A DNA stretch of 40,267 bases, from the NCBI GenBank assembly GCA_017515205.1, contig JAFWHN010000004.1, positions 1-40,267 on the forward strand, written 5' to 3'. The notes beneath the pieces are model-generated. The model saw only the letters and a list, made by a program, of their open reading frames with translations, made no database searches and was not told the origin of the DNA. This DNA comes from Candidatus Saccharimonadota bacterium. GTDB taxonomy: Bacteria > Patescibacteriota > Saccharimonadia > Saccharimonadales > Saccharimonadaceae. Each line of letters begins with the position of its first letter. Position 1 is the first letter of the stretch. The translations under genes and the position numbers were made by a program. Shown here one piece after another: positions 1-40,267 of the stretch.

Positions 1-31
1 CATCCTGAGCCAGGATCAAACTCTCCATTAA
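1..31 (-). rRNA. rrs: 16S rRNA gene, 5' end only (partial)
   Basis: Read on the minus strand, the first bases are the conserved start of bacterial 16S rRNA (GAGTTTGATCCTGGCTCAG, the site of the 27F primer). Only about 31 nt of the mature RNA lie in the window; the rest is beyond base 1. The mature 5' end is placed near base 31 by alignment with the E. coli 5' end. A leader of roughly 115 nt separates it from the promoter at 153-181. Confidence 0.95.
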
Positions 32-152
32 AGTAATGTTAAATTTGAAAACTCAACATAAATTATAAACTGACGATGATTAATTGCACAACTAAATTGT
101 TAAACTATTTCTAAAGACTGGTAAAAAATACTCGCAGTTTTAGACTGTTCCC

Positions 153-181
153 ATTTTATCGCAGATTAACTTCTTTGTCAA
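153..181 (-). promoter_or_regulatory. rRNA operon promoter
   Basis: Minus strand: TTGACA (176-181), 17-nt spacer, TAAAAT (153-158). This is close to the sigma70 consensus and lies about 120 nt upstream of the 16S 5' end, with transcription expected from about base 146. The -35 box overlaps the TGA stop codon (178-180) of the surface protein gene, so there is no spacer between the genes. Confidence 0.8.
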
Positions 182-1473
182 GCCCTTTTTTGGACTTTTT
201 TAGGCCAGAAAAACCACATAATGACAACATCACACACCGCAACTAGAATAATGAACCACCATGGAAAAATAACTTCCTTTTCACAACTACCGGATTTTGG
301 CAATGTGATGCTAGGAGTGCTAGAATTCGAGCCGTCTGTAGTGTTAGCGGTCGAAGACGTGGTTTGAATGGGAGAAGATGGAGCAGAATTGGTTGCCGAA
401 GTTGTGACTTTTTGATTTTGAGCGGTTTTGGTATTTTTTTGGCTAGTCTTTATGTTTTTAGTGCTATTTTGACTAGTCGATGTTTTGGCGTTATTAGTAT
501 CTACGATAACTGGCTTAGTAGCGACGGATAAAGTTGAAGCCGAAGTTTGGTTATTATTTGAAGTTTTTTTGTCGTTATTCTCTGTTTCACTAGTATTGGA
601 ATTTGGGGCGTGGTTCTCAGAATCAGCCTCGGAATTCGTTTCATCTGTGTCAGAAGTTTCTGTCGAACCGTTTGAAGCGTTCTCCGTAGTTGTATTGTCT
701 GGAGAGGAGACTTCTGGAGTAAACGGAAAGTAGCGGGAAATACCGTCGGAGCCAAAAAGATACCTGCATTCCATGCCTGGTTCGTAGTCTGTTCCTTCAA
801 AACAGGATCTATAGTCTTTCACACCGTTGGTACGACCTCCGTTTGATTCAAGTAAAGAATAGTAAAGCATTTGGACAGTGTTATTGCCTAATCCGCTACC
901 AGCAACTAAATATTCCCTTTCGACGTTGGGGGTAAACCAGCCAGCACCATTTCTATCTTTGTCTTCGTCGATCATTAAATGCGAGGCAGATTCCACCGTA
1001 GCAGCATCACTTAGAAAATAGGGGTAACGTTCGCCATAAGATAACCAAGAAGCATCCCTAAGGGGATTTCCTAACCATTCTTCAACCCAAAGCATATAAA
1101 AATCTTCCATACTGTGAACCTCAGATTGGCCTAATCTATAATCAAGCATTCTATCTTCATCTTGATAATAAACCTTGATAATTTCTTCAGTTGGGTTGAT
1201 AGATGAAAGAATTAATTTTTCCCACATAAAGTTTTCGAGCGCGCGGTACTTACCATCAGTTCTAGCACGCTCGTAAAGTAAGTCCTCTTTACAATAGCTA
1301 TCATCACCGCACATAGCGGAAAAATCACTTTCGGTTTCGATCAAAAACTCACGCATTTCTGATACTGTCCAGTATTCAATACCGTTTTTTATTTCTTTGG
1401 CCGAAACTGGTATGTTTGCGAAAGAGGAACTACAGGCAAAAACTGCTAGTAGTAATAAAATTTTTTTATACAT
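178..1473 (-). CDS. Secreted, cell-wall-anchored surface protein with LPxTG-like motif
   Basis: The first residues (MYKKILLLLAVFACSSSFA) form a Sec signal peptide. I chose this start (1473) over an upstream in-frame ATG at 1503 because AAAGGAG sits just before it. The N-terminal ~230 residues are a globular, acidic domain with paired cysteines that I do not recognise. Next come about 150 residues of low-complexity Ser/Thr/Asn, and then LPKSG, one strong membrane helix rich in Trp/Phe, and a basic tail (PKKVQKRA). That order is the classic sortase sorting signal, with Ser in place of Thr. A host-contact or adhesion role for an episymbiont is inference. The Ser/Thr-rich stalk may be glycosylated. 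No sortase gene is in the window. Confidence 0.75.
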   Translation of the reverse strand: MYKKILLLLAVFACSSSFANIPVSAKEIKNGIEYWTVSEMREFLIETESDFSAMCGDDSYCKEDLLYERARTDGKYRALENFMWEKLILSSINPTEEIIKVYYQDEDRMLDYRLGQSEVHSMEDFYMLWVEEWLGNPLRDASWLSYGERYPYFLSDAATVESASHLMIDEDKDRNGAGWFTPNVEREYLVAGSGLGNNTVQMLYYSLLESNGGRTNGVKDYRSCFEGTDYEPGMECRYLFGSDGISRYFPFTPEVSSPDNTTTENASNGSTETSDTDETNSEADSENHAPNSNTSETENNDKKTSNNNQTSASTLSVATKPVIVDTNNAKTSTSQNSTKNIKTSQKNTKTAQNQKVTTSATNSAPSSPIQTTSSTANTTDGSNSSTPSITLPKSGSCEKEVIFPWWFIILVAVCDVVIMWFFWPKKVQKRA

Positions 1474-1647
1474 AAAACTCCTTTCGAACCGTTTGAGGTT
1501 CAATTATTTAACTTGCGGGAGTATATAGGCACAAAGAATAAAAAAATACAACCCCTGTCAGGATTTTTATAAGCATAAGTGGTGTGACCTCTTAAAAAAA
1601 TTTTTTTACGCTATTGGTAAGATTGAATATATAAATGATAAAATATC

Positions 1648-1676
1648 AAAAAAGTCGCATTTTGTGCGACTTTTTT
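1648..1676 (-). terminator. Intrinsic terminator after gyrA
   Basis: A 12-bp stem (AAAAAAGTCGCA / TGCGACTTTTTT, loop TTTTG) lies 2 nt after the gyrA stop codon. It has A and T tracts on both sides, so it could work in both directions; only minus-strand transcription reaches it. Confidence 0.85.
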
Positions 1677-1678
1677 GA

Positions 1679-4276
1679 TTATTTTTTCTTAACTTCTGGA
1701 GATTTAGTGTTATCTGCTTTTTTCGTTTCACTATCTTCGTTGTCTTCTTCTGGCAGAACAATTCCAATGGAAGCTACGGTATCACCTTCGCTCATCTTCA
1801 TAATGCGGACGCCTTGGGTAGCACGGCCGAGAGTCGGGATTTCTTTCATGGCCACACGAATAGCTTGCCCCTTAGTAGACATCATAATGACTTCTTTGGC
1901 CTGTGGGTCGAGCGTATGGACAGCAACAATTGGTCCGGTCTTAGCGGTGACAGTAGCGACCTTAATGCCCACGCCACCACGCTTGTGTGGTGGGAAGTTG
2001 GCAACTAGAGTGGCCTTGCCATAGCCATTGGCGGAAACAGCGATGAGTTTCTGGTTTGGATCTGTAATCACGTCCATGCCGACGATTTCGTCCTTCGGGC
2101 GGAGACGCATACCCCTAACCCCCATAGCGGCACGACCCATGGCGCGAACGTCTTTTTCGTTAAATCTGGTGGCCTGGCCAGCAGAGGTAGAAATTACAAT
2201 ATCATTAGAACCAGTAGTTTCTTTGACCCACTTGAGTTCATCACCCTGATCAAGCTTGATGGCAATTAGACCGTTGGAACGGATATTGAAGAAGTCTTTG
2301 ATGGCGGATTTCTTGATGGTTCCCTTCTTGGTAGCCATGAAGAGGAAGCCATTTTCGCCGGCATCACCTTGCTTAATAATAGCGGTAATTCTCTCTTCTG
2401 GGTGCATATTGAGAAGATTTACAGCTGCGGTGCCCTTAGCAGCGAGCGAAGCTTGCGGTACTTCGTAGGCTTTCAAGCGGAAGATGCGACCTTGATTAGT
2501 GAAGAATAAGAGGAAGTCATGTGAATTAGCAGTGAGAATCTGGGCAATCATATCTTCTTCCTTGGTGGTCATACCGCGTTTGCCCTTACCACCACGGTTT
2601 TGCTTCCTAAAGTCAGTTTGAGCGACTCGCTTCATATAATTCTCGGAAGTTAAGAGAATAACGCTTTCTTCCTCTGGGATGAGCTCTTCCTCAGAGAACT
2701 TGCCGACTTCGTGATTAATAATCTTAGAGCGACGCGGATCGTCATATTTCTCTTTGATAGCGATAAGCTCCTCTTTGACTACTCTTAGAACTTCTTTTTC
2801 ATCAGCTAAGATAGCTTCAAGTTTTTTGATGAGTTCATGAAGTTGCTTTAACTCATCCTCAATCTTGTCGCGTTCGAGACCCTGGAGACGACGAAGTTGC
2901 ATCTGTAGAATTGCATTAGCCTGTATTTCGGAGAGGCCGAAGCGTTTCATTAACTGCTGATCGGCATCATCATAAGAGGCGCGAATGACTTTAATTACCT
3001 CGTCGATATTATCAAGGGCAATCTTTAACCCCTCTAAGATGTGGGCACGCTCTTTGGCTCTCTCTAGATCGAACTCAGTACGACGACGAATTACCTTCTG
3101 ACGGTGCTTAATAAATTCAGCTAATATCTCTTTGAGGCCGAGAATACGAGGTTGGATACCGTCAATTAGAGCGAGCATATTGTAGTGGAAAGAAGTCTGG
3201 AGAGGGGTGAGTTTATAGAGCTGGTTTAGGATCTTCTTAGGGAAAGCATCTTTTTTAAGCTCTACGACTACCCGAATCTTACCTCTAGCAGACTCATCAC
3301 GGGCATCAGCAATGTGATCTAACTTCTTAGCAAGTACCAAATCGCGAACCTTATCGATAAAATCTTCCTTGCTCATACCGTAAGGAACTTCGGTGATAAC
3401 GATGTTGTAACGACCGTTTTTACGCTCTTCGATGTTGGCAACGGCGCGAATAGTGACGGAACCTTTACCAGTGGCATAGGCTTCTTTCATCGGAGCGCCA
3501 CCGTAAACTTCGGCACCGGTCGGGAAATCTGGACCTTTGACGTATTTCATCAAGCCTTCAAGAGTAATATCTGGATCATCAATCTGGGCGACGGTGGCAT
3601 CTACCAATTCACCGAGGTTGTGTGGTGGAATGTTGGTAGCCATACCGACGGCGATACCCATCTGACCGTTTAAGAGAATGTTTGGTACAGCAGCTGGGAG
3701 TACGGAAGGTTCTTTCTCGGTGCCATCGAAGTTATCACGGAAATCTACGGTGTCCTTATCGATATCAGCGAGGAGCTCAACGCCAATTTTATCAAGACGA
3801 GCCTCAGTATAACGAGAGGCAGCAGCTTCATCACCATCCATAGAACCGAAGTTACCCTGGCCCTCGACGAGGGTGTAACGCATTTTCCAAGGTTGAGCGA
3901 GGTTGACCATGGCTTCATAGATAGAGGAATCACCGTGCGGGTGGTATTTACCCATCACCTCACCGACAATACGAGCGGATTTAACAGTGGCGTGAGGGGC
4001 TTTCCAACCGTTTTTGTTCATTGCATAGAGAATACGACGGTTCACTGGTTTCAGGCCATCGCGGACATCTGGGAGAGCGCGATCTACAATTACAGAGAGC
4101 GAATAACGAAGGAAATAGTCCTCCATGGTGTTTTCGACGGTGCGAAGCTCGATGCCATCTTCGGTGGTGACTTCACCATCGGTAGCTTTGACAGCGTCAA
4201 CCTGTTCAATGTCGCCACCAAAATCGATGTGCTTCCCTGTTTCGTCGTTGTTTTTTGGTTGATTATCTTCTGCCAT
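1679..4276 (-). CDS. gyrA: DNA gyrase subunit A
   Basis: Breakage-reunion subunit of DNA gyrase, which introduces negative supercoils with GyrB. The catalytic tyrosine is Tyr156 in ASRYTEAR. The quinolone region reads [12 protein letters not shown] (112-123) and keeps Ser at the E. coli Ser83 position (Ser117) and an acidic residue at the Asp87 position (Glu121). The C-terminal beta-pinwheel carries a GyrA box, QNRGGKG, near residue 560; this box distinguishes GyrA from ParC. About 45 acidic residues precede the conserved core and are unusual for the family. GGAGG lies between the gyrB stop and this ATG (8-nt gap), so the two genes form one operon. The length of 865 aa is normal. Confidence 0.97.
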
Positions 4277-4284
4277 ATTCCTCC

Positions 4285-6270
4285 TTAGAAGTCCAAATCA
4301 TCAAGGTCAACGGAGGCTGCCCTTGATTGAATAAAGTTTTTACGAAGTTCGGCTTGATCGCCCATGAGTTTACTGAAGATGGCGTCGGCTCGCTCGGCAT
4401 CTTCGATGTTTACTCTAATCAATACGCGATTCTCTGGTTTCATCGTGGTTTCCCAAAGTTGAGAGGCATCCATTTCACCAAGACCCTTAAAGCGCTGTTG
4501 AGCGGTGTAACCAGCCTGTTTGAAACGCTCGTCTTCGGGGTTAATCTTGACGCCTTGTTTTTTACGCTCCTCAATCTTCTCGGTTAAAGTGCGCTCCAAG
4601 GCATCTTCATCATAGATGTAATCAATCTTACGACCGTTCCCGGTCCCCTTAATCAGGCCAAAGAGTGGCGGTTTGGCCAGATAAACGTGGCCAGCTTTAA
4701 TTACCTCTGGCATATAACGGAAGAAGAAAGTGAGAAGTAGCGTAGAAATATGCGAACCATCCACATCGGCATCGGTCATGAAGATAATCTTGTGATATCT
4801 TAGACCATCAATATTAAATTGGTCGCCAATACCGACACCGAGACCTTTAATCAGGGAGACTAGCTCGGCGTTGGCCAGCATCTTGTCGAGACGGGCACGT
4901 TCAGTATTTAAAACTTTACCTCTGAGCGGCAAAATAGCCTGAATCTTGGAATCACGACCTTCCTTGGCGGAACCAGCGGCGGAATTACCCTCTACGATAA
5001 AGAGTTCGCAATCTTCAGCATTTCTGGAAGAACAGTCGGCGAGTTTGGATGGGAGGTTAAGGCCCTCAAAGGCACCTTTCCTAATTACGTTATCTCTAGC
5101 GGCACGAGCAGCTTTGCGAGCCCGAGCAGCCAAAGTGGCTTTACTGACGATTTTCTTCGCAATTGCAGGGTTTTCTTCGAGATAATAACCGAAGTATTCG
5201 CTCATCACCTTATCGACGTAGCCACGCACCTCTGGATTACCGAGTTTGTTCTTGGTCTGGCCTTCGAACTGTGGGTCAGGGAGCTTGACTAGGATAACAG
5301 CGGTAAGACCTTCTTTGATATCATCACCGGTAAGGTTCTCTTCTTTCTCTTTAAGGAGGCCATTCTTGCGAGCATAATCATTAATGACACGGTTAAGACC
5401 GGTCCTAAAGCCTACCACATGCATCCCGCCATCAGGGGTGAGAACGTTGTTGGCAAAAGGTTTCATAATTTCGGCGTAAGTATCATTGTACTGAAGTGCG
5501 ATCTCAATACCGGCCTCGTTGACCTGTTTCTCAACGTAGAAGATATCGTCAGAGAGAACTTCCTTGCCCTGATTGAGGCGCTTGACGTAGCTTTTGATAC
5601 CACCCTCGAAGTAGAAGGACTCGCTAGCGCCGGTACGCTCATCTTTAACAATGATTAAAATGCCTTTGGTCAGATAAGCCTGGTGACGAGCATAACTAGC
5701 GACCCAGTTATAATCAAAGGTAGTGGTTTCTTTGAAAATATTGGGGTCAGGATAAAAAGTAATAGAGGTACCTGATTCGCGTGGTGAGCCCTTAGTAACG
5801 ACGAGATCAGAGGTAGGTTTGCCTAAATCGAATTCAATATGGTGAGTCTTGCCGTCGCGATAAACTTCTGCAATCATGCGGGTAGAAAGAGCATTTACTA
5901 CAGAGGAGCCAACACCGTGAAGGCCAGAGGAAACTTTGTAGCCGCCATCGCCGAATTTACCACCGGCGTGGAGGACAGTAAGAACCGTCTCAAGAGTGGA
6001 TTTGTGAGTTTTGGGGTGGATATCTACAGGAATACCACGACCATTATCGTCTACGCGGACGCCACCGTCTTTTAAGATAGTAATTTCTATTCTGTTGGCG
6101 AAACCGGCGATGGCTTCATCGATGGAGTTATCGGCGATTTCCTTGATTAAATGATGTAAACCATCATAACCGGTAGAACCGATATACATACCAGGGCGAA
6201 GACGCACTGGTTCCAAACCTTCGAGCACCCGAATTTCGGACGAATCATAATTTTCAGCTTTTCCAGCCAT
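4285..6270 (-). CDS. gyrB: DNA gyrase subunit B
   Basis: ATPase subunit of DNA gyrase. The N-terminal GHKL ATPase shows DNSIDEA and DNGRGIPVD; the TOPRIM domain shows [14 protein letters not shown] (about residue 428) and the metal-binding DADVDGSHI (about 495). At 661 aa it is the short Gram-positive-like type without the insert found in E. coli GyrB. It is the first gene of the gyrB-gyrA operon, with TTGAGGT as a ribosome site and a sigma70-type promoter at 6302-6330. Confidence 0.97.
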
Positions 6271-6301
6271 TTCTATACCTCAACTTTAATATTCTGTATC
6301 T

Positions 6302-6330
6302 ATTTTACACCTAAAAAGCAAAAAAATCAA
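6302..6330 (-). promoter_or_regulatory. gyrB-gyrA promoter
   Basis: Minus strand: TTGATT (6325-6330), 17-nt spacer, TAAAAT (6302-6307). This puts transcription about 25 nt before the gyrB ATG. Confidence 0.7.
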
Positions 6331-6368
6331 CACCTCAGTAACAAAATTAAATGTTTAAAGCTCATATA

Positions 6369-8981
6369 TTATTTATTATCATTTTGTTGGGCAAGCCAGG
6401 CATCCAAAAATCCGCCCTGAGACGTGCTGGATGCGCTAGAAGCAGGGTTTGGGGCTGTAGACGCATTTCCAGCTGGTGCGTGAGCATAAGCGTCTTGTAG
6501 AGGCTCTGAGGCGGGTTTTACGGGCGTTTCTGCTTTTTGCTCGGCACGCGACCAGCGTTCCTGGATTTCTTTTTCAACTTCGGCACGTGTTTTACCGTAT
6601 TTAGTAGCAGAATAAGCCTTGAGAGACTCCATTAGCTCGTCGTTTGGTTCACCCATTGGTGCAGGAAGATTAATTGTAAACGGAGCGGATGGCATATCAA
6701 ACATCATCACCTTAGCCACAGCGGCGTGATTTGGAGTCTTTGTAAGATCCTCGGCGGTAAAGGTAGGCGTGAAGGCTTTGACCATGAGATCAGCGTCTGT
6801 AACGCCAATACGACCACAGATGATAGAGCCAACGTTACCAAGCAAGGCTTCCCTAATTTTATCGGTGAGCTGAGTCATAAACTGGTTGGCCACAATCAAA
6901 TTAAGGCGATATTTACGAGCTTCAGAGAGAATAGATTCAAAGCTATCCGTAGCAAAGTTCTGGAACTCATCGACATAGAGACAGAAGTCCTGCCGCTGGT
7001 CTTCTGGGATGTCTTGGCGACTCATAGCGGCTTGCTGGAACTTCATCACGAAGATCATACCAAGGAGGTTAGCGTTGATATCGCCGAGACGGCCCTTTGA
7101 CAGGTTGACTAGGAAGATTTTCTTATTATCCATGATTTCACGGATATTAAACCCGGATTTAACCTGACCTAAGGTGTTGCGCATAATGGTGTTAGCAATG
7201 AACGGACCCCATTTACTAGAGAACCAGGTAATGACTTCACCGGCGTCGCTACTCTTTTGGCTCTGTGGGAACTCTTTAGTCCAATAGTCATAAACTGCCT
7301 TATCTGTGACATATTTAAGCTTTGATTTAACGAATTCGGCATCTGTAAAGCACTGTGGAATGTCAATAAAGGTAGCGCCAGCCGGATCAGACATCAGAAG
7401 AAGGGCGGCATTTCTAAACATATGCTGGCCACGCGGACCAAAGAAGCCTTGATTCTGGGGGTCAAAGAGCGATTGTAACATACTAATTCCCTCTTGAACA
7501 ATAAAGTCTTTTTGATCCTCATTGGTGTATTCAAACATATTCATGCCAACTGGATGTTCGATGTCGGCAGGGTCGAAGTAGATGACGTCATCAATTCTTT
7601 CCTCTGGTACGCGCTTCAAAATTGCTTCAACCGCATCACCGTGTGGATCGATAAAGGCAAAACCGCGCCCATCACACATATCCTGGAAGGCCAAATTCTC
7701 GAGGAAGACGGATTTACCCATACCAGTTTGACCAATGATGTACATATGACGACGACGGTCATCCTCTTGCAAATAAATCGCTTTCTTTTGGCCACGGAAT
7801 TCGTTGGTACCGAGAAACAACCCTTCGGTGGCGAGATGAGCTGGGCCATCGACTTGTTTAACTAGCTGACGTTCTACCGAAGTACTTGGAATGGCATTTT
7901 GCTCTGGAAGGTGATAAATAGAAGCTAGCTCAACACTGTTCAAGACATTTTGATTGGTACCAACTGGGAAAAATCTGAAGGTGTAATCTACTACTAATTT
8001 TTTGATGTCTCTGCTAGGATTGACGCTAAAGCTGTTTAATTCGGGTGAGTTAAACTGCGAAAAGGCCGATACGATGCTATTGTTGATAGCTTGAGAGCGA
8101 GCTTCAGAGGCTGAACTAGCAATTACTCTTACTAGGGTTTCGAAGACTGGATATTTCATTTTATTGGTGATGGCAGTGATCTCATCTTGTTTAACACCGG
8201 AAATAGTGGTTTGCTCGGTTTTTTCATGCTCGCCTGGTACCTCAAAGGGAGCTTTGAGAACATCCATAGCGAAGGCACCAATGCCAGCGCCGACACTTTC
8301 GGTGGTCTTTTTGCCTTTGCTTAAATCTTCGATGTATTGCTTAGCCTTATCAAACCAATTTTTTTGTGCAGGCCGGAACAAAAGTTGTACAGCTGCGCCT
8401 TCACCTTTGTTCAAGCCAGAAAGTGCCGTCAGCATGGCCATTTGAGCATCACGTTTAGTTTCCTCATAAGTAGCAATCGGTAGGAATGATTTCTTGTTGA
8501 GCGTTAGTTCAGTCCCAGTAATTGCGTCAATGCCGCCACCACCTTCAAAAATGTTCTCTTCCCATTTCTCCTCGAGACGAGCGGACGGATAGGCAGACTG
8601 TACTGCTTGCCTCACCGTCTCTGTGAGAACGGCAGGAACGATGGCATAATACCTAACTACACCTCTAGTAGCGATGATTTCAAATGAAAAATGCCTTTGA
8701 CCGTAAATCCGGGACTTAATGCCCTTGGTGATAGTAGATGCAAGAATGGAATACATTACCTGGGCTTTTGAGATAGCTTCGTTGGCAATGTCCCTTTCGT
8801 CACGACTACCTGCTTCGATATCCTCGGTGGACGGTGGCAAATGAATGAGAAGCGGTACCATTTTGAGGCCACGCTCAAATTTTTTGGCTTTGCGAATCTT
8901 TGAAATTTTGGCACCAAAAACAATTGCGATAAGAAGTATTGCCGCTAGAACCATGATAAGAATGACCACCCTAGGATCCAT
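6369..8981 (-). CDS. TraG/VirD4-HerA-like membrane-anchored DNA-translocation ATPase
   Basis: 870 aa. One N-terminal membrane helix (about residues 5-24) is followed by a ~350-residue region without clear motifs. The P-loop NTPase domain has Walker A GQTGMGKS (about residue 418), FIDPHGD soon after, and a Walker B-type VDEFQNF (about 670) followed by a sensor-like VANQFMTQL. This pattern belongs to the HerA/FtsK-type hexameric motors that include conjugation coupling proteins (TraG/VirD4, TraM-recognition domain). The last ~70 residues are low-complexity Pro/Ala/Ser. CPR genomes commonly carry a chromosomal protein of this kind; a role in DNA or protein transfer is inferred. Other secretion-system genes are not in the window. 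It follows the acidic 187-aa gene and is probably cotranscribed with it. Confidence 0.75.
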   Translation of the reverse strand: MDPRVVILIMVLAAILLIAIVFGAKISKIRKAKKFERGLKMVPLLIHLPPSTEDIEAGSRDERDIANEAISKAQVMYSILASTITKGIKSRIYGQRHFSFEIIATRGVVRYYAIVPAVLTETVRQAVQSAYPSARLEEKWEENIFEGGGGIDAITGTELTLNKKSFLPIATYEETKRDAQMAMLTALSGLNKGEGAAVQLLFRPAQKNWFDKAKQYIEDLSKGKKTTESVGAGIGAFAMDVLKAPFEVPGEHEKTEQTTISGVKQDEITAITNKMKYPVFETLVRVIASSASEARSQAINNSIVSAFSQFNSPELNSFSVNPSRDIKKLVVDYTFRFFPVGTNQNVLNSVELASIYHLPEQNAIPSTSVERQLVKQVDGPAHLATEGLFLGTNEFRGQKKAIYLQEDDRRRHMYIIGQTGMGKSVFLENLAFQDMCDGRGFAFIDPHGDAVEAILKRVPEERIDDVIYFDPADIEHPVGMNMFEYTNEDQKDFIVQEGISMLQSLFDPQNQGFFGPRGQHMFRNAALLLMSDPAGATFIDIPQCFTDAEFVKSKLKYVTDKAVYDYWTKEFPQSQKSSDAGEVITWFSSKWGPFIANTIMRNTLGQVKSGFNIREIMDNKKIFLVNLSKGRLGDINANLLGMIFVMKFQQAAMSRQDIPEDQRQDFCLYVDEFQNFATDSFESILSEARKYRLNLIVANQFMTQLTDKIREALLGNVGSIICGRIGVTDADLMVKAFTPTFTAEDLTKTPNHAAVAKVMMFDMPSAPFTINLPAPMGEPNDELMESLKAYSATKYGKTRAEVEKEIQERWSRAEQKAETPVKPASEPLQDAYAHAPAGNASTAPNPASSASSTSQGGFLDAWLAQQNDNK

Positions 8982-9039
8982 TACGACCTTCCTTCTCTGT
9001 AATCATTGTTGTAATTTTTACTAAAACAGATACATGAGA

Positions 9040-9603
9040 TCATGCCGCTACCTCCCTTTTGAAACTGTGTTTGATGTACTTTTTAACAGCATTTTGCCTG
9101 ACAATTTTATAAAACTCATCTGGAACGATTTCGCCTTTATTAAATTCTTCGGTGGCACGAATGGTAACTTTAAGTGCTTCTGGAGAAATCGAATACTTTT
9201 TCTCGCTAAAATCTTTGGAATCAATTGATTCATTAATGTCTGGATTAGCGGGATCTAAACTTTGGTTAGGTGCCGTTTCCTTGTTTTCGTAGTCTGGCGG
9301 CATATAATCAAGGTTCACCACTTCGCCTAGCTTCTGAGCGTTTTCTGTGCTGGGAGTCTCTTCAGGCGTTTTTTGAATGTTTTCGTTAACTTTAGTGCCT
9401 TTTGAATTGTCAACGGTTTCTGCTGTAATTCCCTGTTTTTCGGCGTTATTGGCAGTTTCTACTACATTCCAGGTCATGTTTTCGTTAGTCAAATCAAGAT
9501 TGTGATTTTCTGGTTTTTCTTCAGGGTTGGTTGAAAAATCTTCTTTTTTAGATGCAGAAGAATTCGGTTCTAAGTTAAAACTGGAGCTTTGACCATTGTC
9601 CAT
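9040..9603 (-). CDS. Acidic, mostly disordered protein upstream of the TraG/HerA-like ATPase
   Basis: 187 aa, family not recognised. Residues 1-130 are rich in Asn, Glu, Ser, Thr and Pro and look disordered. The last ~55 residues look helical and folded (ISPEALKVTIRATEEFNKG onward) and end in a basic stretch. The gene starts 6 nt after TGATAAAAT (9610-9615), so the mRNA should be leaderless. It lies 58 nt upstream of the ATPase gene on the same strand; a role as partner or adaptor of that ATPase is only suggested by position. Confidence 0.6.
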   Translation of the reverse strand: MDNGQSSSFNLEPNSSASKKEDFSTNPEEKPENHNLDLTNENMTWNVVETANNAEKQGITAETVDNSKGTKVNENIQKTPEETPSTENAQKLGEVVNLDYMPPDYENKETAPNQSLDPANPDINESIDSKDFSEKKYSISPEALKVTIRATEEFNKGEIVPDEFYKIVRQNAVKKYIKHSFKREVAA

Positions 9604-9621
9604 GAGTCTATTTTATCACAC

Positions 9622-9975
9622 TTATGTTTTTTTGTAGACAAAAAACTCGGCTAAAATTAAGAAAAATGCAATTAAAGCAATCGTCCAGAGATTAATAGCG
9701 CCAAAAGAACGTGCCATTAGAAACATGATTGGGCCAAAAGCGATAATGGCGGCGCAAAGATAGTCTTTACTGCGAAAAGTTTCCTTTTTAAAAGCGAGAC
9801 GTTCAAAAGCGAAAACAAATAGCGTAGTTATGCCAAAAACAGAGATATAAACCGTTGTAAAAAATAACAAAACTCCGAACGGTCCTATTTCCGTCGGAGA
9901 TATTAAATTCATCATAAGGATTAGTGCTGCGAGTCCTAGAAAACTTATGATAAAGAGAATACGGTTATGCTTCAT
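9622..9975 (-). CDS. Small polytopic membrane protein
   Basis: 117 aa with four hydrophobic helices (about residues 7-25, 32-55, 70-90, 94-113) and basic connecting loops; family not recognised. TGATATAAT ends 6 nt before the ATG, so translation is predicted to be leaderless. It ends 18 nt before the start of the acidic protein gene, which has its own -10 element. Confidence 0.6.
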   Translation of the reverse strand: MKHNRILFIISFLGLAALILMMNLISPTEIGPFGVLLFFTTVYISVFGITTLFVFAFERLAFKKETFRSKDYLCAAIIAFGPIMFLMARSFGAINLWTIALIAFFLILAEFFVYKKT

Positions 9976-10353
9976 AACCTTATTATATCACATCTGGTTA
10001 GTTCCCCCAAGTATTTTTTTGGAAGGGGGCGGGGGTTATCCGGTACCTAAAATGATTAAATATTGACCGCAACCCTGATCCGCCTACCCTTTTTTGACCG
10101 CTTCACATAAGGTGAAGCATTGTCCTTGCTGCTTATTTCTCTCGTTCTGGTTTATGGTTTAAAAAGGTGCTAACGAAAGATTTTTCAGCGCGCTCGACGC
10201 GTAAGTTTCCTTAGCGGAGCTCTAGGTAATTCCTAAGATTGTAATTTATGGCTAGAAATTACCTTTTCGCCCGCTAAGGTTTATGGTTTATTCTTGATTC
10301 TTTTCCTTTTCATTTTTTGTCCTTTTTTAGTTTTTGTTTTAGTCATCTCGACT
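9976..10353 (-). ncRNA. Candidate minus-strand small transcript with hairpins (function unknown)
   Basis: A promoter-like TTGCTT (10383-10388), 17-nt spacer, extended -10 TGC-TACTAT (10360-10365) points leftward from about 10353. Downstream lie a 21-codon ORF (10281-10346), a long imperfect hairpin (CCTTAGCGG 10209-10217 with CCGCTAAGG 10271-10279, and inside it AGGTAATT 10224-10231 with AATTACCT 10257-10264), two copies of a 12-base repeat (10149-10160 and 10278-10289), and a 7-bp hairpin (GCTTCAC 10100-10106 with GTGAAGC 10112-10118). No known RNA family is recognised. The 3' end is not clear; a C/G-rich hairpin near 10007-10030 is possible. No gene of usual size is present in this stretch. 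Confidence 0.35.
10281..10346 (-). CDS. Possible 21-residue Lys/Arg-rich peptide
   Basis: The ORF encodes a peptide that is more than half basic (MTKTKTKKGQKM, then KRKRIKNKP). It begins 13 nt after a TGCTACTAT -10 element, so its mRNA would be almost leaderless. The stop codon falls inside one copy of the 12-base repeat. The composition resembles a tiny ribosome-binding protein or an RNA-binding peptide, but no family is recognised and there is no Shine-Dalgarno site, so coding is uncertain. Confidence 0.3.
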   Translation of the reverse strand: MTKTKTKKGQKMKRKRIKNKP

Positions 10354-10410
10354 GTTTTTATAGTAGCATAACCGTAATGAAAAAGCAATAGTTTTATTCA
10401 GTTTTTTAGG

Positions 10411-10484
10411 TGTAATTTTTACAACATTTTCCTCAATTATTCCCTGTTCTAATTTTTTATTCATTTTGTTGTAATATTTACAAC
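10411..10484. promoter_or_regulatory. Two TGTAA-N3-TTACA palindromes (operator-like)
   Basis: TGTAA-TTT-TTACA lies at 10411-10423 and a longer GTTGTAA-TAT-TTACAAC at 10468-10484, 17 bp and fully symmetric. They sit between the divergent promoters for the minus-strand small transcript and tmRNA. A near match, TTGTAA-TTT-TTACT, lies at 9009-9022 before the TraG/HerA-like gene. A dimeric regulator is the natural reading; which one is unknown. Confidence 0.4.
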
Positions 10485-10553
10485 GTTTTAAGCACTTTTG
10501 GGAACAATTAAGTGTTTAAGGGTAGCTTAGTGGGCGACTGATGCTTCAAAAAA

Positions 10554-10582
10554 TTGTAATCTATATAGAGTTATGGTAAAAT
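10554..10582 (+). promoter_or_regulatory. tmRNA promoter
   Basis: TTGTAA (10554-10559), 17-nt spacer, TAAAAT (10577-10582); the tmRNA 5' end follows 10 nt later. Confidence 0.7.
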
Positions 10583-10591
10583 ATAGTAGTT

Positions 10592-10943
10592 GGGGCTGAC
10601 AAAGCTTAGACGGATCATTTACAGTTGTAAGGCGTGCCGATTAAATACCGTAAGTATTAATAAGTGCTAAAAACACGAAAACCGCGCATGTTATGTACAT
10701 GCCGGCTTATGCCTAATTTAATCTAGGCTGGTCCTGGTTCAAGGCTTCGTAGGATCAGGATTATTATACGACGAGGATATGACTATTTATCTGGCAATAA
10801 TTAGTCTAAAAAACGCCATGACGTTTAGTAGTTTCGTTCTCTGCCACTACTAATACAAGTCAAGATGAAACAGAAAACTATGCACGTAGAATTATAGCCA
10901 AGTGATGACTCGGACCCGGAGGCAGTATCCGGCAGCTCCACCA
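10592..10943 (+). ncRNA. ssrA: Transfer-messenger RNA (tmRNA)
   Basis: 352 nt. The ends form the tRNA-Ala-like acceptor GGGGCTG / CAGCTCC, then A and an encoded CCA (10940-10943). The 5' part matches the conserved tmRNA start (GGGGCTGA, GACGG, GGCGTGCCGA). The probable resume codon is GCT at 10666, giving the tag AKNTKTAHVMYMPAYA and a TAA at 10714-10716. The RNA rescues stalled ribosomes with SmpB (not in the window). Two oddities: the T-arm loop reads GGCAGTA (10921-10927) instead of the usual TTCRANY type, and the D-region reads TTAGACGG (10606-10613) where TTCGACGG is near-universal. A strong terminator follows. Confidence 0.93.
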
Positions 10944-10976
10944 AATTGTTTTAAATTACTTAATGAAAAATTGCTG

Positions 10977-11009
10977 ACGTTTTGAAAAATTAATTTCAAA
11001 ACGTTTTTT
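10977..11009 (+). terminator. Terminator of tmRNA
   Basis: An 11-bp perfect stem (ACGTTTTGAAA 10977-10987 with TTTCAAAACGT 10994-11004) is followed by a T run, 33 nt after the tmRNA CCA. Confidence 0.85.
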
Positions 11010-11100
11010 AATTATTAAAAAATAGCCGTCATTTTTCGGCCAATTTTTTATGACAATTCTTTATTAAATTCAATGTTCTTTTATTGCTGAATGTTTTTCA

Positions 11101-11214
11101 GAAAAGAAATAAGACCGGTAACTGCGAGGAAAACCGGTCTTATAAGTAGAGTGTGGAGTTATTTTGGCTAATTTTTTGTTTTGACCTTTTGAATAATTTT
11201 TTTATTCAAAAGCT
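11101..11214 (-). ncRNA. Candidate small RNA of about 114 nt
   Basis: On the minus strand a near-consensus promoter, TTGACA (11244-11249), 17-nt spacer, TATTAT (11221-11226), predicts a start near 11214. The transcript would contain a 9-bp hairpin (CTTTTGAAT/ATTCAAAAG) and end at a 9-bp terminator (stem 11111-11119 with 11133-11141, AAGACCGGT arms) followed by ATTTCTTTTC. There is no ATG in the interval. The rest of 10944-11464 holds the tmRNA terminator, a second hairpin with a T run near 11025-11050, and AT-rich sequence in which I see no gene. Confidence 0.5.
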
Positions 11215-11220
11215 ATCTCT

Positions 11221-11249
11221 ATAATAGCGCGTAAAAATGGTAATGTCAA
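11221..11249 (-). promoter_or_regulatory. Promoter of the candidate small RNA
   Basis: Minus strand TTGACA-N17-TATTAT, one of the best consensus matches in the window, with no protein gene downstream on that strand for over 1 kb. Confidence 0.65.
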
Positions 11250-11464
11250 TAGATTTTTTGAACAATTTTTGTATATTTTTGGTGAGTTTTCCACAAGTTT
11301 TCTTTAGCTCCGATTCTACATTTTTGAACTCAAAACTAGCAAATACTTTTAAGATTTTTTTATAGTTAGCAAATGTGTTTTAATCGTCATTTTTGTTTAC
11401 GAAAAAAAGCATATGCAGGCAAGTGGGGGTTGAATTTGTAACTAAACCATGCTACTTAGTGGCC

Positions 11465-12976
11465 ATGATAAGTAAAATACATTCAATTGTGCCATACGGC
11501 TTTGAAGGAAAACTGGTGGAAGTGGAGGGCGATATGAACCGGGGCCTGCCAGCTTTTAATATCGTCGGGATGGCAAATAAAACGATTAACGAAGCTAGGG
11601 AGCGGGTCCGGAGCGCTATCTATAATTCTGGTTTTTCGTTCCCTGATAAAAAGGTAACAATTAACTTAGCACCGGCAGAATTATTAAAAGATGGAACCTA
11701 TTTGGATTTACCGATTGCTTTATCTGTGTTGCTGCTTTCTGGGCAATTAGTAAGAAGCGACGTTTATGGTAGGGCATTCGTGGGAGAATTATCGCTAAAT
11801 GGCGAAATTAGGCCCGTGAAAGGCATCATTAATATCGTAGAGGCCGCAAAAAGGGCCAACTATAAGGAGATCTATGTACCGATTAATAATTTATCTCAAG
11901 CCGCATTAGTGTCCGGTATAGTCATCTATGGGGTAAGTACTCTGAAGGAACTATTTTTGGCGCTAAAAAGCCAGGTAGCCTTAGAACAAACAAAGGAAAT
12001 AATCGTTCCTAGATCGGCGCAAACAGATTTAAATGAAGTAATCTTAGACCATATTAGGGGGCAAAAAATGGCAAAGCGAGCTATGGAAATTGCGATTGCT
12101 GGGCATCATAATATCCTAATTTCTGGGCCACCAGGAGCAGGCAAAACTCTGTTGGCTAAGGCAGCAGCCAATTTACTACCAGATTTAACGCCCGAAGAAA
12201 TGGTCGAGATTACGAAGGTTTATTCTTTAGCGGGGTTAACAACAGATGAAGTAGTTTCAAAACGACCATTTCGCAATCCTCATCATACGGCGAGTGCTAT
12301 CTCGGTTATCGGTGGCGGAGTGGGAGCGGCCCCAGGTGAAATATCATTGGCGCACAAAGGCATTCTTTTTCTTGATGAAATACCAGAGTTCCCGCGAGCG
12401 ATACTGGAAGCTTTAAGACAGCCATTAGAGGATAGGACGATTACCATTTCGAGAGCTAACCATAAATCAATTTACCCGGCAGATTTTATGTTGGTGGCGA
12501 CGATGAATCCCTGTCCGTGTGGATATTTAGGTGATCCTACGCACGAATGTAAATGCACCGAAACACAGATTCAAAACTACCAGAAAAAGTTGTCTGGACC
12601 ACTATTTGACCGGATAGATATGAATATTGAAGTTGAAAGAGTAGACAATAAAGATTTAAGAGAAGTTTCCTCTTCGGATAAGTCCGAACATAATGTTGTA
12701 AAAAATAATATAACAGAGGCAATAAAACGACAATACGCCCGGTACGGGCAAAATGGTATTTATAATAGTTCCCTTTCTTCTTTTGAAGTATCACAAAAAT
12801 TAAAGTTAGATTCGAAAGCGGAAGCACTACTTTCAGAAGCCTCTTCAAAGCTTAATTTATCGGCACGGTCATATTTCAAAACCATTAAAGTCGCCCAGAC
12901 GATTGCCGATCTGGATGGCTCTGATTTAATTCTCTCAAAACATCTGGCTGAGGCGTTGACTTTTCGGAGGCGATAA
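11465..12976 (+). CDS. comM: ComM-type Mg-chelatase-like AAA+ ATPase (natural transformation helicase)
   Basis: 503 aa from the ATG at 11465. An N-terminal Lon-like domain (IHSIVPYGFEG, GLPAFNIVGM) is followed by the AAA+ Mg-chelatase core: Walker A GPPGAGKTLLAKAA, Walker B ILFLDEIPEF, a four-Cys insert (NPCPCGY...CKC), and the C-terminal domain ending IADLDGSD...EALTF. In the family, ComM is a hexameric branch-migration helicase that extends recombination of imported DNA, so the cell is probably transformable. I prefer this start to the in-frame ATG at 11393 because homology begins here and a TTGAAT-N17-TACTTA promoter ends 6 nt before it (leaderless). Its stop overlaps the first ATG of infC (TAATG). 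Confidence 0.9.
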   Translation: MISKIHSIVPYGFEGKLVEVEGDMNRGLPAFNIVGMANKTINEARERVRSAIYNSGFSFPDKKVTINLAPAELLKDGTYLDLPIALSVLLLSGQLVRSDVYGRAFVGELSLNGEIRPVKGIINIVEAAKRANYKEIYVPINNLSQAALVSGIVIYGVSTLKELFLALKSQVALEQTKEIIVPRSAQTDLNEVILDHIRGQKMAKRAMEIAIAGHHNILISGPPGAGKTLLAKAAANLLPDLTPEEMVEITKVYSLAGLTTDEVVSKRPFRNPHHTASAISVIGGGVGAAPGEISLAHKGILFLDEIPEFPRAILEALRQPLEDRTITISRANHKSIYPADFMLVATMNPCPCGYLGDPTHECKCTETQIQNYQKKLSGPLFDRIDMNIEVERVDNKDLREVSSSDKSEHNVVKNNITEAIKRQYARYGQNGIYNSSLSSFEVSQKLKLDSKAEALLSEASSKLNLSARSYFKTIKVAQTIADLDGSDLILSKHLAEALTFRRR

Positions 12977-12984
12977 TGTATAAT
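12956..12984 (+). promoter_or_regulatory. infC promoter inside the end of comM
   Basis: TTGACT (12956-12961), 17-nt spacer, TATAAT (12979-12984). The -10 hexamer begins right after the ATG at 12976-12978, so transcription (from about 12991) starts downstream of that ATG. An mRNA from this promoter must use a later start codon. Confidence 0.75.
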
Positions 12985-13017
12985 TATTGGCAGGTTAATT
13001 CAAGAGAAGAAAGGACT

Positions 13018-13539
13018 ATTATAAAAAAACAACCACGCACTCGGATAAACGGAGAGATTCGCTATCCTGAGGTACGCGTTATCGGTTCTAGTGGCGAGCA
13101 ATTGGGCATTATGTCCAGTCGTGAGGCGCAACTTCTGGCGAATGAACAGGGAGTGGATTTAGTGGAGATTGCCGCTAACGCCAATCCACCGGTCGTGAAA
13201 ATCATTGATTGGGGTAAGTTCCAATATCAAAAGATGAAGGAAGAGGCCAAGAATCGTAAAAAGGCTCGGGAAAAACAGTCCGAGCTGAAACAAATGAAAA
13301 TTGGTCTTAAGATTTCCGACAACGACCTAAACATTAAAATCCGTAAGATGCGTTCTTTCTTAGACGACGGCGACCGGGTGAAGATTATGATAATCTTCCG
13401 GGGTCGTGAAATGGCTCACAAAGAAATCGGCTCAGAACTTTTGGATAAGGTGACTAAGTCGCTCGGTGAGGATGTAGTTGTAGAAGGTAAAGCGCAGATG
13501 AACGGACGTAATTTGTCAGTGCAAGTACGAAAGAAGTAA
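13018..13539 (+). CDS. infC: Translation initiation factor IF-3, probable AUU start
   Basis: IF-3 binds the 30S subunit and checks start codons and initiator tRNA. Both domains are present: N-terminal [15 protein letters not shown] with GEQLGIM, and C-terminal [12 protein letters not shown]-type sequence ([10 protein letters not shown]). Two starts are possible. An ATG at 12976 has GGAGG before it but lies inside the promoter. An ATT at 13018, preceded by GAAAGG, is the first usable codon of the mRNA made from that promoter and places the protein start where homologues begin. AUU starts on infC are known in other bacteria and underlie autoregulation by IF-3, so I chose ATT; the ATG may serve comM read-through mRNA. 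The operon continues infC-rpmI-rplT-rpmB. Confidence 0.9.
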
Positions 13540-13574
13540 TTTCCTACTTTCTAGGCTTCCTGATAGCACCTTGG

Positions 13575-13592
13575 CATGGCAAATGCCGTGCA
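13575..13592 (+). other. Hairpin in the infC-rpmI gap
   Basis: GGCAT-ggcaa-ATGCC forms a short hairpin between infC and rpmI. In other bacteria this gap often carries a site for L20 autoregulation; here that is only a suggestion. Confidence 0.25.
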
Positions 13593-13631
13593 ATAATATT
13601 AACTATAATTAATAATAAAGGAAAAACTATT

Positions 13632-13826
13632 ATGCCAAAGTTGAAGACGCATAAAGGTACCGCTAAGCGGATCAAGATTACCGGTTCTGGTAAATTGGTA
13701 CGTGAACGGGCATTCGGGAATCATATTCTCGCGAAAAAATCTAAGGCCAGAAAGCGCAACATGAAAACTGCTGCCACGATTGACGGCAAGATTGCAAAAA
13801 ACGTTAAGAAAGCATTGGGGGTTTAA
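13632..13826 (+). CDS. rpmI: 50S ribosomal protein L35
   Basis: 64 aa, very basic, with the family start [20 protein letters not shown] and the motif [12 protein letters not shown]. Part of the 50S subunit. It has an AAAGGA ribosome site and follows infC as in most bacteria; rplT begins 2 nt after its stop. Confidence 0.95.
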
Positions 13827-13828
13827 TT

Positions 13829-14176
13829 ATGAGAGTTAAAAGAGGAGTCGCGGCACACGCGAAACATAAGAAGTTGTTAACTGCTGCCAAAGGCATGCAA
13901 CACGCTAGGACGCGAAGTTTTCGCTTAGGTAAGCAAGGTGTAATTAAGGCTTTACAATACAGTTACAGAGATAGACGAACTCGTAAACGTGATTTTAGAG
14001 CGCTTTGGATTACGCGAATTAATAATGCGGCAAGAGAGCTAGGTATTTCCTACTCGCAATTGATTGCTGGTATGAAAGCCAAAAATATTAATCTTGATCG
14101 TAAGGTTTTAGCTGATCTCGCGGTGAATAATCCAGAAGCATTCAAGGCAATTGTAAAGGCAGTGAAGGAGAAATAA
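13829..14176 (+). CDS. rplT: 50S ribosomal protein L20
   Basis: 115 aa. The basic N-terminal helix ([17 protein letters not shown]) threads into 23S rRNA, and the globular C-terminal part carries [21 protein letters not shown]20 is needed for early 50S assembly and represses this operon in several bacteria. The start lies 2 nt after rpmI and rpmB follows after 1 nt. Confidence 0.96.
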
Positions 14177-14177
14177 A

Positions 14178-14402
14178 ATGGCAATTTGCGAAATTACTGG
14201 TAAAGGCAAAATGTATGGTCACAATGTGTCGTTCTCCCAGAGACACACGCGCAAGGTGTTCAAACCGAACGTGAGCAAGCGGACTTTGATTATTAATGGC
14301 CAGAAAGTGAAGTGCAACGTTTCTACTTCCGCCCTAAGAACCTTGAAGAAAAAAGGTTTAATTGAAAGCCCAAAAGCGCGAGCTGAGAAAAAGAATAAAT
14401 AA
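14178..14402 (+). CDS. rpmB: 50S ribosomal protein L28
   Basis: 74 aa. CEITGKGKMYGHNVSFSQRH at the start and KRTLIINGQKVKCNVSTSAL match L28, without the zinc-binding CxxC pair of some homologues. Placement at the end of the infC-rpmI-rplT operon is not the usual location (rpmB is often beside rpmG). The operon ends at the terminator right after it. Confidence 0.95.
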   Translation: MAICEITGKGKMYGHNVSFSQRHTRKVFKPNVSKRTLIINGQKVKCNVSTSALRTLKKKGLIESPKARAEKKNK

Positions 14403-14416
14403 TTAATTTGAATAGC

Positions 14417-14450
14417 AAAAACCCACCGTTTTGCGGTGGGTTTTTGTTTT
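14417..14450 (+). terminator. Terminator of the infC-rpmI-rplT-rpmB operon
   Basis: AAAAACCCACCG (14417-14428), loop TTTTG, CGGTGGGTTTTT (14434-14445), then GTTTT. It is nearly identical to the terminator at 15134-15162, including the preceding AATAGC. Confidence 0.9.
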
Positions 14451-14473
14451 ATGTTTTGTGATACAATATAGGC

Positions 14474-14542
14474 ATGAAATTGCTTTTGGTTATTGATATA
14501 CAAAATGAGTTTGTTAATAAAACTATAGTGTTAAGAAAATGA
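14474..14542 (+). pseudogene. N-terminal remnant of an isochorismatase/nicotinamidase-type hydrolase
   Basis: Only 22 codons remain (MKLLLVIDIQNEFVNK, then TIVLRK and TGA). LLVIDIQNEFV matches the first beta-strand of the isochorismatase-like cysteine hydrolases, including the catalytic Asp; members run to about 180-220 aa. Nothing of the rest of the fold is found downstream in any frame before the YgjV-like gene. The promoter is intact: TGATACAAT ends 6 nt before the ATG, so a leaderless mRNA could still be made. Confidence 0.6.
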
Positions 14543-14571
14543 AAAGAAAGTTTGACGAGTAAAGAGTTTAG

Positions 14572-15132
14572 ATGTTTGAGGATTTTATAAATAGTGGTGG
14601 AATTAGCGTGTTCTACGCAATATCACAGATTTTTGCGTTGGTAGCTTTCCTTTGCGATTTAGTGGCAATACAACAAAAGAAAAAGTCAAGCTTGCTGAAT
14701 TTTGATACTTTGGCGGCATTTTGCTCGGTCTTGCATTATGCCTTCTTGGGGGCATGGGCAGGAATGGCAAGCAAAATTATCACTACAATACGTAACGCCA
14801 TTGCCGCTCGTGAAGCTGCACTAAAACATAGAAGCCCTAAACTACTACCATTTGTCTTCGTAGTACTTTATACAATAATTGGTATTTTCACATTTGAATC
14901 GATTTTTTCTGTTCTCCCCATCTTGGCGCCATCACTATACGCTATTGTAATTTATATGTGTGATGTGAAGAAAGTACGCTATGCAGCGGTAGCTACTAAT
15001 ATTATGTGGTTAATTTATAATATCTTCGTGTTTTCTATTGTTGGAATAATAGTACAGGTGGTATTGATTGTTAATGGATTAATTGCAATTTACCGATACC
15101 GTAAAAAAGCAAAAAGAAAGTCTACTAAATAG
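14572..15132 (+). CDS. YgjV-like inner-membrane protein
   Basis: 186 aa with about six hydrophobic helices and a basic C-terminal tail (RYRKKAKRKSTK). The order (helix, QQKKKSSLLNFDTLAA, helix with LGAWAGM, then RNAIAAREA, paired helices) resembles the YgjV family of small transport-like membrane proteins, whose function is not established. The gene and the hydrolase remnant lie between two almost identical terminators, which may mark a block exchanged by recombination. No good Shine-Dalgarno site is seen. Confidence 0.6.
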   Translation: MFEDFINSGGISVFYAISQIFALVAFLCDLVAIQQKKKSSLLNFDTLAAFCSVLHYAFLGAWAGMASKIITTIRNAIAAREAALKHRSPKLLPFVFVVLYTIIGIFTFESIFSVLPILAPSLYAIVIYMCDVKKVRYAAVATNIMWLIYNIFVFSIVGIIVQVVLIVNGLIAIYRYRKKAKRKSTK

Positions 15133-15133
15133 C

Positions 15134-15162
15134 AAAAACCCACCATTTTAAGGTGGGTTTTT
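15134..15162. terminator. Shared bidirectional terminator (YgjV-like gene and RNase P RNA)
   Basis: AAAAACCCACC (15134-15144), 7-nt loop, GGTGGGTTTTT (15152-15162). It follows the YgjV-like stop on the plus strand and the RNase P RNA 3' end on the minus strand, with T runs in both directions. Confidence 0.85.
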
Positions 15163-15165
15163 GAT

Positions 15166-15500
15166 ATGAGCCTGCAATAAGCCGGGTTCTGTAGTCTCAT
15201 AAAGAGACCGACAATCATCTATCTTGGCGTTACATTGCTATAACACTCTAGCGGTGAGCGTGCGTCCTCGAGCAGAGGCGAATAGCACTCCTTGCAACAG
15301 GTAGGGTTTGCCGCCATGTCGTATCGCTACAACATGTTGTGAGCTCTTACCTCACTCTTTTCACCCTTGCTCCCGAAGGGGCGGTATAAGTTTCTGTGGT
15401 ACTTTCCCTATCCTTACGGACGGTCGCCGTTAGCGACTACCTTGCTCTGTGTTGCCCGGACTTTCCTCTTGGAATCAAGCGATTGTCTTTTGGGCTCCCC
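15166..15500 (-). ncRNA. rnpB: RNase P RNA (type A)
   Basis: On the minus strand the sequence carries the RNase P hallmarks: GAGGAAAGTCCGGGC near the 5' end and ACAGAACCCGGCTTAT near the 3' end, with GAGCC/GGCTC closing P1. The length of about 335 nt is usual. This ribozyme removes 5' leaders from pre-tRNAs. An extended -10 TGATATAAT lies just before the 5' end. Confidence 0.95.
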
Positions 15501-15509
15501 TTAATTATA

Positions 15510-16352
15510 TCATTTTCGTAGTATTTCGTCTATAGCGGCATTGGCTTCAGAATCGGCAGCAGTGTTTTGATTGCGAGGTACGTGCGTAAAAGAGACAGCA
15601 TCAAATTGTTTGAGCCTGTCTTGAATATCTTGATAAATGGGTAGAATGTCTTGGTTTTTGATTTTAAAAATACCGTTGAGCTGATTTACCACCATAAGGC
15701 TATCGGAGATAAAACGCACGGTCTTAAAGCCTAGTTCGATGGCACGTTCAATACCTTTACGCAAAGCGTAGTACTCCGCTACCCGGGAAGTAGCAAAACC
15801 GATAAACTCCCCTTTTCTCTCAATGATTCTACCAGATTCGTCATAAATGCAATAACCGATACCAGAGGGACCAGGATTACCACGTGAGGCGCCGTCTACA
15901 TTGATAGTTGCACCATTGGCGACATTACGAGGTGAGGTATGGTTAGCAGTGCTTTTATCCCATTCGATTTCGAGTACAGAAATAGTGGTTTCATTTAGTT
16001 TAGCGCCATTAAAATCCTTAATATACTTATAGGCCGTATAGCGATCTTTCGGCGTGGGTTTTGAATTACCTTCAATACCAAGTTCGTAAATAATATATAG
16101 ATTACTAAGTTGGCTAGATCCTTCGGGAGCCAAAAAAGTGATGACATCTTTTAAAACAATAGAGTCGGCAACGAGTCCAGTAAATTCTGTTAGAGAGCGT
16201 GCCATAGCTTCCTCCGGCTGTTCACCAAACCGTATCTTACCGGTGGGAAGTTCCCAAAAAACGGGCGACTCGGAACGACCGTGACTGCGTTTTAAAATTA
16301 AAACGCCGTTTTCATTTTGTACCAGACCAACTACTCTGATTCTCTGTTTCAT
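15510..16352 (-). CDS. Nudix-like domain fused to RNase HI domain
   Basis: 280 aa. Residues 1-~130 form a Nudix fold, but the Nudix box is degenerate: GKIRFGE fits GX5E, while the REUXEEXG part reads RSLTEFTG, so two of the three key Glu are Ser and Phe. Hydrolysis is therefore doubtful. Residues ~145-280 are an RNase HI domain with a full acidic set: Asp in NVDGASRGNPG, Glu in AEYYAL, Asp in FISDSL, and a final Asp in NTAADSEA. It should cut RNA in RNA-DNA hybrids. I chose ATG at 16352 over GTG at 16358 because AAGGTGG fits it. A ~140-nt structured leader precedes the gene. Confidence 0.8.
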   Translation of the reverse strand: MKQRIRVVGLVQNENGVLILKRSHGRSESPVFWELPTGKIRFGEQPEEAMARSLTEFTGLVADSIVLKDVITFLAPEGSSQLSNLYIIYELGIEGNSKPTPKDRYTAYKYIKDFNGAKLNETTISVLEIEWDKSTANHTSPRNVANGATINVDGASRGNPGPSGIGYCIYDESGRIIERKGEFIGFATSRVAEYYALRKGIERAIELGFKTVRFISDSLMVVNQLNGIFKIKNQDILPIYQDIQDRLKQFDAVSFTHVPRNQNTAADSEANAAIDEILRK

Positions 16353-16356
16353 GCCC

Positions 16357-16505
16357 ACCTTTTTTCATTAAGGCCCTGCCGGTTTGTTTTCCCCGTAATA
16401 TATACAAGGTGGGTAAATTCTTATGCTTTACACCCACGGGTGTAAAACCACGAAATCCCTAAAACATGATTATTCAGGAAAATCATGCTGCCAACAGGGC
16501 TTAAT
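16357..16505 (-). promoter_or_regulatory. Candidate structured 5' leader (riboswitch-like) of the Nudix-RNase H gene
   Basis: Minus strand. A TGCTATAAT -10 (TATAAT 16509-16514) puts the RNA start at the base of helix P1, which joins 16491-16505 (AAGCCCTGTTGG) to 16367-16382 (CCGGCAGGGCCTT). Inside are P2 (CATGATT/AATCATG, 16465-16487) and P3 (TTTACACC/GGTGTAAA, 16427-16446). CCCACC (16408-16413) can pair with GGTGGG in the ribosome site (16354-16359), and the P2 loop TTTTCC can pair with GGAAAA at about 16390-16395. The mutually exclusive pairings suggest translational control. No known riboswitch class is recognised; the base of P1 resembles SRP RNA, but the SRP loop is absent. Confidence 0.5.
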
Positions 16506-16519
16506 ATCATTATAGCACA

Positions 16520-17164
16520 TTATCTTCCAACTAACAGGTAGAAGAAGTCAATAATGCCATTCATGCAGTTGATCATGAGGCTAGAAAACACTTCACCAAA
16601 TAATAGAATCAGTACGTAGACGAGGATAAAACCGTATTGTTCTATGTTTGTAAGAAAATCGCGAACAACGTCGGGAGAGAAAACATAAAGGACGCGAGAG
16701 CCATCTAGGGGTGGTATAGGGATTAGATTGAAAATCATGAAACCGAGATTGATATAGATTAGTTCCGTAAAAATGAAATTTACAATTTCTAGGTGAGTAT
16801 CATAGAGAATACCAGTAAAATGCCCAATCAAAAATGACAAAAACGCAATTAGAAAATTAGCAAATGGCCCAGCTAAAGCTACTATTGCCATGCCCCATTC
16901 TTGCCATTTGAGGTTACGGTAGTTAACTGGAACGGGCTTCGCTCCACCGAAAACAGGGGCATTCAGGATGTATAGTAAGACTGGTACTAAAATAGACATA
17001 TAGGGGTCGATATGCTTAATGGGATTAAAAGTGAGGCGGCCGGCGTCTTTAGCAGTATGATCACCTAGCCAATACGCAACAATGCCGTGAGATAGCTCGT
17101 GCAAAATCACCGAGAAAACGATAATGAAAAGAATAATAATGACGTAGCCAGGATTAAAATTCAT
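16520..17164 (-). CDS. Site-2 protease family membrane metalloprotease (M50B)
   Basis: 214 aa with about six membrane helices. The zinc site is HELSHG near residue 22, and the third ligand lies in NLIPIPPLDGSR, the hallmark of the M50B proteases. In the family these enzymes cut membrane-embedded regulatory proteins or signal-peptide remnants. This is the short form without a PDZ domain. TGGTATAAT (17171-17176) ends 6 nt before the ATG, so the mRNA is probably leaderless. The substrate is unknown. Confidence 0.88.
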   Translation of the reverse strand: MNFNPGYVIIILFIIVFSVILHELSHGIVAYWLGDHTAKDAGRLTFNPIKHIDPYMSILVPVLLYILNAPVFGGAKPVPVNYRNLKWQEWGMAIVALAGPFANFLIAFLSFLIGHFTGILYDTHLEIVNFIFTELIYINLGFMIFNLIPIPPLDGSRVLYVFSPDVVRDFLTNIEQYGFILVYVLILLFGEVFSSLMINCMNGIIDFFYLLVGR

Positions 17165-17212
17165 AGTATTATTATACCATTTATAATAATATGGCTGAGT
17201 TAGTGATTAACT

Positions 17213-17659
17213 CTAATTCAACACCACTACTTCTTTGCTAGCGGTAAGCGAATCTAAGTTTTTAATTTTAAGCTTCTTTTCTGTGCGAGCGGTGAGTTTG
17301 AGCTCAGTAACCATACCGTCGACATTGCCCATAGAGATAACTAGCTTCGGCTCGATTTCACGGACGGCTCTAACTGAGGAGGTACAGAGCACATCAGCTA
17401 CGATATCGTCTAAGTTTTCTTCAATTCCGCCAATGATACCAACATGTACGCCGTTAACTTCTACATCATAAATCGTTTTGCCGCTTTCGGTAGCAATGCC
17501 CCGAATAGTAGCTTCGCCAATTTCAAACTCACCTGGACCGGTAATCTTGCCTACAACGAGACCGGCGTCGATAACAGCATCAGAAATATTGAATTTGATA
17601 GTGGCGCTTTTAGTAATAATTGTAATTTGATCTTGGTCTTTACTTTCTATTTCAAACAT
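17213..17659 (-). CDS. Metallo-beta-lactamase-fold-like protein without a metal site
   Basis: 148 aa. GPGEFEIGEATIRGIAT and the alternation of strands and turns resemble the N-terminal part of MBL-fold hydrolases of the UlaG/COG2220 type. The HxHxDH motif is missing: the protein has no cluster of His residues. It is also shorter than the ~220 aa of that family, so it is unlikely to be a hydrolase. It lies 8 nt after the winged-helix gene on the same strand, and the two are probably cotranscribed. Confidence 0.55.
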   Translation of the reverse strand: MFEIESKDQDQITIITKSATIKFNISDAVIDAGLVVGKITGPGEFEIGEATIRGIATESGKTIYDVEVNGVHVGIIGGIEENLDDIVADVLCTSSVRAVREIEPKLVISMGNVDGMVTELKLTARTEKKLKIKNLDSLTASKEVVVLN

Positions 17660-17667
17660 TTTTACTC

Positions 17668-18273
17668 CTATCCTTTGATTATTTTTTCTGGGTCAATGAT
17701 TTCAGAAATCTCCATTTCTAGGACTTCTTTGATGAAACGGTCGTGAACACTTCTTCTATATGAGAAATCATCTGGAGACATAATCACATAATTGATGGGT
17801 TTTCCCTGTTTCTTTTCAACAATTTCGGCCCAATGCGTGAGTTTCTTGGTGCGATCGTTGCCGATAATTAAAAGATCGATACCCTCTTGACCAGGTAGGC
17901 GATTAGTAACAATTAATCCTTTTAGATAATGCTTAACTGGGCGACAGTATTCTTCCCATGTAGTTTCTTTAATATCTTTATCACGGCTTGTATCAATTTT
18001 TTTCGAAAAAATATCTACAAGTGGGCGCGTGAATGGATGTTTGCTATTGGCTGAGTAATAAACTTTATTATCGAAGGTTTCGTTCTTAATTACACCAATA
18101 CTTTCGAGGTTCAATAGCTCACGACGAACGGAATTAATCTGCTCGTCGATAACTCTGGTCATTTCACGGACATAAAAACTTTTTTCGGGGTTTTCAAAAA
18201 ATAATCTTAGGAGCTTAGCTCTGGTCTTCGAGCCGAACAATTTTTCAGTAGGAGAATTATTTTCTTTGCTCAT
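17668..18273 (-). CDS. Winged-helix DNA-binding protein with nucleotidyltransferase-like C-terminus
   Basis: 201 aa. Residues ~10-85 form a winged helix (GSKTRAKLLRLFFENPEKSF, then a recognition helix in VIDEQINSVRRELLNLE and LGVI-type wing). Residues ~105-190 (GQEGIDLLIIGND, then YVIMSPDDF) look like the minimal nucleotidyltransferase-related domain that often accompanies such HTH proteins; the usual GSxxxGxxxxxSDxD motif is absent. The start overlaps the 3' end of miaA by 17 nt. It probably regulates transcription; targets are unknown. Confidence 0.6.
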   Translation of the reverse strand: MSKENNSPTEKLFGSKTRAKLLRLFFENPEKSFYVREMTRVIDEQINSVRRELLNLESIGVIKNETFDNKVYYSANSKHPFTRPLVDIFSKKIDTSRDKDIKETTWEEYCRPVKHYLKGLIVTNRLPGQEGIDLLIIGNDRTKKLTHWAEIVEKKQGKPINYVIMSPDDFSYRRSVHDRFIKEVLEMEISEIIDPEKIIKG

Positions 18274-19033
18274 CTTGTATATATTTTATCACATATGGAT
18301 AAACTTTTTCAAGCGTGAGCCAAGTGATTTGAGGGGTTCGCTTAAACCAAGTCATTTGACGTTTGGCTAAATGCCAGTCAGCGTAAAAACTGAGCTGTTT
18401 GGCCTCATCCAGAGAAAGCTTCCCTTCTAGAAATTGCCAAGCGTATTGATAAATATTGCTTTTCATAGCTTGGTTATTCCAGCTATATTGCTGTACAAGA
18501 GCTTTTGTCTCTTTGTATAAATCTTCTGAGAACATGTTATCAATACGTTTTTTTAATCGTTCTCTTAGTTCTTGGTCTGAGTACTTGATGCCTACGAGCA
18601 GATAATTCCCCTTGATTTCCTTGCGATCCGTACAAGTTTTTTGTTCATAGTCACCGATTTTTTCCCCAGTGGGGCCTTTGAAATGATAATCGTAGATGAG
18701 AGCATCAATATAAAGTCCGGTGCCACCAACAATAATTGGAAGTTTGCCACGCGTAGTAATTTCGGTAATTTTTTGTTCGGCATAAGACTTCCAGTCGGCT
18801 ACCGTAAATCTATCACCAGGTTTTATTAAGTCTAAGCCATAATGAGGAATTCCTCGCCGCTCTTTCGGCGTGGGTTTGGCGGTGCCAAGGTCCATGCCTT
18901 GATAGATGGCACGAGAATCGGCGGAAATAATTTCGCCATTTAAAGCTTTTGCGAGTTTAATGGAAACGCTAGTCTTGCCGGAACCTGTCGGGCCCAAAAT
19001 AATAACAATAGGATTATCTGATTTAAATTTCAT
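18257..19033 (-). CDS. miaA: tRNA dimethylallyltransferase
   Basis: Adds a dimethylallyl group to A37 of tRNAs that read codons starting with U. The P-loop GPTGSGKTS, the motif SADSRAIYQGMDLGTAKP, the site GGTGLYIDAL and the C-terminal KRQMTWFKR are all present. At 258 aa it is shorter than the usual ~300, mainly by trimming of the middle and C-terminal insert. It follows thrS by 28 nt on the same strand. Confidence 0.93.
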   Translation of the reverse strand: MKFKSDNPIVIILGPTGSGKTSVSIKLAKALNGEIISADSRAIYQGMDLGTAKPTPKERRGIPHYGLDLIKPGDRFTVADWKSYAEQKITEITTRGKLPIIVGGTGLYIDALIYDYHFKGPTGEKIGDYEQKTCTDRKEIKGNYLLVGIKYSDQELRERLKKRIDNMFSEDLYKETKALVQQYSWNNQAMKSNIYQYAWQFLEGKLSLDEAKQLSFYADWHLAKRQMTWFKRTPQITWLTLEKVYPYVIKYIQDEQRK

Positions 19034-19061
19034 TAACGCCCCTTGAAAGCAATTCGATTTA

Positions 19062-20807
19062 CTACTTTAGTTCTTTGAGATAGTCGGCGAGCTTAGTCAG
19101 TTTGATTTGTTCTTCTTTATCACGCAAGCGAATAGAAACGGATTTAGCTTCTACATCCTTCGGACCAACTACAATTACAGCAGGAATTTTCATCGTAGTG
19201 GCACGGCGGATCTTTTTACCGAGTGAATCGTCGGAATCATCTACGGTGTAGCGTAGCTCATTATGTTTGAGCGGCTTTTCGAGGACAACGTCATCTAGAA
19301 TTGCAGTGATTTTGGCAACATAATCTTTGACCTGATTATTGACGGTAACTACACGAACTTGCTCTGGTGCACACCAGAATGGGAACCAACCACCAGTATG
19401 CTCAATAAAGACTGAGAGGAAGCGTTCTATAGAACCAAGGGTGGCATGATGAATCATGACTGGGCATTCTTTTTCGCCTTTTTCGTTAGTGAATTCGAGT
19501 CCGAAGCGTTCTGGCATCACGAAATCGAGCTGGATGGTGGCAAGCTGGTGCTCGCGACCTATGGCATCTTCGGCCATGAAGTCAATCTTTGGCCCGTAAA
19601 AGGCAGCTTCGCCTTCTTGTTCAAAATAGTCTAGATGGTTATCAATAGCAGCTTGTTTAATCTGCTTTTGAGCCATTTCCCAAAGCTTCTTATCGCCCAA
19701 GTATTTGTCTTCGTCAGAACGGTAAGAGAGGCGAGCGCGAAGCTTTTGCATACCAAAGGTAGTGTATAACTCTTTTACTATATTGACGAGGCGTGCGACT
19801 TCTTCCTTGATCTGATCTTTGCGACAAAAGACGTGTGAATCATCTTGGGTGAGCGAGCGTACACGCGAAAGGCCGCCAAGTTCACCAGTTTTTTCGTCAC
19901 GATAATCGGTAGTCGCTTCCATATAACGAACTGGCATGTCACGGTAAGTGCGCGGACGTGAAGCAAAAATCTGAGTGTGATGCGGACAGTTCATTGGCTT
20001 CATGGCAAAATCTTCGCCGCTAACTTGAGAATGGACCATAAAGAGCTCGTCACCAAATTTGGCATAATGACCAGATGTTTTGTAGAGGTCAGTCTTAGTA
20101 ATGTGAGGAGTCCAAACTTTCTCGAAGCCTTCACGGCCACGTAGAGACAAAGAATAGTTTGCCATTAATTCACGTAGTGTTGTACCGCGTGGGGTGAAGA
20201 GTGGGAGGCCAGAACCTACTAAATCTGAGAAGCAGAATAAATCTAGCTCTTTGCCGAGTTTGCGGTGGTCACGCCTTTTGGCTTCTTCTTGACGCTTCAA
20301 ATAATCATCAAGTTCCTTTTCAGTATCAAAAGCGACGCCGTAAATACGAGTTAGCATAGGACGCTTTTCATCACCGCGCCAGTAGGCACCAGCAATACGA
20401 ATCAGTTTAAAGGGACCAATCTCGGATAAGTCTTTAACATGAGGACCTTTACAAAGGTCAGTGAATAAATCTCCCATGTCATAAAAAGATATTTCAGCGC
20501 TTTCAGGCAATTCCTTGATTAGCTCGATTTTGTAATCTTGCTTTTCGTCGCGAGCCCAGTTTAAAGCTTCGGATTTGGTCACAACGCGCTTAGTCATAGG
20601 AAGTTTACGAGCAATAATGCCACGCATTTTTTTCTCAATTTTTGCCAGATCAGCATCAGATAATTTGGTTTTGCCAAAGTCGATGTCGTAGTAAAAGCCA
20701 TTCTCAATGGCTGGACCGATGCCAAATTTGGCATGAGGGTAAAGTTCACGCACCGCAGCAGCCAGCACATGACTTAAAGTATGTCTCATCTCTTCTAATT
20801 TATCCAT
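19062..20807 (-). CDS. thrS: Threonine-tRNA ligase lacking the TGS domain
   Basis: Charges tRNA-Thr. At 581 aa it starts directly at the editing domain (HTLSHVLAAAV with a later CKGPH), so the ~60-residue N-terminal TGS domain of most bacterial ThrRS is absent. The class II core has the zinc Cys in MNCPHH, motif 2 around RDEKTGELGGL..RVRSLTQDDSH, and the C-terminal anticodon-binding domain (VRVVTVN, RAT). The ribosome site is AAAGGGA. It shares a symmetric divergent promoter with the gene at 20875. A tRNA-Thr gene is at 25839-25914. Confidence 0.95.
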   Translation of the reverse strand: MDKLEEMRHTLSHVLAAAVRELYPHAKFGIGPAIENGFYYDIDFGKTKLSDADLAKIEKKMRGIIARKLPMTKRVVTKSEALNWARDEKQDYKIELIKELPESAEISFYDMGDLFTDLCKGPHVKDLSEIGPFKLIRIAGAYWRGDEKRPMLTRIYGVAFDTEKELDDYLKRQEEAKRRDHRKLGKELDLFCFSDLVGSGLPLFTPRGTTLRELMANYSLSLRGREGFEKVWTPHITKTDLYKTSGHYAKFGDELFMVHSQVSGEDFAMKPMNCPHHTQIFASRPRTYRDMPVRYMEATTDYRDEKTGELGGLSRVRSLTQDDSHVFCRKDQIKEEVARLVNIVKELYTTFGMQKLRARLSYRSDEDKYLGDKKLWEMAQKQIKQAAIDNHLDYFEQEGEAAFYGPKIDFMAEDAIGREHQLATIQLDFVMPERFGLEFTNEKGEKECPVMIHHATLGSIERFLSVFIEHTGGWFPFWCAPEQVRVVTVNNQVKDYVAKITAILDDVVLEKPLKHNELRYTVDDSDDSLGKKIRRATTMKIPAVIVVGPKDVEAKSVSIRLRDKEEQIKLTKLADYLKELK

Positions 20808-20832
20808 TTTGATTCCCTTTTATTTTATATAT

Positions 20833-20857
20833 ATTATATCATAAGTGATGATATAAT
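20833..20857. promoter_or_regulatory. Symmetric divergent extended -10 promoters (thrS / 20875 gene)
   Basis: ATTATATCAT, 5-nt spacer, ATGATATAAT: a perfect 10-bp inverted repeat in which each arm is a TGATATAAT extended -10, one facing thrS and one facing the gene at 20875. Two polymerases could hardly bind at once, so the genes may be in competition. Confidence 0.6.
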
Positions 20858-20874
20858 GGGGAAAAGGAGATTTT

Positions 20875-21660
20875 ATGGCAAAAGAAACTAAAAGCGATAA
20901 AAAAACTGATACTGTTAAGAAAGAGAGTTCAAGCGAAATAAAAGTAGAAAAAGCGCCGGAAGCTAAAAAAGTTGAACCTGCACAAAAAATTAATGGTCAG
21001 GCTATTGCGATTGCGGTGCTAGCTACAATGCTAGGTTGCATAATTGTTGTATTTGTAGCTTTGTTTGCGACAGGTGTAATAAAGTTTGATTCAAATGCCC
21101 AGAATAATGACACAATTTCCGCTGACAATACCGACCAAAAAGATGAACAGCCTGATGAAGATGAAGACGATGACAAAAAAGGTGGTTATTACCACGGTGG
21201 AACTGAGAGCGGTAAAACTAGTGAAAATTCTATAATAAATAATTATTATAAACAGGTAAAAGAAGATGGGACTTTAGCTAAGGTTGGCGACCTAGAATTC
21301 TATCTGCCTAAACAGTTTAAAGCTGGTGGCAAGAATAAGGACGGAGCATTTACTTATAATCTAACCAATGATGATGGTTGGGCGCAAGTACTAGTCTATG
21401 CCGAAAGAAGCTCTCTCACGCCAGCTAAATTTCTAAGCAATCGAGTTAGTGCTTATCTTGATATAACCGATAGCGCCTATAAAATGAACGGTACCACGTG
21501 GGTACAAGCTGAGAATGCTTACGCCCTAGCTTACGCGACGAAATTAGATGGTAAGGTTTATGCTGTATATTACAGCGTGAAATTAGATTCGGATGCGACC
21601 AGTAAGGCGATGCAAATGATTCCAAAAACCTTATACATGAAAAGAATATACAAAAACTAG
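20875..21660 (+). CDS. Single-pass membrane protein with extracytoplasmic domain
   Basis: 261 aa, family not recognised. Residues 1-40 are a Lys/Glu-rich cytoplasmic tail; one membrane helix spans ~43-68 (IAIAVLATMLGCIIVVFVAL); then comes an Asp/Glu-rich linker (~80-105) and a folded outer domain of ~150 residues starting at LAKVGDLEFYLPKQF. That part has the feel of the small secreted alpha/beta domains that many Gram-positive and CPR bacteria tether to the membrane. AGGAG lies before the ATG. Its stop overlaps the end of the convergent racemase-like gene by 4 nt. Confidence 0.6.
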   Translation: MAKETKSDKKTDTVKKESSSEIKVEKAPEAKKVEPAQKINGQAIAIAVLATMLGCIIVVFVALFATGVIKFDSNAQNNDTISADNTDQKDEQPDEDEDDDKKGGYYHGGTESGKTSENSIINNYYKQVKEDGTLAKVGDLEFYLPKQFKAGGKNKDGAFTYNLTNDDGWAQVLVYAERSSLTPAKFLSNRVSAYLDITDSAYKMNGTTWVQAENAYALAYATKLDGKVYAVYYSVKLDSDATSKAMQMIPKTLYMKRIYKN

Positions 21661-22319
21661 TATTTAGATTTCTTGATTCCACCACGAATTTTTAAAGTTC
21701 TATTGATGTTTTTGATGGTTTCATCAAAATTGTCGTAGATTTTAAGTTTGGGACCATAAATTCTTTTTAACTCTGGTCGAAGATCATGAAATTGTGAGCA
21801 AATAAGTATGATGGAACTAGGACGATACTTCTCAAAAAATGGAGTGAGGGCTAATTTAATTTCGTCGCTTTCTAATTCCCCGTCGTCAATTTTGGCGGGC
21901 CAGGTGTCTAAAGTGATAGTCTTAGTTTTACAACGAAGTCTGAAAACAAAATTTTGGTATTTTAGGGATTTGGCTACTGCTTTGGTAGTAAGAATTGGAA
22001 TAATTTCCTTTTTTTGAAGAGATTTGGGTTGCTCAAGTGACATACCAATGAAACGTTGGTTAGGGTATTTTTTGCGGAAAAACTGCAAACTAGTCAAAGT
22101 CAAAAGATAATTGGCAAAAATGATGAGATCAGCCTTATTGATATAAGGGCGTAAAGCCTCGTCTGCCGTTTTCCTAGCAGTTTTCGCATTTAAAAGTAGC
22201 TGATTCGCATGACGCCAATCAATGACTCGAATTATTTCAACGATAGGCAATTCTTCAGCTAGTTGATCCGCGAAGAACTCACCACCATAACCACTGTCAA
22301 AAACCACAATTTTGAGCAT
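21657..22319 (-). CDS. Glutamate/aspartate racemase-superfamily-like protein with a lost catalytic Cys
   Basis: 220 aa from the ATG at 22319, where MLKIVVFDSGYGGEFFADQL matches the MurI N-terminus (VFDSGxGG). In MurI two Cys face each other: one in ACNTA, one in GCTH. Here the first site reads FANYL (Cys to Ala); the second may be ICSQFH. A two-base racemase reaction is therefore unlikely. I prefer this start to the in-frame ATG at 22367, which lies within a TGCTAGAAT -10 element. GGAGGAG lies upstream but far (about 23 nt). A role in cell-wall D-Glu supply cannot be claimed. Confidence 0.55.
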   Translation of the reverse strand: MLKIVVFDSGYGGEFFADQLAEELPIVEIIRVIDWRHANQLLLNAKTARKTADEALRPYINKADLIIFANYLLTLTSLQFFRKKYPNQRFIGMSLEQPKSLQKKEIIPILTTKAVAKSLKYQNFVFRLRCKTKTITLDTWPAKIDDGELESDEIKLALTPFFEKYRPSSIILICSQFHDLRPELKRIYGPKLKIYDNFDETIKNINRTLKIRGGIKKSKY

Positions 22320-22399
22320 ATTAAAAATAAAAATCCTTTCTCCTCCGCTTGCGATAGATTCTAGCATATGATATGAAGAAAAAATTTTTGGATTTAGAA

Positions 22400-22423
22400 T
22401 TTTTGCAACAATTGTTGCAAAAA
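22400..22423. repeat. 24-bp perfect palindrome
   Basis: TTTTTGCAACAATTGTTGCAAAAA reads the same on both strands. It lies between the tRNA-Val terminator and the racemase-like gene. It could be an operator, or a second hairpin behind the terminator at 22464. Confidence 0.5.
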
Positions 22424-22463
22424 TTTAAATTTAACAAAAAATAACAAACGTTTGCGGAATAAA

Positions 22464-22497
22464 AGAAAATATCCAACCGAATGGTTGGATATTTTCT
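22464..22497 (-). terminator. Terminator of tRNA-Val(UAC)
   Basis: A 15-bp perfect stem (AGAAAATATCCAACC with GGTTGGATATTTTCT, loop GAAT) right after the tRNA 3' end, followed on the minus strand by TTTATT. Confidence 0.85.
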
Positions 22498-22498
22498 G

Positions 22499-22575
22499 TG
22501 GTGGGTTGTGAGGAACTCGAATCCCCGACCTTCTCGGTGTAAACGAGACGCTCTAGCCAGCTGAGCTAACAACCC
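22499..22575 (-). tRNA. tRNA-Val (anticodon UAC)
   Basis: A 77-nt cloverleaf: acceptor GGGTTGT/ACAACCC, D-arm GCTC..GAGC, anticodon stem TCTCG/CGAGA with loop TTTACAC (anticodon TAC), T-arm GGGGA-TTCGAGT-TCCTC, discriminator A, and an encoded CCA. A TGATATAAT promoter lies about 11 nt upstream. Confidence 0.95.
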
Positions 22576-22612
22576 ATCTAGAGGTAATTATATCACAGAG
22601 TGCAAAAAATTG

Positions 22613-23185
22613 TTAGCCCTGCTGATTAAAAGACTTAAGTGGGCTAAGACGAATGTGAGCGGTATTGGTTAGAAACATGATTTTATCGACAGTGCTGACA
22701 ATTGTATTTTTATTAAAACCTGCTCTTCCCCATTCTTCAACCAATCCAGCAATTTCTTTAGTGTATATTTTAAACATTTCCCCGTCTGTAATTTTATTGG
22801 TAGCGATGATTTTGGGTTTGATAGTTATAATCATTCTTTCAAAAAAATCACGTCTGCCATATTTGAGTAAAAATCTCATAACCAAACGATTGGCAGACAT
22901 TAAAATTAAAATGCGGCTGTAAAGAGTTCTAAGCTGACATTTGGGATTATTCATGAGAGAATGCATAATCTTTTTACATTTATATAAAATGTATGCTTCG
23001 TAATCTGGAGCTACTTCAGATAAATTCTTGTGATGACGGTAAAGAGTGGAGCGAGAAATATGGGCTGTGTGAAAGAAATGCGACAGACTGAGCGATTCTT
23101 TAACCGAAAAAAATGTAATAATAATGGTCTCTTCGGTTTGACGAAAACGTTTGTTTTTGAGTTTTTCGTCGGTAATTCTATTCAC
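22613..23185 (-). CDS. TetR-like transcriptional regulator
   Basis: 190 aa. An HTH lies at ~30-55 (LSLSHFFHTAHISRSTLYRH), close to the TetR pattern of 'IS.STLYRHF', and a C-terminal all-helical domain follows. The start is GTG at 23185 with AAGG upstream. It begins 20 nt after the glycosyltransferase stop codon and is probably the last gene of that operon, so it may control envelope polysaccharide genes or itself. The ligand is unknown. Confidence 0.55.
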   Translation of the reverse strand: MNRITDEKLKNKRFRQTEETIIITFFSVKESLSLSHFFHTAHISRSTLYRHHKNLSEVAPDYEAYILYKCKKIMHSLMNNPKCQLRTLYSRILILMSANRLVMRFLLKYGRRDFFERMIITIKPKIIATNKITDGEMFKIYTKEIAGLVEEWGRAGFNKNTIVSTVDKIMFLTNTAHIRLSPLKSFNQQG

Positions 23186-23204
23186 CGCATTACCTTAATA
23201 CTTT

Positions 23205-24830
23205 TTATTTTTTGACTACTTTTTTGGTGACATCAAATTTCTCCATATATAGCCCTAACATGAGGCGAGTCTGAGCATAATAAGCGGCAAGTGATTGATA
23301 CAAAATAGAAGTGACAGGAATGAGCACCCATTGGAGTACCATAAGAATATTGCGCCCTTTGCGATATTTAGCTGGGCGTTTTGGCAAGATGCGAAAAGAA
23401 ACTAGCACGGTGATAAACAGGCCAATAGACGCAACTGTTTCGATAATACTAACAATATTTGGTAGATTATAGGCTACCATGTCGTGCGAAGAGACATTCA
23501 TGATCATTGGCACCCAACCACCAAAGGTAATGATTGGCGCCATGATAGCTAGGGTGACATGCCCATCGAGCAATCGCCAGAATTTAGGTAGCAGGTGCCA
23601 GAATGGCATACAGCGTTTTGATTTCGGTACGAATAATCTAGTGCCAACGTATGCCACGTCGCTGGCCCCATAGTACCAACGCCTGACCTGAATAAACTGA
23701 GCCTTAATGGTCTTAAAGAACGTTTCATCAATAACAGCATCTTGGTAAATCGGAATTCGGATAGGTAGAACAGCGTAATCACCAGAGAAAAAGAATAAAC
23801 TACGCCAGTATTGATGGCCATCTTCTACAATGGTACGTTTGGACCAAAAATTCATGGCTTCGAGTGCTTGTAAAGGCTGAGAATGAGAGGCGAAATTACG
23901 TAGAGAATGTGGCCTCATGGTAGAAATCACGTTGAAAAATGAATTTGAAACGGCGATAACACGTGCAGGAGCGGGAGCATCCCAGATATTATTAGTAAAG
24001 ATGGAGACTGGCTGATAACTGAGCCTTTGCCGATTGGGATGGACGATAAACTCATAGGCAACCGAATCAAGATATTTGGGAGCCATGTGGTTGTCGCTAT
24101 CTAAGGACGTGACGATAATGTTTTCAAGAGGTAAATGTTTTTTAGAAACGTAATCCTTGACGGCTTGACCGGCATAAGTCAGATTGGGCCCCTTGCCGAT
24201 TACTTCGCCGGGAAGATTGGCTGGATGCTTAACAAGCAAAAAGTCTTTAAAGACACCTTTATATTCTGAAGCGAGAGCTTTTGCAGTATTCTCCATCTCA
24301 GCACCACCACGTTCTTCGTAAGCTAGTACAAAAATGATGTGATCGTTTAGAAAAGTATTATGCTCTACCGCAGCGATGGATGGCGAAAGCACTTCGCTAG
24401 ATTCGTTGTATGCAGTCATAATTACAACGTGATAAATTTGTGAGGGCTTAGGATAGTCATTTCCCATTGCGGTAATCATTTTGAGGTTATCAAGATGCTC
24501 TTCGGAATGGTAGCTTTTACTATTGTTGTCACGTAATCTTTCGTATGCGTCGTGAGGGTTTTCTAAGTCATTAAGGCGTTCATGCCAGTCAACGCGTCCA
24601 GCACGCTTGATAATATTATAACCTTGCACGGTACGATAGGCGACACCTATAGCTTTGACGAGAGTGCTAGAAATCAGAACAAATAAATAAATGGCACCCC
24701 AGACTGGGTCAATAAATGAAATCACGAATAGTAAAATGATGGCACCATAAGAGATAGCGCCTGGTACTATTTCCAAAAAACGGTAGAGCTTTGTACGTTT
24801 ACCTTGGGGAATTTCAAGGTTTTGTCGCAT
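23205..24830 (-). CDS. Processive membrane glycosyltransferase, GT2 family
   Basis: 541 aa. Two N-terminal membrane helices (~22-60) come before a GT2 catalytic domain: VVIMTAYNES, LDSDNHMAP (DxD-like), an ED pair (VEDGHQYW), and QVRRWYYG, the Q(Q/R)xRW motif of processive beta-glycosyltransferases such as cellulose and hyaluronan synthases. Three to four membrane helices follow. It probably builds and exports a surface polysaccharide; the sugar is unknown. The start lies 1 nt after the stop of the 120-aa gene. The gene order is DUF308-like, small membrane protein, GT2, TetR-like. Confidence 0.85.
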   Translation of the reverse strand: MRQNLEIPQGKRTKLYRFLEIVPGAISYGAIILLFVISFIDPVWGAIYLFVLISSTLVKAIGVAYRTVQGYNIIKRAGRVDWHERLNDLENPHDAYERLRDNNSKSYHSEEHLDNLKMITAMGNDYPKPSQIYHVVIMTAYNESSEVLSPSIAAVEHNTFLNDHIIFVLAYEERGGAEMENTAKALASEYKGVFKDFLLVKHPANLPGEVIGKGPNLTYAGQAVKDYVSKKHLPLENIIVTSLDSDNHMAPKYLDSVAYEFIVHPNRQRLSYQPVSIFTNNIWDAPAPARVIAVSNSFFNVISTMRPHSLRNFASHSQPLQALEAMNFWSKRTIVEDGHQYWRSLFFFSGDYAVLPIRIPIYQDAVIDETFFKTIKAQFIQVRRWYYGASDVAYVGTRLFVPKSKRCMPFWHLLPKFWRLLDGHVTLAIMAPIITFGGWVPMIMNVSSHDMVAYNLPNIVSIIETVASIGLFITVLVSFRILPKRPAKYRKGRNILMVLQWVLIPVTSILYQSLAAYYAQTRLMLGLYMEKFDVTKKVVKK

Positions 24831-24831
24831 T

Positions 24832-25194
24832 TTATTCTTCTCCGAGTAAACGAATTAAAACTAGCGCCGTGCCAAAAATTAAACATGAAGTTGTAATCAA
24901 AAAGAATTTGGCCATACCGGCACCACGCTTATGAAAAATTCGTAAAGTCAGGATATTATGGAAAAAGCCAAAAATTATCGCAAGAATCGGGAAAGCCAGT
25001 AGGCTAATCCAGGTACCATCTCGATATCCGCCGATATCACCATAACCGATTTTGACTACTGGCGCCTCTGGGTTAAGCGTAACGATGGAAAAAATGAGAA
25101 GAGCAAGTGATGCAAAGGTATTAAAAACCATGAGAAGCAAAAGACCACGCTCGGTTTGATATATTTTAAGAAAATCTTCTTTAATGTTTTTCAT
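24832..25194 (-). CDS. Small membrane protein upstream of the glycosyltransferase
   Basis: 120 aa with three hydrophobic helices (~18-42, 60-80, 98-118); family not recognised. It overlaps the 3' end of the DUF308-like gene by 14 nt and is followed after 1 nt by the GT2 gene, so it is translationally coupled in the same operon. It may help polysaccharide export. Confidence 0.6.
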   Translation of the reverse strand: MKNIKEDFLKIYQTERGLLLLMVFNTFASLALLIFSIVTLNPEAPVVKIGYGDIGGYRDGTWISLLAFPILAIIFGFFHNILTLRIFHKRGAGMAKFFLITTSCLIFGTALVLIRLLGEE

Positions 25195-25783
25195 CGCCCA
25201 TTATTTTCTCTGCTAAAGTATTGACGTATTGAATGAACATAATATCACCAAAAATACTAATAACGCCAGCCACAATCATCATGCTACCGATTAAGGTAAG
25301 AATTGCGCCTTCGTTAAAGGTGATGAAAATGCCAATTACCATCATCAATAAAGCTAAAACTAAAATGTATTTCCAAGCTGGAATTTGAGCAGCAGAAAGT
25401 TTAATGGCAGTGTTAACACGTACCAACGATTCGTAAATAATTAAAATGCCAACAACAACACGGAAAACATTGGCGATATCTTCACCTATTACTAGAGCGG
25501 TGATACCGATGAGAGCAGATACTACTCCAGAAAGTAGACTGTTATTGAAAAAATCGTTTTGACCTTTCTCGATAAAATAATTAATGATTTGAAAACCACC
25601 TTTGACAATAAAGAATGCACCAACAATGTAAGCTAAAACTTTAATCATCGTGTCTTGAAGGGCGATGAATAAAATACCAAGAATGATCAGAGCTAGTGAT
25701 TCTATAACGGCTGACCAAGCGGATTTTTTTAAATCGCTGCTAACCTGGCTAGCAGAACGCTTGATAATCTCAGCTTTTGACAT
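25181..25783 (-). CDS. DUF308/HdeD-like membrane protein
   Basis: 200 aa with six short helices in hairpin pairs. LIILGILFIALQ and the repeated 'G..l...G......' pattern with AYIVGAFFIVKGGFQI are typical of the HdeD/DUF308 family, whose members are linked to acid or envelope stress without a known mechanism. TGATATAAT is followed by an AAAGGAG ribosome site. First gene of the envelope operon. Confidence 0.75.
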   Translation of the reverse strand: MSKAEIIKRSASQVSSDLKKSAWSAVIESLALIILGILFIALQDTMIKVLAYIVGAFFIVKGGFQIINYFIEKGQNDFFNNSLLSGVVSALIGITALVIGEDIANVFRVVVGILIIYESLVRVNTAIKLSAAQIPAWKYILVLALLMMVIGIFITFNEGAILTLIGSMMIVAGVISIFGDIMFIQYVNTLAEKIMGDEKH

Positions 25784-25838
25784 ATTAGAACTCCTTTTAA
25801 TATGCTTTCATTATATCATAAGTTTTTCAAAAACAAAA

Positions 25839-25914
25839 TGGAGCCGATGGCAGGGGTCGAACCTGTGACCTGCTCGTTACGAATGAGCTGCTCTACCAAC
25901 TGAGCTACATCGGC
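25839..25914 (-). tRNA. tRNA-Thr (anticodon CGU)
   Basis: A 76-nt cloverleaf: acceptor GCCGATG/CATCGGC, D-arm GCTC..GAGC, anticodon loop TTCGTAA (anticodon CGT), T-loop TTCGACC, discriminator T, encoded CCA. Two A-C mismatches are present, at 31-39 in the anticodon stem and 49-65 in the T stem, which is unusual but not disabling. Confidence 0.93.
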
Positions 25915-25944
25915 ACAGGATTAATTATATCATATTTCGACAGA

Positions 25945-27420
25945 TTATTTCTTGGTTTTGTGCTTCGGGATAACGTCATCGGGGCGATTAATGAGGTTGA
26001 GGCGATGAAGTAACTTAGAACGAGCGTGTGAAGTGATGATACGGTCTAGCCAAGATGTTTTAGGTGTTTGGTTTTTAGAGGTAAGAATCTCGACAATGTC
26101 GCCTTGTTCTAATCTTTTATTCAGATTACTCATCTTGCCATTGATTTTGACGCCTACTACGTGATCGCCGATTTCGGAATGTAAGCGATAAGCAAAGTCT
26201 AGAGGTAAAGCACCTTTAGGAAGATCAATGATATCGCCTTTTGGGGTATAGACAAAAATCTTATCGGCAAAGAGGTTGATTTTAAGTTTTTTAAGGTCAA
26301 CTTTTTTACCTTCACGGAGTTTAGCAGCGGTCATTTGAAGTTCAGTAATCCAGAGAAGGTTAGTAGGAAGATGCTCAATTTTACCTTTTTTATAATTCTC
26401 TGTTAACTTTTGCTCATTGTAATAGAAGCTGGCAGCGAGACCGCGTTCGGCGTATTCATGCATCTCCTTGGTACGAATCTGAAATTCAACCACATGCTTG
26501 TCTTTAGTAATAACTGTGGTATGAATAGATTGATAACCGTTTTGCTTAGGCATGGCAATATAATCTTTGATACGACCATTCATAGGGGTATATAGAGAGT
26601 GAATAATGCCGAGAGCCAGATAACAGTCGGTAACATCCTCCACAATTACACGAAGAGCGGTAAGATCATAAACTGCATTAATGTTTTGATCGTATTTGGC
26701 GAGTTTTTTGTGAAGCGAGTAAACTGACTTCACGCGACCAGAAAGTTGAAACTTGATTTTTTCCTTTTTAAGGGCTGCGGTAACTTCTTCTTCGATCTTT
26801 TTGAGAGATTTCTCGGCGGATTTATTGCGTGTTTCAATCAGTTTTTTCAACTCTTCAAAACGTCTAGGATCAACATATTTAAAAGACAGGTCGGCAAGTT
26901 CTACGCGAAGAAGTCCCATATTGAGACGGTCGGCTAGCGGAGCAAAAACCTCTAGGGTTTCCTTGGCGATTTTCTTTTGTTTATCTGGTGGAAGTGCAGA
27001 AAGAGTGCGCAGGTTATGCAGGCGGTCAGCAAGTTTAATAATGAGGACACGGATATCATCACCGAGGGCAATCATAAGACGGAGGAAATTATCCTTCGTG
27101 GCGGGAAGATAAGTATCGATATCGCGCATACCATTACGGGCAGTAGAGAGCTTAGTCACGCCATCAACTAGGAAGGCAACCGATTCGCCAAATTCTTTTT
27201 TGATGTCTTCAAGGGTAAGATCAGTGTCTTCAACGGTATCATGTAGAATACCAGCAATAATAGTATCCTCGTCCATGCCCCACTCTTCAAGAATTTTTTT
27301 GACAGCTAGAGGATGCACAATATACGGCTCGCCGGTTTTACGAAACTGGCCTTCATGAGCCTTTTTAGCTACTTCTACGGCGTGCTCAATACGGGCCGAA
27401 TCAGGTTTTTTCTGTACCAT
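25945..27420 (-). CDS. (p)ppGpp synthetase/hydrolase without C-terminal regulatory domains
   Basis: 491 aa from ATG 27420. The HD hydrolase domain has HDTVEDT (about residue 60) and the synthetase domain has RVIVEDVTDCY and YIAMPKQNGYQSIHTTV. It then has a TGS domain (KIFVYTPKGDIIDLPKGA) and stops. The helical, zinc-finger and ACT domains of full RelA/SpoT (~700-750 aa) are missing, so ribosome sensing as in long RelA is doubtful. I moved the start from 27438 to 27420: a TATAAT (27427-27432) covers the interval and ends 6 nt before this ATG, so the mRNA is probably leaderless. The promoter abuts the nrdG stop. Confidence 0.9.
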   Translation of the reverse strand: MVQKKPDSARIEHAVEVAKKAHEGQFRKTGEPYIVHPLAVKKILEEWGMDEDTIIAGILHDTVEDTDLTLEDIKKEFGESVAFLVDGVTKLSTARNGMRDIDTYLPATKDNFLRLMIALGDDIRVLIIKLADRLHNLRTLSALPPDKQKKIAKETLEVFAPLADRLNMGLLRVELADLSFKYVDPRRFEELKKLIETRNKSAEKSLKKIEEEVTAALKKEKIKFQLSGRVKSVYSLHKKLAKYDQNINAVYDLTALRVIVEDVTDCYLALGIIHSLYTPMNGRIKDYIAMPKQNGYQSIHTTVITKDKHVVEFQIRTKEMHEYAERGLAASFYYNEQKLTENYKKGKIEHLPTNLLWITELQMTAAKLREGKKVDLKKLKINLFADKIFVYTPKGDIIDLPKGALPLDFAYRLHSEIGDHVVGVKINGKMSNLNKRLEQGDIVEILTSKNQTPKTSWLDRIITSHARSKLLHRLNLINRPDDVIPKHKTKK

Positions 27421-27437
27421 ACCTATATTATACAACA

Positions 27438-27992
27438 CTATTCAACTGACAGGATTTTGCCAGTACCGAGCTCTAGGTGAAGGAGACGCTGGTTCTTGGA
27501 GCCGCGAAAACGGAGGCTGAGGTCACGCTGGCTGAGGATGAAAGGACCATCAATTAGAGCGTCCAAGGATTTGAGAAACTCCCAAGGAGCGCCACCGTGT
27601 TCTTTGATAATCTCATAGGTAAAACCAGAGAAGCTCCAGACGTTCCAACCGAGTTCTTTACGGCACCAGTCAGCAATTTCCTTGCAAGATTTAGCCTGAA
27701 CAAAAGGTTCACCACCACAGAAAGTAAGACCAGCTTGACCTTTAAATTCTCTCAGCTCTTTTTTAAGGTCGTCAATTTTGACCAAGAAGCCGGCTTCGTA
27801 GTCCCAGGTTTCAGGGTTTTGGCAACCTTTACAGTGATTGGGACAGCCCTGAGTCCAGAGGACTACGCGGAGGCCGTCGCCGTTTACGATGTTATCATGC
27901 TCGAGCGGACCGGACATCCGAATGTAGCCATCGGGCGTTTCGAGCTGGCGCGCAATCTTGTTTAGTGAAATTTGATGCCAATCTGTGTTCAT
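27438..27992 (-). CDS. nrdG: Anaerobic ribonucleotide reductase activase (radical SAM)
   Basis: 184 aa. It makes the glycyl radical on NrdD by reductive cleavage of S-adenosylmethionine. The 4Fe-4S ligands are CPNHCKGC (C-x3-C-x2-C) in WTQGCPNHCKGCQNP, and GGEP follows (TFCGGEP). About 22 extra residues precede the usual YIRMSGPLEHD-type start. GAGGAG lies 8 nt before the ATG. The gene lies after nrdD, across a ~120-bp palindromic element. The activase is intact although its partner lacks the recognised glycyl-radical motif. Confidence 0.92.
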   Translation of the reverse strand: MNTDWHQISLNKIARQLETPDGYIRMSGPLEHDNIVNGDGLRVVLWTQGCPNHCKGCQNPETWDYEAGFLVKIDDLKKELREFKGQAGLTFCGGEPFVQAKSCKEIADWCRKELGWNVWSFSGFTYEIIKEHGGAPWEFLKSLDALIDGPFILSQRDLSLRFRGSKNQRLLHLELGTGKILSVE

Positions 27993-28007
27993 ATGGTATA
28001 CTCCTCT

Positions 28008-28124
28008 AATGTTTAAATGATACTTTTCTCGATCCTCCTCGCTCGCACCCGTCGTTACGGGGCTCGCTTCGTCGTTCGCTCCCGTCGTCGCGAATGATCT
28101 CGAAAAGCATCATTTTAAACATTT
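28008..28124. repeat. Long palindromic element in the nrdD-nrdG gap
   Basis: The outer arms 28008-28034 and 28096-28124 are near-complementary over about 27 nt (ATGTTTAA, ATGAT, CTTTTC). They enclose ~60 nt that is much richer in G+C than the region, with repeated TCGYTCGCWCCCGTCGT-type units and an inner CCCGT/ACGGG hairpin. It starts 3 nt after the nrdD stop. The outline resembles palindromic intergenic repeats. An mRNA copy would form a large hairpin and could limit nrdG expression. A 38-codon ORF through it on the minus strand is taken as a by-product. Confidence 0.7.
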
Positions 28125-28126
28125 AA

Positions 28127-30322
28127 TTATTCTCCCTTAGCGCAGCTACAAACTTTCTCGAATGGGACATCACCTTCGAGTCGGCCACAATGTGGACAGC
28201 GATCGCCGGAAATGACACCAGAGAAGCCGCAGACTGGATCACGGTCAACTGGGTGGTTGACGGAACCGTAGCCGACACCTTCGTCGTGCATTTTGCGAAT
28301 CACGGCTTCAAAGGCTGGGAGATTCTGCGATGGATCACCATCGAGCTCAATATAAGTAATGTGGCCAGCGTTACAAAGCGCATGATACGGAGCTTCGATT
28401 TCGATCTTTTCGAAAGCGGAAATTGGGAAGTAAACCGGTACGTGGAAGGAATTGGTATAGAATTCACGGTCGGTGACACCTTTAATTTTGCCGTATTCTT
28501 TACGATCTATCTTAGTAAAGCGGCCAGCGATGCCTTCGGCTGGAGTAGCAAGTAAGGAGAAGTTGAGTTTGTGTTTCTTGCAGTAGCTATCACATTTTTC
28601 GCGCATATGAGTAACGATATCAAGGCCGAGATCACGAGCATCTTCATCTTCACCGTGATGTTTGCCAGTCATAGCTACGAGAGTTTCAGCCAGGCCGATA
28701 AAGCCGATGGATAGAGTACCATGCTTAATCACATCGCGTAAAGTATCGTTCGGGCCAAGTTTCTCAGAGCCAAACCAGTTCCCTTGCCCCATTAAGAATG
28801 GGAAGTTACGAACGTGTTGTTTAGCCTGAAAATCAAAGCGATCAAGAAGTTCATCTCTCACGAGATCCATTTTTTCGTCAAGCTCTTTATAGAAGCCATC
28901 CCAGTCAGCTTCTTTCCTTTCACCGAGGCAGATACCGTGCTTGATGCCAATACGTACTAGATTAATAGTGGTGAAGGAAAGATTACCGCGACCGGTGACA
29001 ATACCGTCAGACTCTGGGAAGACAGATGAAAAGACGCGGGTGCGGCAACCCATGGTCGCAATTTCGGTGCGATAATCACCCTTTTTATAATATTTGAGGT
29101 TATAAGGAGCATCGATGAAACAGAAATTCGGGAAAAGACGCTTAGCAGAGACCGCCATGGACTTTTTAAAGATGTCATAATTGGGGTCCTCGGGGTTATA
29201 ATTAACTCCCTCTTTAACTTTTAGGATAGAAATTGGAAAAATCGGCGTTTCGCCCTTGCCGAGACCTTTTTCGGTAGCGTCGAGGAAGCAATGAGAAACT
29301 AAGCGACCAGCTGGAGTGGTATCGGTACCGAAGTTAATACTGGTAAATGGTACCTGGGCACCAGCACGGGAATGCATAGTGTTGAGGTTATGGATGAAGC
29401 CCTCCATGGCTTGGAAAGTTTCGCGTTCGACATCTTCGTTACTAGCTTCGATGATTTCCCTCGGCCATTTGGCTTTTTTAAGTTTAGCATCATCACCATA
29501 TTCGTAATCATCTTTGACGGTGAGATCGAGTTTTTTACCGGTAAACTTGTTGTACTTTTCGAGATTTTTCTTCAAAGCTTTGCGGAAAGATTTGTGAACG
29601 CCTGGAGCCATGGCGTAGTCAAAGTTTGGGATAGACTGACCACCGTGCTGCTCGTTTTGGTTGGCTTGGAGTAAGATTGCTGCAAGAGCGCCGTAAGAGC
29701 TAATGGAATTCGGAGTGCGAAGATGTCCGTGACCAGTATTAAAACCACCATTTTCAAACATCCGGAATGGATCAGATTGACAGCAAGTCAGAGTACCAGT
29801 AGCGTAAAAATCAAGATCGTGAATATGGATGTCGCCGTTGTCGTGAGCCGCAGCAATATCAGGACGAAGGAGCAGAGATTTAGCAAAAACCTTGGAACCT
29901 TCGGCGCCGAACTGGAGCATTTTGCCCATGGCAGAGTTACCATCGACGTTGGCGTTAGACCGTTTAATATCAGAATCTTCAGAAGCGTCAGCATGAGAAA
30001 TCGTACGATAAATCATCATAAGGTCAGATTTGGCATCACGAATACGAGAGCGTTCTTGGCGATAGCGAATGTAAGCTCTGGCGGTTTTCTTGAAACTGGA
30101 TTCCATCAAAACTTCTTCAACGATATCTTGAATTTGTTCAACGTTAGGAGTACGAGCCGTAATGGTCTCTTCGGCACGCTTTAAAACTTTGTCGGTTAAA
30201 GCCTTGGCACGGTCATATTTAAATTCTTCTGTAGCTAGACCGGCTTTCGCGATGGCTTCAGTAATTTTATCGGGATCAAATTTGACGATTTTGCCGTCCC
30301 GCTTGACGATTCTTTTGAACAT
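28127..30322 (-). CDS. nrdD: Anaerobic ribonucleoside-triphosphate reductase, C-terminus lacking glycyl-radical motif
   Basis: 731 aa; reduces NTPs to dNTPs without oxygen. An N-terminal ATP-cone (residues ~3-90, KRDGKIVKFDPDKI) is followed by the catalytic barrel with TGTLTCCQSDP, GHGHLRTPNSISSY, NQNEQHGGQSIP, MGCRTRV and RGNLSF. The C-terminus has the expected HPVDRDPVCGFSGVI and CPHCGR zinc region (698-712). In the related NrdD family I know, PFE is followed by RIRRITGYLVG, where the Gly carries the radical. Here residues 721-731 are FEKVCSCAKGE and the protein stops; no other frame restores RxxGY. Either the enzyme is dead, or the Gly comes from elsewhere. The promoter has NrdR-like boxes. 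Confidence 0.9.
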   Translation of the reverse strand: MFKRIVKRDGKIVKFDPDKITEAIAKAGLATEEFKYDRAKALTDKVLKRAEETITARTPNVEQIQDIVEEVLMESSFKKTARAYIRYRQERSRIRDAKSDLMMIYRTISHADASEDSDIKRSNANVDGNSAMGKMLQFGAEGSKVFAKSLLLRPDIAAAHDNGDIHIHDLDFYATGTLTCCQSDPFRMFENGGFNTGHGHLRTPNSISSYGALAAILLQANQNEQHGGQSIPNFDYAMAPGVHKSFRKALKKNLEKYNKFTGKKLDLTVKDDYEYGDDAKLKKAKWPREIIEASNEDVERETFQAMEGFIHNLNTMHSRAGAQVPFTSINFGTDTTPAGRLVSHCFLDATEKGLGKGETPIFPISILKVKEGVNYNPEDPNYDIFKKSMAVSAKRLFPNFCFIDAPYNLKYYKKGDYRTEIATMGCRTRVFSSVFPESDGIVTGRGNLSFTTINLVRIGIKHGICLGERKEADWDGFYKELDEKMDLVRDELLDRFDFQAKQHVRNFPFLMGQGNWFGSEKLGPNDTLRDVIKHGTLSIGFIGLAETLVAMTGKHHGEDEDARDLGLDIVTHMREKCDSYCKKHKLNFSLLATPAEGIAGRFTKIDRKEYGKIKGVTDREFYTNSFHVPVYFPISAFEKIEIEAPYHALCNAGHITYIELDGDPSQNLPAFEAVIRKMHDEGVGYGSVNHPVDRDPVCGFSGVISGDRCPHCGRLEGDVPFEKVCSCAKGE

Positions 30323-30358
30323 TTAATACCTCCTTCGTTGTTCAAATTTTGATGTTAA

Positions 30359-30412
30359 ACGCTACATTTAGTGCTTAATACCTAGTATATAACACTAAAT
30401 ATGGAATTGCAA
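30359..30412 (-). promoter_or_regulatory. nrdD promoter with two NrdR-like boxes
   Basis: Minus strand promoter: TTGCAA (30407-30412), 17-nt spacer, TATACT (30384-30389). On the plus strand, ACGCTACATTTAGTGC (30359-30374) and ACACTAAATATGGAAT (30392-30407) each match the NrdR consensus ACACWATATMTAGTGT at 12 of 16 positions. Their centres are 33 bp apart, about three helical turns. One lies in the spacer, the other over the expected start, so binding should repress. NrdR itself is not in the window. Confidence 0.65.
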
Positions 30413-30450
30413 GACTTTTTATGGTTATTTTTTTATGTTATAATCGCTGT

Positions 30451-30813
30451 ATGAGCAATAGTGATTTTGCTGGATTAAAAAGGTTTGAAACCATAACTAA
30501 AATTTTTAACGGCTTAATTTATTTCAATATTGTCGTGGTTGTGTTGCTATTTCTTGTATTTGGGATTAATTGGATAGTAAATCGTGATTATTATAATGCA
30601 GGTGGAGCGGGCACGATGATAGCTTTATTATATTGTGGACCGATTATTTTAGTGAACGTGGTTGCGTTTACCTACTTTTTGATACTTAGCATTTTAGCAG
30701 TTTCAAGAAAAAAGATTAACCAAAAAGTTGTTGCAAGGTTGTATAAAAAATCTGGGATTCTCTTCGGGGTGGAAATATTGGTATCTATGATTGCTTTAGC
30801 TTGTATTTTTTAG
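30451..30813 (+). CDS. Small three-helix membrane protein
   Basis: 120 aa with three to four hydrophobic segments (~22-45, 58-85, 103-120) and charged loops; family not recognised. TGTTATAAT (30439-30444) ends exactly 6 nt before ATG 30451, so I place the start there, not at 30421 (10 codons upstream, inside the promoter). Its stop overlaps the end of the convergent sufD-like gene by 4 nt. Confidence 0.6.
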   Translation: MSNSDFAGLKRFETITKIFNGLIYFNIVVVVLLFLVFGINWIVNRDYYNAGGAGTMIALLYCGPIILVNVVAFTYFLILSILAVSRKKINQKVVARLYKKSGILFGVEILVSMIALACIF

Positions 30814-31733
30814 CGTAAAAAGCCATTAATAATCTTACTTTCGGCTTCTTTTTTGGTGGCGCCGAGAGTCATGAGTTTTGTGATTTGGTCGCCGGCAATT
30901 TTGCCGATGGCAGCCTCGTGGATTAATTCAGCGTCTTTGGTCTTAGCATCAAGAGCTGGAATGGCATGGACGCTGGCTTCATCCATGATAATAGCGTCAC
31001 AAGCAGAGTGACCACGGCATTTGTTGTTCCCTGCAATAGTGGCTTTAAAAAGCTGTTTTGAATAGTCTTGGGCGATGGAACGAGAGGCGATATCGGCGGT
31101 AGAATCCTTGCCATTCAAAGCTACTTCGTAAGAGCTTTCGGCAGTTTGGCGACTGTGCGTCATGAGACGTTCAGTGACTAGGAGCTTCGCAGAATCTCCA
31201 ACTTCAGCAATGGTCTTTCTAACGGTGGAGTCGACACCTTTGATTTGTTCGAGGAAAAGTTCAGCCGAAGCACCTTTTTCAAGATAAACTTCCGTGGTGG
31301 GGTTTAGAATTTTACCACCACTACCGGGGCCAAAACCGTAATGTTTTTCAATATACTTAATTTTGGAATTTTTACCGACATAAAAACGGTGAATACCATT
31401 ATGGACGGAATCCTGGCCGCCACAATTATAAATGCCGCAGCCGGCGATGATAGTTACTTCAGCGTTATCGCCAATATGAAAATCGTTGTAGACTGCTTCT
31501 TTTAAGCCGGTGGCACTGATGGCAACCGGAATATGGACTTGCTCGCCCTTGGTGTCATTTTTAACGTAAATATCGAGACCACTCTTTTTAGTCTTTGGCT
31601 CGACGTCGATATTTTTAGTGGAGTGGCGACCGACGGATTTGCCATTAACGCGGAAATTGTAGGCGCCTTCGGGAATCTGAAAATCACCAGAAACTTCGCA
31701 AAAAATTTGTTTTTCTGCTTCGCTTAAGTTCAT
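30810..31733 (-). CDS. SufB/SufD-family Fe-S assembly scaffold protein
   Basis: 307 aa, much shorter than SufB (~470). The core beta-helix and C-terminal part are conserved: CRGHSACDAIIMDEASVHAIPALD and IHEAAIGKIAGDQITKLMTLGATKKEAES match SufB/SufD. It should form a complex with the ATPase upstream. The start is ATG 31733, whose ATGA overlaps the sufC stop; a longer frame to 31781 lies inside sufC. GGGGGAAC serves as ribosome site. No sufS, sufU or sufE is in the window; the two-gene layout resembles the minimal Suf-like systems reported for anaerobes and archaea. Confidence 0.82.
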   Translation of the reverse strand: MNLSEAEKQIFCEVSGDFQIPEGAYNFRVNGKSVGRHSTKNIDVEPKTKKSGLDIYVKNDTKGEQVHIPVAISATGLKEAVYNDFHIGDNAEVTIIAGCGIYNCGGQDSVHNGIHRFYVGKNSKIKYIEKHYGFGPGSGGKILNPTTEVYLEKGASAELFLEQIKGVDSTVRKTIAEVGDSAKLLVTERLMTHSRQTAESSYEVALNGKDSTADIASRSIAQDYSKQLFKATIAGNNKCRGHSACDAIIMDEASVHAIPALDAKTKDAELIHEAAIGKIAGDQITKLMTLGATKKEAESKIINGFLR

Positions 31734-32425
31734 AGTTCCCCCTTGACGATTTGTGGTAGAAGCTTTTCGGGAGTGCCACAAGAAGCGATTTTGCCATGAG
31801 ACAAAACAATAATTTCGTCAGCGATTTTTAGAATTCGTTCTTGGTGTGAAATGACGATGGTAGTATGGGCGTTCTTTTTGGCCATTTTGAAAATCTTGGT
31901 GAGATTGTCAAAACTCCAGAGGTCAATACCGGCTTCTGGCTCATCAAAAATAGTAAGGTCAGCGTTTCTTTTAAGCACGGAAGCGATTTCAATCCGCTTT
32001 AATTCCCCGCCAGAAAGTTTGGAATTGACTTCGCGTAGGAGATAATCCTCTGGTGAGAGACCGACTGTCTTAAGGTAATCTCCGGCTTCCTTTTTGGAAA
32101 TTAGCTCACCACTCGCAGTATTTAAAAGATCATAAACGGTGATACCTTTGAATTTGACTGGCTCCTGAAACGAGAAAGCAATTCCCTTTTTGGCGCGGTC
32201 GGTGACTGGGAGCTTCGTAATGTCTTCGCCTTGCCAGAAAATTTGACCACTGGTAGGAGTTTTGATGCCCATAATGATTTCGGCAAGAGTAGATTTGCCA
32301 CTGCCGTTCTGGCCAGTAATTACCGTAAAGCTGCCGGGTTTAATCCGTAGCGAAATATGGTCTAGGATTAACTGCCTAGACCCACCGGACTTCACCTCGT
32401 AGCTGATATCTTTTAATTCTAACAC
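31730..32425 (-). CDS. sufC: SufC-type ABC ATPase for Fe-S cluster assembly
   Basis: 231 aa. Walker A GQNGSGKST, signature LSGGELKRIEI, Walker B LTIFDEPEAGID and the switch His (VISHQERIL) are complete. SufC proteins power the SufB/D scaffold in the cytoplasm. The start is GTG at 32425; TGATAAAAT (32433-32438) ends 7 nt before it, giving a leaderless mRNA. The TGA stop overlaps the next ATG by 4 nt (ATGA). Confidence 0.9.
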   Translation of the reverse strand: MLELKDISYEVKSGGSRQLILDHISLRIKPGSFTVITGQNGSGKSTLAEIIMGIKTPTSGQIFWQGEDITKLPVTDRAKKGIAFSFQEPVKFKGITVYDLLNTASGELISKKEAGDYLKTVGLSPEDYLLREVNSKLSGGELKRIEIASVLKRNADLTIFDEPEAGIDLWSFDNLTKIFKMAKKNAHTTIVISHQERILKIADEIIVLSHGKIASCGTPEKLLPQIVKGEL

Positions 32426-32531
32426 TGGATTAATTTTATCATATTTTGAAATATCTGAGGAAGAATTGAGCCATGCTATAATAATGAAGGATGCTTTGGT
32501 GGGAGTTTTGAACTTTAAAGGAGGGATTTAA

Positions 32532-32960
32532 ATGGATATATTGGAATTCCAAAAAGAGTATCGGTGGCTGAGTAATTTTTGGCCGTGCTTTGTTACTTAC
32601 GATGGGCTAAACTTTAGTTCTTCTGAGGCGGCATATCAGGCTTCTAAATCTGAGTCCGCTGAAATTCGTAAAGAATTTGAATACTTGTCGGCCAAGGGAG
32701 CGAAAAAGAAAGGTCAAGCCATTGAAATCCGCCCGGATTGGGACGAAGTTAAAGATAAGGTAATGTATGAGATCTGCCGGAGTAAGTTCGACCAGAATCC
32801 TGAGCTAAAAGAAAAGCTTCTGGCGACTGGTGAGGCGAAACTTGTCGAAGGAAACGATTGGGGCGATACGTATTGGGGAATATGCAATGGCGAAGGCGAA
32901 AACAGGCTTGGCGAAATACTAATGCGTATACGCTCTGAATATCGAGAAGCCTTAAAATGA
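32532..32960 (+). CDS. NADAR (YbiA-like) domain protein
   Basis: 142 aa, a single domain. YRWLSNFWPC, SSEAAYQASKS, DWDEVKDKVMYEICRSKFDQN, LLATGEAKLVEGNDWGDTYWG and NRLGEILMRIR all match the NADAR fold (YbiA). Family members remove ADP-ribose from guanine bases and other targets and can act as antidotes to DNA ADP-ribosylating toxins; YbiA cleaves riboflavin intermediates. A TGCTATAAT promoter and an AAAGGAGGG ribosome site precede it. No DarT-like toxin is nearby, so the partner, if any, is elsewhere. Confidence 0.85.
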   Translation: MDILEFQKEYRWLSNFWPCFVTYDGLNFSSSEAAYQASKSESAEIRKEFEYLSAKGAKKKGQAIEIRPDWDEVKDKVMYEICRSKFDQNPELKEKLLATGEAKLVEGNDWGDTYWGICNGEGENRLGEILMRIRSEYREALK

Positions 32961-32974
32961 AGTATCCCGCGTTT

Positions 32975-32999
32975 TAAACCCTGCTCTAGCAGGGTTTTA
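32975..32999 (+). terminator. Terminator of the NADAR gene
   Basis: AAACCCTGC-TCTA-GCAGGGTTT, then TATTTT. The 3' end of the HD hydrolase gene (minus strand) runs into its right arm. Confidence 0.8.
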
Positions 33000-33638
33000 T
33001 TTTGCGTTTTTAAGCTTTTCAATATATATTCTTTGCGCTTCGATGAATTTTTCTTTGTTAGATAATAGTTTTCTAATGTCTGTTAAAAATTTCTCGTATT
33101 CTTCGTTTTTAAAGAAGAATTTGGCGTAGCCGTTTTCTCCAAATTTCTGTTTAAGATGTTCATAGGCACGATTAAATAGTTCATCGTCACTATATTCTGG
33201 GTGCAATTTTTTACCGTAGAAATAGCTTCTTTCTAGGCAAGAGTTAACACTGTTATTCCTATCTGCTGTTGACACAATTTTCCCATAAATGCTACGAGGT
33301 TCGTGATCAGAGGAAGCCCGATGATCTTCGATAGCTTCTTTGATTGTTTTTAGTTCATCTTCAGAGAAAAATTTTTTTAATTCTTGGTCTTTTTGCATAA
33401 TTTCTGCGGATACTAGTTCGTGTTTTTTGGGATCAATATGGTGCCCAATGTCGTGGTATGCGGCAACGACATAGACAATATCGTAATTAATATTTGGGAC
33501 AGTTTGAGCGAACTTAAAACTTCTATCTATAACATATTTAATGTGGCTGAGATTATGCGCAGGTTCATTTTTTTGGTATTCTGGGAAGACGTTATTCTCT
33601 ATGTGTTTTTGTATTTCGTCGTTGATTTTGATGCTCAT
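32997..33638 (-). CDS. HD-domain phosphohydrolase
   Basis: 213 aa. The metal site reads AHNLSHIKYV (first His), AAYHDIGHHID (His-Asp pair), EDHRASSDHEP and STADRNNSV (final Asp), as in single-domain HD hydrolases related to the YedJ type. It probably hydrolyses a nucleotide or a related phosphate ester; the substrate is unknown. The first ATG overlaps the stop of the upstream membrane protein gene (ATGA, 33635-33638), so the two are translationally coupled. Confidence 0.82.
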   Translation of the reverse strand: MSIKINDEIQKHIENNVFPEYQKNEPAHNLSHIKYVIDRSFKFAQTVPNINYDIVYVVAAYHDIGHHIDPKKHELVSAEIMQKDQELKKFFSEDELKTIKEAIEDHRASSDHEPRSIYGKIVSTADRNNSVNSCLERSYFYGKKLHPEYSDDELFNRAYEHLKQKFGENGYAKFFFKNEEYEKFLTDIRKLLSNKEKFIEAQRIYIEKLKNAK

Positions 33639-34066
33639 TTTGTACTAGTTTTGGCTTTGTTGTGATTCCAATAAACGAAAGTGGTGACAAGGCCAGCGAT
33701 GGTAAACATAGAACCAATAGCAATGACGATAGCAATGTGGTCGCCAGAACGAATTAACGAAGAGAGTGTGAGGCGGTCATAGAGAAAGAGAGTATATTCG
33801 TTATCAGTAGCAGCAGAAAGGGCGTTGCCGTCTTCGTCATGCTCAGTAGTACAAATGTAAGAGTTATCACGAGTGAACGCGTTGTCAGTTTTAGTTTCGT
33901 CATAGCAAAGGCCTGGGGCATCGGAAACGCTTTGAAAATTATTTGAAGCTTTATAGATATTAGAAGCCGTAGTAAAGGTGATGACACCAAAAGCTATACT
34001 CATAATAAGTAGCAAACTGGTGTTGATTTTGATACGAATATTCGTTTTGTTGGATTTAGTGCTCAT
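33635..34066 (-). CDS. Two-helix membrane protein with outer loop
   Basis: 143 aa. Helix ~14-35, an extracytoplasmic region of ~65 residues with two Cys (LCYDETKT, ICTTEHDEDG), helix ~108-132, and a basic tail. Family not recognised. TGCTACAAT (34073-34078) ends 6 nt before the ATG, giving a leaderless mRNA. It is coupled to the HD hydrolase gene through ATGA. Confidence 0.6.
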   Translation of the reverse strand: MSTKSNKTNIRIKINTSLLLIMSIAFGVITFTTASNIYKASNNFQSVSDAPGLCYDETKTDNAFTRDNSYICTTEHDEDGNALSAATDNEYTLFLYDRLTLSSLIRSGDHIAIVIAIGSMFTIAGLVTTFVYWNHNKAKTSTK

Positions 34067-34109
34067 GGCTTTATTGTAGCATATTTAGGTGAGATGTAGT
34101 ATAATAGTG

Positions 34110-34137
34110 AAAGAAGAAAAGCCCCTCTAGGAAGAGC
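34110..34137 (-). terminator. Terminator of the mini-ORF unit
   Basis: Minus strand AAAAGCTCTT-CCTAG-AGGGGCTTTT (10 bp with two G-T pairs), then CTTCTTTC. Confidence 0.6.
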
Positions 34138-34170
34138 TTTTCCGAAATGGGTTGTTCTAACTAGCTTTGG

Positions 34171-34245
34171 CTAGTTAGATTTTTCTTTGGTACGGATTTT
34201 GCGTCTATGAAGTAAGATACATAGAATATTTACTTCTATGGTCAT
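34171..34245 (-). CDS. 24-residue mini-protein behind a structured leader
   Basis: MTIEVNILCILLHRRKIRTK plus EKSN: a short hydrophobic stretch, then a basic tail. The ribosome site is one of the strongest in the window (AGGAAGGAGATAAAATG), which is the main reason for calling it real. Its stop codon lies in a perfect hairpin (34157-34178, CTAACTAGC/GCTAGTTAG). No family is recognised; it could be a leader peptide, a membrane-active peptide, or the toxin of a type I-like unit. Confidence 0.5.
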   Translation of the reverse strand: MTIEVNILCILLHRRKIRTKEKSN

Positions 34246-34408
34246 TTTATCTCCTTCCTACAACCTGGATGCCTAGAATACCGTTTAGCGGTTGCTCCTG
34301 CTGCACAAGCCACCTAATCATTGGGCTTATGAGACTCCGGTCTGACTAACTGCTAAACCCCAAAGCCAACCCGTGCGCATTATAGGCACATCTTATTATA
34401 GATTACAA
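34246..34408 (-). ncRNA. Candidate structured leader RNA of the mini-ORF
   Basis: Promoter TTGTAA (34403-34408), 18-nt spacer, TATAAT (34379-34384); the RNA starts near 34372. P1 joins GTTTAGC/GCTAAAC (34352-34358 with 34283-34289). It encloses hairpins at 34332-34343 (AGAC-CGGA-GTCT) and 34307-34328 (AAGCC/GGCTT). Next to the ribosome site, CAACC/GGTTG (34261-34265 with 34290-34294) makes another hairpin whose loop holds one strand of P1, so the two folds compete. This layout fits control of translation. No known class is recognised. Confidence 0.45.
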
Positions 34409-34597
34409 CCCCCTGTATAATATTTCTATCATTTTTTATTCCGCTTTGCTTATAACAATAAAAAATACCCTCTAATAAGGGTTTGCAATGGTGGGGCTTA
34501 ATTAACCAGGTTTTAACGACATACGAAGAAGACGTACAGGTAGGGTTAAAATATGTGATATTATATTAATAAGCATAAATGGAGAAATAAGTTACAT

Positions 34598-35737
34598 ATG
34601 GACCAGGAGCCTAATTCATCGACTAATTTAGTTAATAATACACCACAAGCAAATCAGTTGCCAATACAACAGGCGACATCATCTCAGGGGATGCAACCTA
34701 GTGTAACAGGTGATATAAAAAAAGAGAAAGCTAATAAGAGGTTGAAAGTATACGGCATCATCAGTTTAATCATTGGGTGCGTTGTGCTTATAGGACATGT
34801 GCTACCATATATACTGTTCGGAGAAAATAATCTTGCAGTTGTTTATATGGCTTATAATGTTATTTATAGACCAATATTTTGGTTCGGAATAACAGCCTGC
34901 GTTATCCTTTTTTTCTTAACATTAGACAATTTAGCAAAATACAAGATTAGGCTTTCGATATTTGTCACCATGTCTATTATTGGGGTACTTTTGGCTTTTT
35001 CTCCTTTGATATACAACGGGATTAGAAAGATAATTCGAAATAATGATCCATATATAGCAAAAGGGACGGTATCAACTAGTTATGGTTGTAAACCATTTTC
35101 TAGCCGTGCAAAATATGACACCTATGCCAACTCAAACGATATTATGTGCGGATACCTTGAGGCGTTTTACAAAAACGGAAAAGAGCCTAAGAGCCAACAG
35201 GATATAATATCATACATAAATTCTAGCGGAGTAAAAAACGGCGATATTAAAATAACAATAGACGGAGAGCAGCCGAAAGGTCAACATCATTTCAATATTG
35301 TAACACGCCGCAGTTGTGATTATCACAAAGGTGAAGACGACTCATCTATCAGCGTCTGGTTTTATGAATCAAATGACGTGACCTATAGATGCAATGCAAT
35401 TAAGGCTTCTAACGGGAATAATATCTACGATTTGGATCAATCTAAGGAGTGGTTTGAAGATCAATTCGATGTTAAAATAAGTGCCGAAGAAGCACAGGAT
35501 TTGATAGAAAACAAACGAAAAGAACTAGGAGATAATACTTGGACGACAGGAACAGTAGAAGTGCTCGGAAAGAACGATAATGATTATTATTGGATATCTT
35601 ATGAAGAGATAAGGAGTGATGGCGCTAAATCTAGACTGGAAACAATTTTTCATTATGAGAATGAGGTGTGGGTCTTTGACATTCCAGGCTCTAGCTACAT
35701 TAATAACCTAGGCAAATATAATTTTAGTAATCTATAA
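34598..35737 (+). CDS. Membrane protein with Gln/Asn-rich N-terminus and outer domain
   Basis: 379 aa, family not recognised. Residues 1-40 are Gln/Asn/Ser/Thr-rich, then a basic patch (KKEKANKRLK), three hydrophobic helices (~50-72, 85-108, 118-140), and about 230 residues outside the membrane with Cys pairs (YGCKPF, IMCGYL, SCDYHK, YRCNA). A ribosome site is poor (GGAGA, 13 nt away). It resembles other secreted/tethered proteins of this window in composition only. Confidence 0.6.
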   Translation: MDQEPNSSTNLVNNTPQANQLPIQQATSSQGMQPSVTGDIKKEKANKRLKVYGIISLIIGCVVLIGHVLPYILFGENNLAVVYMAYNVIYRPIFWFGITACVILFFLTLDNLAKYKIRLSIFVTMSIIGVLLAFSPLIYNGIRKIIRNNDPYIAKGTVSTSYGCKPFSSRAKYDTYANSNDIMCGYLEAFYKNGKEPKSQQDIISYINSSGVKNGDIKITIDGEQPKGQHHFNIVTRRSCDYHKGEDDSSISVWFYESNDVTYRCNAIKASNGNNIYDLDQSKEWFEDQFDVKISAEEAQDLIENKRKELGDNTWTTGTVEVLGKNDNDYYWISYEEIRSDGAKSRLETIFHYENEVWVFDIPGSSYINNLGKYNFSNL

Positions 35738-35766
35738 AAGTTCTTTTTTGTGAAAGTTTGAGCTTT

Positions 35767-35873
35767 AGGGATTTAACAGAAAAATTATAGAGGTAAATTG
35801 CGTTTTTTTGGCGTGTTTTTGTCGCAAAAATGGCATAAAAATAGCCCTCTATTTTCGTGAGGGATTTAACAGA
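35767..35873. repeat. 14-bp direct repeat with hairpin
   Basis: AGGGATTTAACAGA occurs at 35767-35780 and again at 35860-35873, 93 bp apart. A CCCTC/GAGGG hairpin (about 35845-35863) overlaps the second copy. Only two copies are seen, so this is not a CRISPR. It lies between the 34598 gene and tRNA-Val. Confidence 0.5.
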
Positions 35874-35918
35874 CATTTACAGATTACGAAATAGTTGAAA
35901 ATTATTTTATAACCTGTT

Positions 35919-35995
35919 TGGTGGGGATTACAGGGCTTGAACCTGTGACCTTACGAATGTGAATCGTACGCTCTAGCCAGCTGAGCTAAATCCCC
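35919..35995 (-). tRNA. tRNA-Val (anticodon CAC)
   Basis: A 77-nt cloverleaf: acceptor GGGGATT/AATCCCC, D-arm GCTC..GAGC, anticodon stem TACGA/TCGTA with loop TTCACAT (anticodon CAC), T-arm ACAGG-TTCAAGC-CCTGT, discriminator A, encoded CCA. With the UAC species this is the second tRNA-Val of the window. Confidence 0.95.
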
Positions 35996-36016
35996 AATGT
36001 ATGGTATAATTATAAC

Positions 36017-37057
36017 ATGAATCTAGATAAAATTGAAGATGAGCTAAAAGAGATAGAAGAATTTCTGGCGGAGCCGGATGCGTATAGTAAGCCGGAGTTT
36101 GCAGCAAAGTCAAAACGGGCGACGGTGCTACGTGAAATTCTTGATTTGAACAAAAAAATTGCACAGTTAAACAGCAATTTAGAAGAGACTGAATCTCTGT
36201 TAAATGACCCAGAGCTCGGTGAGATGGCAAAGGATGATGCGGAAAACATAAAAAAAATGCTCAATGAGTCGAACGAAAAATTGGAAGAACTGCTGGTGCC
36301 GCATAATCCAGAAGACGACAAGCCAGCCATCATTGAAATCCGGGCAGGAGCTGGTGGTGATGAGGCTTCCCTTTTTGCCGGCGAGCTGTATCGGATGTAT
36401 TTGAAATATGCTGAAAAACACGGATTAAAAGCCGAGTTAATTTCACAGAATGAGAACGAGGCTGGTGGAATGAAAGAAGTAATTTTTAAAATATCTGGCG
36501 ACGACGCTTATGGACAGCTGAAGTTTGAAGGCGGGGTGCATAGAGTGCAGCGCATACCGGTAACGGAATCACAAGGGCGGATTCATACTTCTACCGCAAC
36601 AGTGGCGGTGCTACCAGAAGCTTCAGAGGAAGATTTAGAAATTAATCCAGATGATCTGAGAATTGATATCTATCGTTCTAGTGGGCACGGCGGTCAGGGC
36701 GTAAATACCACTGATTCAGCGGTACGTATCACGCACCTTCCTACTGGTATCATGGTGGCGATGCAAGATGAGCGCTCGCAGCAGCAGAACCGCATTAAGG
36801 CGATGAGCGTATTGAGATCTAGGCTCTTGGAGCGTAAAAAAGCTGAAGAATTGAAAAATGCTTCGGAAGCGCGGAAATCTTTGATTGGCACGGGTGACCG
36901 AAGTGAAAAAATTCGGACTTATAATTTCCCGCAAGACAGGGTGACGGATCATCGGATTCATTATTCGCGCTCCAACATTACGGCGGTGATGGACGGTGAA
37001 ATTGACGACATCGTGACGGAACTCAAGAAAAATGAACGTGAACTCGCCAAAGAATAA
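36017..37057 (+). CDS. prfA: Peptide chain release factor 1
   Basis: 346 aa. It ends translation at UAA and UAG. The codon-reading tripeptide PxT lies in [10 protein letters not shown] and the catalytic GGQ in [26 protein letters not shown] (36005-36010) ends 6 nt before the ATG, so the mRNA is leaderless. The 3' end overlaps prmC by 26 nt, so the factor and the enzyme that methylates its GGQ glutamine are made together. Confidence 0.96.
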
Positions 37058-37688
37058 TATTGTTGATTTTTATGGGAGAGGCTTCGTCGTGACGAAGGAT
37101 GTTTTAATTCCCCGCCCGGAAACGGAGATGATAGTCGACACGGTGCTGGATCTAGCGGGAAAGTCATACTTACCAGGAGTGAAGCCGAAAGCTTCTGTAC
37201 TGCCGAATAATTGTAAAATCTTAGATGTGGGGACTGGTTCGGGTTGCATCGCAATCACGCTAAAACTTGAACTGCCAGAGGCGCAGATTACGGCCAGTGA
37301 TATTTCGGAGCCGGCTCTAAAGGTAGCACGGGAAAATGCTGCTAGGTTGGGAGCAGAAGTTGAGTTTATCAAATCTGATTTACTAGGAGAGATTCCAGGT
37401 GATTTTGACGTAGCAGTAGCGAATTTACCCTACGTAGATAAAGATTGGGACTGGATTGATAAGGAGACTCTCGCGAAAGAACCTAGCATTGCTCTTTATG
37501 CTGAGAATCATGGTCTGGCCTTAATTTATCGGTTGATTGACCAAGCAGCAAAGCGAAAAGTGTCAAGGCTGATTCTCGAAGCAGATCCGTGCCAGCACCA
37601 AGATGTTATTAACTATGCAAAAAATAGGAATTATCAATTAGAAGAGACACGTGGATTTATTATTTCTCTGAGTAGCCTTCAAGTGTAA
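37032..37688 (+). CDS. prmC: Release-factor glutamine methyltransferase, N-terminally short
   Basis: 218 aa against the usual ~280. The N-terminal helical domain, which contacts the release factor, is missing; the protein starts at [19 protein letters not shown]. The SAM site is [11 protein letters not shown]. The catalytic NPPY motif is NLPY here, so one Pro is replaced. The start lies inside prfA. Its 3' end overlaps the convergent HtrA gene by 29 nt. Confidence 0.88.
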
Positions 37689-38916
37689 CTTTAACGGTCA
37701 TTTCTTTGCCTTCACGAATTACGGTAAGGACAACCGTATCACCCGGTTTGTATTCGCCGATAAGATTTGCGAGAGAGCCAGCAGCACCAACTGTGGTGTC
37801 ATTTACCTTGGTGATGATATCTTTGTCTTTGAGGCCAGCTTTATCGGCAGGACTACCTTTAACAATTGAAGTATAATTTGATGAGCTATATAGATAAGCA
37901 CCAGATGTGACTGGCAATTCGTAGGCTTTTGCAGCTTCTGGAGTGATTTCTAAAGCATAAACGCCAAGATAGGAACGTTCAGCTTTGCCATTGCCATCAG
38001 TGAGTTGACTTAACATGCCTTTGACACTAGAAATTGGAATTGCAAAACCCATATTCTCAGCTGAAGTAGAGGTGGCAGTATTGATGCCAATTACTTCCCC
38101 TGCAGCATTGACGAGTGGTCCGCCGGAATTACCAGAATTAATGGCAGCATCGGTTTGAATCATATCCGTCAGAGTTTCAGTATTGTAACTACCATCCGAG
38201 GCGGTAACAGAACGCCCAGTACCAGAAATAATGCCAGAGGTGACAGTATTTTGATATTCACCTAAGGCATTGCCGATAGCGATAACCTGCTGGCCTACGT
38301 TGATGGTTTTGGAATCGCCGAGTTTAGCGGCTGATAAATTAGAAGCATCTTTAATCTTGAGAAAAGCTACGTCATTAAGCGGATCAGTAGCAACTACTTC
38401 AACGTTCTCATAAGTAGTACCATCATCTAGAATAACAGTCACTTTATTGGCGCCGTTGATAACATGTTTGTTGGTCAGAATGTACCCGTCAGCAGTAACA
38501 ATAATGCCGGTACCGGCAGCAGAAGAGTCGTAACTTTGGCCAAATAAACCAGTAGATTTGGTAGATGTAACGATTGAAACTACGCTTTTTGAAACTTTAT
38601 CGGCAATATCGGCGATAGAGCCTTCAACGAAATTAGCTGAGTTGCCATCTGTGCCACCACTTTGGAAAGTAATGGGGCTACTCTCTCTTTCAAAGGCCGC
38701 AATGCCGAAGCCGAAGCCACAACCGCCTAGTATTAAAGCCAAAGCTGAGATAGCTAAAGCAACCTTGTTACCACCACTCCTAGTCCTAGGAGCAGTACTT
38801 TCTGATTTTGAAACTACTTCCTCATTACTTTGCGTAGCTGTTTTTGCTGGATTTGCCTCAGACTCTTTTGCAACTACAGAATTTTTTTCATCAACAATTC
38901 CACCCTTTTCTTCCAT
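37660..38916 (-). CDS. HtrA/DegP-type serine protease with one PDZ domain
   Basis: 418 aa. A disordered acidic N-terminus (~60) is followed by one membrane helix (VALAISALALILGGCGFGFG) and a chymotrypsin-like domain with His ~149 (TNKHVI), Asp ~179 (DPLNDVAFLK) and Ser ~262 (GNSGGPLVN). One PDZ domain (~300-415) follows. Members degrade misfolded proteins outside the membrane. AAAGGAGG lies before the ATG. Confidence 0.94.
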   Translation of the reverse strand: MEEKGGIVDEKNSVVAKESEANPAKTATQSNEEVVSKSESTAPRTRSGGNKVALAISALALILGGCGFGFGIAAFERESSPITFQSGGTDGNSANFVEGSIADIADKVSKSVVSIVTSTKSTGLFGQSYDSSAAGTGIIVTADGYILTNKHVINGANKVTVILDDGTTYENVEVVATDPLNDVAFLKIKDASNLSAAKLGDSKTINVGQQVIAIGNALGEYQNTVTSGIISGTGRSVTASDGSYNTETLTDMIQTDAAINSGNSGGPLVNAAGEVIGINTATSTSAENMGFAIPISSVKGMLSQLTDGNGKAERSYLGVYALEITPEAAKAYELPVTSGAYLYSSSNYTSIVKGSPADKAGLKDKDIITKVNDTTVGAAGSLANLIGEYKPGDTVVLTVIREGKEMTVKVTLEGYSEK

Positions 38917-38928
38917 TTTGCCTCCTTT

Positions 38929-39711
38929 TTAAATATTAAATATTGGGTTACTGAAACATAAAACGATGATGCCAATTAGAATAATGCCAAAAGTGACTGG
39001 CCCTAAGATGTGTTTAAACCTAAAGTCATCCTGATATTTAATCATAGCTTGCCTAGCGTAATTATAAACGAAGGCAAAAATTGTTAAGATGATAGCAAGT
39101 TGAGGTATTTTGATACCGCTGGCGCCAAAAGTATAAATAATGGCCCAAGAGTGGCAGAGCCACGCAATCTCCGCAAAGACCAAACCACAAATTAAAGTAG
39201 TCAGAAGATAGTTTTTGTCGTCGCTTTGAATTAAAACGTGGCGACTAACTGCGTAGCCAATACAAAATGCTACTAAGACGATGACGATACTATCTAGATT
39301 AGCAGCGAGGATGGCCGCGGCAGACATACCAAGAAAAACCGCAATTAAAGATTGGGCCAGGGTGGCGGTTTCGCTGGACATCGGCTTGATAATGAGAAGC
39401 CAGCAACAGTAAAAAATCATTAGAATGAAGTCAACTGGGAGAAAAGCCGGGCCAGCAGAATAGGCTAAAAGTACTACACTGATACCGACAATTAAATCGA
39501 CTAGATTAGCTTGAAAGTTTAGTATAAAGTATCTAGCTCGAACAGCAAAGATACGCCATTTGGATACCAACACTAGCACTAGGCCCAAAGCAGGGCTATT
39601 AGATAAAACAGTCACAATAATAGCCATGACACCAAGCAAAATGTTTAAGAAAACATGCACCATGGTGCTGGCGATATTACGTGATTTTCTAGCTAATACA
39701 AAGTCTGCCAT
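38929..39711 (-). CDS. Polytopic membrane protein
   Basis: 260 aa with about eight hydrophobic helices, family not recognised. It begins about 9 nt after TGCTATAAT (39721-39726), with a second TATAAT even closer (39716-39721), so it is probably leaderless. It ends 12 nt before the HtrA ATG on the same strand, so the two may be cotranscribed and act together at the membrane. Confidence 0.6.
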   Translation of the reverse strand: MADFVLARKSRNIASTMVHVFLNILLGVMAIIVTVLSNSPALGLVLVLVSKWRIFAVRARYFILNFQANLVDLIVGISVVLLAYSAGPAFLPVDFILMIFYCCWLLIIKPMSSETATLAQSLIAVFLGMSAAAILAANLDSIVIVLVAFCIGYAVSRHVLIQSDDKNYLLTTLICGLVFAEIAWLCHSWAIIYTFGASGIKIPQLAIILTIFAFVYNYARQAMIKYQDDFRFKHILGPVTFGIILIGIIVLCFSNPIFNI

Positions 39712-39770
39712 ATGTATTATATTATAGCAAAAATATTAAACTAAGCTTAAAAAATGATATAATAATCTGT

Positions 39771-40267
39771 ATGGAACCGACATTTTTCCAAAAACATCCG
39801 CTTTTTAAGGATTTACTGAGCTTGGCTTCCTTCGTAGTTGCCATTGTGCTAGGTACGCTTTTTTTGAATACTTTTATTTATCGGTCGTATAACGTCGTAG
39901 GGGGTAGCATGGAGAATACTTTACACGAAAATGATCGAGTAATCGTAAATAGAGCGGCGGTTTCGTGGGCGCATTTTACTGGAAATGAATATGTACCGGA
40001 GCGAGGGCAGATTATCGTGTTTTTAAACGAAGATGAAGAGAAAGTAGCTGAGTATAAAAAACAGGGTGTAGAGAACCCGATGACCTGTGACGTACCATCA
40101 AACGTGACCGACCAGTATATCATTAAGAGAGTAATAGCTTTCCCTGGTGAAAGAGTGGTGGTGAAAGATGGCGAGATGAAGATTTATCCTGATAAAGATT
40201 CTACGGAAGGGATTGTATATGATGCCGATTGGCGAGTTTCAGAAGAAGATGGGCCTAAAGAATATAC
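39771..40267 (+). CDS. lepB: Signal peptidase I (partial, runs off the window)
   Basis: The first 165 residues or so. One N-terminal membrane helix (FVVAIVLGTLFLNTFIY) precedes the catalytic Ser in VVGGSMENTL and the catalytic Lys in YIIKRVIAFPGERV, the Ser-Lys dyad of type I signal peptidases. It removes signal peptides from exported proteins such as the one at 178-1473. TGATATAAT (39758-39763) ends 7 nt before the ATG, giving a leaderless mRNA. The C-terminus is beyond base 40267. Confidence 0.93.
   Translation, partial: MEPTFFQKHPLFKDLLSLASFVVAIVLGTLFLNTFIYRSYNVVGGSMENTLHENDRVIVNRAAVSWAHFTGNEYVPERGQIIVFLNEDEEKVAEYKKQGVENPMTCDVPSNVTDQYIIKRVIAFPGERVVVKDGEMKIYPDKDSTEGIVYDADWRVSEEDGPKEY

What the first reader, a model, noticed from the sequence alone, without database searches (positions are those of the whole stretch)
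28127..28200. NrdD ends before its glycyl-radical segment
Everything up to CPHCGR...PFE matches the anaerobic reductase family, where I expect RIRRITGYLVG-type sequence carrying the essential Gly. Here the protein ends KVCSCAKGE, with VCSC at 724-727 and no RxxGY in any frame before nrdG. NrdG and the NrdR-like boxes are intact, so the system looks under selection. Either the last ~30 residues were lost and replaced by the palindromic element, or a Gly-radical segment is supplied by another protein, or this clade uses another residue.
Basis: partly seen in the sequence, partly recalled or inferred. Interest (0 to 1): 0.78.

Follow-up and report, generated by a model that had tools for sequence, protein, structure and literature searches.

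The report
Anaerobic reductase with detached radical subunit
A whole clade of tiny rumen bacteria makes its only DNA-building-block enzyme (anaerobic ribonucleotide reductase) without the tail that carries the essential radical, and encodes that tail as a separate small protein under the same promoter switch, so the enzyme looks like a natural two-part machine with a replaceable radical cartridge.

Summary
The window's NrdD (731 aa) stops just before the glycyl-radical segment, and so do the NrdDs of 92 of 165 typed genomes of this rumen Saccharibacteria genus; the truncation arose once on the NrdD tree. The missing segment is elsewhere in the same genome. A 145-aa gene on contig C6 encodes an ATP-cone fold fused to a perfect NrdD glycyl tail (FERLRRITGYLVG...RVKH). 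Among genomes at least 95% complete, 48/48 with truncated NrdD carry it, against 16/35 with full-length NrdD. A tandem NrdR-box pattern matches only two places in the genome: upstream of nrdD and upstream of this gene. The genus genomes tested (22) have no class I/II reductase, so NrdD is the sole known RNR. Both pieces are under strong purifying selection. Best explanation: an obligate two-polypeptide class III RNR whose glycyl radical sits on a trans subunit (confidence 0.88; no biochemistry). Closest precedent is the YfiD/GrcA spare part of pyruvate formate-lyase; none is known for RNR in the literature searched. Viral contigs hold many orphan NrdD glycyl domains, and several independent NrdDs split at the same point. 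The palindromic element is a later, unrelated insertion.

The parts
28127..30322 (-). nrdD: class III RNR catalytic subunit (ATP-cone + barrel + Zn finger), 731 aa, lacking the glycyl-radical segment
30047..30313 (-). N-terminal ATP-cone of NrdD (residues 4-92)
   Evidence: Pfam PF03477
29948..29956 (-). NxN flap (Asn123-Ala124-Asn125), the partner of the conserved Arg of the glycyl tail in PcNrdD
   Evidence: PMC11226230
29045..29047 (-). catalytic Cys426 (MGCR), acceptor of the glycyl radical
   Evidence: aligned to P. copri NrdD
28187..28231 (-). Zn-finger remnant of the glycyl radical domain (C698, C709, C712), the last conserved element kept
28130..28153 (-). non-conserved replacement tail VCSCAKGE where relatives have (L)RRITGYLVG...
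27438..27992 (-). nrdG: radical-SAM activase, 184 aa, intact CxxxCxxC at residues 50-57 (27822-27845)
30359..30403 (-). tandem NrdR-type boxes upstream of nrdD; the only other match in the genome is upstream of the detached glycyl-radical gene (G000:C6:54922-54966, gene at C6:54423-54857, outside this window)
28008..28123 (.). palindromic (REP-like) element between nrdD and nrdG; a later insertion, not part of the system

Best explanation
This is a two-polypeptide class III ribonucleotide reductase. NrdD here is the catalytic barrel with its ATP-cone and Zn finger. The glycyl-radical loop and C-terminal tail sit on a separate 145-aa protein (here 'SA'; G000:C6:54423-54857, radical Gly94), which has its own divergent ATP-cone-fold domain, presumably for docking. 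NrdG would install the radical on Gly94 of SA, probably once SA is bound to NrdD, and SA would insert its RITGYLVG loop into the barrel next to Cys426 just as the covalent tail does in ordinary NrdDs. SA existed before the split, as an accessory or spare part beside full-length NrdD (still seen in 25 genus genomes and a sister genus). One lineage then lost the tail of nrdD and became dependent on SA. Shown: gene content, co-occurrence, co-regulation sites, conservation, fold prediction. Inferred: binding, radical transfer, the activation order, and the role of the ATP-cone-like domain.
For: (1) SA carries an invariant FERLRRITGYLVG..RWND..K.A.EE..RVKH tail in all 60 aligned members, including Gly94, Tyr95 and Arg102. 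The equivalents in P. copri NrdD are the radical Gly711, Tyr712 bridging to Glu581, and Arg719 contacting the NxN flap. (2) Co-occurrence: 48/48 truncated against 16/35 full-length genomes at >=95% completeness (Fisher p=1.6e-9); overall 86/92 against 25/73, and the 6 absences are fewer than the 8.2 expected from incompleteness. (3) Co-regulation: a whole-genome scan for the tandem NrdR-box pattern, <=3 mismatches, hits only upstream of nrdD and of SA; the reversed-pattern control gave 0. NrdR is found in 155/170 genus genomes searched. (4) No class I/II large subunit in 22/22 genus genomes; all 14 genomes of other genera in the order have one. (5) Purifying selection: dN/dS ~0.03 for truncated NrdD, ~0.01 for the SA glycyl segment (few usable pairs). 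(6) One origin of truncation on the NrdD tree; SA shared with a sister genus and absent in many full-length lineages but kept in truncated ones. (7) SA residues 1-81 give an ATP-cone fold: the 42 best structural entries are all RNR or NrdR cones, Z up to 9.4, the next falling below 4. (8) Independent split NrdDs in viral contigs: barrel ORFs ending after the Zn finger with an adjacent separate glycyl-radical ORF (L293, L300/L309, L313, L363, L267, L245).
Against: No biochemistry, expression or complex structure. The SA gene is unlinked to nrdDG. NrdR itself was not found in this 91%-complete assembly; SA lies ~10 kb from a contig end and in close relatives nrdR lies ~9-15 kb from SA, so a gap is likely. 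Two truncated genomes at 92% completeness (G070, G189) lack a detected SA. The ATP-cone similarity is structural only: hhalign and Pfam find no sequence homology. These organisms might salvage deoxynucleosides.
Confidence: 0.88

Rival explanations
1. SA is only a repair (spare-part) protein or a regulator, and truncated NrdD is a decaying or non-reductase protein; the cells take deoxynucleosides from their hosts.
For: SA also occurs beside full-length NrdD in 25 genus genomes and in sister genus g32. Saccharibacteria are host-dependent (general knowledge).
Against: Truncated NrdD keeps its catalytic residues and has dN/dS ~0.03; nrdG and promoter boxes are kept; SA retention is stronger in truncated than in full-length genomes.
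Confidence: 0.07
2. This clade uses a different radical residue, for example the new C-terminal cysteines (CSC/CNC), as a thiyl or redox tail.
For: Many truncated tails contain C-x-C.
Against: Several truncated tails have no cysteine at all (S, G, A, KNA, HKHTVKGKVEA) in the same clade; a complete glycyl module is encoded in trans.
Confidence: 0.02
3. Assembly or sequencing artefact, or loss caused by the palindromic element.
For: A strong palindrome lies directly after the stop codon in this window.
Against: The same truncation occurs in 92 genomes from different hosts and studies; most, including the 96%-identical L031, lack the element.
Confidence: 0.01
4. The tail is joined post-transcriptionally or post-translationally (trans-splicing, split intein) to restore one chain.
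For: The two halves meet at the same point of the family alignment.
Against: SA has its own promoter with boxes, ribosome-binding site and folded N-domain; no intein or intron boundary was seen at the nrdD end, and nrdG directly abuts or overlaps it in relatives.
Confidence: 0.02

Closest known systems
YfiD/GrcA (E. coli) and Y06I (phage T4), spare-part glycyl-radical proteins of pyruvate formate-lyase
   Same: Small separate protein carrying a glycyl-radical domain copied from a large glycyl radical enzyme, supplied in trans, including by phages.
   Different: YfiD repairs O2-cleaved PFL. Here the enzyme is RNR, the tail is lost genetically so the trans piece would be obligatory, and the N-domain is ATP-cone-like. 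Per PMC8683613 only the two PFL spare parts had been validated and such proteins for other GREs were only speculated.
Canonical class III RNR NrdD (E. coli, T4, P. copri)
   Same: ATP-cone, barrel, MGCR cysteine, NxN flap, Zn finger, NrdG partner, NrdR boxes.
   Different: Glycyl-radical loop and tail are absent from the polypeptide and encoded elsewhere.
Split class II RNR NrdJa/NrdJb (Pseudomonas aeruginosa, PMC4520616)
   Same: An RNR made of two separately encoded pieces.
   Different: Different class, cofactor and split point; no glycyl radical.
Aminoacyl radical enzymes (Ala/Ser/Thr in place of Gly, PMC11528403)
   Same: GRE relatives lacking the canonical in-chain Gly.
   Different: There the residue is substituted in place; here the whole segment is moved to another protein and keeps Gly.

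Membership tests
Class III RNR catalytic subunit (NrdD) | ATP-cone and NRDD barrel homology | tested here: met
   PF13597 E=6e-179, PF03477 E=2e-22; NF005497 1019.6 bits
Class III RNR catalytic subunit (NrdD) | catalytic finger-loop cysteine (MGCR), NxN flap, Zn-finger cysteines | tested here: met
   C426, N123-N125, C698/C709/C712
Class III RNR catalytic subunit (NrdD) | C-terminal RxxGY glycyl radical in the same chain | tested here: not met
   absent; chain ends 724-VCSCAKGE-731
Class III RNR catalytic subunit (NrdD) | NrdG activase encoded alongside | tested here: met
   TIGR02491 131.1 bits, CxxxCxxC
Autonomous glycyl-radical (spare-part) protein, functional class of YfiD/GrcA | small separate protein with a complete glycyl motif homologous to a GRE of the same genome | tested here: met
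   145 aa, residues 85-117 match NRDD 532-562
Autonomous glycyl-radical (spare-part) protein, functional class of YfiD/GrcA | binds the barrel and is activated by the activase | not testable with these tools
   needs biochemistry or complex modelling
GrcA sequence family (PF01228 Gly_radical) | sequence membership of the PFL-type glycyl-radical domain | tested here: not met
   PF01228 found no match at the SA locus and none over its cut-off in the genome; SA matches NRDD instead
ATP-cone domain (SA residues 1-81) | ATP-cone fold | tested here: met
   the 42 top VIA-align entries are ATP-cones, Z 9.4 to 4.1; predicted topology matches
ATP-cone domain (SA residues 1-81) | sequence homology to ATP-cone, with the KRDG nucleotide-binding hairpin | tested here: not met
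   no PF03477 hit, hhalign prob 1-3%; YKNPND/YFEPSD in place of KRDG
NrdR regulon | tandem NrdR boxes in both promoters and nowhere else | tested here: met
NrdR regulon | NrdR repressor present | tested here: inconclusive
   not in this assembly, but in 155/170 genus genomes, most just below the curated cut-off

The most novel reading that the evidence does not exclude
Class III RNRs have repeatedly become two-subunit enzymes with an exchangeable glycyl-radical cartridge. Orphan NrdD radical domains with at least three N-terminal architectures form a large unrecognised family, and phages carry them to repair, boost or take over the host reductase without encoding the 80-kDa catalytic subunit or NrdG.
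Probability: 0.5. Interest if true: 0.9.

Novelty: new variant of a known kind. Interest (0 to 1): 0.82.

Why it matters
The glycyl radical of class III RNR has been treated as an in-chain cofactor. A clade whose only detectable RNR depends on a trans radical subunit would show that the radical carrier can be a separate, replaceable part in DNA precursor synthesis. It would answer the question, posed in PMC8683613 but open in the literature searched here, whether spare-part proteins exist for GREs other than PFL. It supplies ready sets (NrdD, SA, NrdG) for EPR, binding and cryo-EM, and it suggests that short phage ORFs now called 'anaerobic RNR' fragments or hypotheticals may be functional radical cartridges.

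Tried and rejected
PF01228 (PFL-type Gly_radical) search of the genome: no real hit. Whole-genome RxxGY DNA pattern: 39 mostly chance sites, though the SA site is among them. Sequence-level link of the SA N-domain to NrdD ATP-cones by hhalign: none. VCSC tail as alternative radical site: rejected because tails vary and some lack Cys. Palindrome as cause: rejected. C. difficile and Paenibacillus plasmid hits and Clostridioides phage AR1086-1: annotated as ordinary single-chain NrdD genes reaching the glycyl match. polA synteny of SA holds only in truncated-clade genomes. NG86 dN/dS rests on few unsaturated pairs. Literature searches for a trans glycyl-radical subunit of NrdD found none; only open-access PMC text is held. 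NrdR is missing from this assembly, so box recognition is inferred from the genus.

Full report
1. Observation. nrdD occupies window 28127-30322 on the minus strand and encodes 731 aa. The chain ends ...VCGFSGVISGDRCPHCGRLEGDVPFEKVCSCAKGE. Pfam, NCBIfam and PDB comparisons align it up to residue ~714 and leave the terminal ~30 positions unmatched. The rest looks functional: MGCR with Cys426, NxN flap at 123-125, PAEG, Zn-finger cysteines, and an intact CxxxCxxC in NrdG.

2. Not an artefact. The genome is a 650-kb rumen Saccharibacteria assembly. Across relatives, one set of NrdDs all stop at PFEK/FERL followed by 1-17 variable residues. The rest of the genus continues FERLRRITGYLVGSLERWNDGKKAEEAARVKH. 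On a maximum-likelihood tree of the NrdD barrel the truncated sequences need a single change (support 86/80, 83% of bootstrap trees). In most truncated genomes nrdG starts 5-30 bp after the nrdD stop or overlaps it, so the deletion is clean.

3. The palindrome is a bystander. The strong hairpin between nrdD and nrdG (RNA MFE -50.4 kcal/mol, z -7.3) is absent from the closest relative L031 (96% identical NrdD), where nrdG lies at +24. Different GC-rich inverted elements sit at the same place in only a few other truncated genomes. It was inserted later.

4. The missing segment is in the same genome. Searching the genome with the sister-clade tail gave one hit, contig C6:54465-54605, E=2e-17. It lies in a 145-aa gene with a ribosome-binding site: MKKILYKNPNDAEAFDLKRF...FDEGKFERLRRITGYLVGTLDRWNDAKKAEEKARVKHCVNSSIDDAERLAALETQAMEQNVAYAQ. 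I call it SA (standalone). Residues 84-118 match only the C-terminal end of NrdD models. In 60 SA proteins the columns F86-G98, R102, W103, N104, D105 and the RVKH end are invariant apart from T99. In the P. copri enzyme the equivalents are the radical Gly711, Tyr712 that hydrogen-bonds Glu581, and Arg719 that holds the NxN flap (PMC11226230), so both sides of that interface are preserved although they are now on two proteins.

5. Co-occurrence. Among genomes at least 95% complete, 48 of 48 with truncated NrdD carry SA, against 16 of 35 with full-length NrdD (Fisher p=1.6e-9). Over all genomes it is 86/92 against 25/73 (p=2e-16). The six absences are fewer than the 8.2 expected from incompleteness alone. 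In a phylum-wide sample of 380 genomes SA is otherwise found only in the four sampled genomes of sister genus g32, together with full-length NrdD. SA is therefore older than the truncation, was probably lost repeatedly where NrdD kept its own tail, and was retained where it did not. Relatedness among genomes makes the p-values optimistic.

6. Co-regulation. SA and nrdD both have tandem NrdR-type boxes with the same 18-bp spacing between cores. A scan of the whole genome for this pattern with up to 3 mismatches hit only these two promoters; the third row is the opposite strand of the SA site and the reversed-pattern control gave none. NrdR is found in 155 of 170 genus genomes searched. It is missing here, probably because SA lies ~10 kb from a contig end and nrdR lies ~9-15 kb from SA in relatives.

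7. No substitute reductase. None of the 22 genus genomes tested has a class I/II large subunit, while all 14 genomes of other genera of the order do. Truncated NrdD shows median dN/dS ~0.026, SA 0.057 and the SA glycyl segment 0.011 (few unsaturated pairs). The pieces are maintained.

8. Anatomy of SA. AlphaFold2 gives a confident N-domain (pLDDT 77-91) and a poorly ordered glycyl region, as expected for a loop that folds only in its partner (the last point is inference). Foldseek and VIA-align place residues 1-81 on ATP-cones: the 42 best entries are NrdR and RNR cones (best Z 9.4, rmsd 2.0 over 77 residues), with unrelated folds below Z 4. There is no sequence-level homology and the KRDG nucleotide hairpin is missing, so I infer a docking rather than nucleotide-sensing role. 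Architecturally SA looks like an NrdD with its barrel removed; that origin is speculation.

9. Mechanism. Most likely NrdG generates the radical on Gly94 of SA bound to NrdD, the radical moves to Cys426, and reduction proceeds as usual. In YfiD, activation needs the damaged enzyme to be present (PMC8683613), which is the model for the order proposed here. Binding, activation and turnover are not shown.

10. Wider pattern. IMG/VR contigs contain 76 distinct short ORFs (<=200 aa) with a complete NrdD glycyl motif, in three architectures: minimal (about 40-60 aa), a beta-alpha-beta-beta N-domain, and the ATP-cone type in rumen contigs. Of 62 such ORFs in the 80 loci of the second scan, 54 have no NrdD barrel within the held flank of up to 10 kb. 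In other loci a barrel ORF that ends after the Zn finger lies next to a separate glycyl ORF: L293, L300/L309, L313, L363, L267, and L245 with the glycyl ORF upstream. The cultured Eggerthella phage EL753P1 has an nrdD ending at the same point with glycyl-motif pieces downstream, in different frames of the record. These splits differ from the Saccharibacteria case in sequence and arrangement and support the view that this joint can be cut without loss of function. Some short ORFs may be exons of intron-split genes, and viral assignment is that of IMG/VR.

11. Comparison and novelty. The system works like YfiD/GrcA but is not a member of that family by sequence (PF01228 not met). NrdD is a class III RNR lacking one defining in-chain feature. 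The 2021 spare-part paper states that only YfiD and T4 Y06I, both for PFL, had been validated and that others were possible. Nine literature searches of an open-access library found no report for RNR. I rate it a new variant of a known kind, with high interest.

Noticed in passing
L239-L285, L287-L366 (IMG/VR viral contigs): Large set of orphan NrdD glycyl-radical ORFs (40-150 aa; 76 distinct) in viral contigs, mostly with no NrdD barrel in the held flank; three N-terminal architectures.
   Followed up: partly
L293, L300, L309, L313, L363, L267, L245, L341: Independent NrdDs split between the Zn finger and the glycyl loop, with a separate glycyl ORF adjacent (about 1 kb away in L341); NrdG also detected in several of these loci.
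   Followed up: partly
L286 (Eggerthella phage EL753P1) 3741-7170: Annotated nrdD ends before the glycyl segment; the glycyl-motif pieces lie downstream in two different reading frames in the deposited record.
   Followed up: partly
L272 around 4260: An SA-like phage gene whose reading frame stops right after RRITG; a possible intron or homing-endonuclease insertion at the radical-Gly codon (an HNH-like ORF appears to follow).
   Followed up: no
window 28008-28123; also L037, L056, L064, L076, L091, L213: REP-like GC-rich palindromes of differing sequence inserted between nrdD and nrdG in some genomes; several share a CCCGTnrCGACGGG core.
   Followed up: partly
genus g1 against other genera of the order: The genus appears to have exchanged the class I/II reductase of its order for class III NrdDG, probably by gene transfer.
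   Followed up: no
window 28130-28153 and the same place in L031-L092: Truncated NrdDs often end in short Cys-rich tails (CSC, CNC, CGC, CDCVNCDCADCSC), not conserved in detail.
   Followed up: partly
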